A program made the translations under genes and the position numbers. The notes beneath the pieces are model-generated. The model did no database searches and was not told where the DNA came from. It saw nothing but the letters and a program-made list of their open reading frames with translations. From an uncultured Clostridia bacterium (GTDB lineage: Bacteria; Bacillota; Clostridia; Christensenellales; UBA1242), in assembly GCA_947649575.1 (NCBI GenBank), contig CANSRZ010000007.1, positions 1 through 64,000 of the forward strand: DNA of 64,000 nucleotides, in the 5' to 3' direction. Shown here piece by piece: positions 1 to 64,000 of the stretch (position 1 is the stretch's first letter; each line of letters opens with the position of its first letter).

Positions 1-102
1 CCCCCCCCCACCCAAGACCACACCGTGCCATCCCCCGGCGGTCACACATTGACCGATATCACCTACCCCGCCAAGGAAAGTGATTTTTACTTTATTATTC
101 AT
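1..102 (-). CDS. Truncated start of a gene, possibly RNase J / MBL-fold (MNNKVKITFLGGVGDIG...), running off the window edge
   Basis: Reverse strand: RBS aaaggag, ATG at 102, N-terminus KITFLGGVGDIG resembles RNase J; the remaining residues (QCVTAGGWHGVVLGGGG) do not and lie in poly-G-like sequence. Confidence 0.4.
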   Translation of the reverse strand, partial: MNNKVKITFLGGVGDIGQCVTAGGWHGVVLGGGG

Positions 103-112
103 TTTTTCTCCT

Positions 113-940
113 TTAAATTTCTTCGTAATAATATGAATAGTCTATACCTTTCATAAACATTTCTCGATTATTTGTCTCATCTGTCAAGGCATTTTTTAAC
201 AAAAATTTAATCTTGCTACTGTCTACAACACTTAAAATCATAGCTTCTAAATAATCCTTTTTGTTTATCAAGCTCCAATCAACACATTTATTTAAACTTT
301 TTTTCAACATTAAGTCAAGCCAAATTCTTGTACTTCGGCCATTGCCCTCGTTGAAAGGATGAGCAACATTCATCTCAATATATTTATTTAAAATATTGTC
401 AAAATTATCTTCTGGCATTGCATCTATATTTTTAAGAGTATCTTTCAAAAACAAAACGGGCGCGAAAGTAAAATCGCCTTTTGAAATATTTAAAGTGCGA
501 ATTTGCCCAGCAAAATCATAAAGCCCGCCGAACAAATATGCATGGATTTGCTGCAACCCTGCATAAGCTTTTTGTTTGCTTTTGCCGTCAATGCTTTCGT
601 CCGCTTTTGTAAACCACTCAATAAACTGAGATGAAATTTTAGCAGGAAATTCTGCTGCAAGTTCAACCACACCTTTCGAGTCTATGACGTCAGTCAAATA
701 TTTCTTCCCATCTGAAGCCATAAGTTTGAGTTGGTTAGTATCACTAACCAACTGACTGTTATTTTTCTTTAATTTCGTCTTTAAATATTTCCAATAATTT
801 TTGTTTTTATTGTAAGAAGTTTCATTTCTGATAGCAGAAATCACATCAAGCACACTGAAATACCAATTTGACTTTTCTTCATCCCAAACCGCCCTTACTG
901 GAACATCATTAAAGAACCTTATAGAAATTTTTTCTTTCAT
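113..940 (-). CDS. Fic family protein (putative protein adenylyltransferase) with N-terminal BRO-N-like domain
   Basis: [14 protein letters not shown] Fic motif; C-terminal SYYYEE resembles the class III inhibitory motif; N-terminal [29 protein letters not shown] like antirepressor/BRO-N domains. Confidence 0.88.
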
Positions 941-953
941 TTAATCCTCAAAT

Positions 954-1895
954 TTACAACAAAAACTTTGCTTTTTTGATTGTGTCAACTTCTTCCAACT
1001 TTTTTGGCACTTTGATAGTATCCGCGTCAACATAAAAACGCATGCCTTGGCTTGAAAAAAATGCAATCATTTCAAAAATATCAAAAAGCGGACAAAGGCA
1101 AGGAACTAAAATAATCAAAGAGTAAAGCCCAAGCACCATAAACAAAATAACAGCAAGCACAAAGATTGCAAAAGCAGTTGAGAAAACTCTAAGCCCTCTT
1201 CTAAATATAACAATTTTGCCCTTTCTGAATGAAGAAAATACATTTTTATCAAAAACAATCATGGCAGGCGCCCAACCTGCAAGGCAAGTTTCTCTGAAAA
1301 CCAACAAGAGCGCAGGAATCAAAACAACCACAAATGGCAAAGCGTACATAAATGCAGTGGCTTCAATTCTGGTGATGCCATAAAGAGCAAGCAATAAAAC
1401 TGCATCAAATGGCAAAGCATAAAGAGTTTTTAAACATGCATAAGGTAAAGATTTGTTAAGTGTGCCAAGAAGAGTGCCTGTAAAAGATTTTTTTGCTGAC
1501 GCTGACATATAGCCATAGACCATTTCGCATATTGTATATTTGCCAATGTTTGACAAAATTGGCTTAACAATAAACAGCATAATCATAAGATAAATACAAG
1601 CGAATGGATTTGCCAAGAAAAGAATATTTACAAATATCAAAATTGCGTTTGCTATATTTGTAAGCGCTGTTGCAACATTCAAACCATAAAAAGTCCCTGA
1701 AACAAAATATTCGGCAAGATTATGAGCCTCCCACGCTTCAACAAGCGAAGAATAAAAAACTTGATAGAATGGTACAAGCAAAGCAAATATAATTCCCCAA
1801 CACAAAATTTGGTACAGCAAATATTTCCATACCTTGTCAAAACTTGCACAAAAAAGCCTAAACGAGTTTTTAAACATCATAATAAAATAATCCAA
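954..1895 (-). CDS. Multi-pass membrane protein, unknown function
   Basis: Long ORF with multiple hydrophobic helices. Confidence 0.7.
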   Translation of the reverse strand: MDYFIMMFKNSFRLFCASFDKVWKYLLYQILCWGIIFALLVPFYQVFYSSLVEAWEAHNLAEYFVSGTFYGLNVATALTNIANAILIFVNILFLANPFACIYLMIMLFIVKPILSNIGKYTICEMVYGYMSASAKKSFTGTLLGTLNKSLPYACLKTLYALPFDAVLLLALYGITRIEATAFMYALPFVVVLIPALLLVFRETCLAGWAPAMIVFDKNVFSSFRKGKIVIFRRGLRVFSTAFAIFVLAVILFMVLGLYSLIILVPCLCPLFDIFEMIAFFSSQGMRFYVDADTIKVPKKLEEVDTIKKAKFLL

Positions 1896-2007
1896 TAAAA
1901 TTTTGTTAAAGAAAACTTTCTAATGTATTATAGCATGTTGCAAGCAAAAAAACAACTAAATTTAGACAAATACAAAAAAAAGATGTGCCTTAAAGACACT
2001 TTCTTTT

Positions 2008-2478
2008 TTACATTTTTATATCAAGAATTTTATATCTGATTGCACCAGATTGCATATTAACAGTGACAGTTTCACCTTTTTTGTGTCCCAAAAGTGCAGA
2101 GCCAACTGGTGAAACGTTTGAAATAATTCCATTAAGTGGGTCGCTTTCTGTTGAGCCAAGAATTTTGTAAGTAACTTCTTCATCAAATTCTTCATCATAA
2201 AGTTTTACTGATGAGCCAATTGAAACAGAATCAATATTAACATCTTTTTTCTTGATAATTTCACAATTAAGCAAAATGTCTTCCATTTCGCTGATTTCGG
2301 CTTCAATCAAAGCTTGTTTGTCTTTTGCAGCTTCATATTCGCTATTTTCTGAAAGGTCGCCATATTCGCGAGCCATTCCAATTTCTTTAACGACTTCTGG
2401 TCTAAGAACTGTTTTATAATGATTTAACTTTTCCTCAAGTTGTTTTTTCCCTTCTGGTGTAAGATAATGTTTTTCCAT
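2008..2478 (-). CDS. greA: Transcription elongation factor GreA
   Basis: EYGDLSENSEYEAAKDKQALIEAEI; C-terminal GreA domain SPVGSALLGHKKGE; RBS. Confidence 0.97.
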   Translation of the reverse strand: MEKHYLTPEGKKQLEEKLNHYKTVLRPEVVKEIGMAREYGDLSENSEYEAAKDKQALIEAEISEMEDILLNCEIIKKKDVNIDSVSIGSSVKLYDEEFDEEVTYKILGSTESDPLNGIISNVSPVGSALLGHKKGETVTVNMQSGAIRYKILDIKM

Positions 2479-2647
2479 TGCATTCTCCTTTTGAACGTGT
2501 TTACGTGATATTTTACAGCAAATTAAAAATTAAGTCAATAAATTTTATGCTAATTTTATAAATATTTTTGATATTTTTAATCAAAATATATATAAAAAGT
2601 GGTCAAAAATTGCTTATTTAGCCATTTTTTCACTTATCGGAGGTATT

Positions 2648-3085
2648 ATGCTCACAATAATTTCTTTTATACTCACAATTTTAGGCTCTCTTAATTGGCT
2701 TTTAATCGGGCTTTTACAATATGATTTTGTCGCTGGCATTTTTGGCTATCAAGGCAGTATTTTTTCACGACTTATCTATATTATAATTGGCGCGTCTTGC
2801 ATTATGCTTGTTGTCAAACTTGTTAAAGGCAAAGGAACAATTGCTGTTTTTTCTAGACGCAACAAAAAAGATTTAGCCAAACATATAGAAAAGATGCAAG
2901 CAAAGCCAGCCAATGTTGAAAGCGCTCATGAAAGCATGCCAAAAGAGGAAATTTCAAGTTCTCATCACGCAGACGAGTTTGACGACGACTCTCATTTTGG
3001 GCATTATGAGCCATCTATGCCTGAGGAACGTGAACGCCCGCATGAAGAGCATGACGGACTTTTTGACGAACATTTCAACGGATAA
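2648..3085 (+). CDS. DUF378-family small membrane protein with His/acidic-rich C-terminal tail
   Basis: LGSLNWLLIGLLQYDFVAGIFG...RLIYIIIGAS typical of DUF378; RBS ggaggtatt. Confidence 0.8.
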   Translation: MLTIISFILTILGSLNWLLIGLLQYDFVAGIFGYQGSIFSRLIYIIIGASCIMLVVKLVKGKGTIAVFSRRNKKDLAKHIEKMQAKPANVESAHESMPKEEISSSHHADEFDDDSHFGHYEPSMPEERERPHEEHDGLFDEHFNG

Positions 3086-3168
3086 AGACTTATAATTTTG
3101 CCTTAATAATTATTACTCTGCAAGATTAATATATGTGCAAAAATTTTTATAATGATAAAGGGGCAAGA

Positions 3169-3756
3169 ATGCAAAAAAAATTAGCTTTTTATGTGATAAT
3201 ATCTTTGCTAGCGTGTGGATTTTTCCTCACGCTTTTGCCATATCCCACCTTTTATGTTGGGCATTATAATCTAAGCAACAATGATATTGCAAGAATACAT
3301 AACAAAAAAGAAGAGGAAAATTATGAAATACTTGAAAACGCTGATAGCATAGCCTTTTGCAAACTAGACTGGAATGATTGCGTAAATGCGCTGATGCCAT
3401 ACGATAAGCCTTTAAACATCATTGATGTTAAAAGCGGAACTCAGTTTCAGATTTGCAGAGTTGGCGGAAGTTTGCATGCTGATATTATTCCTGCAAGCGA
3501 AGAAGATAGCACAAAAATCGATAATATTTTTGGAGTTGACCAAGAAAATGAAAAACGCGCTATGATTATTGAAATTCAGCCTAATATTTGGTCGGCATCA
3601 AGCATGTGTGGCAAAGCGCATATTCATCAAGACAATTCGTCAAGTCATTATTGTTTGCACTTTGTTGGCTCAAAAGCGCACACAACAAAACTTTCTGATG
3701 TTTCACATCAGAAAGCTATCGCCTACGCTTTTAAACATGGCAAAAAATATTTATAA
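3169..3756 (+). CDS. Hypothetical protein with N-terminal signal anchor
   Basis: MQKKLAFYVIISLLACGFFLTLL; RBS aaaggggcaag before ATG at 3169. Confidence 0.6.
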   Translation: MQKKLAFYVIISLLACGFFLTLLPYPTFYVGHYNLSNNDIARIHNKKEEENYEILENADSIAFCKLDWNDCVNALMPYDKPLNIIDVKSGTQFQICRVGGSLHADIIPASEEDSTKIDNIFGVDQENEKRAMIIEIQPNIWSASSMCGKAHIHQDNSSSHYCLHFVGSKAHTTKLSDVSHQKAIAYAFKHGKKYL

Positions 3757-3759
3757 AAT

Positions 3760-4218
3760 TTATTTATGATATGACGCGCCAGCGTTTATCATAAATGCAC
3801 GATAAAGCTGTTCTAAAAGCATCACCCTTGCCAAATTGTGAGGGAATGTTGCTTTGCCAAAGGACAGCTTATTTTTTATAGAATTTTTAACTTTGTCGCT
3901 AACTCCACAAGAAGAGCCAATCACAAAAGTAAGTTCACTTGACACAAGTTCAACTTTTTGAATTTCTTTTGCAAACTCTTCACTTGTCAACTGCTTGCCC
4001 TCAATCGCCATAAGATAGCTTATTCCTGAAAGGTGCTTTAAAATATCTTCACCCTCTCGTTCAAGAGTTTTTTCAGTAGAACTTAGATTGTTTTGCTCTG
4101 CAATTTCAATAATGTTCAACTTGCAAAATCTAGACAAGCGCTTTTGATATTCCAAACAAGCCTCTTTCCAAAACTTTTCTTTAAGGTTGCCAACGCAGAC
4201 CACATTGATTGTTATCAT
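3760..4218 (-). CDS. rlmH: 23S rRNA (pseudouridine1915-N3)-methyltransferase RlmH
   Basis: FVIGSSCGVSD...FPHNLARVMLLEQLYRAFMINAGASYHK; start set at MITINVVCVG. Confidence 0.95.
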   Translation of the reverse strand: MITINVVCVGNLKEKFWKEACLEYQKRLSRFCKLNIIEIAEQNNLSSTEKTLEREGEDILKHLSGISYLMAIEGKQLTSEEFAKEIQKVELVSSELTFVIGSSCGVSDKVKNSIKNKLSFGKATFPHNLARVMLLEQLYRAFMINAGASYHK

Positions 4219-5384
4219 AAAAGCCCCCAAACAAGTGTAAACACCGTTACTCCAATGCCAATAACAAAACTTAAAGTCATAGTTGCAATTGTCCAAAAAT
4301 CTGGCTTATAAGATTGATAGTCTTTCATAATATCCATGTCAATTTTGCTCATATAGCCAAGTTTAACGTTTTTTTCAAGAAACAATTCTTCTACATCAAC
4401 AATGATTTCTCTCGGCATTTGATTATCTTGCCCAAGCACATCATTTTTGCTTCTGCCAACAGTATCAAGATAATCTTGCTTAACAATCCCCTTGTATATT
4501 TCTTCTTGAATGTCTTTAATTCTGTCGTTGCCGCTATCTTGAATAAGTTTTTTTGTAAGTTGCCAAAGCCCGAAGCCAAGCAAGCATAACAAGAGAAAGT
4601 TAAACATCAGCCCAGTGACGGGATTTGCCTCCACATTTGTAACTTTATCCAAAAACTTAGTCAGCCAAAGCCCGTTAACTGCCGAGAATGTCACAAGTGT
4701 GCTGAGCGCATTGTTCATAAAATGAATAATAATTGCTGGAAAAATGCTGTCACAATGGATTGTTAAATATCCAAGATAAAGCCCGATTATTGTGGCATAG
4801 AAAAACTGTTGAATATTCATATGCAAAAGACCAAACAAAAGCGCTGAGATAACAATGGACTTTGTTGCGCCCATGCCAAGAGAGCCTTTTAATAATAGAC
4901 CTCTGTGAGTTGTTTCTTCGCAAATTGCTGGCAAAAGTGCTGTAAAAATTATGTTTAGAATAAGTAGCCACCAAGGATAACTTTCATACACAACAGTTGC
5001 ACTTCTAAAACCAATTGCTTCAAGAATGGCTGCAAAGAAAGATGCAATATATGAGTTCAAGAAGAAAACGATAAAGCCAAGAATAACCGCATAAACAATT
5101 GTTCTTGAACTGGTTTTTTTATAGCCCCAATAGCTAAGTGTATCAACAGGTTTGTTTTTCATAAGCCCAGAAAACATAAACAAGCAAACTGTGAACATCA
5201 ATATAATCTGAATAAAAATAGTGCTGACAATGCTTCTGACAACGCCTGGTATAAAGTTCAAAAGACCGAAAGACGACAACAATCTTATGCCCAAAAATAA
5301 AAGTACAATCACAAAATAAGTCACATAAGTGGCTCTTGAAAGCTTATTTCTGATAGGAAGATTTCTTATAAAATTTTTTCTCAT
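4215..5384 (-). CDS. CPBP family intramembrane glutamic endopeptidase
   Basis: ICEETTHRGLLLKG motif plus transmembrane helices; overlaps rlmH start by 4 bp. Confidence 0.88.
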   Translation of the reverse strand: MRKNFIRNLPIRNKLSRATYVTYFVIVLLFLGIRLLSSFGLLNFIPGVVRSIVSTIFIQIILMFTVCLFMFSGLMKNKPVDTLSYWGYKKTSSRTIVYAVILGFIVFFLNSYIASFFAAILEAIGFRSATVVYESYPWWLLILNIIFTALLPAICEETTHRGLLLKGSLGMGATKSIVISALLFGLLHMNIQQFFYATIIGLYLGYLTIHCDSIFPAIIIHFMNNALSTLVTFSAVNGLWLTKFLDKVTNVEANPVTGLMFNFLLLCLLGFGLWQLTKKLIQDSGNDRIKDIQEEIYKGIVKQDYLDTVGRSKNDVLGQDNQMPREIIVDVEELFLEKNVKLGYMSKIDMDIMKDYQSYKPDFWTIATMTLSFVIGIGVTVFTLVWGLL

Positions 5385-5423
5385 AGAATTATTGTATTAG
5401 TTCCTTTCTTAAAAAATATCTTT

Positions 5424-6407
5424 TTAGCCAAGATATTTTGTTATAATGCTAACAATCAACAATATAACGCCAATAACAATGCCGACAATAACAAAAATTG
5501 AATAATGCTTAATTCTATCTTTTTCAATTTCATTTTGATTCTTTCTTTTAAAATAAAATTTATCTAACAAGAAAATAATCACGCCCGTCAAAATCAAAAG
5601 CCCGATTGCAAGAAGATAGAACCACCAAACATTAACAAAATTTAATATATTAACATCGCAATATGCCAATATCACAACAAGTGCATTGTTGATAAAATGC
5701 ACAATTGCAGAACCCCAGATGCTGCCCGTTCTTAAACAAATCCAACCCAAAATTGCACCCATTATAAATGGATATACAAGTTGCTCTAAACTGCCATGCA
5801 TAAGAGCAAACATCAACGCCGATAAAAGAATGGCTGTTACATCAGAAAAGTTTTTTCTTAAACCTTGCAAAACAACCCCTCTGAATATCAACTCCTCACA
5901 GATTGCTGGCAAAACAGCGACAAGCAAAATAGCAAGCAAACACCAGCCAAAATTATCAAGTGGCAATGGCAAAGATGATAACTCATAATGCAAAATATTT
6001 TGCAAAAATGCGTCATGCATGCCCATAAATCCTGTCAGCCCAAACAGCAAAACAGCGCCTAACAATATGCAAATAAGCCCATCTTGCCATCTAAATTTGT
6101 TCTTTATAGTGCTAGCCGAATATGAAACCCCTGCAATCTTGTTATACACAAAAAAGATAATAACAAAACTGATTGGAGCAATCAAAGACGATGCAATCGC
6201 AATGCCTGAACTGTTTGTTATTTTATCTAAAAGAGCACTATCCCCTCTTGCCGATATAGAAATCAACATAGACACACAAAAGGCTAATATAAGAGGCAAA
6301 AGCATAGCAAAAATAAATACTTTTCCGCTATCGTCATTTGTGTAAAAGTTTCTTTTGTCGAATTTTTGTAAATTTTTGTCGTTTTTCTCAATTTTTGATG
6401 TATTCAT
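5424..6407 (-). CDS. CPBP family intramembrane glutamic endopeptidase
   Basis: AICEELIFRGVVLQGLR motif; start MNTSKIEKNDKN preferred over the ORF's upstream ATG. Confidence 0.88.
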   Translation of the reverse strand: MNTSKIEKNDKNLQKFDKRNFYTNDDSGKVFIFAMLLPLILAFCVSMLISISARGDSALLDKITNSSGIAIASSLIAPISFVIIFFVYNKIAGVSYSASTIKNKFRWQDGLICILLGAVLLFGLTGFMGMHDAFLQNILHYELSSLPLPLDNFGWCLLAILLVAVLPAICEELIFRGVVLQGLRKNFSDVTAILLSALMFALMHGSLEQLVYPFIMGAILGWICLRTGSIWGSAIVHFINNALVVILAYCDVNILNFVNVWWFYLLAIGLLILTGVIIFLLDKFYFKRKNQNEIEKDRIKHYSIFVIVGIVIGVILLIVSIITKYLG

Positions 6408-6485
6408 GGGTCTATTATACAATATTACAACAAAAAACACAAGAAAAGACTTTACTTTTTTAAAATAAAATGCAATACTTGAAAT

Positions 6486-6926
6486 ATGAATAAGTTTATG
6501 GATGAAGCTTTGCTTTTTGCAAACAAAGCATATAACAAACAAGAAGTGCCAATCGGCGCAGTTATTGTAAAAGACAACAAAATTATTGCAAAGGCGTTTA
6601 ACTGTCGCGAGCGCAAGCAAAATGCGCTTTATCACGCAGAAATTTTGGCGATAAACAAGGCATGCAAAAAGCTTAAATCTTGGCGACTAGACAACTGCGA
6701 ATTGTATGTGACATTAGAGCCCTGCCCTATGTGCGCGGGGGCTATTGCCAACGCACGACTCAAAAAAGTTTACATAGGCGCACATGAAAAAACAAGCGAG
6801 GATAATTTATGCGAGGCAATTTTGACAAGCCCACGATTAAATCACAAAGTTGAATTTGAGTTTTTATCTGAATATGAAGCCCCTTGCAAAAAACTTTTAA
6901 CCGACTTCTTTAAATCAAAAAGATAA
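6486..6926 (+). CDS. tadA: tRNA adenosine(34) deaminase TadA
   Basis: HAEILAI and EPCPMCAGAI zinc/catalytic motifs. Confidence 0.95.
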   Translation: MNKFMDEALLFANKAYNKQEVPIGAVIVKDNKIIAKAFNCRERKQNALYHAEILAINKACKKLKSWRLDNCELYVTLEPCPMCAGAIANARLKKVYIGAHEKTSEDNLCEAILTSPRLNHKVEFEFLSEYEAPCKKLLTDFFKSKR

Positions 6927-6932
6927 TATTGT

Positions 6933-7383
6933 CATACTTTTCTTTTAAAGAAAAGTATGCAAAAGAAATATATTTTGCGCTGCTCAATTATTTCATTATT
7001 TTCGCAGCGCAAAAAAGATTTACTTTCTCCTCTTTCAAAAATAAACAGTGCTAACTTGCCACATAAAATCAGTTTATCATCGAATGTTTGACCTATAACT
7101 AATATAACAAAAATCCTTCAGCAACCGTCAATATGACAATTTCGCAAGAGGGCTTTCTCCGTGCCGTGTTGCTCTATTCAAAATGACTTCTTGGCAATCA
7201 ATCAAAAAATAATTAAAGTCAAAATAAGCCTTTCAAAGATTTGTATAAATCAAGAAAGGCTTGTTATAAACTTTTAATCCTTCAAAAATGTCAAGCAAAA
7301 TTTCATTTGCGAGGTGAAGATAAATTTTATCGAACCTCGCAAATTAATTTTCTTTTGCTTACTTTTCTTGCAAGAAAAGTAAG
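6933..7383. repeat. Modular palindromic intergenic element F (451 bp), hairpin termini with internal hairpin modules
   Basis: Left CATACTTTTCTTTTAAAGAAAAGTATG (6933-6959) + CAAAAGAAA; right TTTCTTTTG + CTTACTTTTCTTGCAAGAAAAGTAAG (7358-7383); modules 6973-7014, 7226-7262, 7306-7343. Confidence 0.85.
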
Positions 7384-7390
7384 ACAATAA

Positions 7391-7903
7391 TCACAACAAC
7401 TTAAAAAGTTGCTCGTTAAATTCTTCGTCAGTGATTTTCCCCTCTGCTTTAAGCCTGCGAAGTTCTTCAATCTTGCGGGCTTTTTCTTTCTCAGAAAAAG
7501 TTCTGCCATCGTTTTCAACCTCTTCCTTAGGCGAAAAATACACATCGTCATGAGGTTTAACCCAAACAATATCAGGGATAAACAATGTAATCAATAAAAG
7601 CACTGATGGCACAGAAAAAGTATTCAAAATCACAATCATGAAAAACGCACTCATAAAATACATGTTTCTTCCTCGGAAATGCCTACCCTTGCCAGCAATA
7701 GAATAAATCAACAATCCCGTTGCGACAAGATAAGCAATGATACCTAAAATTTCATAAATTCCGAAAAATATAGCGGTGGAAGTAATTGCTCCCGCCTTGA
7801 TTGCAGAAATAAAATATTCAATTAACATATAAACATTAAAAGCAATCGAGCAAATGCTAAGCACAATTGCAGCGATAATCAATGCATATTTTGTCTTGTT
7901 CAT
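7391..7903 (-). CDS. Membrane protein with C-terminal SHOCT domain
   Basis: EKARKIEELRRLKAEGKITDEEFNEQLFKLL. Confidence 0.8.
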   Translation of the reverse strand: MNKTKYALIIAAIVLSICSIAFNVYMLIEYFISAIKAGAITSTAIFFGIYEILGIIAYLVATGLLIYSIAGKGRHFRGRNMYFMSAFFMIVILNTFSVPSVLLLITLFIPDIVWVKPHDDVYFSPKEEVENDGRTFSEKEKARKIEELRRLKAEGKITDEEFNEQLFKLL

Positions 7904-8017
7904 AATTTTCTCCTAACTTAAATATACTCTTAAAGAAAATATTTGTCAAATTTGTTTTGAAGAAATTGCAAATTTAAGTATACTTATTTTGTAATATTTT
8001 GTTTTTTAGGAGAATTT

Positions 8018-8791
8018 ATGTTAAATATAGTGATAACAGGCGCGTCAAGCGGAATTGGCAAAGCCTTTAAAGAATATTATGAAAAGCGTGGAGATAAAGT
8101 TATAAATATATCACGCGAGCAAGACGCTGATTATCCTTGCAACATTGTGGACAGAGAAGCCATGGAAAAAGTTTTTGCTGACATTGCCACAAAGATTGAT
8201 AAGATTGACATTCTTATCAACTGTGCAGGCTTTGGAGTATCAGGCGCTGTTGAAACTGTTCCTCTTGAAACTGTCAAATCTATTTATGATGTAAACATAA
8301 TCGGCAATGTCAATGTAATCCAACTTGGACTTCCGCTTATGCGAGAAAAAAGCAAGATTGTCAACATCAGTTCGGTTGCAGCATTTTTCCCTACCCCATT
8401 TCGAGGATATTATGGTTCAAGCAAAGCGGCAGTCAGCATGCTGACAGACAGTTTACGCATGGAACTTAGCAGAACTGGCATTCAAGTGACTGCCATTTGT
8501 CCATCAGAAATCAGAACAAATTTCTCTAAAAACAGAGTTAAAAGCACTGAAACAAATGAGCGTTATGGCAATGCGATTGCACGCTCGACTGAAATTATTG
8601 AAGCGCGTGACCACAAGCGCATGCCACTTGAAAAGGCGGCAAAAATCATGCTTAAATGGATAAACAAAAAGCACCTTAAACCTGAATACATTATGTCATT
8701 CAAGTTCAAACTTTTATACAGAGTTATCAGGCTTGCGCCAAAAGGTTTATATCTCAAAATCTGTTCAAGATGTTTCAATAAAACAAAATAA
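8018..8791 (+). CDS. SDR family NAD(P)-dependent oxidoreductase
   Basis: TGASSGIGKAF; NCAGFG; YYGSSKAAV. Confidence 0.93.
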   Translation: MLNIVITGASSGIGKAFKEYYEKRGDKVINISREQDADYPCNIVDREAMEKVFADIATKIDKIDILINCAGFGVSGAVETVPLETVKSIYDVNIIGNVNVIQLGLPLMREKSKIVNISSVAAFFPTPFRGYYGSSKAAVSMLTDSLRMELSRTGIQVTAICPSEIRTNFSKNRVKSTETNERYGNAIARSTEIIEARDHKRMPLEKAAKIMLKWINKKHLKPEYIMSFKFKLLYRVIRLAPKGLYLKICSRCFNKTK

Positions 8792-8801
8792 TTTTTTCTC
8801 T

Positions 8802-9045
8802 CTTCTTTTTTGAAAAAAAGAAGCAAAAAACTTTTGACTTATTAACGCTTTAATATTTTTGCATTTAATGGTTCCGTTATTATAATAGTTTCGCAAAAAT
8901 AATAAAGCGTTAATGACAAAAATTTTAAACTTAATTTTTAAGAAGTAAAAGATAAATCAAAAATAAACCTTTCGACAACTTTGAAAAAGTTTAGAAAGGT
9001 TTATTTAGTTTTCTTTTGCTTACTTTTCTTTTAAAGAAAAGTAAG
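8802..9045. repeat. Modular palindromic intergenic element E (244 bp)
   Basis: Left CTTCTTTTTTGAAAAAAAGAAG (8802-8823)+CAAAAAA; right CTTACTTTTCTTTTAAAGAAAAGTAAG (9019-9045); modules 8842-8913 (TTAACGCTTTA..TAAAGCGTTAA) and 8962-9005 (AATAAACCTTTC..GAAAGGTTTATT). Confidence 0.85.
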
Positions 9046-9059
9046 TTATTCATCCTAAA

Positions 9060-10682
<1,623 letters not shown>

Positions 10683-10967
10683 TTATTTAAGTTTAGCCAA
10701 GATATCAGCTTGGCGAACAATAACATATTTTTTACCCTCAAATTCAATTTCAGTGCCTGCGTATTTAGAAAATAATACATCATCACCAACGGCAACTTTC
10801 ATGCCAACATCTTTGCCGTCAAAAGTAGTTCCGTCACCAATTGCAACAACCTTAGCTTCTTGCGATTTATCCTGCGCAACGGTTGGCAGAATAATCCCTG
10901 ACGCAGTTTCTTCTTCTGGTGCTTTTGGCAATAGCACAACCCTGTCAAAAATAGGCTTAATATTCAT
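10683..10967 (-). CDS. groES: Co-chaperonin GroES
   Basis: PIFDRVVLLPKAPEEETASGIILP...VLFSKYAGTEIEFEGKKYVIVRQADILA. Confidence 0.98.
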   Translation of the reverse strand: MNIKPIFDRVVLLPKAPEEETASGIILPTVAQDKSQEAKVVAIGDGTTFDGKDVGMKVAVGDDVLFSKYAGTEIEFEGKKYVIVRQADILAKLK

Positions 10968-10990
10968 AAATCCTCCTTAATTACAAAACA

Positions 10991-11019
10991 ATTATATTCC
11001 TTTTTTGCAAAAATGTCTA
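10991..11019 (-). promoter_or_regulatory. Sigma-A-type promoter for groESL
   Basis: Reverse strand TAGACA-N17-TATAAT upstream of groES; no CIRCE palindrome seen. Confidence 0.65.
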
Positions 11020-11088
11020 GCAACTTGCTTAAATTTTTGCGCATAGAATGTTTGTTTTTGTCATACACATAAATTGTATTAAAAATTT

Positions 11089-11871
11089 ATGAAAAGTCAA
11101 TATTCACTGCCAATAAAAGCTATAAAATCAAAAAAAGTACTGTTAATAAGTGCTTTTCTTTTGCTTTTTGGCGTTTGTTTGGCAATTGCTCATATAGTTT
11201 CAGCTTTGATTATCCCAACAAGTACGCAGGTTAATGCAAATCTTTCAACGCCAACATTCAAAATATATTTTATCTCACTCAGCAAATCGCAACTAGAAAA
11301 TTCAGCTTACTCGCTTGCTGGTGATTATCAAAAGCTTGGCGCTGGTGGCTATGTTTGGAAATATCAAGATTATTATCACGTAATTGCAAGCTGTTATGAA
11401 AAAGAAAATGATGCCGTGCTTGTGCAGAACAACATCAAGCTTAATCAAAATTTGGATAGCGAAATATTTTCAGTTGATTTTACACCGCTCTCATTTGCTG
11501 GCGACTATGAACAAGAACAGAAAAAAGTGCTTGCAAAAAGCCTTAAATCATTCTATATAACCTATCAGTCTCTTTATGATATAGCAATCAGCCTCGACAC
11601 AAATGTATATAATGATATCTCTGCACGTCTGGCAGTAAACTCTACCTATTCATCGCTAAACGCCATTGTCAAAGATTTTAATACAATCTTTGCTGACACC
11701 CAAACAGAGCCACTCAAAATCTTAGCCCATCACATGAATAAAGCAAACTCAATTTTAGAAAACTTATGCTCAGCAAAGCCCATAAATCAAGGTCAAACAT
11801 ATTCTTCACTTATCAAATATCGCTACACACAACTCTTGTCGACCTATTATGAACTGTTATCAAACTTTTAA
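11089..11871 (+). CDS. Membrane-anchored hypothetical protein, possible SPOR-like domain
   Basis: N-terminal TM; FKIYFISLSKSQLENSAYSLAGDYQKLGAGGYVWKYQDYYHVIASCYEKENDA has SPOR-like pattern. Confidence 0.55.
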   Translation: MKSQYSLPIKAIKSKKVLLISAFLLLFGVCLAIAHIVSALIIPTSTQVNANLSTPTFKIYFISLSKSQLENSAYSLAGDYQKLGAGGYVWKYQDYYHVIASCYEKENDAVLVQNNIKLNQNLDSEIFSVDFTPLSFAGDYEQEQKKVLAKSLKSFYITYQSLYDIAISLDTNVYNDISARLAVNSTYSSLNAIVKDFNTIFADTQTEPLKILAHHMNKANSILENLCSAKPINQGQTYSSLIKYRYTQLLSTYYELLSNF

Positions 11872-11887
11872 CCAGCCCAAGCACTGG
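11872..11887 (+). repeat. Short dispersed imperfect palindrome CCAGCCCAAGCACTGG
   Basis: Same motif recurs at 22449, 34429 and 51725. Confidence 0.5.
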
Positions 11888-12074
11888 TCACAATCCAACT
11901 ATTCGACGATTATCTATAAGCAAATATAATATATGATTATATCCGTTCTTAACAAACCAAAAACTAAACACTCCAGATGTTCGACGCCTATCTCGGCAAG
12001 CCATGGATTAATGCAAATCAAATTTTTGCATATTAAACAAAAATTCACAAAATCATTTCTCAACTTTAATAAAT

Positions 12075-12100
12075 AAAAAAACGCCAATGGCGTTTTTTAT
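12075..12100. terminator. Bidirectional Rho-independent terminator
   Basis: AAAAAACGCCAATGGCGTTTTTT. Confidence 0.8.
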
Positions 12101-12103
12101 TTA

Positions 12104-12790
12104 TTAACCAATTTCGATTACAGGTTCTGCTTTTGCATTCTCAATCACTTGGAAAGTTTTGCAAGATACTTCATAAGCCACGCGATCTTCATACACATCA
12201 GGTTGAACTTGCTTTTTATAGCCACGTGATTGAATGCGTCCCTCAAGTTCAATTTTAGTTCCAACGTCCAAGCGCCCCATAAACTGAGCGCTTTTCCCCC
12301 AAGAAATACAAGGAATATAATCTGATTTATTGTTGCTAACTCTGTTAACAGCCATAAGCGCGTCACAGATAACTCTGTTAAACGGAGTTCCTCTTAATAC
12401 TGGAGGCTTACAAATATAGCCAACAAGTTTAAGATAATTTGATTGTTCAATTTCTATTTTGTTTGCCTCACTTTCAGGCAAAATGTTTTTAGCAAAGAAA
12501 TATAAAATAAGTTTACTTCTGTCACCGATAAGTTTATTTAAACTTCTGTACTCTCCCGTCACAGCAATGTTTTTGCCCTCTTCAAGCTTTGCCATATCGT
12601 CAATCAGACGCTCGCCAATAGTCACTGGCAAAATGTCAACATTGTCTGATAATCGTTTTACTTCCAGCATAATTTCATAAAAGTTTTCGTCAAACGCCTC
12701 GTGCGTTTTAACAGGGCCTCTTACAATTTTACCTGCAAGCTGACCTGAATTTGAGTTTACTAGTTGTTCATTAAAAATACTTGTGTTCAT
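12104..12790 (-). CDS. Single-stranded DNA-binding protein-like (OB-fold) protein
   Basis: AVNRVSNNKSDYIPCISWGKSAQFMGRLDVGTKIELEGRIQSRGYKK. Confidence 0.85.
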   Translation of the reverse strand: MNTSIFNEQLVNSNSGQLAGKIVRGPVKTHEAFDENFYEIMLEVKRLSDNVDILPVTIGERLIDDMAKLEEGKNIAVTGEYRSLNKLIGDRSKLILYFFAKNILPESEANKIEIEQSNYLKLVGYICKPPVLRGTPFNRVICDALMAVNRVSNNKSDYIPCISWGKSAQFMGRLDVGTKIELEGRIQSRGYKKQVQPDVYEDRVAYEVSCKTFQVIENAKAEPVIEIG

Positions 12791-12807
12791 TAAAAATTTT
12801 CTCCTTA

Positions 12808-13572
12808 TTATTTTTTGATTTGTTTTCCTGTGCTGTCAATAACATAATTGTCATGATAAATTAATTCCCCAACACTTGTAACTTTATACCCTCTGTTTTT
12901 AAGATTTTCAAGTACCAATTTTGTAGATTGAACAACATTATCTGCGTTATTGTGCATCAAAATTATTGAGCCCTCACTTAAATTGTTCATAACACGAGAA
13001 TTAACATCAGCTGCTGAAAGCCCTTTCCAGTCAAGGCTGTCGATATTCCATTGAATAGTCTTCAATCCAAGATTGTCAGCAACAGAAATAACTGTGTTGT
13101 TATATGAGCCAAATGGCGCTCTAAAAAGATTAACCTCTTGACCAGTAATATCAGTTATTTTCTTCATAGATGTTTCAAGCTCACTCTTAACAGTGTCGGC
13201 ATTCTTTTTTGCAAGGTCTGGATGAGTATCAGTATGAGTTCCAATTTCCATACCCGCATCTTGAATAGCTTTCACTTTTTCTGGAAATTTGTCAATCCAA
13301 AAACCAACAAGAAAGAATGTTGCTTTGACATCATATTCTTTAAGAACAGCCAAAATATCCTCTGTTTTATCCGCACCCCAAGCGGCGTCATAAGAAATTG
13401 CCACCTTTTTCTCATCAGTTTGAACATTATAGATTGGCACAAGTCTTGTGCTTTGCCCGAAAAAGACATCAGCGCAAGCACCTCCGTTGAAAGAAATGGC
13501 TAAAAGAACTACAACAATAGCCATGCCAAGAACAATTTTGATAGTTCTCGATTTGATAACGCAAAACGGCAT
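12808..13572 (-). CDS. Polysaccharide deacetylase (NodB domain), possibly sporulation-type
   Basis: ISYDAAWG, TATFFLVGFW, IGTHTDTHPDL, FRAPFGSYN; start MPFCVIKSRT preferred. Confidence 0.9.
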   Translation of the reverse strand: MPFCVIKSRTIKIVLGMAIVVVLLAISFNGGACADVFFGQSTRLVPIYNVQTDEKKVAISYDAAWGADKTEDILAVLKEYDVKATFFLVGFWIDKFPEKVKAIQDAGMEIGTHTDTHPDLAKKNADTVKSELETSMKKITDITGQEVNLFRAPFGSYNNTVISVADNLGLKTIQWNIDSLDWKGLSAADVNSRVMNNLSEGSIILMHNNADNVVQSTKLVLENLKNRGYKVTSVGELIYHDNYVIDSTGKQIKK

Positions 13573-13761
13573 AACAAACCTCACTTTTAAATATAAAACT
13601 TTGCTTAAATTTTCACAAGGCGGATTTTGCCGAAATATTGCTAAATATGTCAGCCCCTGTCGAAAGTTAAAGCCTAAGGTAAATATATTTTTTGAACTCA
13701 AAAATATGACAAAAAGTAAACAAAAAAAGAACTATTTTCAAAATAGTCCTTTTCTTTATTA

Positions 13762-16260
13762 TTAAATTATAAAGTTTTGAATTGAGAAGAATTTTTTCTT
13801 TATAATCTCATTTCCTGTTGTCAAGCGCTCGCTTTCTGGGATTTTCTTGGTTTCAAGCGGAAGTATTTTTAGCCCGAAATCTACGGCAAGCACACAGCCA
13901 TCCCCTTTGCAAGCATAGACAATTTCAGTTGAGCCTTTTGCAAAGTTGATATATTTAAGCCCCTTTCTATATCTCTGCGACAATGGGAATTGAGATAGAT
14001 TAATCCTCTTGATATAGCCGTTATTTGTCACGCAAACAACTGTTCCAAAGTCAGCCTGACCAGCAAATACAACGCTGTCGTCTCCCTCCAAATTAACGCC
14101 TTTAACCCCGCCAGAAACACGACCTTGAACAGGCACTTCACTTGTTTCAAAGTTAAGTGACATGCCAAGTCTTGTCAACATCAACACACCTTTGCCTTGT
14201 TTATCAACTTCAACGCCAATAACTTCATCCTTATCCGCCACCTTAGCAACCTGATAGAAAGTTTTATTAACAACGCAGTCGTCAAAAGCAGATTTTTTAA
14301 TCATTCCACCCTTAGTGAAGAACAACAAATCACCACCTTTTTGAACAGGCAAGATTTTGATAACATGTTCATCAACCTTAGCGCCCTTTTCTATGCTAGA
14401 AAGAGTATAGCCTTTTTCTCTAAGTTTGCAATCTCTGAGTTTGTCCACTTGAACCTTAAAGCAGTTGCCAAGATTTGTGAACATAAGCACTGTTTCATTG
14501 CCTGCAAAACTGTAAACTTGTGTATGAACATCAGTGATTGTTGAATTGTCATTCAAATTCTTTTGCGACATTGAATAATTTTTAGCACTCACCTTTTTGA
14601 TAGTTTTGCCAGCGCTGAGAGCAATAACATAATTTTTATCCTCTTGACCGTCATTAGGATTATTGTTTTCTTCAATCTTAATTTCCGCAGATTTCAAGAT
14701 ATGACTACGACGTGGAGTTGCATAATTTTTCTTAATTTCCAAGAGTTCTTTCTTAACAACGTCATATTGCATTTTCTTAGAAGCCAAAATGCTTTCATAA
14801 AGAGCAATCTTGGCTTTAAGCTCTTTAAGTTCCTCTTCAAGCTTATTAACTTCCAAATTGACAAGTCTTGCAAGACGCATATCAAGTATTGCCTGAGCTT
14901 GACGTTCAGAAAGCTTAAACTTTTCACGCAGTCTTTGTTTTGCTTCACTAACACTGACTGAAGTTTTGATAATCTTGATAACAGCGTCAATATTTTTTAT
15001 AGCAATCAAAAGTCCTTCAACAATATGAGCGCGCTCTTTTGCTGCGTTAAGGTCAAACTTAGTTCTTCTTATAATAATCTCACGCTGATAAGCTGTGTAA
15101 TAAGAGATTATCTCCATCAAGCCCATTTGTTTAGGCTTTCCGCCAGCGATTGCCACCATATTGATAGCAAAAGAAGATTGCAAAGCTGTTGATTTATACA
15201 GATTTTCCAAAATCTTTTTAGGCTTTGCGTCTTTCTTTAATTTTATAACGGCGCGCATTCCGTGTCTATCACTTTCATCGCGGATTTCTTGAATAGCCGA
15301 ATATTTCTCTTTTTCAGTTTCTTTAAGTTCTGCAATTTTTTGAAGCAATTGTGCTTTGTTCACTTGATAAGGCAGTTCTGTGATAACAATGCTTGTTTTA
15401 TCACCCGCTGTTTCCAACGCCACTTTTGCCCTCATGATAATCTTGCCCTTGCCTGTCGAATAAGCACTTTCAAGTCCGTCGCCAAGGATTAATTCTCCGC
15501 CTGTTGGGAAATCTGGAGCTTTGATAATCTTCATCATCTCAGCAAGTTTTATGCTTGGACTGTCAATATAAGCAACAACGCCGTCAATAACTTCACCTAA
15601 GTTATGTGGCGGAATATTTGTAGCAACGCCAACAGCAATACCTGACGCACCATTGACCAAAAGGTTTGGAAATCTGCCTGGAAGCATATCAGGCTCTTTT
15701 AAAGTATCATCAAAGTTCAAGCTCCAACGAACAGTTTCTTTGTCAAGGTCACGGAGAAGTTCAAGTGCCAGCGGAGCCATTCTTGCTTCTGTATAACGCA
15801 TAGCAGCTGGGCTATCCCCGTCGATTGACCCAAAGTTTCCATGGCCGTCAACAAGAGGAGCGCGAAGCACAAAATCTTGGCTCATACGGCACATTGCGTC
15901 ATAGACCGAGCTATCGCCATGCGGATGATATTTACCCAAGCAGTCACCCACAAGACGTGCTGATTTTCTATAAGGTTTATCAGGAGTCATGCCAAGTTCA
16001 AGCATAGCATACAAAATACGACGTTGAACAGGTTTAAGGCCGTCCTCAACACGAGGAAGTGCTCTATCCATAACTACTGTTTCAGTGTAAGGAATCATTG
16101 ATTCATGCAAAACAGCGCGGAGAGATTTTGATATAATACCAGTATTCCCCTCGTTATTATCGCCAGCATCAGAAAGACCCCATTCATCGGTCTTATTTTC
16201 TTCATCTCCGAGCATGCTCATTTGCCCGTCAATAATTCCGTTATTTAATTCATCACTCAT
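13762..16260 (-). CDS. gyrA: Type IIA DNA topoisomerase subunit A (GyrA/ParC)
   Basis: [46 protein letters not shown]; GyrA vs ParC not resolved. Confidence 0.85.
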
Positions 16261-16441
16261 TTTCACCTCCCACAAGCTTAACGCTTGGCGATTGTATAAA
16301 ATCTTTATTCAAAGTCAAAATTTATTTGTTCAAGAACCAAATGTTAGACAATTATCTGCAAACTGTAATCAAATGCAAAGTGCAATCGTTCACAAGCCAA
16401 ATATTTGCACCCATTTTAATAATTTTGCAAAATCTGGCTCG

Positions 16442-18397
16442 CTATTTACTTTCTTTATAATTCTTGATAAAATCGTCCTCTCTATCAAAGTTGGCATGCT
16501 GATTGATATATGCTTTTCTGGCTTCAATGTTATCACCCATAAGCGTTGACACCATTTTTTCAGCCTCAGCCGCGTCCTCAATGGTCACTTGCACAAGCGT
16601 TCTATTTTCAGGATCCATAGTTGTTTCCCAAAGTTGTTCAGGGTTCATCTCGCCAAGACCTTTGTATCGCTGAATTAGATAGTTTTTGCCTGCTCGCTGT
16701 GTAGCCATAGGCAGTTCAGCATCGGAATAAACATATTCGCAATAGTCTTTTTTATAAACCTTATACAAAGGAGGCATTCCAATATATACATGCCCGTCAT
16801 TGATAAGTTCTCGCATATAGCGGAAGAAGAATGTCAAAAGTATTGCACGGATATGCGCACCGTCTTGGTCAGCATCGGAAAGAATAATAACTTTGTTATA
16901 ACGCAAAGTAGACAAATCAAAATCTTCACCAAAACCTGTATCAAGCGCTGAAATAATAGTTCTAATTTCTTCGTTTGCAAGCACTTGGTCAATACGCTTT
17001 TTCTCTGCGTTCAAAGGCTTTCCTCTTAAAGGCAAGATAGCTTGGAAACGTCTATCTCTTCCTTGCTTTGCACTGCCTCCCGCAGAATCACCCTCAACAA
17101 TAAACAGTTCACTTTTTGTTCTATCTCTTGAAGTTGATGCTGCAAGCTTGCCAACAAGGTTAAAGTTTTCAGCTGAGTTCTTTGCACGTGTAAGTTCTTT
17201 TGCCTTTTTGGCAGCAATTCTCACTTTTGCCGCACCTTTGGCTTTGTTGACAATAATTTCGCCAATCATAGCATTTTTCTTATCTGCCAAAAACTTAGCA
17301 AGTTCTTTAACAGTCAAAGTTTCAACTGAGGTTTTAGCCTCAGGATTGCCAAGCTTAGTCTTGGTCTGTCCCTCAAATTGGACATTGTTCATTTTAACAT
17401 TCAAAACAACAGTTATTCCCTCTCTGAAGTCCTCACCCAAAAGATTGTCCTCTTTGTCTTTCAAAAAACCTTCGCTTCTCGCAAAATCATTCATCACTTT
17501 TGTGAAAGCACTCTTAAAGCCAGTTTCGTGAGTTCCACCCTCGATTGTCGGAATGTTGTTTACAAACGAGAAAGAGTTTTCTGTATAACTATCAGTATAT
17601 ATAAAAGCAACTTCCAAGTCAAAATTTTTCTCTTCAGCATGAAAATACACAGGCTTTGAGTACATCTTGTTTTTGCCCTCAACAAGATATGTCACAAAGT
17701 CTGCAATTCCGCCCTCAAAATGAAAAACTTCACTGCTTCCAGTGTTTTCATCATTTAAAATAAGTTTAAGCCCTTTGTTTAAGAAAGCAAGTTCCCTTGC
17801 TCTAACGGCAATCGTGTCATAGTTAAAAGTCAATTCTCCAAACATTGCGCTGTCAGGCAAGAATGTTACGCGCGTTCCTGACTTGTCCGTCTTGCCCACT
17901 TCGCGAAGAGGATATTCAGGCTTCCCGCTATGCATTTTGCCGTCGTCACCCAAATAAGAATGAAATTTTATTTCATATTCCTTGCCATTTTTGAAAACTT
18001 CAACTTTGCACCATTTTGATAATGCGTTTGTGACCGATGCACCAACGCCGTGAAGCCCGCCAGAAAATTTATAGTTGGAATTGTTAAACTTTCCGCCCGC
18101 ATGCAAAGTGGTGTAAACAACCTCAACGCCAGATTTGTGAAGAGTTGGATGCATATCAACTGGGATACCGCGTCCATTATCTTCAACGGTTGCACTGCCG
18201 TCTTTGTTAAGAGTTATAGAAATTGTGTCGCCATAACCATTCGCAATTTCATCAATAGCATTATCCACAATTTCCCACAAAAGATGATGTAAGCCTTTGA
18301 TGCCAGTTGTGCCGATGTACATGCCAGGACGAAGCCTAACCGCATCAAGTCCCTCAAGCACGACAATGTCTTTTGAATCATAATTTTGTTCAGCCAT
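16442..18397 (-). CDS. gyrB: Type IIA DNA topoisomerase subunit B (GyrB/ParE)
   Basis: VLEGLDAVRLRPGMYIG, EGDSAGGSAKQGRDR, ILSDADQDGAHIR. Confidence 0.88.
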   Translation of the reverse strand: MAEQNYDSKDIVVLEGLDAVRLRPGMYIGTTGIKGLHHLLWEIVDNAIDEIANGYGDTISITLNKDGSATVEDNGRGIPVDMHPTLHKSGVEVVYTTLHAGGKFNNSNYKFSGGLHGVGASVTNALSKWCKVEVFKNGKEYEIKFHSYLGDDGKMHSGKPEYPLREVGKTDKSGTRVTFLPDSAMFGELTFNYDTIAVRARELAFLNKGLKLILNDENTGSSEVFHFEGGIADFVTYLVEGKNKMYSKPVYFHAEEKNFDLEVAFIYTDSYTENSFSFVNNIPTIEGGTHETGFKSAFTKVMNDFARSEGFLKDKEDNLLGEDFREGITVVLNVKMNNVQFEGQTKTKLGNPEAKTSVETLTVKELAKFLADKKNAMIGEIIVNKAKGAAKVRIAAKKAKELTRAKNSAENFNLVGKLAASTSRDRTKSELFIVEGDSAGGSAKQGRDRRFQAILPLRGKPLNAEKKRIDQVLANEEIRTIISALDTGFGEDFDLSTLRYNKVIILSDADQDGAHIRAILLTFFFRYMRELINDGHVYIGMPPLYKVYKKDYCEYVYSDAELPMATQRAGKNYLIQRYKGLGEMNPEQLWETTMDPENRTLVQVTIEDAAEAEKMVSTLMGDNIEARKAYINQHANFDREDDFIKNYKESK

Positions 18398-18662
18398 AAA
18401 AACTCCTTGTTATGGATTATTTATATAACAAGTATAACAAAATTTTTTTAATAATAAAAACAAATTTGCATGATTTTTACAATAAAAATAAGTAATTTTT
18501 AAATTTTTCGTTCTTTCTATCATTCAGTAAACGCCTATGCCAAAAGTTTGAATTAATGCATATTTATATATTTTTTAGTATATTTATACATGCATTTTCT
18601 CTATGCTTCTTTGATAAATAATTTACTCTTGTTATGCATAAAATATCAACAAGGAGAAAAAT

Positions 18663-19721
18663 ATGAAAAAAATTGTTTTGACTGGTGGTGGAACTGCTGG
18701 GCATATTTATCCTGCTTTGGCTGTTGCAGAAAATTTGGGCATGGATTATGAGGTTCATTTTGTGGGCGGAAGCGGAATGGAAAAGGCAATCTTAGCAAAA
18801 GAAAAGAATATAACTTTTCACGAAATTAGAACTGTTAAATTGCAAAGAAAATTAACTTTTAAAAATCTATTAATTCCTTTCAAATTATGGTCAGCTGTTA
18901 AGGATGCGAAAAAAGTTTTAAAAGAAATTCAGCCAAATATTATTTTTTCAAAAGGCGGTTTTGTTTCAGTGCCAACTGTTATCGCTGGCAAAAAATTAGG
19001 TATTCCAATTGTTAGTCATGAAAGCGATTTATCTTTTGGTCTTGCAAACAAAATTATCCTCAAACATTGCAATGTGATGTGTTGCGCCTTTCGCGAAACT
19101 GCCAAAAACAAAAAATGCGTTTTCACTGGTCAGCCTATTCGAAATAAGGTTTTCAAGGGCAACAGAAGCAATATTTTAAAGCAAGGCTGTTTTGATAACT
19201 CGCTTCCAAATCTGCTTGTGATTGGAGGCTCGCTGGGTGCAAAATTTATCAATGAACAAATTTGGAAAAACTTAGATGAGTTAACTCAAAAATATAATAT
19301 TGTTCACATAGCAGGCAAACAAGCAACAGAAAAACATGAGCATAAAAATTACATCCAAGTTGACTATGCTGAAAACATTGGCGATTTCTATGCCTTTGCT
19401 GATTATGCAATTTCGCGCGCTGGCTCTGGTGTTATAAATGAGTTATTGGCTCTGCGCATTCCTGCCCTTTTAATACCATTATCAAAAGCTTGCTCACGCG
19501 GAGATCAAATAGAAAACGCAAAACTTTTTCAAAAAATGGGCATTGCTGAAATGCTAGAAGAAGAAAAATGTGATAATAAAAATTTATTTAATAAGCTTGA
19601 TAATTTAATAAAAAATTGTGAAAAACTTAAAAAAAACATGAATTTAACGCAAAATTTCAATTCTAGCCAAGAAATTGTTAAAATTATAAGCAAAACTGAA
19701 AAGAAAAATCCTCTTGCGTAA
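18663..19721 (+). CDS. murG: UDP-GlcNAc-undecaprenoyl-PP-MurNAc-pentapeptide GlcNAc transferase MurG
   Basis: TGGGTAGHIYPALAVAE; GGSLGAKFIN; SRAGSGVINELLALRIPALLIPL. Confidence 0.95.
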   Translation: MKKIVLTGGGTAGHIYPALAVAENLGMDYEVHFVGGSGMEKAILAKEKNITFHEIRTVKLQRKLTFKNLLIPFKLWSAVKDAKKVLKEIQPNIIFSKGGFVSVPTVIAGKKLGIPIVSHESDLSFGLANKIILKHCNVMCCAFRETAKNKKCVFTGQPIRNKVFKGNRSNILKQGCFDNSLPNLLVIGGSLGAKFINEQIWKNLDELTQKYNIVHIAGKQATEKHEHKNYIQVDYAENIGDFYAFADYAISRAGSGVINELLALRIPALLIPLSKACSRGDQIENAKLFQKMGIAEMLEEEKCDNKNLFNKLDNLIKNCEKLKKNMNLTQNFNSSQEIVKIISKTEKKNPLA

Positions 19722-19766
19722 ATTGTTAAAAAAGAAAGTAATATATCAAAATTTGATATATTACTT

Positions 19767-20906
19767 TTATATTAAAGTGCTTAAATTTGGATAGCCATAA
19801 CCCTCAAAATTTTTGTTTAATGTGATTGGCTTGCACACCGATATCAATTTTTCTTTAATATAGCGTGGTTTTAAGTATGGATTTTTCTCAAGCAGTAAAC
19901 ATGCCATACCAGCTATCATAGGCGTTGCCACGCTTGTTCCGCTAAGCTTTGTATAGAAGTCAGAAATTCCGCAAGAAGTGATGTCAACAGACGGCGCAAC
20001 AAGGTCAGGTTTAAATCTTTTAAAGGCAGGGCCTCGTGAAGAAAAATCTGCAATCTCAAAAAAATTCTCTTCAAAATTGTCGTCAATTCTGTTATCGTCA
20101 AAGCCTCCAACCGTGATAATTTGACTGCTTACGCCAGGGCTTTTTATGGTCTGATATTCAGGACCGCTATTGCCCGCCGCAGCAACAACAGTAATCCCCT
20201 CTTGCCATAACGCTTCCGCCCCACTCATTATAGGATCATTATAGCCAAGCGGTTCACTGCCAAAACTCATGCACACAACTTTGATGTTGTACTTCTCATG
20301 ATTTTGATAAACCCATTCCATGGCGTCCAAAATTTTATCAGCAGAGGCTTCCCCTAATCCGTTCAAAGCTTTTAATGAAATGATATCCGCGCATGGAGCA
20401 ACTCCGCAAAATTTGCCTCCTGAAAGCACGCCTCCGCCAGCACAAACTCCTGCAACAAAAGTTCCATGTCCATTGTCGTCATAATTTTTTTCTTTATCCA
20501 ATATGAAATCTTTAAAAAATTTTATACGCTTCTCGCCAATCAAAAAATCCGCATGCGATGATATGCCAGTATCTATAAAAGCAATTGTAATGCCTTTGCC
20601 AGTAAGCGAAGTTTTGTCAACCCCCAAAATCTTTTTTGACACATCAATAAGCACACTGGCACAGGCTACTGAATAGATTTTGCTTACACTTGCCAATGAA
20701 GAAATTGCAAATAGCTGAGCCCTTGTTATCAAAACGCGAAAAGAATTTATGAATAAATATTCATGCAATATTTTGATCTGTTTATGTAAAAAATAGTGCT
20801 TTGCTCTATTAAAATTTCTTGCTTGAACAATACATTCAATCTCACAAACTTTTGAGAACGCTTGCACTTTGCCAAGCAAAGTTTTGTCAATTTTATCTAA
20901 ATTCAT
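19767..20906 (-). CDS. S8 family (subtilisin-like) serine peptidase, no obvious signal peptide
   Basis: AFIDTGISSH, GHGTFVAGV, LSGTSVATPMIAG. Confidence 0.94.
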   Translation of the reverse strand: MNLDKIDKTLLGKVQAFSKVCEIECIVQARNFNRAKHYFLHKQIKILHEYLFINSFRVLITRAQLFAISSLASVSKIYSVACASVLIDVSKKILGVDKTSLTGKGITIAFIDTGISSHADFLIGEKRIKFFKDFILDKEKNYDDNGHGTFVAGVCAGGGVLSGGKFCGVAPCADIISLKALNGLGEASADKILDAMEWVYQNHEKYNIKVVCMSFGSEPLGYNDPIMSGAEALWQEGITVVAAAGNSGPEYQTIKSPGVSSQIITVGGFDDNRIDDNFEENFFEIADFSSRGPAFKRFKPDLVAPSVDITSCGISDFYTKLSGTSVATPMIAGMACLLLEKNPYLKPRYIKEKLISVCKPITLNKNFEGYGYPNLSTLI

Positions 20907-21208
20907 CTTAATGTGTTCAACATCCTTTTTAAATTTTCAAAATCTTTTTCTGGCAAATAGCCTCTTAACCCCTCAACCTGAGACAGCAAGTTATTGAAAT
21001 CAAATGAGCCATTTTGTTTTTGTTTAAAAACCTCTTGATATAATTTTGCAGTTGCCTCTTCCTGTGAAAGATTTTTGATTTTGTTGTATTCACTCATGAC
21101 ATCATCTTGAACGCTTGCGTTATAAAAATTTGCATTTGAATTAACGTTTGCTTGCTTTTCTTCTCGTTTTATGTTTTGCTCTCCAAAACTTGATAAACTG
21201 TTTCTCAT
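20903..21208 (-). CDS. Hypothetical protein, translationally coupled to S8 peptidase
   Basis: RBS aggaggc before ATG at 21208; ATGA overlap with peptidase start. Confidence 0.65.
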   Translation of the reverse strand: MRNSLSSFGEQNIKREEKQANVNSNANFYNASVQDDVMSEYNKIKNLSQEEATAKLYQEVFKQKQNGSFDFNNLLSQVEGLRGYLPEKDFENLKRMLNTLR

Positions 21209-21286
21209 TTTGCCTCCTATTTCATTATATGAATGCAACACAAAATGTTGATGCACTATTTTTGCAACACAAGAATATATAAAAAT

Positions 21287-21700
21287 ATGGATAATAATAT
21301 TTTGCAAATGCTTAGCGGGCTTATGAACAATAATTCCGCTCAAAATTTCAATAATTCTAATACCTCACATCAAACACCTCTCTATCCAGTTGAGGCATAT
21401 TCTTTTTCAAACTCGCAAAACAATCAGAGTTTCAGCCAAGTCAATAATGAAAATAATTCAACCAATATAAACAGCATGCTTCCCCTTTTAATGTCAATGA
21501 TGAACCAAGGAAATGGCAATCAATTTGAAGCTTTAACAAAATTGTTTTCAAACTCTTCTGGCAGTCAAGACATCTCTTCTTTAGCCACACTGTTTTCTTC
21601 CTTAAATAAGAAAAAAAAGGAAGAAAAAAAAGAAGAGCCAACTTCTTCTATTCAAGAATTGCAAGCAGGTTCTCTTCCTCAAAATGATATTATTTTTTAA
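21287..21700 (+). CDS. Asn/Ser/Gln-rich low-complexity hypothetical protein
   Basis: Continuous ORF MDNNILQMLSGLMNNNSAQNFNNSN... Confidence 0.55.
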   Translation: MDNNILQMLSGLMNNNSAQNFNNSNTSHQTPLYPVEAYSFSNSQNNQSFSQVNNENNSTNINSMLPLLMSMMNQGNGNQFEALTKLFSNSSGSQDISSLATLFSSLNKKKKEEKKEEPTSSIQELQAGSLPQNDIIF

Positions 21701-21702
21701 AT

Positions 21703-22356
21703 TTAGTTATCCAAACTTTCAACAACAGAGCCGTTTTTAAAATATACATTGCGTTTGCAAAGTTTTTGTGCAATTTCTGGTTTTGTAGTAGCAATCAATA
21801 AAGTTGTGCCTTTTTTCTTCAAACCTTTAATCAAATCAATAATAACCTCTTTGGTTGCTTCTCCTATGCCATCAAAAATATTATCAATCATCAAAAGTTC
21901 AAGCTCGCGGAACATCAGCCTTATAAAAGATAACACATATTTTTCATCCAAAGATAAATCTTTAACCTTTGTGTCTTTCAACTTTTCAAGTGAATAGTCT
22001 ATAAGCGTTTGATTTATTTTGTTTTCAAGTTCGCTTGAGCTGACTCCCCTTTTTTTAAGGATATATTTAAAATTTTCATAAACAGTTTTCTTTTCCAAAA
22101 ATACAGGCGTTGCAGGAACATATCCAGCACTGATATCAGTTTTATAGTTCAATTTTTTAAGCGGAATATCTTTAATATACACTTCACCTTTTGTAGGTTT
22201 TTCTAGTTTTGCAAGAACTCTAAGCAAAGTTGTCTTTCCGCTTTCATCTTCACCAACAAGCGCAACACTTTCGCCCTGCTCCACTTTCAGATTAATGTCA
22301 TAAAGCGCAAAATATTCCCTTGTGAACTTCAAAAACAGATTTTTAACCTCTAACAT
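21703..22356 (-). CDS. ABC-type ATP-binding protein with degenerate catalytic motifs
   Basis: Walker A GEDESGKTT; signature LSLDE instead of LSGGQ; Walker B LLMIDN. Confidence 0.85.
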   Translation of the reverse strand: MLEVKNLFLKFTREYFALYDINLKVEQGESVALVGEDESGKTTLLRVLAKLEKPTKGEVYIKDIPLKKLNYKTDISAGYVPATPVFLEKKTVYENFKYILKKRGVSSSELENKINQTLIDYSLEKLKDTKVKDLSLDEKYVLSFIRLMFRELELLMIDNIFDGIGEATKEVIIDLIKGLKKKGTTLLIATTKPEIAQKLCKRNVYFKNGSVVESLDN

Positions 22357-22428
22357 ACTTTCTCCTTTAAAGTATTTTACTATAAAAACAAAAAAAATGC
22401 AACCAAATGTTGCTTAATTTTTTCTCTT

Positions 22429-22528
22429 CTTTTCTTTATAAAGAAAAGCCAGCCTAAGCGCTGGCAACTAAAAAAGATAAATATGTTATTTATAGTAATG
22501 CAATATCTGGTAGCCTTTTCTCGAAAAG
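22429..22528. repeat. Short/degenerate palindromic element J
   Basis: CTTTTCTTTATAAAGAAAAG (22429-22448), CCAGCCTAAGCGCTGG (22449-22464), CTTTTCTCGAAAAG (22515-22528). Confidence 0.6.
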
Positions 22529-22533
22529 ACAAC

Positions 22534-23070
22534 CTAATTAACTTTCAGCACAAACTCTTTTGAGATATTCATTGAGCCTGTTAAGACCTCGCCAGTACCT
22601 TGCACATTTGGCTCAACATCTCCAACAACAACGCGAAAAGTTAATTTGATTCTCTCGGTGCTATTAAAAATATATGTTTGCGTCAAAGCTTCGCCAAATT
22701 TATCAAATTGCTCTGTATTAGGCTTATTTTCTGCCATTGCAAGCAGAAAGGTCATTGAATACCACTTATCCTTTTCAGCAAAAGCTATGCTTTGCTTTTC
22801 CTGCCCCTCTTCCCAAACAATAACGTTGTCTATCTTTTTATCGCACTTCACATAAATATCAACGCCTTTATCCTCTATGCGCTTGTCATCCAAAAAAGAA
22901 ACCCGAATGCCATAATTGTCACTCGCCGCTGCAGTAATCTCAGTTATATTTGCAGCATTAATCTCGGTAGCATTTTCGCAACTTGAAAAAGCCAAGCCAC
23001 AACTAACGCACATAAAACTTGCAAAAAGCGCTATTAATGCATATTTAGAATTTTTTTTAGCTTGAACCAT
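22534..23070 (-). CDS. Hypothetical secreted protein, possible lipoprotein
   Basis: N-terminal hydrophobic segment FASFMCVSCGLAFSSCENA. Confidence 0.6.
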   Translation of the reverse strand: MVQAKKNSKYALIALFASFMCVSCGLAFSSCENATEINAANITEITAAASDNYGIRVSFLDDKRIEDKGVDIYVKCDKKIDNVIVWEEGQEKQSIAFAEKDKWYSMTFLLAMAENKPNTEQFDKFGEALTQTYIFNSTERIKLTFRVVVGDVEPNVQGTGEVLTGSMNISKEFVLKVN

Positions 23071-23141
23071 AACTCTCCTCCAATTTGAAAGAATTATAGC
23101 CAAAAACATAAGTTTTTAAACAAAAAAAGTACTAAAAGCAC

Positions 23142-23486
23142 TTAAAACGCATTTTCGATATGGTTGATTTTTTCATCCAAAATTTCAATAACATCAAATC
23201 GTACATTGGCGTCGGTCAAATGTTTTGCACTTAAATAAGCAATTGCAGTACTGCGAACTTTTTGCTGTTTTGCAGGCGTTACAAACTCGCTAGGGCTGCC
23301 AAATTCAGAATTCATACGTGCTTTAACTTCAATAAAAACAATATATCCCTTGTGCTTAGCAATTATATCAATCTCGCCATATTTATTTTTAAAATTCGTT
23401 GCCAAAATTTTATAGCCATTATCTTCCAAAAACTCTTTAGCGTCATGCTCGCCAATTGCTCCCTCAATGTAACCCTTTAATCCCAT
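23142..23486 (-). CDS. yraN: YraN family (UPF0102) endonuclease-like protein
   Basis: GAIGEHDAKEFLEDNGYKILATNFKNKYGEIDIIAKHKGYIVFIEVKAR. Confidence 0.92.
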   Translation of the reverse strand: MGLKGYIEGAIGEHDAKEFLEDNGYKILATNFKNKYGEIDIIAKHKGYIVFIEVKARMNSEFGSPSEFVTPAKQQKVRSTAIAYLSAKHLTDANVRFDVIEILDEKINHIENAF

Positions 23487-23503
23487 ACATCTCCTTTATA
23501 TGT

Positions 23504-23737
23504 GTTACTTTTTTTTAAAGAAAAGTAACCAAAAGAAAACTAAATTGCGACACTTGATAAATTCTTTCTCGTCGTGTCGCAAATGAATTTGCTTTTAATT
23601 CGCTTAACAAATTATAAATTAAATTTTAACGCTTTGCAAGATTTGCAAATTTGTTAATTTTAGAAATTCTTTAAAGCAAATTTAAAAAGCGTTAAAACTT
23701 AGATTTCTTTTGCTTCTTTTCTCAAAAAGAAAAGAAG
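23504..23737. repeat. Modular palindromic intergenic element A (234 bp)
   Basis: Left GTTACTTTTTTTTAAAGAAAAGTAAC (23504-23529)+CAAAAGAAAAC; right CTTCTTTTCTCAAAAAGAAAAGAAG (23713-23737); modules alpha 23543-23584, beta 23626-23695. Confidence 0.88.
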
Positions 23738-23745
23738 AGAATAAA

Positions 23746-24558
23746 TCAATCTAATGTAATTTTACCGATGCGACCTTTGCGGAAATCGTCTATTAAAGCA
23801 ATTGACGCGCGGTCAATATCAAGCTCGCCACCGCTGATAACAAAGCCTCGGACTTTTGCAATATCTTCAAGAGTTTCTGCATCTTTGTAACGCTCGGCTA
23901 ACAAATTCGAATATTGTTCTTGCAATAATTTTAAAAGTTCATAGGCAAGCTCAGTTTGCTCAACAACCTCGTCTTTAATTGAGCCAATAAAAGCAAGCTT
24001 CTTGGCTATTTCTTGGTCAGCAAGGTTTGGATAAAGCGTCCCTGGCGTGTCACAAAGTTGAACATTATCTCCAATATTAAGCCATTGTGTGCCTTTTGTA
24101 ACGCCAGGTCTGTCGCCTGTCACAGTCTTGGCTTTGCCACAAAGATTATTGACAAGTGTGCTTTTCCCGCAGTTTGGCACGCCAACAACAACCGCTCTAA
24201 GCATAGCTTTAACACCTTTGGCTTTGTATTTTTCAAGTTTTTCTTTTGCAAGATTATTGATTTTTTGACGGATAACTTTTCCAGCTCCAGAAAGCGTGCT
24301 GTTAAGTTTAATGCAGTCTTTGCCCTCGCCTTTAAGCTTTGGAATAATTTTGTCAATTTTACTTTCGTCTGCAAGGTCAATTTTGTTTATCACATACAAA
24401 ATCGGCTTATTTTGAGCAAGCCCACTCAAACTTGGATTAAGGCATGACAAAGGTGCACGTCCATCAAGCACATACACGACAACATCGATATTATTCAATA
24501 ATTTTTTAATCTCGCCTAGCGCCTTAGTCATATGCCCCGGAAACCAATTAATCTTCAT
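23746..24558 (-). CDS. rbgA: Ribosome biogenesis GTPase YlqF/RbgA
   Basis: INWFPGHMTKALGEIKKLL; circularly permuted GTPase motifs NKIDLAD ... GVPNCGKSTLVN ... DTPGTL. Confidence 0.96.
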   Translation of the reverse strand: MKINWFPGHMTKALGEIKKLLNNIDVVVYVLDGRAPLSCLNPSLSGLAQNKPILYVINKIDLADESKIDKIIPKLKGEGKDCIKLNSTLSGAGKVIRQKINNLAKEKLEKYKAKGVKAMLRAVVVGVPNCGKSTLVNNLCGKAKTVTGDRPGVTKGTQWLNIGDNVQLCDTPGTLYPNLADQEIAKKLAFIGSIKDEVVEQTELAYELLKLLQEQYSNLLAERYKDAETLEDIAKVRGFVISGGELDIDRASIALIDDFRKGRIGKITLD

Positions 24559-24581
24559 GCCTACCTCCTTTTTTATTCTCT

Positions 24582-24807
24582 CTTCTTTTCTTTATAGAAA
24601 AGAAGCAAAAGAACATTATTTACGCTTTTTAAATTGGCTTTTGTAGATTTTCTAAGCTTAAGTTATTTGCCAATTTTGCAAAGCGTTAAAATATTTTTTA
24701 TTTTATAAAAATAGTAAAAGTATAGTCATTTGCGACGCGAAGACAAATTTTGTCAAGTGTCGCAAATTAAATTTCTTTTGCTTACTTTTCTTTAAAAGAA
24801 AAGTAAG
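24582..24807. repeat. Modular palindromic intergenic element B (226 bp), inverted relative to element A
   Basis: Left CTTCTTTTCTTTATAGAAAAGAAG (24582-24605); right CTTACTTTTCTTTAAAAGAAAAGTAAG (24781-24807); modules beta 24620-24688, alpha 24728-24767. Confidence 0.88.
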
Positions 24808-25473
24808 TTATTTATTAATCAAATCTGGTCTAACTTTTTGTGTTTTTTCTAAGCTTTTTTGTTTACGCCACTTTTTGATTTCTGCATGGTTGCCTGAAAG
24901 CAAAACTTCTGGCACTTCTAAGCCTTTAAATTTTTGTGGACGCGTGTATTGTGGATATTCAAGTAAGCCGTTTGAAAAACTTTCTTCGTCTAAACTTTCT
25001 TCGGTTATCACGCCCGGAATAAAGCGAGCAAGACAATCAATTATCACCATAGTTGGAAGCTCACCGCCCGTCAAAACATAGTCGCCGATAGAAATTTCTT
25101 GTGCGTTAAAAAGGTCGATTATGCGTTCGTCTATTCCCTCATAATGCCCACAAATAAAAATTAGATGTTTTTCTTTTGCAAGTTCTTTTGCAAGCGCTGG
25201 CGTTAAAGGAGTACCGCTAGGGCTAGCAAAAATCACTTTGCTATTTCTCTTTTTGACAGACTTCACCGCGTCATAAATTGGCTGAGGAGTCATAAGCATT
25301 CCAGCACCACCACCAAAAGGCGTATCATCGCATTTTTTATGCTTATCCAAAGTAAAATCACGAATATTTGCAAGATTTATTTCAAGTTTTCCACTATCTT
25401 TTGCACGTTTTAAAATACTAGTGTCAAGTACTGAAAAAGCCTCAGGGAAAAGCGTTAAAATATCTATTTTCAT
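24808..25473 (-). CDS. trmD: tRNA (guanine37-N1)-methyltransferase TrmD
   Basis: [47 protein letters not shown]. Confidence 0.98.
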
Positions 25474-25958
25474 ACTTTAACCTCCTCGAATTTAGCTCTG
25501 TCAACAACGAGCGTGCCGTCCTTGATTAAAAAGACCTCTTTCAAAAATGGAACTTGATATTCTCTGCCATCAATTTCAATTATGAAATTGTCAGTAGCGC
25601 CATAATTTTCAACATCCATAATCTGACCAACTAAATTACCTTCGGTGTCATAAAGCACAGTGCCGATAAGGTCGTCGACCAAAAATTCATAGTCGTCAGT
25701 ATTCTCTTCAAGCAAAGATTTGTCAATCATAATTTTTTTATTGCGTAGTTCTTCTGCTTGATTGCGAGTTTCAAAGCCCTTAAAAGTTATGTACAAAAAG
25801 CCTTGACGGAAAGAAATACGCGTGATATCATACGCCTTTCCCTCAATGCTAACTTGTTTCAAATTATCAAAAACAGCAAGGACATTAGTGAGAGGCTGTG
25901 CTTTAACCTCCCCTTTAATGCCTTGCGGTTTTACGATTTTTGCTATTGCGAGCAACAT
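25470..25958 (-). CDS. rimM: Ribosome maturation factor RimM
   Basis: [20 protein letters not shown]...[18 protein letters not shown]; genomic context. Confidence 0.95.
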
Positions 25959-25959
25959 T

Positions 25960-26190
25960 TTACTCTCCAAACTTAACGAAAGTCTTTTTGCCCTCTTTTG
26001 AAGACATTGACTTTACAATTGCACGAATGCTTGAAGCAATCTTGCCTTGTTTGCCGATAATTCTACCCATATCGTCAGCAGCAACAAAAACATGAATAAC
26101 ATTTTCGTTTTCTTCTTCCGATAAAGTTACTTTTACACTGTTCTCGTCAATAACAAGACTTTTAACAATGTATTCTACAAGTTCTACCAT
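25960..26190 (-). CDS. khpA: KH-domain RNA-binding protein (KhpA/YlqC)
   Basis: DDMGRIIGKQGKIASSIRAIVKS; context. Confidence 0.93.
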   Translation of the reverse strand: MVELVEYIVKSLVIDENSVKVTLSEEENENVIHVFVAADDMGRIIGKQGKIASSIRAIVKSMSSKEGKKTFVKFGE

Positions 26191-26213
26191 AAGTATAACT
26201 CCTTTTTTAATAT

Positions 26214-26459
26214 TTACTTAATGATTCCGCTTTTTACAAGAAGTTGTTTAGCTGTTTCAGTTGGAGTAGCACCATTTTTGAGCCACTTTTCAGCTTTTGC
26301 AGAATCAATTTTGATTTCAGCAGGGTTTGTGAGTGGGTTATAAGTTCCGATAATGTCGATGAACTTGCCATCTCTTGGACTGCGTGAATCTGCAACGATA
26401 ACTCTGTAGAAAGGTGCTTTTTTATCGCCCATTCTTGTAAGTCTGATTTTAACTGCCAT
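26214..26459 (-). CDS. rpsP: 30S ribosomal protein S16
   Basis: [42 protein letters not shown]. Confidence 0.99.
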
Positions 26460-26491
26460 TGTAATTTTCTCCTTTTTGTATTAGTTTTTCT

Positions 26492-26515
26492 CTACTTTTC
26501 TTGCAAGAAAAGTAG
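26492..26515. repeat. Solo terminal hairpin of the palindromic element family
   Basis: CTACTTTTCTTGCAAGAAAAGTAG followed by CAAAAGAAAT. Confidence 0.7.
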
Positions 26516-26616
26516 CAAAAGAAATTTATTAAAATTTTCTTTGCTTACGCAATAGAAAAGTTTAACCAGATTTATTGTATCCTTTCAACACAATTAAATT
26601 GGTAAGCTAATTCAAC

Positions 26617-27081
26617 CTACTCTATTTCTTGTGCGTTTTCTTGGTTTTTAAATCTTGATTGTCCCCACCAATGTGGCATCAATTCTTCAAGTTTTGTAGT
26701 CTCTCTTGAGTCCCAGTCCATAAGGATTTCACAATCTTTATTTCTGTCTGAAAGTTGCATAAGAAATTCTCTACAAGCACCACATGGCGACCAATTATTA
26801 AGTTCTTTCTTAGGCAACTGTTGACCATAAGCCAATACTCTTTTAGCAACAACAGTGTCACTTTCAGTAACCATTTTTAATAATGCAACTCTTTCTGCAC
26901 AAACGCATACAACACCGCTTGCTGTTTCAATATTTATGCCCGTCCATATATTGCCATTACTATCTTCAACAGCAGCGACAACATTATTGCCTGTAACAAA
27001 TGGTGACCATTCAGTATGTTGTCCAATTTTCTTATATCTTTTGTCTATTTCTTGTTTCATTTTATCCCAAATATCTTTCAT
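26617..27081 (-). CDS. Cytidine deaminase-like zinc deaminase
   Basis: VCAERVALLKM and SPCGACREFLMQL. Confidence 0.85.
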   Translation of the reverse strand: MKDIWDKMKQEIDKRYKKIGQHTEWSPFVTGNNVVAAVEDSNGNIWTGINIETASGVVCVCAERVALLKMVTESDTVVAKRVLAYGQQLPKKELNNWSPCGACREFLMQLSDRNKDCEILMDWDSRETTKLEELMPHWWGQSRFKNQENAQEIE

Positions 27082-27119
27082 ATGCTTTCTCCTTTTATTC
27101 GCCGTGCAACATTTGGCTC

Positions 27120-28442
27120 TTATAACATTCCTTTAAGTCCACGCAAGCCTTTGCCGCCTTTGAGTTGCTTCATCATCTCTTTGCTGTCGTAAAACTGCTT
27201 GATTAAGATGTTTACTTGCTGAACAGTTGTTCCACTGCCCTTGGCAATGCGTTGCCTGCGTGACGCTTTGATAATGTCAGGATTGCGTCTTTCTTCTGGC
27301 GTCATTGACTGAATGATTGCTTTATTGATTTCAAGCTGTCCCTCGTCAATGTTAAGGTTTTTGATTTTGCCACTGATGCCTGGAATCATGCCTAAGATGT
27401 CTTTAAGCGACCCCATTTTTTTAAGGCTTTCAAGTTGAGTAAGGTAGTCCTCAAAAGTGAAAGAATTTGCAATCATTTTTTCTTGCATTTTCTTGGCTTC
27501 TTCTTCAGTAACCGCCTCTTGCGCTTTTTCGATTAAAGAAAGCACATCGCCCATGCCCAAAATTCGGCTTGCTATGCGGTCTGGATAGAATGGTTCAATG
27601 TCGCCAAGTTTTTCGCCTATACCAGTAAACTTGATAGGCTTGCCTGTAATCGCCTTGATTGAAAGCGCTGCACCGCCACGAGTATCGCCATCAAGCTTGG
27701 TTAAGATTACACCCGTCACATCGAGGTCACGATTGAAGCTTTCAGCCACTGTTACAGCATCTTGACCAGTCATTGAGTCAACAACAAGCAAGATTTCAGT
27801 CGGCTTAACTTCTTTCTTGATGTCTTTCAGTTCAGTCATAAGCTCTTCATTGATGTGAAGACGACCAGCTGTATCAATGATAACAGTGTCAAAGCCTTGT
27901 TTGAGCGCATGCTCAACCGCTTGCTTAGCTGTCTTAACAGGATTTTGCGTACCCTTTTCAAAGACCTCAGTATTTGCCTGCTTACCCACAACTTGAAGTT
28001 GATTGATAGCGGCAGGACGATAGATATCGCAGGCCACAAGAAGAGGCTTTTTGCCAGACTTCTTTAAATGAGCGGCAAGTTTCGCACACATTGTAGTTTT
28101 GCCCGCACCTTGCAAACCGCACATCATAATGATGGTTGGTGGCGCTGGACTAACTTTCAGTTTCTGATCGTTTGAAGACATAAGCTCAGTGAGTTCGTCC
28201 TTAACAATCTTAATAACTTGTTGAGATGGAGTCAAACTTTTTAAAACCTCATCCCCAACAGCCTTTTCGCTAACCTTTTTGACAAAGTCCTTTGCAACCA
28301 TATAGTTGACATCAGCTTCGAGTAGAGCAATTCTAACTTCTCGCATAGCCTCTTTGATTTCAAGCTCAGTCAGGCGTCCGCGCTTTGTCAGCTTGGAAAA
28401 AATATGATTAAATTTTTCTGATAATGAAGAAAACAAAGCCAT
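27120..28442 (-). CDS. ffh: Signal recognition particle protein Ffh
   Basis: GLQGAGKTTMCAKLA, DTAGRLH, TKLDGDTRGGAAL, M domain. Confidence 0.98.
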   Translation of the reverse strand: MALFSSLSEKFNHIFSKLTKRGRLTELEIKEAMREVRIALLEADVNYMVAKDFVKKVSEKAVGDEVLKSLTPSQQVIKIVKDELTELMSSNDQKLKVSPAPPTIIMMCGLQGAGKTTMCAKLAAHLKKSGKKPLLVACDIYRPAAINQLQVVGKQANTEVFEKGTQNPVKTAKQAVEHALKQGFDTVIIDTAGRLHINEELMTELKDIKKEVKPTEILLVVDSMTGQDAVTVAESFNRDLDVTGVILTKLDGDTRGGAALSIKAITGKPIKFTGIGEKLGDIEPFYPDRIASRILGMGDVLSLIEKAQEAVTEEEAKKMQEKMIANSFTFEDYLTQLESLKKMGSLKDILGMIPGISGKIKNLNIDEGQLEINKAIIQSMTPEERRNPDIIKASRRQRIAKGSGTTVQQVNILIKQFYDSKEMMKQLKGGKGLRGLKGML

Positions 28443-28717
28443 TATTTCTTCCTCCCTTTTAATTTCTCGATTTCTTCTTCCATTATATCAACTTTTTTGA
28501 GAAATCCCAACCGATTTTCAAACTCTTCAAGTTTTTTGGTTGCTTTACTAACAGCGTCCTTAACCGCCTGCCTTGAAACTTTACGATTTTCAGCAATCTC
28601 GCTGTTTGTGAGGTTGAACAAAAGATAGTCGTTCATAATATCTTGTTGACTTTGACTGAGCAGTGCACCATAAGCATCAAATAATCTTGAAAGCATAATA
28701 TTTTCTTCCAGTTTCAT
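28442..28717 (-). CDS. ylxM: YlxM family HTH protein (SRP-associated)
   Basis: LLSQSQQDIMNDYLLFNLTNSEIAENRKVSRQAVKDAV; directly upstream of ffh. Confidence 0.92.
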   Translation of the reverse strand: MKLEENIMLSRLFDAYGALLSQSQQDIMNDYLLFNLTNSEIAENRKVSRQAVKDAVSKATKKLEEFENRLGFLKKVDIMEEEIEKLKGRKK

Positions 28718-28883
28718 TTTTGCTCCTTTTAGGCTTGATTGAATTCAACAGAGTTTTGAACTCACTCTGCAAGATATTCGTGCGACATCTGGTCGCTGTC
28801 AAGCAAAATTGCTTTACAAACATATAATAACACATATTTTTCACAATTGCAAGTGTTTTTATAAAATTTTTCAAAAAAAGATA

Positions 28884-28911
28884 TTGATTTTTTTCGTTAT
28901 TATGATATAAT
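28884..28911 (+). promoter_or_regulatory. Sigma-A-type promoter
   Basis: TTGATT-N16-TATAAT upstream of the 28934 gene. Confidence 0.7.
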
Positions 28912-28933
28912 GGAAGCATCAAAGGAGAAAATT

Positions 28934-29485
28934 ATGAAAACTATAGAAAAAGAAATTAACTGGCAAATTGGAAGCGTAGAACATAAAAATGGACACACTA
29001 CATTCGGCACAAAAGCTTGCGGAAAAGCAATAATAGTTTTACCAGAAGGATTTGTTGCACCAAGTGATTACACAAATTGCTTTGATAATCAGTTTTGCTT
29101 TTTGACAGACGAGAAATACTCTGATGAGCAAATTTTATTAAACTATTTGGGAAGTAAATGGGAAAAGGTTATTGAAACATACTTCACTGACCATCCAGCA
29201 AAAAATTCTTTAATTGAGATTAATCATAAAGTATTAATTTCATCTTTAGCTAAAATTAGTGATACAACATTAAGTTGTTTAAATAAAATGGCCCAATCTC
29301 AAAACATTGGCAAAATCAAAAATTTGACTGTTGAGTATTGGAAAGATAAAAATAAAAATATTGAAACTTTAAAAGATAAAGACAAGACATATAAAATTAC
29401 TACAGAGATAAAAACTAGTTATGAGTTAGTTCAAAACCAGCCTGAAAATCAAATAAAAGGGAAATCAACTGAAGAAGAAAAATAA
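28934..29485 (+). CDS. Hypothetical protein
   Basis: RBS AAAGGAG before ATG at 28934; own promoter and terminator. Confidence 0.75.
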   Translation: MKTIEKEINWQIGSVEHKNGHTTFGTKACGKAIIVLPEGFVAPSDYTNCFDNQFCFLTDEKYSDEQILLNYLGSKWEKVIETYFTDHPAKNSLIEINHKVLISSLAKISDTTLSCLNKMAQSQNIGKIKNLTVEYWKDKNKNIETLKDKDKTYKITTEIKTSYELVQNQPENQIKGKSTEEEK

Positions 29486-29488
29486 TAC

Positions 29489-29518
29489 AAAAAATCACGG
29501 ACACTCCGTGATTTTTTT
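29489..29518 (+). terminator. Rho-independent terminator
   Basis: AAAATCACGGACACTCCGTGATTTTTTT. Confidence 0.85.
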
Positions 29519-29559
29519 AATTGCAAGTGTTTTATGAAAGAAATTTAAAAAATCTGCTA

Positions 29560-29588
29560 TTGACAGCAACTTTTGTGTGTGCTATAAT
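29560..29588 (+). promoter_or_regulatory. Consensus sigma-A promoter
   Basis: TTGACA-N17-TATAAT. Confidence 0.85.
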
Positions 29589-29610
29589 AAAATCATCAAA
29601 GGAGAAAAGT

Positions 29611-30141
29611 ATGAATAAAGTTTTAGACAAAAATGAATTAGAAAAAATCATCAAACTAAAAATGTCAAATGATGATGACTACGACGGTACTTCTGCAAGA
29701 TATTCCCCTGTTGACACTATCACAATTCCTGAAGGTTACGAAGAAATTGACGGTAATGCTTTTGAAAAAGTATATAACCTGAGAACTGTCAACCTGCCTT
29801 CAACGCTAAAAACGATTAGGCTGTACGCTTTCCACGACTGCCGAGATTTGAAAAGAGTTAACTGCTTCTCTGAAATTGTATACGCTCAAAAATGCGCCTT
29901 TCTTGGATGCCATAAATTGCAAGAGTTAAATATTAATATCCAATACACACATATTCAAACGCTTTTTAATGACTCAATACCAAAACGACTTAGATTTTAT
30001 AAACTTGCAGATTGTATTCAAGGCGAAGTTTATAGTCAAACATATATTGCAAAAAACGCAATTGGCAAAGAAAAGGATTACAAATGTACAGCAAACGGAA
30101 CTAGAAAGCCATTTATTATAACTGAGCCAATAAAACAATAA
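29611..30141 (+). CDS. BspA-type leucine-rich repeat protein
   Basis: ITIPEGYEEIDGNAFEKVYNLRTVNLPSTLKTIRLYAFHDCRDLKRV. Confidence 0.8.
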   Translation: MNKVLDKNELEKIIKLKMSNDDDYDGTSARYSPVDTITIPEGYEEIDGNAFEKVYNLRTVNLPSTLKTIRLYAFHDCRDLKRVNCFSEIVYAQKCAFLGCHKLQELNINIQYTHIQTLFNDSIPKRLRFYKLADCIQGEVYSQTYIAKNAIGKEKDYKCTANGTRKPFIITEPIKQ

Positions 30142-30170
30142 CAAAAATGCCACTTTGATAGTGGCTTTTA

Positions 30171-31286
30171 TTATGGCAAAAGTTTTACGATTATACTGTT
30201 GCTGACGCCATAATATGCTGGGTTGATTGTGATTTTGTCGGGCGTTTTTCCGTTTTTTTGCAAAATTATTATTCCGTTTTCGACAAAATTCGACAAGTTT
30301 GGGTTTGTCATGATATCATAACCTAAATTTAAAAGGTCTTTGATTGAAACACCCTCTTGACAGCGAAGCCCTAGCATAATTTTTTCTTCTATTTTTTGCT
30401 GAGCCGTTAAAACTTCGCGTGTTATGTTTTTGTCTTCAAAATAGTCATTAAAGTTGTTGCTATTTGCAAAGCGGACGCCGTCCACAAATGAATGTGCTGA
30501 CAGTCCAAAGCCGATATAATCATCAAGTCGCCAATAGCCAAGATTATGCTGGCTTTGATAGCATGGCAAAGCAAAGTTGGAAATTTCATAGTGGCAAAAG
30601 CCACGTTCTGTTAAAAAAACAACAAGTCGGTCATACATGCCTACGCAGTAGTCCTCACTTGGCACAATTGAATTATTATTTTGATAAGCATTATATAATG
30701 GCGTTCCCTCTTCAATTTGAAGCATATATGCTGAAATATGTTTAACGCCTAAATTTAAAAGTTGTTTAGCACTGTCAATCAAATCTTCTTGACTCTCACT
30801 CACGCCGATAATCAAGTCAGCTGAAATGTTTTCAAAGCCCGCTTTTTGAGCGTCTTTTATTGCCTCGACAGCATCCTTTTTTGTATGACGGCGATTTAAA
30901 AATTTTAGAGTATTATCATTCAGCGATTGCACGCCAAAAGATATTCGATTAATGCCAAGTTCTCGATATTTTTTAAGTTTGTCTAAGCTTTCACTTGCTG
31001 GATTGCATTCAATTGTTATTTCGGCGTTATTTGAAAAAGTAAAATTATGTCTCAGGCACTTCATGACAGATATGATATATTTTTCGTCCACGCTTGACGG
31101 AGTGCCGCCACCAAAATAAACACTTTGCACTTCTCTATCTTTATATTTACAGCCGCAAATTTCCTGTACCAGTTTAGCAAAATACTTTTGCTTTAAATCT
31201 TCCCCGCACACAAAGGAAGCAAAGTCGCAATAACTACATTTACTTTCACAAAACGGCACATGTACATATATCCTTATCTTTTTCAT
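30171..31286 (-). CDS. hemW: Radical SAM heme chaperone HemW-like protein
   Basis: YVHVPFCESKCSYCDFASF; VYFGGGTPS. Confidence 0.93.
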   Translation of the reverse strand: MKKIRIYVHVPFCESKCSYCDFASFVCGEDLKQKYFAKLVQEICGCKYKDREVQSVYFGGGTPSSVDEKYIISVMKCLRHNFTFSNNAEITIECNPASESLDKLKKYRELGINRISFGVQSLNDNTLKFLNRRHTKKDAVEAIKDAQKAGFENISADLIIGVSESQEDLIDSAKQLLNLGVKHISAYMLQIEEGTPLYNAYQNNNSIVPSEDYCVGMYDRLVVFLTERGFCHYEISNFALPCYQSQHNLGYWRLDDYIGFGLSAHSFVDGVRFANSNNFNDYFEDKNITREVLTAQQKIEEKIMLGLRCQEGVSIKDLLNLGYDIMTNPNLSNFVENGIIILQKNGKTPDKITINPAYYGVSNSIIVKLLP

Positions 31287-31301
31287 TTTTATTTTTGTGT
31301 A

Positions 31302-31580
31302 TTACTTTTCTTTTAAAGAAAAGTAACCAAAAGAAAAGTATTTAATGCTTTAATAAATCCGCTTTAAGTAAATTCTTCTTTACAACAAACTCGCGTATTT
31401 AATAAAGCGTTTAAGACGTTTATTTTTGCTTATTCTTTCTAGAATGACAAATAAAATGATTTTTCTCCTTAACGCTTTGCAAAATTTTCAAATTAATTAA
31501 ACGCAGAACTTACTTTTAAGCAAATTTAAAAAGCGTTAAGCAGTAAAAGTTTTTTGTTTCTTTTTTTTCAAAAAAGAAAG
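31302..31580. repeat. Modular palindromic intergenic element D (about 279 bp)
   Basis: Left TTACTTTTCTTTTAAAGAAAAGTAA (31302-31326)+CCAAAAGAAAA; right degenerate TTTCTTTTTTTTCAAAAAAGAAA; modules 31341-31414 and beta 31468-31540. Confidence 0.82.
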
Positions 31581-31586
31581 GAATTC

Positions 31587-33392
31587 TTATTCGTCATTAT
31601 CTAATTTTAAAATTGAGATAAAGGCTTCGGCTGGAAGTTCGACTGAGCCAAATTGACGCATGCGCTTCTTGCCCTCTTTCTGCTTTTCAAGAAGCTTGCG
31701 CTTACGCGTAATATCCCCGCCATAACACTTGGCAAGCACGTCCTTACGCATTTGACTAACCGTTTCGCGCGCAATAATCTTGTTGCCAATGCACGCCTGA
31801 ATAGGCACTTCAAAAAGCTGACGAGGAATAATCTTTTTAAGCTTTTCCGCTATCGCACGCCCACGCGTGTACGCCTTATCTTTGTGAACAATCAGCGACA
31901 AAGCATCACATTTTTCACCATTCAAAAGAATATCAACGCGCACAAGTTCTGATTGCATATAGCCCGCCATTTCATAGTCAAAACTAGCATAGCCCTTTGT
32001 GCGAGATTTAAGACTATCAAAGAAGTCATAAACAATTTCGCCAAGTGGCAAAGTGTAATCCACCCTAACACGGGTTTTGTCTAAATAAACTAAACCGTTA
32101 GAAATGCCTCGCTTTTCCTGCGCAAGCTCCATAATTGCCCCCACATACTCTGGCGGAGTAAATATGCTAGCTTTAACAACAGGCTCTTCCACATAAGCAA
32201 TCTCAACGGGACTCAGCCACTTTGACGGATTGGAAATTTCAAGCACTTCGCCGTTTGTCTTATGCAATAAATAGCTAACCCCTGGCGCAGTTGTGATAAT
32301 GTCAAGATTAAACTCACGCTCAATGCGCTCAGTAATGATTTCAAGGTGCAAAAGCCCCAAAAATCCACAGCGAAAGCCAAAGCCAAGGGCTTCACTGACT
32401 TCTGGCATATATTCAAGAGAGGCGTCATTAAGTTTAAGCTTTTCAAGAGCGTCTTTAAGCTCGTTATATTTAGAGCCGTCAACAAGATAAATTCCGCAAT
32501 AAACAACAGGCTGAACTTTTTTATAGCCAGGAAGAGCCTCTTTGCAAGGATTTGCTGAATGAGTGATTGTATCGCCCACAGCCACGTCAGAAATAGTTTT
32601 GATTGAGCCTGCAATATAGCCAACATCGCCAGCCCTTAACACATCAACAGCCTTAGCTGACGGAACAAACACGCCAACTTCGGTCACTTCATACTGTTTG
32701 CCAGTTTGCATCATGGATATTTTATCGCCAACTTTGACAGTTCCGTCAAAAACTCTAACAAGACAAATTGCACCTTTAAAGTTGTCATAATAACTATCAA
32801 AAATCAAAGCCTTTAAAGGCTCAGTTTCGCTGCCTTTTGGGCATGGAAATTCTTTAACAATCATTTCAAGAACTTGTTCAATATTTGTTCCGTCTTTGGC
32901 AGAAATGCAAGGCGCATGCATAGCAGGCACGCCTACAACATCTTCAATCTCTTGTTTAACTTCCTCAGGTCTAGCCGACGGCAAATCAATCTTATTAATA
33001 ACAGGCAAAATCTCCAAATTGTTATCAATTGCAAGATAAGCATTAGCTAGCGTTTGTGCTTCCACTCCTTGGGAAGCGTCCACAATCAAGATTGCCCCCT
33101 CGCAAGCTGCAAGCGAGCGAGAAACTTCATAAGTAAAGTCGACGTGTCCAGGAGTGTCTATCAAATTAAGCTCATAATCAACGCCCTCAAAAGTATAATT
33201 CATTTTAGTTGGTGTCAATTTGATAGTTATGCCTTTTTCGCGTTCAAGTTCCATGCTGTCCAAAAGCTGAGCTTGCATATCGCGTTTTGCAAGCGTCCCA
33301 GTTTTTTCAATCAGTCTGTCAGCAAGTGTGCTTTTGCCATGGTCAATATGAGCCACTATGCAAAAATTTCTTATCTTTTTAAGTCTTTCCAT
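31587..33392 (-). CDS. lepA: Elongation factor 4 (LepA)
   Basis: [20 protein letters not shown]; start [11 protein letters not shown]-terminal [22 protein letters not shown]. Confidence 0.98.
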
Positions 33393-33562
33393 AATAAAGA
33401 TATTATACCTTAAAAAAGCATTTAACGCAAGTGTTTGAAGCAATTGGGATAATTTAATAAAAGATTTCATACAATAACTATATAAATTTGTCGAATTTAT
33501 TTTGATAATTTTATCGGATATGTTATACTAAAATAACTTAACAAATAAGGTAGGTCTCTTTC

Positions 33563-34291
33563 ATGGGAAATTTAAATTCTTGGCTTATAGAAATTCCAAT
33601 CGCACATCGTGGACTTCATGATAAACAAGCTCCTGAAAACTCAATGTCAGCTTTTAAGAATGCTCTTGATGCTGGCTATGCAATCGAACTTGATGTTCGA
33701 CTTCTTTCTGACGGAACTGTCGTTGTTTTTCATGATGACAGCCTTGCTCGCATGACTGGCAATGATGGTTATATCAAATTTTTGACTAAATCTGACCTTG
33801 AAAGATTAACGCTTGCAGACAGCCAAGAAAAAATCCCTACATTTGAAGAAGTTTTAAAGCTTGTTGACGGCAAAACTCCCCTGCTTATAGAAGTTAAAAA
33901 TGAGGGCAAGGTTGGCGAACTTGAAAACAAAGTTATAAAAATGCTATCAAACTATAAAGGCAAATTTGCAATTCAAGCTTTTAATCCGTTTGTACTTAAC
34001 TATTTTTATAAGCATGCGCCAAATATGCTACGCGGTCAACTTGCATCATTCTTTAAAGGTGAAAGGCTTCCGTTTTTTCAAAAGTTTGCGCTCAAACGTT
34101 TAATGCTCTGCAAAAAAGTAAGTCATCCAGACTTCATTTCTTATGACCATAACTCATTGCCAAATCGATTTGTGCGCAAGTTTAAAAAACTTCCGCTTAT
34201 TGCATGGACAGTCCGCAGTCAAGAGGAATACATGAAAGTTGTCAAGCATTGCGACAACATTATATTTGAGAACTTTGAACCAAAGATATAA
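33563..34291 (+). CDS. Glycerophosphodiester phosphodiesterase family protein
   Basis: IAHRGLHDKQAPENSMSAFKNALDAGYAIELDVRLLSDGTVVVFHDDSLARMTG. Confidence 0.95.
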   Translation: MGNLNSWLIEIPIAHRGLHDKQAPENSMSAFKNALDAGYAIELDVRLLSDGTVVVFHDDSLARMTGNDGYIKFLTKSDLERLTLADSQEKIPTFEEVLKLVDGKTPLLIEVKNEGKVGELENKVIKMLSNYKGKFAIQAFNPFVLNYFYKHAPNMLRGQLASFFKGERLPFFQKFALKRLMLCKKVSHPDFISYDHNSLPNRFVRKFKKLPLIAWTVRSQEEYMKVVKHCDNIIFENFEPKI

Positions 34292-34298
34292 TTTTAAT

Positions 34299-34515
34299 GG
34301 TTACTTTTCTTAACAAGAAAAGTAACCAAAAGAAAACTAAAAAAGAAACCTTTCTTAACTTTTACAAAGTTGTCGAAAGGTTTCTTTTTAACTTTAATTT
34401 ACTTTTAAAAACTATTTTGTTATTTCGACCAGTCCAAGCACTTGGCGACTGCCAGCAATATAATTGATTTATACTCAGATTTCTTTTGCATACTTTTCTC
34501 TAAAAGAAAAGTATG
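34299..34515. repeat. Modular palindromic element G (217 bp), right end inside the rsmD 3' coding end
   Basis: Left GGTTACTTTTCTTAACAAGAAAAGTAACC (34299-34327); right CATACTTTTCTCTAAAAGAAAAGTATG (34489-34515); module 34344-34387; CCAGTCCAAGCACTTGG at 34429. Confidence 0.85.
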
Positions 34516-35032
34516 TTATTTTCTTTATTCCATAAATCTTTTCGTCTTGGATTTCAAAGGCGGAATTCCAGTTGTATTTATCCTCTTTTGCTTGCTCAAC
34601 AACAAAAATACCGTCATCGGCTAGAATGCGTGTTTGGGCAATCTTGTCAAGCATTTTTTCATAAAGTTCGCTTTTATATGGCGGGTCAAAAAGAATAATA
34701 TCAAATTTTTGGTATTTCAGTATTTCACAAGCCTCTATTGCTCCGATTTTAACCACCTTTGCCTCTACGCCAAGTTTTGCTAAATTTTGTTTAATAAGCG
34801 TGCAGCTTCTGGCATCTTTATCCACAAAAACAACTTCTTTTGCACCACGGCTTAACGCTTCAATGCCAAGCGCTCCCGTTCCAGCACAAAGGTCAAGCAC
34901 CCTTGCACCGTTCAAAGAAAATTGCAGTTTATTAAAAACCGCCTGCTTAACCATATCAGCAGTTGGACGAATATGTTCAAATTTGTTATCAATAAGGTTT
35001 CTCCCCTTAAATTTCCCTGCAGTAACTCTCAT
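34475..35032 (-). CDS. rsmD: 16S rRNA (guanine966-N2)-methyltransferase RsmD
   Basis: MRVTAGKFKGRNL, VLDLCAGTGALGIEALSRGA, ILFDPPY. Confidence 0.95.
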   Translation of the reverse strand: MRVTAGKFKGRNLIDNKFEHIRPTADMVKQAVFNKLQFSLNGARVLDLCAGTGALGIEALSRGAKEVVFVDKDARSCTLIKQNLAKLGVEAKVVKIGAIEACEILKYQKFDIILFDPPYKSELYEKMLDKIAQTRILADDGIFVVEQAKEDKYNWNSAFEIQDEKIYGIKKITYFSFREKYAKEI

Positions 35033-35126
35033 AAAAATATGTTAACACATTTGACAAAAAAATCAAAGAAATTTATTATATATATTACAGATAGTTTATA
35101 TCTATCCTAACAAAAGGAGGGAAAAA

Positions 35127-35339
35127 ATGAAAAGGAACTATCCGAGATTTACTTTGCGCGTTTCAAAAGAGCTGTTGGACAAGCTTACATACACCGCTGA
35201 ACTGAACGGCAGAACAAAGAACCGAGAAATCGAATATGTCTTAAAACGATATATGTCAGACTATGAACGACTTTATGGAAAAATTCAAATATCAAACAAA
35301 GAACATAAACAAGATACTCAAGAACAAGAAGTTTCTTAA
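35127..35339 (+). CDS. Arc/ribbon-helix-helix-like small DNA-binding protein
   Basis: PRFTLRVSKELLDKLTYTAELNGRTKNREIEYVLKRYM; RBS aaaggagg. Confidence 0.75.
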   Translation: MKRNYPRFTLRVSKELLDKLTYTAELNGRTKNREIEYVLKRYMSDYERLYGKIQISNKEHKQDTQEQEVS

Positions 35340-35454
35340 ATTATGACCATGCTTTAACTTATTAATTTTCGACTTTCATACCAGTAAAGCCGATTTTTTA
35401 ATATATTAAAAAATATTCTTACTATTGTGAGAATATTTTTATTTTATTTAATTT

Positions 35455-35628
35455 TTACATTTCAGGTTCTTGTGCATTTTTATCAAATTTTTCAGGCTGT
35501 TTTAAATCTTCCATGATTAAAGATTCTGCTTGTAATTTATCATTGTCAGCCTCAAAATATTTTCTTTTGCTCATTAAATATTGCCTGCGTCTGTTGTCTG
35601 TTGCCAAAATTTTTTTTAGATTTCTCAT
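35455..35628 (-). CDS. Small hypothetical protein
   Basis: ATG at 35628 with purine-rich RBS (aaagggggat). Confidence 0.5.
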   Translation of the reverse strand: MRNLKKILATDNRRRQYLMSKRKYFEADNDKLQAESLIMEDLKQPEKFDKNAQEPEM

Positions 35629-35729
35629 ATATCCCCCTTTGATATAGTTGTATTTTAACACTAATCAAAATGATTGTCAAAAGCAAATTCTGAACTAGAT
35701 AAAAATTTTGAAAAACATTAAAAATTTTG

Positions 35730-35758
35730 TTGACAATAACACTTCATTATTGTATAAT
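35730..35758 (+). promoter_or_regulatory. tRNA-Lys promoter
   Basis: TTGACA-N17-TATAAT. Confidence 0.85.
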
Positions 35759-35772
35759 ACACATGTTGTTAT

Positions 35773-35848
35773 GGACTGCTAGCTCAGTTGGTAGAGCATT
35801 CGACTCTTAATCGAAGGGTCCGGGGTTCGAGCCCCCGGCAGTCCACCA
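35773..35848 (+). tRNA. tRNA-Lys (anticodon CTT), CCA encoded
   Basis: Acceptor GGACTGC/GCAGTCC, anticodon loop CTCTTAA, T-arm CGGGG-TTCGAGC-CCCCG. Confidence 0.96.
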
Positions 35849-36018
35849 GGGTAATGAACTTTTAAACGTTTGTTACAATGCCGTGTGCTTGCATGCGGTG
35901 CTTCCAGCACCCGAACCCCGTTCTTCCGGGTCGAAGCAGGTCGAAGAAGCGTGAGTGCTTGGCCATTCGCCTGTTGCACACAGTGCAAGGCTCAAAACGC
36001 GCCCCGGCAGTCCACCAG
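35833..36018 (+). repeat. 17-bp direct repeat of the tRNA-Lys 3' end bracketing a GC-rich segment
   Basis: CCCCGGCAGTCCACCAG at 35833-35849 and 36002-36018. Confidence 0.85.
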
Positions 36019-36163
36019 ACAGATTGCAAAACCTGTTACTTCCCAAACGGGAAATCCCCTCTTTTTAAATTTTGCCTCTTTTTGAGGTTTTTATATTTTA
36101 AAAACATAATAATTAATTTTCAAGACAACATATAATATATTGAAAATTATTTTAGGAGTTATT

Positions 36164-37498
36164 ATGGATACCTATTATTTAGTTTATCATATTTGCAATA
36201 TAGTTTTTTATTGTTTGTTTGGCGTTAGCTTTTTGTTAATGCTTTTCAAAATCATTATGCACTTTGTTTCTTTTATGCCTGCAAAAAAGTTTCCGCCTGC
36301 CAAGTCTAAACATAAATTTGCAGTTGTTATCCCTGCCCGAAATGAAAGTAAAGTTATTCATCAAATTTTGGACAGCATAAAAGCTCAGACTTATGACCAT
36401 AACCTTATCGACACATTTTTGATTGTGGAAAGCGAAGAAGACCCAACTTGTGAAATTGCTAAAAAATATGAACGCACTCATGTTTTTGTTAGAAAACACT
36501 TGGAACGCAAAGGCAAAGGTCATGCAATGGACGAGCTTTTTCAAGAATTGTTTGCAGACAAAAATACAGATTATGAAGCATATTTTATTTTCGACGCCGA
36601 CAATGTTTTATATCCAAATTTTATTGAAGAAATGAACAAAACTTTTGACCAAGGTTATGACGTTTGCGTTGGGTATCGAAATTCAAAAAATTGGAATGAC
36701 AATTGGGTTTCATCTTGCAGTGGATTAACATTTTCTATGTTTAACACCTTTGAAAACAAGCCAAGAAGCAAACTGGGACTTAATGTAAATATTTGTGGCA
36801 CAGGCTTTTATATATCTCATCGCTTGCTAAAAAAAGTTGGAGGCTATAAGTTCTTCACTTTGACTGAGGATTATGAGTTTAAACTTTATTCAATCTTAAA
36901 CAATGTTCAAACAACCTACAATGAAGAAGCAAAGTTTTTTGATGAACAACCTACTCAACTTAAGGTTTCTTGGAATCAACGCCTGCGTTGGTGCAAAGGC
37001 TTTTCTCAGGCAAACAAAATTTATCAAAAGAAAATCCTTAAATCTGCCATAAAAGAAAAAAATGGCAAACTTGGTGTAAACAAATTTCAAACTGGTCTTG
37101 GCGTTCTTCCACTGGCTTTCACAATGGCAACAATCTTGCTTTATCAGGCAGTAAACTTAAGCCTTATGATTATTGGTCTTTGCCTGCACAAACCAATTTG
37201 GTATTTGCCAGGAATTGGCGTTGCTGCAAACGGAGTTGCATTGTATATTTTCTTAAGCATTTACACTGCTGTTCTATTGATTGCAGAGCGCAAAAATATC
37301 AATATAACAGCGTGGCATGCCTTTGTTAGCGTTTTGCTAAATCCATTCTTTATGCTTTTGTATCTTCCAATTTATTTGCATTCAGTTTTTAAAAAGGAAG
37401 TTAAATGGGTGGCAATTGAACATAATAAACTTATGAATTCTGAGCCTCAACTTGTAACAGCTGCCGAAAGTAACAATGAAGAAAATTTGCATAAATAA
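36164..37498 (+). CDS. Family 2 glycosyltransferase, membrane-bound
   Basis: VVIPARNESKVIHQILDSI, FIFDADN, QRLRW (NQRLRWCKG), C-terminal TMs. Confidence 0.93.
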   Translation: MDTYYLVYHICNIVFYCLFGVSFLLMLFKIIMHFVSFMPAKKFPPAKSKHKFAVVIPARNESKVIHQILDSIKAQTYDHNLIDTFLIVESEEDPTCEIAKKYERTHVFVRKHLERKGKGHAMDELFQELFADKNTDYEAYFIFDADNVLYPNFIEEMNKTFDQGYDVCVGYRNSKNWNDNWVSSCSGLTFSMFNTFENKPRSKLGLNVNICGTGFYISHRLLKKVGGYKFFTLTEDYEFKLYSILNNVQTTYNEEAKFFDEQPTQLKVSWNQRLRWCKGFSQANKIYQKKILKSAIKEKNGKLGVNKFQTGLGVLPLAFTMATILLYQAVNLSLMIIGLCLHKPIWYLPGIGVAANGVALYIFLSIYTAVLLIAERKNINITAWHAFVSVLLNPFFMLLYLPIYLHSVFKKEVKWVAIEHNKLMNSEPQLVTAAESNNEENLHK

Positions 37499-37555
37499 AT
37501 AGAAATATTTTAATAACAAAACCACAAATTTAAAACAAAAATTTAAAAAACAAAT

Positions 37556-37594
37556 AAAAAACTGCAAAAAATCATAAATTTTTGCAGTTTTTTG
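37556..37594. terminator. Convergent Rho-independent terminator
   Basis: AAAAACTGCAAAAAATCATAAATTTTTGCAGTTTTTT. Confidence 0.8.
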
Positions 37595-37602
37595 TTTAAT
37601 TA

Positions 37603-39075
37603 TCACAATATTGCAGCGCTTCCGTTAAGCCAACTTTCAAAGAAAGCATCAAGCCTATATCCAGTTGCTCGACTCATACAATCGATAAACTCAACAGCTG
37701 TCGGAGTTTTATACATAAAGGTTTTGTAATATGTTTTTAGGGCTTTATAAAATTTGTTATCACCCACCGTTTGCCTCAATGTATCAAACATGATTGCACC
37801 TTTCGTGTAAGTGCAATTGACATATTCTGGCTCTGTTGAATATTCGTCAAGTCGTCTGTTCATGCTTGTATCCAACTGCCCGTTTACGCTTGTGTAAACA
37901 TCAACAAACAATTTGTAATTTTTATTGATATTCTTCATTATGCTTTCAAGTTCTAAACCATATTCCTTATTATGCTCATAAAACAACGCGGTGGAATATT
38001 CTGTCAAACCCTCGTCTTGCCAGCCGTTTATATACTCGTTATTGCCGACAACGCCATACCACCATTGATGAGCAAGTTCATGCACAATTACATATTCATA
38101 ATCTTGATGAGAGGCTATGTCATCGCTGATTAAAACAAGATTTGGATATTCCATTCCCCCATGAACAAAGTTTGCCTCAGCCACATTTATGCTTGCATAA
38201 GGATATTTGCCGAACAGATTGTTAAAAGTTTTCATGGCTTTGACCGCCACCAAAAGTGAAGCGTCAGGGTCGCTGTCAGAGTAATAGAAATAGTTGACCA
38301 TAATGCCGTCCACGCTTTGACTTTTAACAGAAAATTTATCACTTAAAACAAAAGCAAAATCGCGAACATTGTTTGCTGTTATGACTGTAGTTTTGCCAAG
38401 TTTTTCATCTTTACTCTCGTTTTTTATATCCCCAGTCGAAGCCAAAGTCATATTGCTTGGATAAGTTATTTCAACTTTATAATTTGCACTTTCGCTGTAA
38501 AATGGGTCGCCATTGGAATGATATAAATCTTGAACAAAGCCTTTTCCGTTTTCATAAACACAAGCTATTGGATAAAAATTGCCAAAGTTGATTGTGTTTG
38601 CGCCATAGCCAAATCGATGATTGATATTAGGCAAAGTTACATAATATTCCATTTCTATTTCAACGAACTCGTCAGGATATAAGTCTTTTGAAAGATTGAC
38701 AATCAAAATATTTTCGTCAACTCCGCCAACAGAATAGCCAGAAACAAGGTCTGTTATTGTGACGCCCCTGATTTCAACTTTGCCATAGCTTTTGCCGTTT
38801 GGATATGCCTTGCTTTCGTTTGCACTTGACACAACCTTGGCTTTTGCACCCTCACGAAATGCATTTGGATAAAGATGAAAATCAATCTCTTTCAAACAAT
38901 TGTCGCTTCTGTTGTAATATCCCACTTTTTGCTTGCAAAAAAGCCCATGACCGTTTTCTGTATCATAAACAGCTTGGATTTCATAAGAATTCAAACTTTC
39001 CTCTTTCTGCCCGCATCCCACAAAGCAAAGAGGTACAAACAGCATAATTAACGCTAAACATAACAATCTTTTCAT
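37603..39075 (-). CDS. M1 family metallopeptidase, predicted lipoprotein
   Basis: VHELAHQWWYGVVGNNEYINGWQDEGLTEY; lipobox-like LCFVGC. Confidence 0.94.
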   Translation of the reverse strand: MKRLLCLALIMLFVPLCFVGCGQKEESLNSYEIQAVYDTENGHGLFCKQKVGYYNRSDNCLKEIDFHLYPNAFREGAKAKVVSSANESKAYPNGKSYGKVEIRGVTITDLVSGYSVGGVDENILIVNLSKDLYPDEFVEIEMEYYVTLPNINHRFGYGANTINFGNFYPIACVYENGKGFVQDLYHSNGDPFYSESANYKVEITYPSNMTLASTGDIKNESKDEKLGKTTVITANNVRDFAFVLSDKFSVKSQSVDGIMVNYFYYSDSDPDASLLVAVKAMKTFNNLFGKYPYASINVAEANFVHGGMEYPNLVLISDDIASHQDYEYVIVHELAHQWWYGVVGNNEYINGWQDEGLTEYSTALFYEHNKEYGLELESIMKNINKNYKLFVDVYTSVNGQLDTSMNRRLDEYSTEPEYVNCTYTKGAIMFDTLRQTVGDNKFYKALKTYYKTFMYKTPTAVEFIDCMSRATGYRLDAFFESWLNGSAAIL

Positions 39076-39173
39076 ATTCTATAACTATTCAAGTTGTAAA
39101 AAATTAATACATAAACCCAAATTTTCTTGTAAATTAAATCAATATATGCTAAAATACTCCTAACGAGGTTAAT

Positions 39174-40628
39174 ATGAGTTTTTGTAAATATTCAACTGAA
39201 TATGTTGCCAGTTCACAAACAGAGGTGGATAATATTTTTATCAATGATTATCTTCCTTTTGCGCCTAGCGAGTTTGTTAAGGTGTATCTTTATGGGCTTT
39301 ATATGTGCAAAAGCTCGGCTTCTTTTGACAACAGCCTTGAAAACTTTGCCAAACGCCTGAACATGAGCGAAGAAGAAATTGAAAAGGCATTTGAATATTG
39401 GCAAGAACAAGGACTTGTTCAAGTTTTAAAGACTTACCCTATTGAGATAAGATATATCCCTTTAAAAAACATCATCAACAGCACAAAACTGTACAAGCCT
39501 GAAAAATATGAGCTTTTTAATGCGCAGGTGATTGAGCTATTTCAAGGGCTGCGTGACGTAACTAAAAATGAATTCAATGAATATTATGACTTTTTGGAGC
39601 GTTTTCATGTTGAGCAAGAAGCACTTTTGATGATTATCAAATATTGCATTGACACAAAAAAGACAGGCGTTGGCTATGCATATATTCTCACTGTTGCCAA
39701 AAATTGGGCAAATGAGGGCATAACAACCGCCTCTCAGGTTGAAGAGCGCCTGATTGCATTTGAAGATAAAAACAACGAGATTGGGCAAATCTTGAACGCG
39801 CTTGGCATAAAGCGAAATGCATATATTGAAGAGCGCAACATGGTGAACAAATGGCTGAGCGACCTTGGATTTAACTTGGATGTAATCATCTATCTTGCAA
39901 AAAATCTAAAAAAGAAAGGTAAAGCAAATTTCAATATGCTTGACACAATCTTAATGCACTATTATGAGCTTAAACTTTTCTCAATTCTTGAAATTGAGGA
40001 ATTTGAAAATAATAAGCATGAGCTTTACACTCTTGCAAAAAACATCAACAAGGCAATTGGCATTTATTATGAAAGCCTTGACAGCGAAGTTGAAAACTAT
40101 ATCCTTAAATGGATTAACTATGGCTTTGATAAAGAAGTTTTGCTTGAACTTGCTTCATATTGCTTCAAAAACTCAATCAGAACGCTTGAAGCCATGGATG
40201 CAACAGTGCTTAAATTTTATAAACTTGGCGTGCTTTCGATTGACGCGTTTGAGAAACATGTTCAAGGCGTGATCCAAACTGATAAAGAAATCAAAGACCT
40301 GCTTGATAAACTTGCCGTTACAAGAAAAGTTAGTTTCCTTGACAGAGAAAACTATAAAACTTGGACTGAGGTTTGGCAAATGCCTAAAGAGCTTATTGAT
40401 TTTGGCGCAAGTTTGGCAAAAGATAAAAATTCACCTATGCAATATCTTGCAAAAATCTTAGCTAATTGGCACGACAAAGGCGTTAAAACTATTGACGAAG
40501 CTGAAAAAATTTCGCTTCCAAGTTATCAAAATTCTGGCAATCATAAGTTTGAAAACTTTAAAGGTAGAAGCTATGCCGACCTTGATGTCAACGCCCTGTT
40601 CCAGTCAATCGACGAAATTGAAATTTAG
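39174..40628 (+). CDS. DnaD domain primosome protein (DnaB/DnaD-like)
   Basis: DnaD-like repeats; directly upstream of a DnaC/DnaI ATPase. Confidence 0.8.
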   Translation: MSFCKYSTEYVASSQTEVDNIFINDYLPFAPSEFVKVYLYGLYMCKSSASFDNSLENFAKRLNMSEEEIEKAFEYWQEQGLVQVLKTYPIEIRYIPLKNIINSTKLYKPEKYELFNAQVIELFQGLRDVTKNEFNEYYDFLERFHVEQEALLMIIKYCIDTKKTGVGYAYILTVAKNWANEGITTASQVEERLIAFEDKNNEIGQILNALGIKRNAYIEERNMVNKWLSDLGFNLDVIIYLAKNLKKKGKANFNMLDTILMHYYELKLFSILEIEEFENNKHELYTLAKNINKAIGIYYESLDSEVENYILKWINYGFDKEVLLELASYCFKNSIRTLEAMDATVLKFYKLGVLSIDAFEKHVQGVIQTDKEIKDLLDKLAVTRKVSFLDRENYKTWTEVWQMPKELIDFGASLAKDKNSPMQYLAKILANWHDKGVKTIDEAEKISLPSYQNSGNHKFENFKGRSYADLDVNALFQSIDEIEI

Positions 40629-40637
40629 GAGGGAAAC

Positions 40638-41537
40638 TTGAATAACGAAATTTTAACTAAGGCTAAAAATGTTATTGCCGAAAGACGAAGAGACGCTGAA
40701 AAAATTGCAGAAAACAGTTATGCAAAGTTTTCGCAACACCCTGAATTTAAAAAACTGTACAACGAATACGTCGACTGCATGATAACTTCTGCCAAAACTG
40801 GGCAAACCTCGCCTGAACTTGAAGCTAAAAAATCTGCTTATCAAGCTTGGCTTAACCAGCATAACTGCCGTGATGTTTCCCCTGTTTACTCATGCAAAAA
40901 ATGTGAGGACAACGGCTATATCAATGGTCAGATGTGCGACTGCCTTAAAAAGGAAATAACAAAGGTTTTAATCAAGCAAAGTGGTTTTCAAAACTTAGAG
41001 GATTTTGATAAATCTGATTTCAATAAGTTTGAAAACAAAGAGGAAATGCAAAAACTTTACAAAATTATGCAAGATTGGTGCAATCAAGAAAAGCATTCAA
41101 AAACGCTTATTTTCTTGAGCGGTGGCACTGGCGTTGGCAAAACTCATCTTATCAAATGTATGGCAAATGAGCTTATCAAGCGTTCTAAAGTAGTCAACTT
41201 GACAACCGCTTTTGCATTAAATCAAGATCTTGTTTCAGCGTTTTCAACTTTTGATAGTTACAAAAAAGATCAGACTTTGCAAAAATATCTTGACTGCGAA
41301 TATTTGTTTATAGATGACCTTGGCTCAGAAATCAAACAACAACTTTCTATTAATTTGTTATACGCAATTTTAAACGAAAGAAAAATGCGTTCTCTCAGCA
41401 CAATTATAACCTCAAACTTAGACGTAAAAGATATCCGCGATGTTTATGATGAGCGCATTGCAAGCAGAATTATTGACAAACAGTCGTCAATTTGCATTCA
41501 GTTGAATGGCAACGATTTAAGACTTAAAAAAAATTAG
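40638..41537 (+). CDS. DnaC/DnaI-like helicase loader ATPase
   Basis: LSGGTGVGKTHLIKCMANELIKR; YLFIDDLGSE; N-terminal Cys-rich CKKCEDNGYINGQMCDC. Confidence 0.9.
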   Translation: MNNEILTKAKNVIAERRRDAEKIAENSYAKFSQHPEFKKLYNEYVDCMITSAKTGQTSPELEAKKSAYQAWLNQHNCRDVSPVYSCKKCEDNGYINGQMCDCLKKEITKVLIKQSGFQNLEDFDKSDFNKFENKEEMQKLYKIMQDWCNQEKHSKTLIFLSGGTGVGKTHLIKCMANELIKRSKVVNLTTAFALNQDLVSAFSTFDSYKKDQTLQKYLDCEYLFIDDLGSEIKQQLSINLLYAILNERKMRSLSTIITSNLDVKDIRDVYDERIASRIIDKQSSICIQLNGNDLRLKKN

Positions 41538-41539
41538 AC

Positions 41540-41562
41540 AAAGCAGTTTAACTGCTTTTTTG
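41540..41562 (+). terminator. Rho-independent terminator
   Basis: AAAGCAGTTTAACTGCTTTTTT. Confidence 0.75.
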
Positions 41563-41573
41563 TCACCCTACTA

Positions 41574-41602
41574 TTGACAAATTTCGCAATCTGGTTTATA
41601 AT
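41574..41602 (+). promoter_or_regulatory. Consensus sigma-A promoter
   Basis: TTGACA-N17-TATAAT upstream of small gene 41624. Confidence 0.85.
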
Positions 41603-41623
41603 GATAATATACGGAGGGAGATT

Positions 41624-41839
41624 ATGGATATACGAGAGACCTTGAAAGGTCCTTATGTTATGAAACATAGAAAATTTTTTGCTAGCCAAACACCAAACAT
41701 GGTGGGCACTGGAATAAAAGTTATGCGTGAGGTTAGCAAAAGTCCTATTATGTTTGATAAAAATGGCAAAAAAGTTAGACATGCAAAAAGATATATGAAT
41801 ATGAATCCGCAAATTTATAATCACGAAGAAAACTATTAG
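41624..41839 (+). CDS. Small basic hypothetical protein (71 aa)
   Basis: RBS GGAGGGAG, own promoter and terminator. Confidence 0.75.
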   Translation: MDIRETLKGPYVMKHRKFFASQTPNMVGTGIKVMREVSKSPIMFDKNGKKVRHAKRYMNMNPQIYNHEENY

Positions 41840-41840
41840 A

Positions 41841-41867
41841 AAAATATGCATTGTGCATATTTTTTTG
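41841..41867. terminator. Rho-independent terminator
   Basis: AAAAATATGCATTGTGCATATTTTTTT. Confidence 0.65.
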
Positions 41868-42482
41868 TTATCTATTCAAAAATCTTCTAAATACAGCAAT
41901 ATTTCGTTTTTGTCTTTCATAATCGCTTTCTTCACCATGACCAGAATACAATTTTGCAAAAGTGATTTTGCTAAGTTTGTCAAGTGTTTCAAGCATAGCA
42001 TCTTTATCACTTCCGTTAAGGTCAATTCGACCAATCCCAGAGTGAAACAGAACATCTCCTGCAAACAAAATATCCTCAATCTTAAAGCACATACAGCATG
42101 GGCTGTGTCCTGGCGTTGAAAAATATTCGATATCAAAATCTCCAATTTTAGAGCTTCCATCACCCTCCAAATATGTTATTGGCAAATCCTCTTCAAGCTT
42201 CCAAGTATCACCTTGATTAAGACTGCTATCTTTTAAAACTTGCTCTGCTTCCTTACTTGCAAAAACTGGGACTTTAAAATACTCAATATATTCCCTCAAA
42301 TATAAAGCATGGTCAAAATGCGCATGAGTCAACAGCAATCCCACAACCTTTTTATCACCGACTAGCCTTTTAATATCCTCTAATTCAGCCCCTGCCTCAA
42401 CAAGCAAACATTCGTTTTTGTCGTTTGTAATACAATAGCAGTTTACATCATACCACTGCCCTAAGATTTTATCAACTTTCAT
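41868..42482 (-). CDS. MBL-fold metallo-hydrolase (glyoxalase II-like)
   Basis: LTHAHFDHALYL, STPGHSPCCMCF, LYSGHGEES. Confidence 0.93.
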   Translation of the reverse strand: MKVDKILGQWYDVNCYCITNDKNECLLVEAGAELEDIKRLVGDKKVVGLLLTHAHFDHALYLREYIEYFKVPVFASKEAEQVLKDSSLNQGDTWKLEEDLPITYLEGDGSSKIGDFDIEYFSTPGHSPCCMCFKIEDILFAGDVLFHSGIGRIDLNGSDKDAMLETLDKLSKITFAKLYSGHGEESDYERQKRNIAVFRRFLNR

Positions 42483-42561
42483 GATTCCCCTACTTGCAAA
42501 CAATTATAGCACAATTCAAAAAATAATCAAACATAAATAGACCTTTGCAAAATCAAAAATC

Positions 42562-42595
42562 AAAAAAACTGATAACGATTTTCTATCAGTTTTTA
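42562..42595. terminator. Rho-independent terminator
   Basis: AAAAAAACTGATAACGATTTTCTATCAGTTTTTA. Confidence 0.65.
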
Positions 42596-42671
42596 TGTGT
42601 CAACTAACAACGAAGTCTCGTTTTTGATTTCGTTGTTTTGATAATGCGACAGCGTTTTGATTTTGCGATAA

Positions 42672-43448
42672 TTAAAATTCAACAGGTCGTCCTAATTCTG
42701 TATTATCATCCAAAATGTAATGTGGAAGAAGATTGTTATGATAAAGAGATTTTGCAATGTCAAAAGGAATCTTACATCCTTTATATTGAGAAACTGTATT
42801 TTCAGTTTTTTCAACAATCAGATTTTTAGAAATGCATGCTGTCTCATCATACCTATGACTAAGATCTCCAGGTAAACACAGTATTTTGAAACTTTTATCT
42901 TCTACATAGCTAAACAAATTCTCTTTAATTTCATCAATCGCATTTTGATCCCTATCTTCCACTGGATACACAATGCATCCTTTTGCATTAGAGTCGCTCA
43001 TCTCAATACATCTTTCCAACCATAAATGGAACCCTACACCTTTTGGTGATGTTGTTGAACTATATGGAGGATTTATATAAAATGCATCAAACATATTTAC
43101 ATACTTATCTGGCACTTTATCAAAGATATTATAACGCACAACTTGAAAATCTACAAACTCAGTAACGTTATTATCTTTTGCTATTCTTTTATATAAATTC
43201 AATTCTCTTTCATCTATGTCAAATACATAGATATGCTTTATGCATTTTTCTTTATTTTCTGCCAACATTAAAGCCAATAATATTGAGACGCCATCACCAT
43301 CCCCTAAAAACATCAGCTTTTCACAATTTAGTGTGTTGTACAAGAGTCCTACTTGCTTTTTTAAGTCATCTAAATACATGTACCATTGTGAAACTATATG
43401 ATTTGGTTTTAACCTTTGATTTGCATAATATCTAAAAATGTCTTGCAT
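42672..43448 (-). CDS. BpsA-like (bis-aminopropyl spermidine synthase family / Rossmann transferase) protein
   Basis: LGDGDGVSILLALML, IYVFDIDERELNLYKRIA, FDAFYINPPYSSTTSPKGVGFHLWLERCIEM. Confidence 0.6.
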   Translation of the reverse strand: MQDIFRYYANQRLKPNHIVSQWYMYLDDLKKQVGLLYNTLNCEKLMFLGDGDGVSILLALMLAENKEKCIKHIYVFDIDERELNLYKRIAKDNNVTEFVDFQVVRYNIFDKVPDKYVNMFDAFYINPPYSSTTSPKGVGFHLWLERCIEMSDSNAKGCIVYPVEDRDQNAIDEIKENLFSYVEDKSFKILCLPGDLSHRYDETACISKNLIVEKTENTVSQYKGCKIPFDIAKSLYHNNLLPHYILDDNTELGRPVEF

Positions 43449-43485
43449 ATTATTACCTCAAAAAAGACTTTTTAGTTAGTATATT

Positions 43486-43559
43486 TGGCAGGGGTGGAAG
43501 GAATCGAACCCTCCTCAGGAGTTTTGGAGACTCTTATTCTACCGATGAACTACACCCCT
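43486..43559 (-). tRNA. tRNA-Trp (anticodon CCA), CCA encoded
   Basis: Reverse strand AGGGGTG...CTCCAAA...CACCCCTGCCA. Confidence 0.95.
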
Positions 43560-43730
43560 AGATAAAGATTACTTGCATATTATACATTATTTTGCCTTGG
43601 CTGTCAATTATTTTTGTCAATATTGCAAAAATTTTCATTTTTTTTGAAAAATATGTAAAAAACACTTGAAAAAATATTAAAAATATGTTATTATCACTCT
43701 TGTGAACATAAGTTCGCAAAAAACATATTT

Positions 43731-43819
43731 GGAGAGATGGCTGAGCGGTCGAAAGCGGCGGTCTTGAAAACCGTTGAGGTTAATAGCCTCCTGGGGTTCG
43801 AATCCCTATCTCTCCGCCA
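43731..43819 (+). tRNA. tRNA-Ser (anticodon TGA), CCA encoded
   Basis: GGAGAGATGGCTGAGCGG...CTTGAAA... long variable arm ...TCTCTCCGCCA. Confidence 0.97.
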
Positions 43820-43829
43820 AACAATGTCA

Positions 43830-43869
43830 AATACGAATCCTAAACAATCTTGATGGATTCGTATTTTTT
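43830..43869 (+). terminator. Rho-independent terminator after tRNA-Ser
   Basis: AATACGAATCC...GGATTCGTATTTTTT. Confidence 0.8.
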
Positions 43870-43918
43870 GTTGGATTTATCTTTCATTTGTGTTAAACTT
43901 AAATTGAGGTGATTTTAA

Positions 43919-44701
43919 ATGTTAGGTGCAATAATTGGAGATTTGGCTGGATCTATATATGAGTTTGAGCAATTTGAAAAAGTAAAGCCAATAAAGATAA
44001 ACAATATTATTGAAGAAAATGCTTTTTTCAGCGACGACACAATTTTGACCATGGCAATTGCTGATGCTATTCTAAATAATATGAGTTATGAGAAAAAGTT
44101 AAAAGAATATGCAATCAAATATGGAGATTGTTTGCCAAAAAACATCCCCTATTTCAAAACTATGTTTTCTCCTGGATTTGCAAAATGGGCAAGAGAAAAC
44201 AACAAAGGTGAAAGTGTTGGCAATGGTGCTATGATGAGGATATCACCTGTTGGCTATCTTTTTAACACTGAGGAAGAAATTAAAAGAAACTCATATCTTG
44301 CCACAATCCCCTCACACAACACAAAAGAAGCTATTAAATCAGCAGAAACGATAGCATTAATAATTTTTTATTCAAGGCAAGGGTTATCAAAAAAAGCAAT
44401 TATAGACAAACTAAACTTAAAAATTAAAAAGCCTAAGATTACAGAATTTAACTATACTTGTTCAAGCACAATAGACGTCTGTTTGTACTCTTTGTTTAAT
44501 GCAAACAATTTTGAGGATAGCATAAGGCTTGCAATTTCATTTGGTGGAGATACAGATACAAATGCTTGCATTGTTGGCAGTATGGCAGAAGCTATGTTTG
44601 GAATAAATGACGACCTGAAAGAAAAAGCAATAAAAAAATTGCCTGATGAATTTATCAATATTTTAAATAAAGCATATAAAAGCGTGAGACCAATAAAATA
44701 A
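43919..44701 (+). CDS. ADP-ribosylglycohydrolase family protein
   Basis: GAIIGDLAGSIYEF, FSDDTILTMAIADAI, GGDTDTNACIVGSMAEAMFG. Confidence 0.93.
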   Translation: MLGAIIGDLAGSIYEFEQFEKVKPIKINNIIEENAFFSDDTILTMAIADAILNNMSYEKKLKEYAIKYGDCLPKNIPYFKTMFSPGFAKWARENNKGESVGNGAMMRISPVGYLFNTEEEIKRNSYLATIPSHNTKEAIKSAETIALIIFYSRQGLSKKAIIDKLNLKIKKPKITEFNYTCSSTIDVCLYSLFNANNFEDSIRLAISFGGDTDTNACIVGSMAEAMFGINDDLKEKAIKKLPDEFINILNKAYKSVRPIK

Positions 44702-44740
44702 CAAGAAAGGAGTTTAAATTATAAAAAATAAATAAAACCC

Positions 44741-44769
44741 TTTACAAACGCATAAAAGTATGATATAAT
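44741..44769 (+). promoter_or_regulatory. Sigma-A-type promoter
   Basis: TTTACA-N17-TATAAT. Confidence 0.75.
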
Positions 44770-44798
44770 CACATTGCTGAAAAGCAAAAGGAGATTTT

Positions 44799-44960
44799 AT
44801 GACAATTGAACAACTCGGCAAAGGAATAAACAAAAAGATTGCACAACGATTTCAGGCACAAAAACAAAAAAATATTAAGCTATGCTCAGAAAACAAAATT
44901 GCAAATCTTAAATTTGATTCAAAAACTTTAAATAATGATGAATTTATTATTGAAAAATAA
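44799..44960 (+). CDS. Small ORF (53 aa) MTIEQLGKGINKKIAQRFQAQKQKNIKLCSENKIANLKFDSKTLNNDEFIIEK
   Basis: Own promoter, AAAAGGAG RBS and downstream terminator; below cutoff of supplied ORF track. Confidence 0.65.
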   Translation: MTIEQLGKGINKKIAQRFQAQKQKNIKLCSENKIANLKFDSKTLNNDEFIIEK

Positions 44961-44993
44961 AAAACAGGCTGAAAGTTAGTCTGTTTTTTTATT
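44961..44993 (+). terminator. Rho-independent terminator
   Basis: AAAACAGGCTGAAAGTTAGTCTGTTTTTTT. Confidence 0.75.
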
Positions 44994-45011
44994 TTAAATT
45001 TAAATTTGTTA

Positions 45012-45740
45012 TTATTCTTTCTCAACTGCTTTTGTTTCATTTAAAGTTTTATCTTTATGCATAAGAATTGCAAAAGCAAGAATGCACTCAGCAGGATAAT
45101 ATGTTGCAAGGCAAAGCACATCTACTGCTTTCGGCATAGCTCCAAACACATTCAATAAAAGCATAAGGTCTGAGAAGAAAAACAAAATACTTCCGATTAA
45201 AATTAAGATATTTTGTAAGTTCTTTTCACGCACAAGATTTGATAAAGCTTTGCCAACCATAAGTGATATAATAAGTGCATAAACAACACAAACAATTTCC
45301 ATAAGCGCTCCGCCAAAATCAAACATTGGCACAAGAGTTATGAATAACAATGACGGAACAAATATAGCCAAGCCAAACAAGAGGTCAATCCATTTAAATT
45401 TTGCGAGGAAGCAATATGCCACAAAATAGAACACATGCCCTATTGCAAACAAAATTGCTCCGACAATAAATTCTACATTCAAGATGATATCACCAAGCAT
45501 GGCAAACACAAGCCCTGTCAACATGATAAGAGGAAATTTTATACTTTTGTTTTTGCTAACAAAAATATAAACAACATTAGCAATTCCAAGAAGCACAAAA
45601 ATTCCACTTGTCAAGCCCTTTGTCAAAAGCCCGCCAAGTGAGATATAGCAAATATCCCCTAACAGCACGCCCATAATGAGAAACACATTGATAAGCAAGA
45701 TCAGAGTTTTTAAATCAATAAATTTTTTAGTTTTTTCCAT
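45012..45740 (-). CDS. YhhN/TMEM86 family membrane protein (putative lysoplasmalogenase)
   Basis: Multi-TM; LVFAMLGDIILNVEFIVGAILFAIGHVFYFVAYCF and SDLMLLLNVF patterns of the YhhN family. Confidence 0.85.
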   Translation of the reverse strand: MEKTKKFIDLKTLILLINVFLIMGVLLGDICYISLGGLLTKGLTSGIFVLLGIANVVYIFVSKNKSIKFPLIMLTGLVFAMLGDIILNVEFIVGAILFAIGHVFYFVAYCFLAKFKWIDLLFGLAIFVPSLLFITLVPMFDFGGALMEIVCVVYALIISLMVGKALSNLVREKNLQNILILIGSILFFFSDLMLLLNVFGAMPKAVDVLCLATYYPAECILAFAILMHKDKTLNETKAVEKE

Positions 45741-45749
45741 AAATTTCTC

Positions 45750-47126
45750 CTATTTCATAAACATTTTGATTATTTTATATTTCAGCTTTGAATAAGGCTG
45801 ATAACGCATTGGCAAATCAAGCCAAGTCTTTTTGTTGACAATTGATTTATGGTGTGTAAAAGTGTCAAATCCAACTTTGCCATGATAGCCACCTATTCCG
45901 CTTGATTTAAGCCCGCCAAACGGCATGGCAGAGGTTGCAAGATGAATTATACAATCGTTAACACAACCGCCACCAAACTCACATTTTTCAAGCACTTTGT
46001 CTTGATTTTTCTTTAACGATGAAAAAATATAAAGTGCAAGCGGATGATTTAGGCTGTTAACTTTCTTGATAGCTTCATCAAGTTTTTCAAAAGTTACAAC
46101 TGGCAAAATTGGGCCAAAAATTTCAGATTGCATTTCAGGGCTATCAAAAGTTGAGTTCAAAATTGTTGGCTCGATCTTCAAAGTTGCTTCATCAAATTTT
46201 CCGCCAAAAATCAAATTATCTTTTGCAATCAAATCTTTCGATGCATTAAATTGTTTCAAGTTTATCATCTTTGGATAAGCTTTATTCTTGATTGGGTCAA
46301 CAGAATATTGCAAAACAATTTGTTTTTGTATTTCTTTTATTAGTTTTTCTTTGATTGAGCTGTGGCAATAGAGATAATCAGGCGCAACGCAGGTCTGCCC
46401 ACAGTTTAAAAATTTGCCAAACACAATGCGCTTTGCTGCTAGTTCAATATTTGCTGTTTCGTCAACTATGCAAGGGCTTTTGCCTCCCATTTCAAGTGTG
46501 ACTGTTGTAAAATGTTCGGCAGCTTTTTGCATAACAATTTTCCCAACGCGCGTGCTTCCAGTAAAGAAAATATGATCAAAATCAAGGTCTAGCAAAAACG
46601 AGCATTGCTCTCTTCCGCCAAGCACAGTGCAAACTTGCTCAGGCGGAAATGTTGCTTTTATAAGTTTTTCAATCACCGCGCTCACATGATAAGATGTTTC
46701 GCTTGGCTTTAACATAACAACATTGCCAGCGGCTATTGCGTCAACAAGAGGCTCTATCGAAAGCATAAAGGGATAATTCCACGGGCTTATGATAAGCACC
46801 TGCCCTTTTGGGCATGGAAGCGTAAATGACTTTGACGGAAACTGTGCAAGCGGCGTAGCAACTCTTTTTGGCTTTGCAAAACCTTTTAAATGCTTTTTCA
46901 TATAAGAAATTTCACTTAAAACAAGCCCTATTTCTGACATATAGCTTTCAGTTTCGCTTTTATTTAAATCCTCTTTCAATGCCTCGCAGATTTCCTCTTT
47001 CATAAGCAAAATGTTTTTATATAATTTTTTTAAAGCGACAACCCTGTTTTTTGGCTTTCGCAACAGATTTTCTGGCAAATATTCTTTTTGTTTGTGATAA
47101 CATTGTAAAATATATTCCTTATCCAT
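45750..47126 (-). CDS. Aldehyde dehydrogenase, ALDH3-like
   Basis: ISPWNYPFMLSIEPLVDAIAAGN, TLEMGGKSPCIV, NCGQTCVAPDYLYC, MPFGGLKSSGIGGYHGKVGFDTFTHHKS. Confidence 0.93.
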   Translation of the reverse strand: MDKEYILQCYHKQKEYLPENLLRKPKNRVVALKKLYKNILLMKEEICEALKEDLNKSETESYMSEIGLVLSEISYMKKHLKGFAKPKRVATPLAQFPSKSFTLPCPKGQVLIISPWNYPFMLSIEPLVDAIAAGNVVMLKPSETSYHVSAVIEKLIKATFPPEQVCTVLGGREQCSFLLDLDFDHIFFTGSTRVGKIVMQKAAEHFTTVTLEMGGKSPCIVDETANIELAAKRIVFGKFLNCGQTCVAPDYLYCHSSIKEKLIKEIQKQIVLQYSVDPIKNKAYPKMINLKQFNASKDLIAKDNLIFGGKFDEATLKIEPTILNSTFDSPEMQSEIFGPILPVVTFEKLDEAIKKVNSLNHPLALYIFSSLKKNQDKVLEKCEFGGGCVNDCIIHLATSAMPFGGLKSSGIGGYHGKVGFDTFTHHKSIVNKKTWLDLPMRYQPYSKLKYKIIKMFMK

Positions 47127-48321
47127 TTTTCACCTCAAAATATATTTCTTGCAAATCTTTTCTTGTCCAAAGCACAGGCACGGGATAAAGCGGATTGGCT
47201 TCTTTCTCAGCCGTCTTAGCAAGCTCTGCAATGTCCTCTTCTTTGATTTCTGAGATGTTTGTGCCAATATTCATATTTGCATTCATGCTTTCAATCTTTT
47301 CAATAAATATCTTTGCGCCAACTTCATAAGAAGTGCTTTTATCAAATAGATTTGAGTAAACTCCAAGTTTCCATAATTTTTTATAAATCTTTCTGCCAAA
47401 CTTTTTTAAAACATAAGGCAAAATTATTGCGTTTGCCAAGCCATGAGCGATATTATATTTGCCTCCAAGCGAATGCGCAACTGCATGAACATAGCCAACA
47501 TAACTAATCGTGAATGCTACGCCTGCTTTATATGACGCAAAAAGCATGTTTTCACGAGCCTCAATATTGCTTGGCTCATTGTAAGCAACTTCAAGATTTT
47601 CAAAAATAGTTTTAACAGCAGTCATTGCGCACTCTCGCGTTTTTCTTGTTGTGCTTTTGCCAATATAAGCCTCAATTGCATGAGTAAGTGCGTCCATGCC
47701 TGTGGTTGAGGTTATATGTTTTGGCAGGCCAACTGTAAGTTCTGGCATAAGAGAGGCATAGCGCGGGATAAGCGGAAAATCGTTAATAGCATATTTATGT
47801 CTTGTTTGGCTATCAGTTATAACAGACGCCAAAGTTGTTTCACTTCCTGTGCCAGCCGTTGTTGGGATTGCAATCAAAAGCGGAAGCTTTTTCCTAACCT
47901 TTAAAACACCTTTCATCTTGCTAAGCGACTTTTTAGGCTTTGCAACCCTTGCGCCAGTCGCTTTTGCGCAGTCCATTGCTGAACCTCCGCCAAAGGCGAT
48001 TAAGCAATTGCAGTTATGCTGTTTATACATCTCCAACGCTTCTTCAACATTATCAGTTGTTGGATTAGGCACAGTTTTATCAAAAACAACAAGTTTAAAT
48101 TGATTTTGAGTTAAAGCTTCTTCCAGACTTTTAGTTAAGCCAAGCCCACGAATGCCTTTATCTGTCACAAGCAAAACACTTGTTATGTTTTTGCTTTTCA
48201 AAACTTTAACAATATCATCATTATTCTTCAAAAGTTCAGGCTCACGATAAGGCAAGATTGGCAAAAGTGCTTTGAAAACAAACTGATAAGTTCTGCAATA
48301 TAATTTCTTAAAGATGTTCAT
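47119..48321 (-). CDS. Iron-containing alcohol dehydrogenase
   Basis: FGGGSAMDCAKA, PTTAGTGSETTLASVIT, GMDALTHAIEAY, VHAVAHSLGGKYNIAHGLANAIILP. Confidence 0.95.
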   Translation of the reverse strand: MNIFKKLYCRTYQFVFKALLPILPYREPELLKNNDDIVKVLKSKNITSVLLVTDKGIRGLGLTKSLEEALTQNQFKLVVFDKTVPNPTTDNVEEALEMYKQHNCNCLIAFGGGSAMDCAKATGARVAKPKKSLSKMKGVLKVRKKLPLLIAIPTTAGTGSETTLASVITDSQTRHKYAINDFPLIPRYASLMPELTVGLPKHITSTTGMDALTHAIEAYIGKSTTRKTRECAMTAVKTIFENLEVAYNEPSNIEARENMLFASYKAGVAFTISYVGYVHAVAHSLGGKYNIAHGLANAIILPYVLKKFGRKIYKKLWKLGVYSNLFDKSTSYEVGAKIFIEKIESMNANMNIGTNISEIKEEDIAELAKTAEKEANPLYPVPVLWTRKDLQEIYFEVKNG

Positions 48322-48323
48322 AT

Positions 48324-49166
48324 TTACTCCTTTTCAAAGAAAGCTACGCCCACTGCGCCAGGCCCAATATGAGTTCCGATAGTGCTTCCAATCATAAATC
48401 GTGGGCTGTTTTCTTGCCAAATATGTTTACTGTCATTTTCATAAGCGTCAAGCTTGCTCGCATCAATGCCAGACCAAGCCAAGCAATATGGCATATCAAA
48501 ATCAACACCTTTGGTCTTTTCAATCAGGTTGTTAATTAACGAATTTGCTTTCTTTCCGCCAATAGCCTTGCCAATCAATTTAACTTCACCATTAAGCAGC
48601 CCAACAGCTGGCTTAATTGCAAGAAGTTCGCCAGCAAAAGCTACAACAGCGGAAATTCTGCCACCCTTTTTGAGATATTTTAAAGTGTCAACAAGTGCAA
48701 TAACTTTTATTCTATTTTTTACTTTTTCCAGTTCTTCTGCAATATCTTTTGCTGATAAATCTTGTTTTGCAAGTTTAACAGCATACTGAACCAATATTCT
48801 CTCACCTAAACTTGCGTTAAGACTGTCGACCGCATAAACTTTGCCCTCATATTTATCAGCCACTGCCTTGGCATTTGAATAAGTGCCTGAAAGCTTAGAC
48901 GATAAAGCAATAATCACAACCTCGTCTCCCTCCTCAAGCAAAGGCTTAACAGCCTCATCAAAAGCATATTCGTTTATTTGGCTTGTTTTAGGAAGTTCAC
49001 TGCACTTTTCAAGCCTTGCAAAAAATTCTTCACGAGTAATGTCTATTCCGTCATTAAATTCCTCGTCGCCAAACCTGATTTGAATTGGAACAAGAGTTAC
49101 CCCAAACTTGTCAGCCTCCTTTTTATCAATATCTGATGCACTATCAATCACAATCTTAACTGCCAT
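48324..49166 (-). CDS. DegV family protein (FakB-like fatty-acid binding)
   Basis: IVIDSASDIDKKEADKFGVTLVPIQIRFGDEEFNDGIDITREEFFARLEK; LSSKLSGTYSNA. Confidence 0.95.
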   Translation of the reverse strand: MAVKIVIDSASDIDKKEADKFGVTLVPIQIRFGDEEFNDGIDITREEFFARLEKCSELPKTSQINEYAFDEAVKPLLEEGDEVVIIALSSKLSGTYSNAKAVADKYEGKVYAVDSLNASLGERILVQYAVKLAKQDLSAKDIAEELEKVKNRIKVIALVDTLKYLKKGGRISAVVAFAGELLAIKPAVGLLNGEVKLIGKAIGGKKANSLINNLIEKTKGVDFDMPYCLAWSGIDASKLDAYENDSKHIWQENSPRFMIGSTIGTHIGPGAVGVAFFEKE

Positions 49167-49168
49167 AT

Positions 49169-49618
49169 TTAACCTCCAATTTTGTCTACAATTTTTTGTA
49201 GATTTTCACTTATTAATTTTAAATCTTCATAAAAGTTTTCTCTTTGCTTATCATCAAGCCACCCGCCAGCACTGTCTAGCACAGCATTAACTTTTTCACA
49301 AACTTGCATGCCAAGCTCCTCACCCTTTTCAGTTAGAAGAATAGGCGACTTATATCTCTTCTCAGTTTTGCTATCGCAAACAACATAGCCATTGCTCTCT
49401 AAAAAATCAATGGACCGCGAAATTGCGGCTTTATCTTCATCGCAAATATCACAAAGTTCTTTGGCAGTAAACTGACCATTATATCTGTAAAGATAATAAA
49501 TACAAGACACCTGCGTACTTTTCAATCCAAACTTGCCCATTTCGATACTTTTGATTTTTTGAATATTTCTGCTTATTCTGTTTATCAAAACTGTAAATTT
49601 TTTAAATCTATCTTCCAT
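49169..49618 (-). CDS. MarR family winged-helix regulator
   Basis: YRYNGQFTAKELCDICDEDKAAISRSIDFLESNGYVVCDSKTEKRYKSPILLTEKGEELG. Confidence 0.92.
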   Translation of the reverse strand: MEDRFKKFTVLINRISRNIQKIKSIEMGKFGLKSTQVSCIYYLYRYNGQFTAKELCDICDEDKAAISRSIDFLESNGYVVCDSKTEKRYKSPILLTEKGEELGMQVCEKVNAVLDSAGGWLDDKQRENFYEDLKLISENLQKIVDKIGG

Positions 49619-49628
49619 AAAAGCCTCG

Positions 49629-49648
49629 CTTGTTGATGTATCAACAAG
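49629..49648. promoter_or_regulatory. Palindromic operator candidate for the MarR regulator
   Basis: CTTGTTGAT-GT-ATCAACAAG, 9-bp perfect arms, 10 bp upstream of the marR start codon. Confidence 0.7.
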
Positions 49649-49705
49649 TTTAATTTAACATATCTTTATGCACAAAGCCAAACAAATTTGCAAAGAAAAT
49701 AAAAA

Positions 49706-49727
49706 AAGCATGAAAATTTTCATGCTT
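49706..49727 (-). terminator. Rho-independent terminator
   Basis: Perfect palindrome AAGCATGAAAATTTTCATGCTT followed on reverse strand by T-run. Confidence 0.75.
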
Positions 49728-50304
49728 GCAATAACAATTGATTTGCGCTTTCGCTTTCAACATAAGGATTTGTGATTTTGTAAATGCCATATAAATCATA
49801 ATCGCAGAAGAACACTCTTGGCAATTCTCTAAAATATTGTAAAGTTTTTGCTGTTCCCATTTTGCTTGACCATTTTCCGTCTTTTTCTTGAAGCATAAAG
49901 TGGATATCACCTCTGGCTACATTGTTTGCATCACCACCTTTATCTATGTAAAATGCCACTTTCCATTGGTTATATCTCATTTGGTCATATAAACCGCACT
50001 CGTCAACGGACAAGCCTGTTTCTCGGACAAAATTGAACATTTTATCACACACCTTTCTGCCATTTGAATAAACCTCATTGCCAAGTATATTAAAAAATAT
50101 TCCTGCTTCATGATAAGAAAACTGTGCCATTTTTATAAGTTCATCGGTAAGGTTAAAACAAGCATGCCCAAAACAATTGATGTATTCAGCAATACAAGAG
50201 CCATTATGCAAAGCAAAATAATCCTTTGCGCCACGTGATGGCACATAACCTTTCTTAAAAATTTGATTAAGTTTTAAAATAAAATTATATTTTTCTAGTT
50301 CCAT
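49720..50304 (-). CDS. Hypothetical protein
   Basis: ORF MELEKYNFILKLNQIFKKGYVPSRGAKDYFALHNGSCIAEYINCFGHACFNL..., terminator at 3' end. Confidence 0.65.
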   Translation of the reverse strand: MELEKYNFILKLNQIFKKGYVPSRGAKDYFALHNGSCIAEYINCFGHACFNLTDELIKMAQFSYHEAGIFFNILGNEVYSNGRKVCDKMFNFVRETGLSVDECGLYDQMRYNQWKVAFYIDKGGDANNVARGDIHFMLQEKDGKWSSKMGTAKTLQYFRELPRVFFCDYDLYGIYKITNPYVESESANQLLLQA

Positions 50305-50357
50305 AGTTTTATTATAACCCAAGATGTCCGCTTTGTCAATAGGCAATTACATAGATA

Positions 50358-51104
50358 TCAAAAAGACACACACGGAGTTTCGCCGTCAAAATTTAATCCC
50401 GCTTTCTTTGCTTGACTATGTTGATACTTTCTTGGAATAATATAAATCTTTCCGTTTTTTCTAAGTCTCGCACCCGTCTGATGAAAAGTGAACGATACAT
50501 TCTTTTCAATGCACTGCCGTTGAATATTTTTAACCCAGTCAAAGTCACAAACACGCACATTTATTCCACTTTCTCCACCAACAGTAACTTCCTCAATCTT
50601 GGAAGATAAAAAAGCAGTCAAGTCAAGATTTTCAAGCAGTGGCGCGCAGATAATAACTCTATGTTTTATTGGAACTTGCAAAAATATAGGCAAGCGCTGT
50701 TCAGCACGCCTTTGATTTTCACAAGTACAACCTATCCAAACATTATCCCAGCCCTCGCCCCAGTCAGACGGAATGCAATCCTTAAAACGTTCAATTCGCT
50801 TAGTAAAAATAACAAAATTCAAGTCTTTACGCTCGCGAATAATATCCCACGCCTTTTCACGATAGTCATCTGCCAAATCAAGGAAAAAATCACTAGTTAA
50901 ACAAGTCCCGATAACTTCCCCACTCTTGATTTTGTATTCCCCGTCGCGCCCTCTCTTAACAGGTAAGTTAAATTGTTTGGTCACATAAAAATCAGCGCCA
51001 CACTTATCATGCGCCTTGTCCTGCCTGTAAACATAACAAAATTTGCATCCCTCGCTAACCTTTCGGCACCCGTGCCAAGGGCTCCACATAATTGACATAG
51101 CCAA
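50358..51104 (-). CDS. DUF5131 (phage Gp37/Gp68) family protein, radical-SAM-like
   Basis: IMWSPWHGCRKVSEGCKFCYVYRQDK; TSDFFLDLADDYREKAWDIIRERKDLNFVIFTKR; VTVGGESG. Confidence 0.88.
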   Translation of the reverse strand: MAMSIMWSPWHGCRKVSEGCKFCYVYRQDKAHDKCGADFYVTKQFNLPVKRGRDGEYKIKSGEVIGTCLTSDFFLDLADDYREKAWDIIRERKDLNFVIFTKRIERFKDCIPSDWGEGWDNVWIGCTCENQRRAEQRLPIFLQVPIKHRVIICAPLLENLDLTAFLSSKIEEVTVGGESGINVRVCDFDWVKNIQRQCIEKNVSFTFHQTGARLRKNGKIYIIPRKYQHSQAKKAGLNFDGETPCVSF

Positions 51105-51215
51105 TTATAGCATAAAAATCATTAATTAAAAAATTTTTTTAACAATTCGGTTAATATAATCTTTTTTCATGTTATAAATGTTACAAATAATACATCTTAA
51201 AAAAGGAGGTATAAC

Positions 51216-51347
51216 ATGGAGCAAATTGCAGAACTTTTACATAAAGCATACGAAAGCAAATATTGTGGGCAAAGTTTAGCACCTGATAATTATGACGTCA
51301 CATTTAAAAATTTTATTTCAACGCTTAACAAATCGCAAAGAGAATAA
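51216..51347 (+). CDS. Small ORF (43 aa) MEQIAELLHKAYESKYCGQSLAPDNYDVTFKNFISTLNKSQRE
   Basis: Strong RBS AAAAGGAGGT before ATG; below cutoff of supplied ORF track. Confidence 0.5.
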   Translation: MEQIAELLHKAYESKYCGQSLAPDNYDVTFKNFISTLNKSQRE

Positions 51348-51487
51348 TTTCATAAATTTGATATTATGACTCAAGATCTTTTAATTGCACATGAAAAAAG
51401 AGCAATTTTATATATACTAGAACTACTTTGCCCTGAATGTTGATATAAAACAAAATATTTCATTTTGTTTTCCTGATTGCAGAGTTA

Positions 51488-51577
51488 TCCCAATAAAAAA
51501 TACTTTGTCAAATGCTTGAAATTCGCAAGAATTTTTTTGCGTCAGCAAACCATTTGCAAAGTATTTTTTTATTGGGA
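51488..51577. repeat. Long standalone inverted repeat
   Basis: TCCCAATAAAAAATACTTTG...CAAAGTATTTTTTTATTGGGA, ~20-bp arms, one bulged base. Confidence 0.75.
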
Positions 51578-51609
51578 TTTTTTAATCTTCGAAGTACTAC
51601 TTGCGTTTG

Positions 51610-51759
51610 CTTACTTTTCTAAAGTAAGTCGTTTGAGAGGCTTGGGGAAATCGAAAGTCCCCAATCTCTTTTGGGTGCATTATGCACCTTTAATAGAAAA
51701 TTTAAGTTAATTCTTCTTAGTCGTCCAGCGCTTGGGCTGGCTTTTCTAGATTAGAAAAG
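51610..51759. repeat. Degenerate palindromic element H downstream of mazF
   Basis: CTTACTTTTCTAAAGTAAG (51610-51628); CCAGCGCTTGGGCTGG (51725-51740); CTTTTCTAGATTAGAAAAG (51741-51759). Confidence 0.6.
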
Positions 51760-51764
51760 TAAGG

Positions 51765-52112
51765 TTAAAATCCCAATGATATAAGTATTGCGCGGTCAAC
51801 CTCTTTCATCTTGCTTTCAGACAGTGAGGTCACCTTGCCTTTCAAACGTTTTTTATCTAATGTTCGGATTTGTTCTAATAGGGCAACAGAGTCTTTTGGC
51901 AGGTTATATTGATTTGACGGCAACTCAATATGCGTTGGCAATTTGGCTTTGCCAAGCTGACTTGTGATTGCCGAAACTATCACGGTTGGCGAGTATTTGT
52001 TTCCAACGTCGTTTTGAATTATAAGCACAGGACGCACGCCCCCTTGTTCGCTTCCGACAACGGGACTTAAATCAGCATAATAAATTTCGCCTCTTTTTAT
52101 AAAATCGTCCAT
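51765..52112 (-). CDS. mazF: Type II toxin, MazF/PemK family (EndoA-like)
   Basis: [47 protein letters not shown]. Confidence 0.96.
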
Positions 52113-52336
52113 AACTCCTTTTCATACTCCATAAAGTCGAGAAGATCTGCTTGTTCCAACTCGGCAAATTCTTTATAAATGTTGCCAAGTTTGTCAAAAT
52201 CTTCCCTTACAAGCATATTATGCTTGCCCTTTTTTAAAGTTGATATAATTATATCCCATTCTTGCGAATTTATAAAACGATTTACAATTTTTGCACTACT
52301 TTCAAGCTCTTGTTTATAAACATCAAAATTCAACAT
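52097..52336 (-). CDS. Candidate cognate antitoxin, no recognised fold
   Basis: 79-aa ORF overlapping mazF start by 16 nt. Confidence 0.6.
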
Positions 52337-52495
52337 TTTTGCATCTCCTCAAATCGCTATACCCCTTTATTTTAAAGACCTATAGCTTTTGCTTTAATGT
52401 GAGCAAAAAGCAAAATTTTATGCATGTAAACAAAAAAGTAGAAAAATTATTTTTTGAGTTGACAAATTACGACATTTATTGCGTTTTATTAATCA

Positions 52496-52525
52496 AAAAT
52501 TCTGGACTAAAATCCAGAATTTTTT
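52496..52525. terminator. Rho-independent terminator overlapping acpS stop
   Basis: AAAAATTCTGGACTAAAATCCAGAATTTTTT. Confidence 0.7.
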
Positions 52526-52886
52526 ACATTATAATCGCAATTGCTGTTGCTATGGTTTTGGAATGAGAAATTGAAATTTCTATTTTTTTGCCATAAAAGT
52601 CTGTTAAAAATCTGTTATGCGCAACGCCAAAAAGCTCAACATAAGGCTTGCCACTTTCTTCATGACAAAGTTTGATATCTTTGAAAACCACTCCACTATT
52701 TTTGCCAAGCCCAAGCGCTTTCATAACTGCCTCTTTAACGCAAAAAAGTGAAGCAATGCGCTCATGCTGCACTTGCTCGCAAAATGTCTTTTTGATATAT
52801 GCAATTTCCTCCTCATGAGCAATCTTATTAAGAAATGCATCACTTGTGTCCACTCTGTCAAGTTCAATTATGTCAATGCCAATCAT
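52524..52886 (-). CDS. acpS: Holo-ACP synthase AcpS
   Basis: MIGIDIIELDRV; FCVKEAVMKALGLG; ISISHSKTIATAIAI. Confidence 0.93.
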   Translation of the reverse strand: MIGIDIIELDRVDTSDAFLNKIAHEEEIAYIKKTFCEQVQHERIASLFCVKEAVMKALGLGKNSGVVFKDIKLCHEESGKPYVELFGVAHNRFLTDFYGKKIEISISHSKTIATAIAIIM

Positions 52887-52899
52887 AATTATCTCCCCC

Positions 52900-53520
52900 T
52901 TAGCGCTCGCTCTCAATAATATTAACCGCATGTTTGATAGTTTCAAAATCAAAGCCTCGTCCTGCCAAGAACGCATAAATTTTTTGCTTGCCTTTGGCGT
53001 CAAGTTCAATATTTTTAACTTTCTTTCTTGCCAAATTTACGCAAGTATCAAGTTGCGTATCCTCGTTCAAACATTGATCAAACGCCTGTTCAATAAGTTC
53101 ATCCGCCACGCCCTTGTTTTTCAACGCAAATGCAATTTTACGTTTGCCGTCTTTGCGCGAATACAGCCTGACATATTCGCACGCGTACGCTTCATCATTG
53201 ATATAGCCATAGTCAATCAGTTTATTTATCGCACGTTCAATGCATTCAGGTGGATAGCCCTTGCCTTTAAGATAATCCTCCACCTGCTTTTGCGATTTCA
53301 TGCCATGTTCAAGCAAAGTCAAGCCCCTATCAAAACTTGCGTAATCGCCATTCTCAACTTTAAGATTATTCAGAAAATCCTCGTCGATTTCCTGGTCAGT
53401 TTTAAGGTTGTGCCTTGCCAAAACTTCGGCTTCAAAAACGCCCTCAAAGTTGTCGTCAACCATGAGTTTATAGCGCAATCCTTTTCCAATCTTAACAATC
53501 TCAGTTATTTGCATAAACAC
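52900..53520 (-). CDS. recX: Regulatory protein RecX
   Basis: ALTLLEHGMKSQKQVEDYLKGKGYPPECIERAINKLIDYGYINDEAYACEYVR pattern. Confidence 0.9.
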   Translation of the reverse strand: MFMQITEIVKIGKGLRYKLMVDDNFEGVFEAEVLARHNLKTDQEIDEDFLNNLKVENGDYASFDRGLTLLEHGMKSQKQVEDYLKGKGYPPECIERAINKLIDYGYINDEAYACEYVRLYSRKDGKRKIAFALKNKGVADELIEQAFDQCLNEDTQLDTCVNLARKKVKNIELDAKGKQKIYAFLAGRGFDFETIKHAVNIIESER

Positions 53521-53529
53521 CTTTTATGT

Positions 53530-53768
53530 GTTACTTTTCTTCTAAAGAAAAGTAACCAAAAGAAAACTTATTTGCGGCACTCGATAAATACTTTATCTTC
53601 GTGTCGCAAATGATTTTAACTTTTTCTTATTTTTTAAAATGAATAAAATAAATTTATTCTTAACGCTTTGCAAAATTGGCAAATCTATTTTACGAAGAGA
53701 GTTATTAAAAGCCAATTTAAAAAGCGTTAAAATTAAAAGTTTTTTGCTTCTTTTTTTCAAAAAAGAAG
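53530..53768. repeat. Modular palindromic intergenic element C (239 bp)
   Basis: Left GTTACTTTTCTTCTAAAGAAAAGTAAC (53530-53556)+CAAAAGAAAAC; right CTTCTTTTTTTCAAAAAAGAAG (53747-53768); modules alpha 53570-53611, beta 53660-53730. Confidence 0.88.
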
Positions 53769-53779
53769 AGAAATTGAAA

Positions 53780-54136
53780 TTAATTCAACAAATCGCTTGT
53801 AACTTTGGTGTAAGCTCGAACAAGACCGCCTGCACCAAGTTTAATTCCTCCAAAATAGCGCACAACAAAAACACAACAGTTTTGAACATCTCGCTTTTGC
53901 ATAACTGATAAAATCGGCCTGCCCGCTGTGCCAGACGGCTCGCCGTCGTCAACCGCTTTCTCGCAAAATGGATTAACTATCCTGCACGCCCAGCAAATAT
54001 GCGTCGCCTTTTTATGCTCCTTTTTGAGAAATAATAGTGCTTCATTGATTTTATTCATATCAGCATTTTCAATCAAAAATCCCAAAAAACGCGATTTTTT
54101 CTCAATAATTTCGTTAGTTTTATCAAAATTAAACAT
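53780..54136 (-). CDS. YigZ/IMPACT family protein
   Basis: ATHICWACRI, DDGEPSGTAGRPIL, VVRYFGGIKLGAGGLVRAY. Confidence 0.93.
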   Translation of the reverse strand: MFNFDKTNEIIEKKSRFLGFLIENADMNKINEALLFLKKEHKKATHICWACRIVNPFCEKAVDDGEPSGTAGRPILSVMQKRDVQNCCVFVVRYFGGIKLGAGGLVRAYTKVTSDLLN

Positions 54137-54209
54137 AATTTACCTTTTTGTTTTGTTATGAACGAATAAAACAATTCTTCAAACTTAGTTTGTTGATAGT
54201 CGCCAAACG

Positions 54210-55460
54210 TTAGGCTTGCAACACAACCTTAATAAAATTCTTCTTGCCTTTTTTGAGAAGCAAACTATCATTTTCAAAATCAGCAAGTGTAACTGCCTTA
54301 GCAAAATCGTTCACCTTTTCGCCTTTCATAGAAATAGCTCCGCCCTCAATCATGCGACGAGCGTCACTCTTAGACGAACAAAGTTTTGTAATAGCCAAAA
54401 CATCGCAAATGTTCATGCCATTTACAAAATCGCTTTTATTCATTGCAAACTCAGGAGCATCATCTCCGCCTTGAGTAAACAAATTTTCACTCATAGCTTG
54501 AGCCAACTTGGCATCCTCTTCACCACGAATAAATTTGGTTATTTCATAACACAGTCTTTTCTTTGCATCAACAATATTTTTTTCAATCAAAGCTTGGATT
54601 TCTTGCATCGGCAAATCAGTAAAAAGTGCAAACATCATCTTCACGCAAGCGTCAGGAGTTTGATAAATCCCTTGATAGAAATCGTAAGCAGAAATTTTAT
54701 CTTTATTAATCCAAATTGCCCCCTTTTCTGTCTTCCCCATCTTTTTACCCTCAGGAGTCAACAATAGTGGATTTGTTGCACCAACCAAATTTATATTAGT
54801 GCCATTCACAAAATTGAGTTTCCTTTGAAGCTCTGTGCCTGCTGCGATGTTCCCCCATTGGTCTTGACCGCCATATTGCAAAGTGCAACCATACTCACGA
54901 TTAAGATGAACAAAATCATAAGCCTGCATAAGCTGATATCCAAGCTCAAAGAACGTCAAGCCGCCATTCTCAATGCGATTTTTGTAAATTTCGTTCGACA
55001 ACATTTTGTTGATATTAAAATGCACACCAATATCACGCATAAAATCAACAAAATTGAGTTTATTAAACCAGTCAGCATTGTTAACAATAATCGCTGGATT
55101 TTCGCCATCAAAATCCAGAAAACCACTAAGGTCTTTTTGTATCTTTGCAATATTATCGGCAATATCTTGCTTAGATAACATTTTTCTCATTTCTGTTTTG
55201 CCAGACGGGTCACCCACACAGCCAGTTGCTCCGCCCATCAAAAGTAAAACTTTATGCCCTGCTTTTTGAAAACGCCTCAAAATGCAATAAGGAACGCAAT
55301 GCCCAATATGCAAACTGTCAGCAGTTGGATCAGTGCCCTCATACAACGTGATAGGCACGCCACTTTCAAGCATTTTCTTCAAGCCCTCCTCATCAGTGCA
55401 TTGATACAAAAGCCCTCTCTCTTTAAGCTCGTTATATAAATTAGTGTCAATCTTTTTCAT
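54210..55460 (-). CDS. tyrS: Tyrosyl-tRNA synthetase
   Basis: GTDPTADSLHIGHCVP, GGQDQWGNI, KMGKTEKGAIW (KMSKS-like); C-terminal S4. Confidence 0.97.
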   Translation of the reverse strand: MKKIDTNLYNELKERGLLYQCTDEEGLKKMLESGVPITLYEGTDPTADSLHIGHCVPYCILRRFQKAGHKVLLLMGGATGCVGDPSGKTEMRKMLSKQDIADNIAKIQKDLSGFLDFDGENPAIIVNNADWFNKLNFVDFMRDIGVHFNINKMLSNEIYKNRIENGGLTFFELGYQLMQAYDFVHLNREYGCTLQYGGQDQWGNIAAGTELQRKLNFVNGTNINLVGATNPLLLTPEGKKMGKTEKGAIWINKDKISAYDFYQGIYQTPDACVKMMFALFTDLPMQEIQALIEKNIVDAKKRLCYEITKFIRGEEDAKLAQAMSENLFTQGGDDAPEFAMNKSDFVNGMNICDVLAITKLCSSKSDARRMIEGGAISMKGEKVNDFAKAVTLADFENDSLLLKKGKKNFIKVVLQA

Positions 55461-56017
55461 AATAGTTCTCCTTTTAAATCTTTTTGCATAAAAATCAAAT
55501 CTTCATAAGTTCCATCTTCATATTTTACCGCATTATATCGATAACCAGTTTCTATAAATCCGAACTTTTTGTAAAGATTAATGGCAGAAATATTTTGCTT
55601 GCAAACCTCAAGTTCTATCTGTTCAAAACCTAAAATCTTTGAATATTCAATCATCGTAGCCATAATCTGACTTGCAACTCCACATTTCCAATATGCTGAT
55701 TGCACAGAAATCCCTAAAACACAACGGTGTTTTGCTCGAATATGATTTGTCATCCCTTTAATATTCCCAAGCCCTATAATCTTATCATTTACACTAACAG
55801 CAACAATAAACTCCTTCTCTGCATTTGCAGTATTTTCTATCCAAATAATCTCCTCAGCAATTTTCTTCTCCTCTTCTGGTGTATCTGCAAGAAATCTAGT
55901 TTCTTTAATAACCGTATTATAATAATCTGCCAATTGTTGAGCATCTTTTGTTGTTGGTGAAAATAAAATTGCCAATTCTCCATTTTTTAATGTGAAATTT
56001 CTCTCCTCTATTTTCAT
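55457..56017 (-). CDS. GNAT family N-acetyltransferase
   Basis: LGISVQSAYWKCGVASQIMATMIEYSKILGFEQIELEVCKQNISAINLYKKFGF; ATG at 56017 with RBS. Confidence 0.9.
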   Translation of the reverse strand: MKIEERNFTLKNGELAILFSPTTKDAQQLADYYNTVIKETRFLADTPEEEKKIAEEIIWIENTANAEKEFIVAVSVNDKIIGLGNIKGMTNHIRAKHRCVLGISVQSAYWKCGVASQIMATMIEYSKILGFEQIELEVCKQNISAINLYKKFGFIETGYRYNAVKYEDGTYEDLIFMQKDLKGELL

Positions 56018-56029
56018 TGTTCTCCTTAT

Positions 56030-56408
56030 AAAAAAGCACGCCAAAATCCTAAAATTTTTAGGACGAAGCGTGCTGTTCGTGGTACCACCTAAATTTAGCT
56101 GGGGAGGCACCAAAAGTTTTTAACGCTGACACGCTTGCCAAAGCAAGCTAACAGCTAAACTTTCGGTTCCCCGTCCCAATCTCCATCCAATTAATGTGCA
56201 AAATCGAAAACAAGATTTTCGATTGTTGCAATTTTTGAAAGGCGACTAAGATAAGAACCCAAGCCCTCATTCAGTCAATTCGTTTGACTTAAACGCAAAA
56301 CTTGAAACAAGTGTAATTCAAAAATTTTTAGCAAAGGATTTTCAGCCACCATCCTCTCTCTGAATGCATCAAAATTTTCTACTAGAATTGTCCCGCCATT
56401 TTGATTAT
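56030..56408 (-). promoter_or_regulatory. T-box leader (probable Tyr specifier) controlling GNAT-tyrS
   Basis: Reverse strand AGAGAGAGGATGGTGGCTGAA; GAAUUACAC with UAC; antiterminator AGGTGGTACCACG (56072-56090); terminator AGCACGCTTCGTCCTAAAA..TTTTAGGATTTTGGCGTGCTTTTTT. Confidence 0.92.
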
Positions 56409-56414
56409 GATTTG

Positions 56415-56443
56415 ATTATACCCTTAAAATAATTTTTTGTCAA
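56415..56443 (-). promoter_or_regulatory. Promoter of T-box/GNAT/tyrS operon
   Basis: Reverse strand TTGACA-N17-TATAAT. Confidence 0.88.
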
Positions 56444-56577
56444 GCAAAAGTGTAAAAAGTTTTGGTTTAATTTTCTTGCAAATTATTTGCCGTGCCTAAA
56501 ACAATTTGAAAACATTTTATCAACAAAAAAGCACGCTATAACTGCGTGCTTATATTTAAAATGGAATTTTGTAATTT

Positions 56578-57708
56578 TTAATCATTGCCTTTCTTTGCTC
56601 TAACTTCTGCAAGTTCTTGTTCAGCTCTTTCAATATCTGCTTTAAGAGATTCATTTTGTTCAGAAAGAACAGTGAAAATTCTTTCAAGAAGAGGATATCT
56701 TTCCTCATTTTTAGACATAACTTCTTGGCAATGCTCAACAGAAAGTTTAAGACCATCAAGAAGATCAAGGTCTTCTGCAAGTTTCTTTGCTTTTTCTTCA
56801 TCGATATCTGCATAGTTGTTTACGCCATAAAGAACAACTTTTTGTTTAGCAACAAGAGCTTCTTTACGACGAAGTTTTTTCTCATCACTTTCAAGAGTTT
56901 TCTTAACTCTGCGAAGTGGAATAAATTCTTTTTTGCATTGACGAAGTTCTTTTTCATTAACTTTAAGTCTTTCGTTAAGGACAGCAAGTCTTGCTTCATA
57001 TTCTTCTTCAGTAAGATAAACAGGCTCTGCAGTTTCAGTAGCGATAGCGTTGCGTTTAGCTTCTGCAAGTTCTGCTCTAAGAGCAGCGGCAGTTGCTCTT
57101 TCTTCTTCAAGAGCGCGTCTAGCCTCTTCAAGTTCTTCACTTGAAGTGTCTTCTTCAACTTCTTCCTCTTCTTCGTCAAGGTCAACAACCTCTTCTTCCT
57201 CTTCTTCGGCTGTTTCCTCTTCTTCAACTTCCTCTACTTCTTCTACTTCTTCGTCAGACTCTTCTTCAGATTCCTCTTCGTCCTCTTCAGTTTCTTCTTC
57301 CTCTTCTTCGTCCTCGTCGTTCATTTTTGCAAGACGTTCCATCAAAGCTTTTCTTCTTGCTTCAATATAAGCTTCGCGGTCATCTTCAGGTTCTTCTGTT
57401 TCTTCAGTTTCTTCTTCCTCTTCAACAACTTCTTCCTCTTCGGCGTCAGTTGGAGCAACTTCTTCATCTGGATTATAGTTTTCGATAACAGCACCGTTTA
57501 CAAGAGCAGTTGCTTCTTTTTCGCCAATTGCGCCTGCAAGTTGTTGTTCAACTTTTTTAACTTCATCACTTTCATTTGCACTGATGATTTTCTCGTCTTT
57601 TTTGCCATTGAAAATAGCCATCAAAATATCCGCCATGAAGAATAAGAGGAAACCTCCAGCGATAATGATTGCAAGAACAAGAACAACTTTTAAAATTACT
57701 GATTCCAT
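56578..57708 (-). CDS. Membrane-anchored Glu-rich coiled-coil protein
   Basis: N-terminal TM, ~100-residue acidic low-complexity tract, then Lys/Glu-rich coiled coil. Confidence 0.75.
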   Translation of the reverse strand: MESVILKVVLVLAIIIAGGFLLFFMADILMAIFNGKKDEKIISANESDEVKKVEQQLAGAIGEKEATALVNGAVIENYNPDEEVAPTDAEEEEVVEEEEETEETEEPEDDREAYIEARRKALMERLAKMNDEDEEEEEETEEDEEESEEESDEEVEEVEEVEEEETAEEEEEEVVDLDEEEEEVEEDTSSEELEEARRALEEERATAAALRAELAEAKRNAIATETAEPVYLTEEEYEARLAVLNERLKVNEKELRQCKKEFIPLRRVKKTLESDEKKLRRKEALVAKQKVVLYGVNNYADIDEEKAKKLAEDLDLLDGLKLSVEHCQEVMSKNEERYPLLERIFTVLSEQNESLKADIERAEQELAEVRAKKGND

Positions 57709-57752
57709 AAATTCACTTCCTTTTTAATTTTTTAATAGGCTTAAGCTATCTT

Positions 57753-58137
57753 TGGTGGAGACGGCGGGATTTGAACCCGCGTCCGAAAAGTGTAAATAAG
57801 TTTTTCTACGCGTTTAGTTTATGATTAAATTTCATTAATGTTTCCTCCATAAACAGATAAACATTAACAATCTAGTATAATTTTCTAAATATATTCTAGA
57901 ACTTCTATTTAGAGTTTCGCTCTTAATGATACCCGTTGTAAGCAAGCGACCTTTACAATCAAGCAGGTTGAAATTTCAACCAAGTTATGCAAGGCTTAAA
58001 CTAAATTAAGCAGCCATTGGCATAACCGCAACATTTCTGTCTGCGTTTATATTTAAATGCTTGTTTTTAGGTGGGCAAGCACCACCACGCGCTTTACGCT
58101 TATTTGCCAGCTCTCCGTCGAAACCAATAACGCCCCC
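57753..58137 (-). ncRNA. ssrA: tmRNA (ssrA), CCA encoded; probable tag ADRNVAVMPMAA
   Basis: 5' GGGGGCGTTATTGGTTTCGACGG, 3' GCGGGTTCAAATCCCGCCGTCTCCACCA; acceptor ends pair; tag ORF ending GCTGCTTAA. Confidence 0.96.
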
Positions 58138-58147
58138 GTGAGGGTTA

Positions 58148-58591
58148 TCAGCCTGATTTGATAGCTCGTTCAATTTCTCTCTTGACAGCCTTATCTTTGA
58201 GAGATGCTCTCTTATCATAAAGTTTTTTGCCTTTTGCCAGTCCGATTTCAATTTTGACGTTGCCGCCAGAAAAATAGACTTTTAATGGAATGATTGAAAA
58301 CCCTTTTTCTTGACTTTTTCTTTCCAGTTTATCAATCTCAGCTCTATGCAAGAGAAGTTTCCTATTTTTTCGAGTATCAGGCAAGAATGATGAAGTTTTT
58401 TCATAAGTTTTGATGTAACAATTTTTTAACCATGCCTCACCATTTTTGATAACAACGAAAGCATCATTAATATTTATGCCACCAAGTCTTATAGATTTAA
58501 CCTCACTGCCCTCAAGCGCAATGCCCGCTTCAACAGGATCAGAAATGAAGAAGTCATGATATGCTTTTTTGTTATTAGTTATTATCTTCAT
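58148..58591 (-). CDS. smpB: SsrA-binding protein SmpB
   Basis: NKKAYHDFFISDPVEAGIALEGSEVKSIR; GKKLYDKRASLKDKAVKREIERA. Confidence 0.98.
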   Translation of the reverse strand: MKIITNNKKAYHDFFISDPVEAGIALEGSEVKSIRLGGININDAFVVIKNGEAWLKNCYIKTYEKTSSFLPDTRKNRKLLLHRAEIDKLERKSQEKGFSIIPLKVYFSGGNVKIEIGLAKGKKLYDKRASLKDKAVKREIERAIKSG

Positions 58592-58670
58592 TTCACCTCC
58601 TATTATAACACTTATTTTTCACATTTTCAAGACCCAATTTAAAAAAAATTGAAAAAATTTGCTATTTTTT

Positions 58671-60764
58671 TTAATTTTTATAGCCAAAATCGACTTTTCG
58701 AGTAAAAATATTGACATTTTGCACAATTATTTTGATTTTGTCACCTATCATAAATGCATATTTTGTGCCTTTAAGTTTGAGTTGTTTCTCAAAAAACAGA
58801 TATCCATCCTGTGGCAAATCCTCAATTCTGAGCAATCCCTCAACAGAATTTTCAAGTTCTATGAACAATCCATAATTTGTAACTGAAGTGATAACACCCT
58901 CAAATTCTTCTCCAACCTTTTCTTTCATAAGATAAGCTTTCCAAAGGTCGTCAACATCACGTTCTGCCCTGTCGGCATTTCTTTCCATAACGCTTGACTG
59001 CTGGCTGCTTTCAAAAGTAAACTCTTTAAGTTCTTCAATTCTTGTTTTTGAAAGTGCTTTTTTATGCAAAACTTCTTTGATAATTCTATGAATAGTCAAA
59101 TCTGGATAACGGCGAATTGGCGAAGTGAAATGACAATAATATTCAAGCGCCAAGCCAAAGTGCCCTAAGTTTTTGTTATCATATTTTGCTTTTTGCATTG
59201 AGCGAAGCAAAATTTTGTTAACAGTTTCACTATAAGTGTTTCCGTCGGTGAGTTTGATAAGAGTTTGATAATAGTCAGGAGTAACATCGTCAGGGATAGG
59301 AGGAATTCTCACGCCAAGACCTTTGATAAATTCGCAAACTGAGGCAAGTTTTTCCTTTTTAGACGGCTCATGCACACGATAAACAAATGGAATGCCTTTT
59401 ATGCAAAACTCTTTTGCAACTGTTTCATTAGCAAGCACCATAAAATCTTCAATAAGTCTATGTGCGTCATTTCTTTCGCGTTTTTTAACATCTATTGCAA
59501 GACCTTTTTCGTCAAAAACAAATTGGCTTTCGCCGATTTCAAAATCAATCGAGCCCTCTTTTTTTCTGTTTGCTTGAAGAAGTTTTGAAAGTTCATGCAT
59601 AATAAGCAAACTATCTTTGACTTTTTCATGCTTAGCATCAGCTTTTTGACCTGTTAACACTTTGTAGACTTGGTCATAATTAAGCCTCCCTACACTTTTT
59701 ATTACGCTTTCGCAAATTTGGTGAGAGATTACCTTTCCATTTTTATCAATTTGCATAATGCAAGAAAGAGTCAATCGTTCAACGCCCTCGTTAAGAGAAC
59801 ATATGCCATTAGACAAACTTGTTGGAAGCATTGGCAAAACTGAGGTTGGGAAATACACACTTGTTGCACGCTTGAAAGCCTCTTCATCAATAACACTTTC
59901 ACGCTTAACATATTCGCCGACATCAGCAATATGAACGCCAAGTTCATAGCCGCCGTTTTTCAGCCTTTTGATAGAAACCGCATCGTCAAGGTCTTTTGCG
60001 TCAAGCCCGTCAATAGTAAAAATCTCTTCTGCCGTCAAATCAAGTCTGTTTTTCTTTTGTTCCACCTTGACAGTTTTAGGAATTTTTTTGCTAGCTTCAA
60101 CAACGTTTTCAGGAAAAGTTTCAAACAGTTCATGCTCACGGATAATTCCCAACTCAAGCGCTTTTATATCATCGCAATGTCCAAGCACTTCAATGACCAA
60201 GCCAGAGATATTTTTTGTATTTCTGCGAACTTCAATCACAACGCGGTCATTTTTTTGAAATTTAAGGTTTCCGTTCAAAAGTCTAATTTTGAAAGGAATA
60301 TTTTGATTGTCAGGCTCTAAAAAGAAAGTTGAATTGGACTTTGTTACAACACCAACAAGATGCGGAACTGATTTGTAAATTGAAACAACTTCGCATTCTC
60401 CACCCTCTAAGCCGTCATAGCCAATCTTGACAATAACTTTATCACCGTCAATAGCGCCCAAAGTTTTATTGCCAGGCACAAACAAATCCTTTTCGCTAGT
60501 CGTCCCATCAAATTTACAAAATCCAAATCCTTTGGCGTTGCCTATAAAAGAACCCTTTGCATAGCCATGAGATGGAATTGTTATAAATTTGCCTTTCTTG
60601 ATTTCAAACAAATCCCCGCTTGCAACAAGCTCAAAGAAATTTCGTTTAACTTGTTCTGAATTTGCGTCCAAAGAATTTTCTAGAAAACAAAAAAGATTGT
60701 TCAGTCCAGAATAGACCAAACTATCTTTTGATAAAATCTCCAAAATCTTAGCTTTAATATTCAT
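58671..60764 (-). CDS. rnr: Ribonuclease R
   Basis: TIDGLDAKDLDDAVSIKRL, HIADVGEYV, HFTSPIRRYPDLTIHR, C-terminal S1 domain. Confidence 0.97.
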   Translation of the reverse strand: MNIKAKILEILSKDSLVYSGLNNLFCFLENSLDANSEQVKRNFFELVASGDLFEIKKGKFITIPSHGYAKGSFIGNAKGFGFCKFDGTTSEKDLFVPGNKTLGAIDGDKVIVKIGYDGLEGGECEVVSIYKSVPHLVGVVTKSNSTFFLEPDNQNIPFKIRLLNGNLKFQKNDRVVIEVRRNTKNISGLVIEVLGHCDDIKALELGIIREHELFETFPENVVEASKKIPKTVKVEQKKNRLDLTAEEIFTIDGLDAKDLDDAVSIKRLKNGGYELGVHIADVGEYVKRESVIDEEAFKRATSVYFPTSVLPMLPTSLSNGICSLNEGVERLTLSCIMQIDKNGKVISHQICESVIKSVGRLNYDQVYKVLTGQKADAKHEKVKDSLLIMHELSKLLQANRKKEGSIDFEIGESQFVFDEKGLAIDVKKRERNDAHRLIEDFMVLANETVAKEFCIKGIPFVYRVHEPSKKEKLASVCEFIKGLGVRIPPIPDDVTPDYYQTLIKLTDGNTYSETVNKILLRSMQKAKYDNKNLGHFGLALEYYCHFTSPIRRYPDLTIHRIIKEVLHKKALSKTRIEELKEFTFESSQQSSVMERNADRAERDVDDLWKAYLMKEKVGEEFEGVITSVTNYGLFIELENSVEGLLRIEDLPQDGYLFFEKQLKLKGTKYAFMIGDKIKIIVQNVNIFTRKVDFGYKN

Positions 60765-60783
60765 TGCAAAAGCTCCTTAAAAA

Positions 60784-61095
60784 TTAAGCAACCCCGTTAA
60801 TGAGCATAGTTACGAGATATAAAATAACGCAGAAAATGATTATGCTTGCCATAACAATTGTGATTATTTTAAGTTTGCCGTCACGAGAAGAGCCTTTATT
60901 TTGAGAATAATAACTTTCTTGTGCACCTGTCATAACATCAAGTTGCCCGTCAGCAGTGTTAGATTGCATAATAACTGTGATAATCATAATGATTGAACAT
61001 GCAACAATGATAAAGAACAAAACATAACGCACAATTGGCAATGTTTTTGTCCAGAAATCGCTTTGAAGAGCAAGTAAAGTTGATAAGTTTTTCAT
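60784..61095 (-). CDS. secG: Preprotein translocase subunit SecG
   Basis: Two TM helices, position upstream of rnr-smpB-ssrA. Confidence 0.8.
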   Translation of the reverse strand: MKNLSTLLALQSDFWTKTLPIVRYVLFFIIVACSIIMIITVIMQSNTADGQLDVMTGAQESYYSQNKGSSRDGKLKIITIVMASIIIFCVILYLVTMLINGVA

Positions 61096-61113
61096 AATTT
61101 CACCTCATAAAAA

Positions 61114-61380
61114 TTAATACATAAGACACAGCCATACAAGAACGCCTACATTTACAGCAAGCAGTATCAGTTTTACAATAAACCAACCTACTGTTTTGCC
61201 GTCTTTAAAAAGCTTAGTTTTGCCGATAAAACCTTGAGCCATATTCCAAAGCAACAGCAAAGCTGTTACTGATAACATGCAAACAAGGATTGTGTTTCCA
61301 GCGTCACCAAGATATTCCTGAAACCAGTTCTTAACATTTGACATAGTTTCTTTAAAGCCAGCAAGCATTTGAGTATGCAT
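61114..61380 (-). CDS. Small membrane protein, unknown
   Basis: 88-aa ORF with two TM helices. Confidence 0.6.
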   Translation of the reverse strand: MHTQMLAGFKETMSNVKNWFQEYLGDAGNTILVCMLSVTALLLLWNMAQGFIGKTKLFKDGKTVGWFIVKLILLAVNVGVLVWLCLMY

Positions 61381-61507
61381 TTTGTCCTCCGTTTCTTATA
61401 AATTATAGCATAAATAAACATAGATTTCAACTATTATAATAAAGAAAAGCATAAAATTATTGTCAAAATACAAGTTTTTTAATAAATTTTAAACTTTTTC
61501 AATGTTT

Positions 61508-63673
61508 TTAAAACAAAAATGTAGCATTATTTAATTCAGCAAACTTTGCTCTTAACACCTCTTGACTTTGCAGAGCAAAATTGCAAGTGACAGCCTTAAT
61601 TCTTATAAGCTCAAAGGATTTATTATTTTGCATAATATATTTCACGCCATATTTGAACTTGCAATTATCGCATTTGCTTGCAAAATGTTCCTTAAATGGG
61701 CAATGTAAAAAGTTCATAACAATTGGCTTATAGTTTTCAAGTCCATAAAGATGTGTTCCATTATTTTTAAGACTTTCGTTGACCTCAACTGAAACAATTA
61801 TATCCTCAATTCCAAGCTCTTGCAAAGCTTTAACTGAATAAGAATTAAACACGTTTAAATTGGTGGAAACAATGACTTTTCGTGAATTATTTAAGTTTAA
61901 AGCATAATAATTATTTGCAAAAATGTTTAAATTTGGATTATCCTCTAAAATCAATTTAAATAGTTTTATATCTGCCTCATTTGCAAATATGGGCATGTTT
62001 AAATATAATTCGCATTCAATCTGGTCGCAGACTTTTTTGATTAGAATGCGATTATATTCTTTTGGACAATAAACAAGCTTTGCATTTTTCAAGTTTATAT
62101 TTTTAAGCTGTGCAATATCATTGAAAAAATAAATTTGCTTTGTAGGCATTTTTTTATCAAAACAAGACAAATCAATGTCGCGTTCAACAAAATCTTTTAT
62201 GTTTTGTTTATTATAATTTTCAAGAATTGCATCTTTAAGTTTTTCAATTGTTTTTCGCCTAATATCATTCAAAACGCTTTTGCGAATAAACACATTGCCA
62301 AGTTCAATTTTATCAAAATCTAATTCAAACATTTCACAACCTTTTGAAAGTTGTGATATAACTTCTTCTTTGGTCAAAGCTTGATTTATCGCCTCTTGAT
62401 TTTTCTCCTCTGACAACATTTCAACAATAGCTTCATTGTTATAATCCAATATAATTTTTGCAAAATCGTTGTTTTTTGCATAAAAAGAGGCTTTTATTTT
62501 GATTTTTCTTACATTTTGCTTTAATTCTTGTTCACGCAAGGAATTTAAAGTCAAGCTGACTTCGCAGTTATTTTTAACAACTGCTTTGGTCGTAATTTGA
62601 TAAACATCCTTAGCAATTTCTTTAACATCGTTCACACCGATTGAGGCAATTTCATTGTCTTGCAAGATAAACTTCAAGCCGTCACCCCTCGAAATTTTAT
62701 ATTTAGACTTAATTGTAATTTCGTTAAACTTTTTGCCATTGTTAACTTTTATAACCTGTCCGATTTTTAAACCACGATGACCTTGAATATGGCTGTCAAT
62801 TTTTTTATCATCATTAAAATAGCCCTCAATGTAGCCCCCACGATTGAACACAGTTTTTAATCTATCTTTCTGAGCTATCAAATTGCGTTCGCCATCAAGC
62901 GCCTCTCGATAAACTGCAACTGCTTCGCCAACATAACCTGCGCGTCTTGCTCTGCCCTCAATTTTAAAACTGATAACCCCCGCCTCAGCAAGTTCTTGCA
63001 ACCTGTCAAGCATGCAAAAATCTTTTGCAGAAAGAAAGTATCCCTCTCGTTTTTCTTTGCCAGAAGTCAAAACATAAGGCAATCTGCAAAACTGTTTACA
63101 TTTGCCACGATTACCACTAGCTCCGCTACTAAGTGACGAAATATAGCAGTTGCCAGAATATGACACGCAAAGCGCGCCTTGAACAAAATATTCAATCTCA
63201 ATATCGCAATTTTCATGAATGCGTGTAATTTCTTGTAGGCTAGTTTCGCGAGCAAGAACAACCCGTGAAAAGCCAAAGTTTTGCACAAACTTTGCCCCCT
63301 CCAAATTGCAAATTCCCATCTGAGTGCTTGCATGCAAAACTGCATTAGGAAATTTCTTTTTAATGCAATAAGCCAGCCCCAAATCTTGAACAATAAAAGC
63401 GTCCACATTAAATTTTAAAAGTTTTGAAACAATGTTTAAAATGTTCGCTATTTCACTGTCGTCAAACAAAATATTTAAAGTTAAATAAACTTTAACGCCA
63501 AAAAGATGAGCATGTTTGATAACATCCTCGATATTTTCTAAATTAAAATTTTCAATGTTCCCTCTGGCATTAAAATCGTCAAGCCCAAGATAAACAGCGT
63601 CAGCGCCGTTATTTATTGCACTATAAAAGCTCTCCAAATTGCCAGCAGGAGCAAGAAGCTCTGCCCTTTTCAT
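61508..63673 (-). CDS. U32 family peptidase-like protein (YrrO/RlhA/TrhP type)
   Basis: ELLAPAGNLESFYSAINNGADAVYLGL; SYSGNCYISSLSSGASGNRGKCKQFCRLPY; DRLQELAEAGVISFKIEGRARRAGYV. Confidence 0.95.
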   Translation of the reverse strand: MKRAELLAPAGNLESFYSAINNGADAVYLGLDDFNARGNIENFNLENIEDVIKHAHLFGVKVYLTLNILFDDSEIANILNIVSKLLKFNVDAFIVQDLGLAYCIKKKFPNAVLHASTQMGICNLEGAKFVQNFGFSRVVLARETSLQEITRIHENCDIEIEYFVQGALCVSYSGNCYISSLSSGASGNRGKCKQFCRLPYVLTSGKEKREGYFLSAKDFCMLDRLQELAEAGVISFKIEGRARRAGYVGEAVAVYREALDGERNLIAQKDRLKTVFNRGGYIEGYFNDDKKIDSHIQGHRGLKIGQVIKVNNGKKFNEITIKSKYKISRGDGLKFILQDNEIASIGVNDVKEIAKDVYQITTKAVVKNNCEVSLTLNSLREQELKQNVRKIKIKASFYAKNNDFAKIILDYNNEAIVEMLSEEKNQEAINQALTKEEVISQLSKGCEMFELDFDKIELGNVFIRKSVLNDIRRKTIEKLKDAILENYNKQNIKDFVERDIDLSCFDKKMPTKQIYFFNDIAQLKNINLKNAKLVYCPKEYNRILIKKVCDQIECELYLNMPIFANEADIKLFKLILEDNPNLNIFANNYYALNLNNSRKVIVSTNLNVFNSYSVKALQELGIEDIIVSVEVNESLKNNGTHLYGLENYKPIVMNFLHCPFKEHFASKCDNCKFKYGVKYIMQNNKSFELIRIKAVTCNFALQSQEVLRAKFAELNNATFLF

Positions 63674-63718
63674 AATGATATTTTAGCACATCCATAGTTA
63701 AAAAGCAATCAAGAAATA

Positions 63719-63746
63719 AAAAAACTCTGCATTCGTGCAGAGTTTT
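63719..63746. terminator. Rho-independent terminator
   Basis: AAAAAAACTCTGCATTCGTGCAGAGTTTT. Confidence 0.75.
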
Positions 63747-63757
63747 CGCTTTGCCTA

Positions 63758-64000
63758 TTATAAAACAAGTGGAACAACAATGCCAGCAAGAACAACCAAA
63801 AGGCAAACGATATACAAAACTTTCCAAACCACAGGCTTAGATCTAACAAATCTCCAAGCAAGGACAGAAACAATAACAATCATAATAGCAGTTGCCACGC
63901 CTTGCAAAGCGCCAACAACAGTTGCGTTAATTCCGCAAGCTGAAAGCACAAGCGCAACAAGATAGAGAATTGTTACTGCAACGATAGTCCAAAAAGAGAT
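63758..64000 (-). CDS. Small membrane protein, 5' end beyond window
   Basis: Reverse frame open to window end (ISFWTIVAVTILYLVALVLSACGINATVVGALQG...). Confidence 0.55.
   Translation of the reverse strand: MSFWTIVAVTILYLVALVLSACGINATVVGALQGVATAIMIVIVSVLAWRFVRSKPVVWKVLYIVCLLVVLAGIVVPLVL

Follow-up and report, generated by a model that had tools for sequence, protein, structure and literature searches.

A GC-rich insert behind a Clostridia tRNA-Lys gene as a member of a probably mobile family of small folded repeats carrying copies of tRNA arms

The described class of small repeats nearest to the DNA reported here is, as far as we found, YPAL/RU-2 of Yersinia, a non-autonomous, intergenic element of ~168 bp that is not AT-rich and harbors internal inverted repeats (De Gregorio 2006; reviewed in PMC2229807), and whose targets span or adjoin regions of dyad symmetry, with target duplications of 3-26 bp (PMC2229807). 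REP elements, which are small palindromic repeats, are mobilised by RAYT (IS200/IS605-like) transposases and movement in the form of folded single strands has been suggested for them (PMC3733652). A different kind of likeness is offered by integrative elements and prophages that target tRNA genes, as these leave the tRNA whole while duplicating its 3' end. In integrons, a folded single strand of attC rebuilds the recombinase site, with extrahelical parts, and arrays grow beside one site.

The units that we describe, one of which lies behind a tRNA-Lys gene in a window of 64,000 nucleotides from an uncultured Clostridia bacterium, resemble YPAL/RU-2 in size, composition, type of target and duplication of the target, a likeness of description rather than of membership. 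Three features of YPAL- and MITE-like repeats are found in them: they are non-coding and shorter than ~200 bp, they occur in multiple copies at different loci, and their target has dyad symmetry and is duplicated. However, YPAL/RU-2, as far as reviewed, is described without tRNA preference, target-copied arms in both orientations or tandem arrays, whereas the units have all three. With 140-180 bp and target-derived arms, they also differ in size and sequence from REPs, which are palindromes of 20-40 bp tagged by GTAG or CGTC. With attC they share the arrays and presumably a folded single strand that rebuilds a site, but no R/L boxes were recognised in them, no IntI was identified and they carry no genes, with one possible captured exception described below. 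Unlike the integrative elements they have neither integrase nor cargo, measure ~150 bp and combine a conserved core with an inverted copy of the target. Literature searches returned no description of tRNA-adjacent units of such a kind.

The tRNA-Lys gene of the window (anticodon CTT; 35773..35848, plus strand) is intact, as judged by ARAGORN and by the Rfam tRNA model (69 bits). The 17-mer CCCCGGCAGTCCACCAG is present in two exact copies separated by 152 bp, the first (35833..35849, plus strand) comprising the 3' strand of the T-stem, the 3' strand of the acceptor, CCA and one G, and the second (36002..36018, plus strand) forming the tail of the unit and the 3' strand of its helix P1. No third match was found in the window at up to 3 mismatches (0.03 expected by chance), and GGCAGTCCACCAG, a 13-nt part of the 17-mer, matched only the two repeat copies in the whole 1.09-Mb genome at up to 1 mismatch. 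The insert between the copies reaches 60% GC, compared to ~20-35% for most of the surrounding DNA, and holds just overlapping ORFs of 69-85 aa, none of them convincing. ARAGORN detected no second tRNA in it, and an Rfam scan of it gave zero family matches above the gathering score. All of this agrees with an earlier note on the window, which had reported the repeat at the same positions, the GC-rich insert and the absence of a clear ORF or second tRNA; it overlooked a 9-nt T-arm copy in inverted orientation, CGAACCCCG, and the unit structure that is common to relatives.

That note had also proposed a search among phages and islands. By blastn the insert gave nothing in its own genome, in 40 related genomes or in plasmids, and when the tRNA and insert together were compared with phages, the insert body was unmatched among the matches listed. 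We attribute the blank result to divergence of the insert, and so relatives were sought via the tRNA-Lys locus instead. This revealed, 3' of tRNA-Lys in relatives, a GC-rich segment with a copy of the tRNA 3' end at its own end, often in tandem. A covariance model (R1), built on an alignment of six relatives, matched in 54 of the 112 genomes of the genus; the remaining 58 constitute absence between species, though strict filters and assembly breaks can hide copies. Conservation of the insert across the genus, which the earlier note had named as evidence against its own reading, was therefore found at the level of a family but not of an identical sequence, the blastn search being blank in 24 congeners.

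Wherever the tRNA 5' of these type I units could be read, it was tRNA-Lys, with a CTT or TTT anticodon; the other type I loci lie at a contig end or after a partial tRNA-Lys end. From 5' to 3', their order is: the tRNA, a terminator-like hairpin after CCA, the P1 5' arm, the hairpins P2 and P3, the left T-arm half first inverted and then direct (the two pairing as P4), P5, the core GGCCATTCG - P6 - CTCATAACG, and finally the right T-arm half with the acceptor and CCA. The P1 5' arm is complementary to the right T-arm half and to some of the acceptor, P4 is the left T-arm half paired with its own complement, and the terminator-like hairpin usually stands 5' of each unit. In most type I units the tail and the P1 arm track the species' own tRNA, such that acceptor ends GCAGTCC, CTGGTCC and CAAGTCC, and others again for the TTT tRNA, are mirrored by both. 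G054 has a tandem array of 2.6 perfect 240-bp copies, and many contigs of relatives terminate inside unit arrays. A loose DNA pattern gave real matches in this genus only, those elsewhere in the order being scattered and chance-like; in viral contigs it gave 120 chance-like matches, and no model match was obtained in the contigs that were fetched.

The window unit, which was absent from the training set of R1, was recovered by this model as a type I tRNA-tail unit of 140 bp and 61% GC (35878..36017, plus strand; 62.2 bits, E 8.5e-16). All of its parts lie on the plus strand. Right after CCA, at the position of the relatives' intrinsic terminator, is an AT-rich hairpin, GTAATGAAC..GTTTGTTAC, without a T-run (35851..35876). 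It is followed by the P1 5' arm (35879..35889), which copies the right T-arm/acceptor half partially and in inverted form and has 35999-36009 as its partner, by the P3 hairpin GGTGCTTCCAGCACC (35897..35911, from sequence and fold), and by the inverted copy of the left T-arm half (35912..35920), the complement of tRNA positions 49-57, a 9-nt match that was reached in 67 of 5000 shuffles. The direct left T-arm half, CCGGGTCG (35926..35933), pairs with this inverted copy 5' of it as P4, and after the P5 hairpin (AAGCA..TGCTT; 35934..35960) comes the conserved type I core, GGCCATTCG - P6 hairpin (35970-35990) - CTCAAAACG (35961..35999), recognised from alignments and family matches. The target is presumed to be the T-arm of the window tRNA-Lys, with a left half L = GTCCGGGGTTCG and a right half R = AGCCCCCGGCAGTCCACCA. 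The unit is decayed, as P2 is almost gone and P1 contains mismatches, and since this copy is both single and worn, its attribution depends on the family.

Folded as a single sequence, the insert was not unusual (z -0.77), meaning that the structural signal resides in the comparison only. We tested covariation on 53 distinct units, in which 89.9% of helix cells were paired, compared to 70.6% after shuffling; double-sided changes occurred at 31 of 38 pairs, and a slide by one column lowered pairing to about 41%. P2, P3 and P6 covary freely even though they are not derived from the tRNA, and the loops of type I units contain conserved motifs. With two end pairs excluded, the units had 54 G-T and 53 A-C mismatches, compared to 27 and 7 in the tRNA stems of the same loci (Fisher P 0.003), in an alignment fitted to a model which, if anything, favours G-U, and with a small tRNA control. 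As RNA under selection should tolerate G-U, the equality of G-T and A-C favours folded DNA over RNA. Moreover, P1 and P4 each pair a T-arm half with its own complement, so that the fold is the DNA duplex of the arm and not the tRNA fold, with the extra branches located at the T-loop point. A tRNA mimic acting at the RNA level was ranked lower given this mismatch balance and the terminators.

A sister core, type II, with the arrangement CCGGCTTTGGCTAAAAA - hairpin - TTTTCTTAACGCGTCG, was found at other tRNAs. By pattern it is present in 24 genomes of the genus, at loci adjoining Arg, Trp, Gln, Leu, Lys and Thr tRNAs, and it is placed either on the 3' side of the tRNA or inverted on the 5' side with the D-arm copied; at one tRNA-Leu the unit copies the anticodon arm. 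A model of the type II core matched in 131 of 376 genomes of the order, spanning 51 genera and often with several copies. Approximately half of the loci sampled in other families lie within 250 nt of a tRNA, adding Ser, Pro and Ala, and some of the remainder are in palindromic intergenic sites. Across units at tRNAs, the target arm is the T, D or anticodon arm, and tails of ~9-22 nt are shared with the adjacent tRNA. At 30 loci the longest match of the tail averaged 13.7 nt with the adjacent tRNA versus 5.3 nt with other isotypes (P 1e-18); between the DNA 5' of the core and the reverse complement of the adjacent tRNA the mean was 11.2 nt versus 7.1 nt (P 1e-8). These P values serve as guides because the loci are partly non-independent. 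In a few cases, L346 and L365, the tail disagrees with the nearest tRNA.

In G070, whose glycosyltransferase is among the two best congener matches to that of the window (62%), a tandem type II array lies immediately 5' of the homologue of the window gene at 36140-37498, which encodes this glycosyltransferase. The window's own genome contains a decayed type II unit after tRNA-Tyr(GTA) (G000 contig C5 95089-95161, minus strand; L404 1501-1660). We had considered the type II core to be specific to tRNAs, a view that was dropped as the core also occurs in other palindromic contexts.

The tRNA-Lys gene is also a true integration hotspot in the genus, where att repeats of 45 nt, starting from the anticodon loop, lie 2.5-16 kb apart. 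Integrative elements or their remnants at tRNA-Lys(CTT) were found, among others, at L047 2257-10117 (G022), L048 2282-4890 (G004), L050 1981-17824 (G110) and L049 2334-12330 (G010). Several loci have a remnant 5' tRNA half slightly 5' of a full tRNA that differs from it in sequence, as if the element had brought a whole tRNA which now uses the host promoter. In G048 (L288 188-14500), a 14-kb segment has a tRNA-Lys(TTT) end, a terminator and a unit at both sides, and seems to be an integrative element that carries the unit beside its att core. The second unit of G005 looks chimeric, and G017 has a unit into which the end of an element is joined. These three cases indicate that units interact with integrative elements, which may therefore also carry them.

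On balance, we somewhat favour the view that the insert is a copy of a family of miniature, non-coding, non-autonomous mobile repeats that target hairpin-forming DNA, chiefly tRNA gene arms. That they move is inferred from the occurrence of the same core at unrelated targets, from presence and absence between species and from the tandem arrays. In the simplest event that would account for the order tRNA(L-R) - flank - inverted arm - L - core - R - flank, an element consisting of the right half, the flank, the inverted arm, the left half and the core would enter between L and R, the two T-arm halves of tRNA-Lys. The tRNA would stay intact since the element itself supplies a copy of its end, the old end would be left as the distal repeat (36002-36018), and further events would give rise to tandem arrays. 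The unit would presumably act as folded single-stranded DNA, served by an enzyme acting in trans, and the steps would follow in the order given. A bolder version, which we hold to be doubtful, is that the element is self-adapting, with a conserved core and flanking arms that contain both strands of the target hairpin; its folded single strand would rebuild the target duplex and steer insertion into new tRNA arms, the arms being re-copied for each target.

The layout of inverted, direct and direct copies could also come from template switching without mobility. Fold-back switching at a quasi-palindromic tRNA arm, with arrays formed by unequal crossing-over and no mobile element, would explain why arm, flank, inverted arm, arm and flank follow one another as expected of a double template switch, and why the tandem arrays have a duplicated flank; but a single core at about ten tRNA isotypes and in 51 genera needs movement or copying of that core, making such a by-product of replication unlikely. 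We give somewhat less weight still to a structured RNA, produced when transcription runs through the tRNA gene, that would act in the processing or regulation of tRNA-Lys or as a binding decoy. The very strong covariation, the conserved loop motifs and the tRNA-like 3' CCA tail that tracks the tRNA are all in its favour, yet a terminator-like hairpin usually precedes each unit, G-U is not in excess over A-C, the pairs restore the arm as a DNA duplex and not as a tRNA fold, about half of the species lack the unit, the sister core is also found inverted 5' of tRNAs and at non-tRNA sites, and Rfam gave no match.

The reading of the earlier note, that a tyrosine-integrase element at the T-loop/3' end of tRNA-Lys lost its cargo and left 152 bp between attL and attR, stands in part: the tRNA 3' end does recur as an exact 17-bp repeat, probably a duplicated target, tRNA-Lys is a hotspot in relatives with their 45-nt att repeats, some integrase elements start right after a unit tail (L047, L112), and the L288 element has a unit adjoining its att core. 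However, the att of genuine elements extends over 45 nt from the anticodon loop, compared to 17 bp here, no integrase was found among the nine neighbouring window proteins scanned, and the insert is a covarying member of a family present in 54 of 112 genomes, whose conserved folded core recurs behind unrelated tRNAs and in tandem arrays. An att scar is thus largely refuted by the repeat family, and we rate it as quite improbable. An assembly chimera or collapsed repeat, which might be suspected as contigs of relatives often end inside arrays, is least probable by far, given that the architecture recurs independently in dozens of assemblies and that the window contains a lone copy, in the interior of a 70-kb contig.

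If the mobile repeat family is real, it would constitute a class of small folded repeats, so far unlabelled and spread across the order within and beside tRNA genes, that copy the adjacent tRNA without breaking it. It would account for duplicated tRNA ends, for GC-rich islets behind tRNAs and for contig breaks, would advise caution in calling such repeats prophage scars, and might reveal an enzyme that inserts DNA at hairpins picked by a folded copy of the target.

A number of further observations were made along the way. In other genera, the type II core is found within palindromic intergenic repeats of the CCCTC..GAGGG type (L388, and L373 2340-2510, a viral contig), hinting at a larger modular superfamily of repeats. 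In L139 (G061) and L102 (G078), tRNA-Lys(TTT) and its units lie between the two Gln tRNAs, not after them, as if the tRNA and array had moved as a block. The same ABC-transporter-like gene follows two different units with an identical junction, ..CATACAACCGTTCTTTAC, in L048 4640-4790 (G004) and in L130 (G191, of another genus), which suggests either a precise recombination or a shared contaminant contig. In L104 743-2076 (G100), a 313-aa protein is encoded by a gene inside a unit, between 26-bp direct repeats, TCGCAAACTTTCAGTTTGGGCCATTC, in the manner of a captured gene cassette; an integron-like gene cassette system, which this locus brought to mind, was dropped, as the protein has no Pfam family and the case is isolated. 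Lastly, a small Arc-like ribbon-helix-helix gene (35127..35339, plus strand; Pfam PF03869, E 1e-5) lies 5' of tRNA-Lys in the window, as does a similar gene in several relatives; it may encode an accessory DNA-binding protein, or its position may reflect mere synteny.
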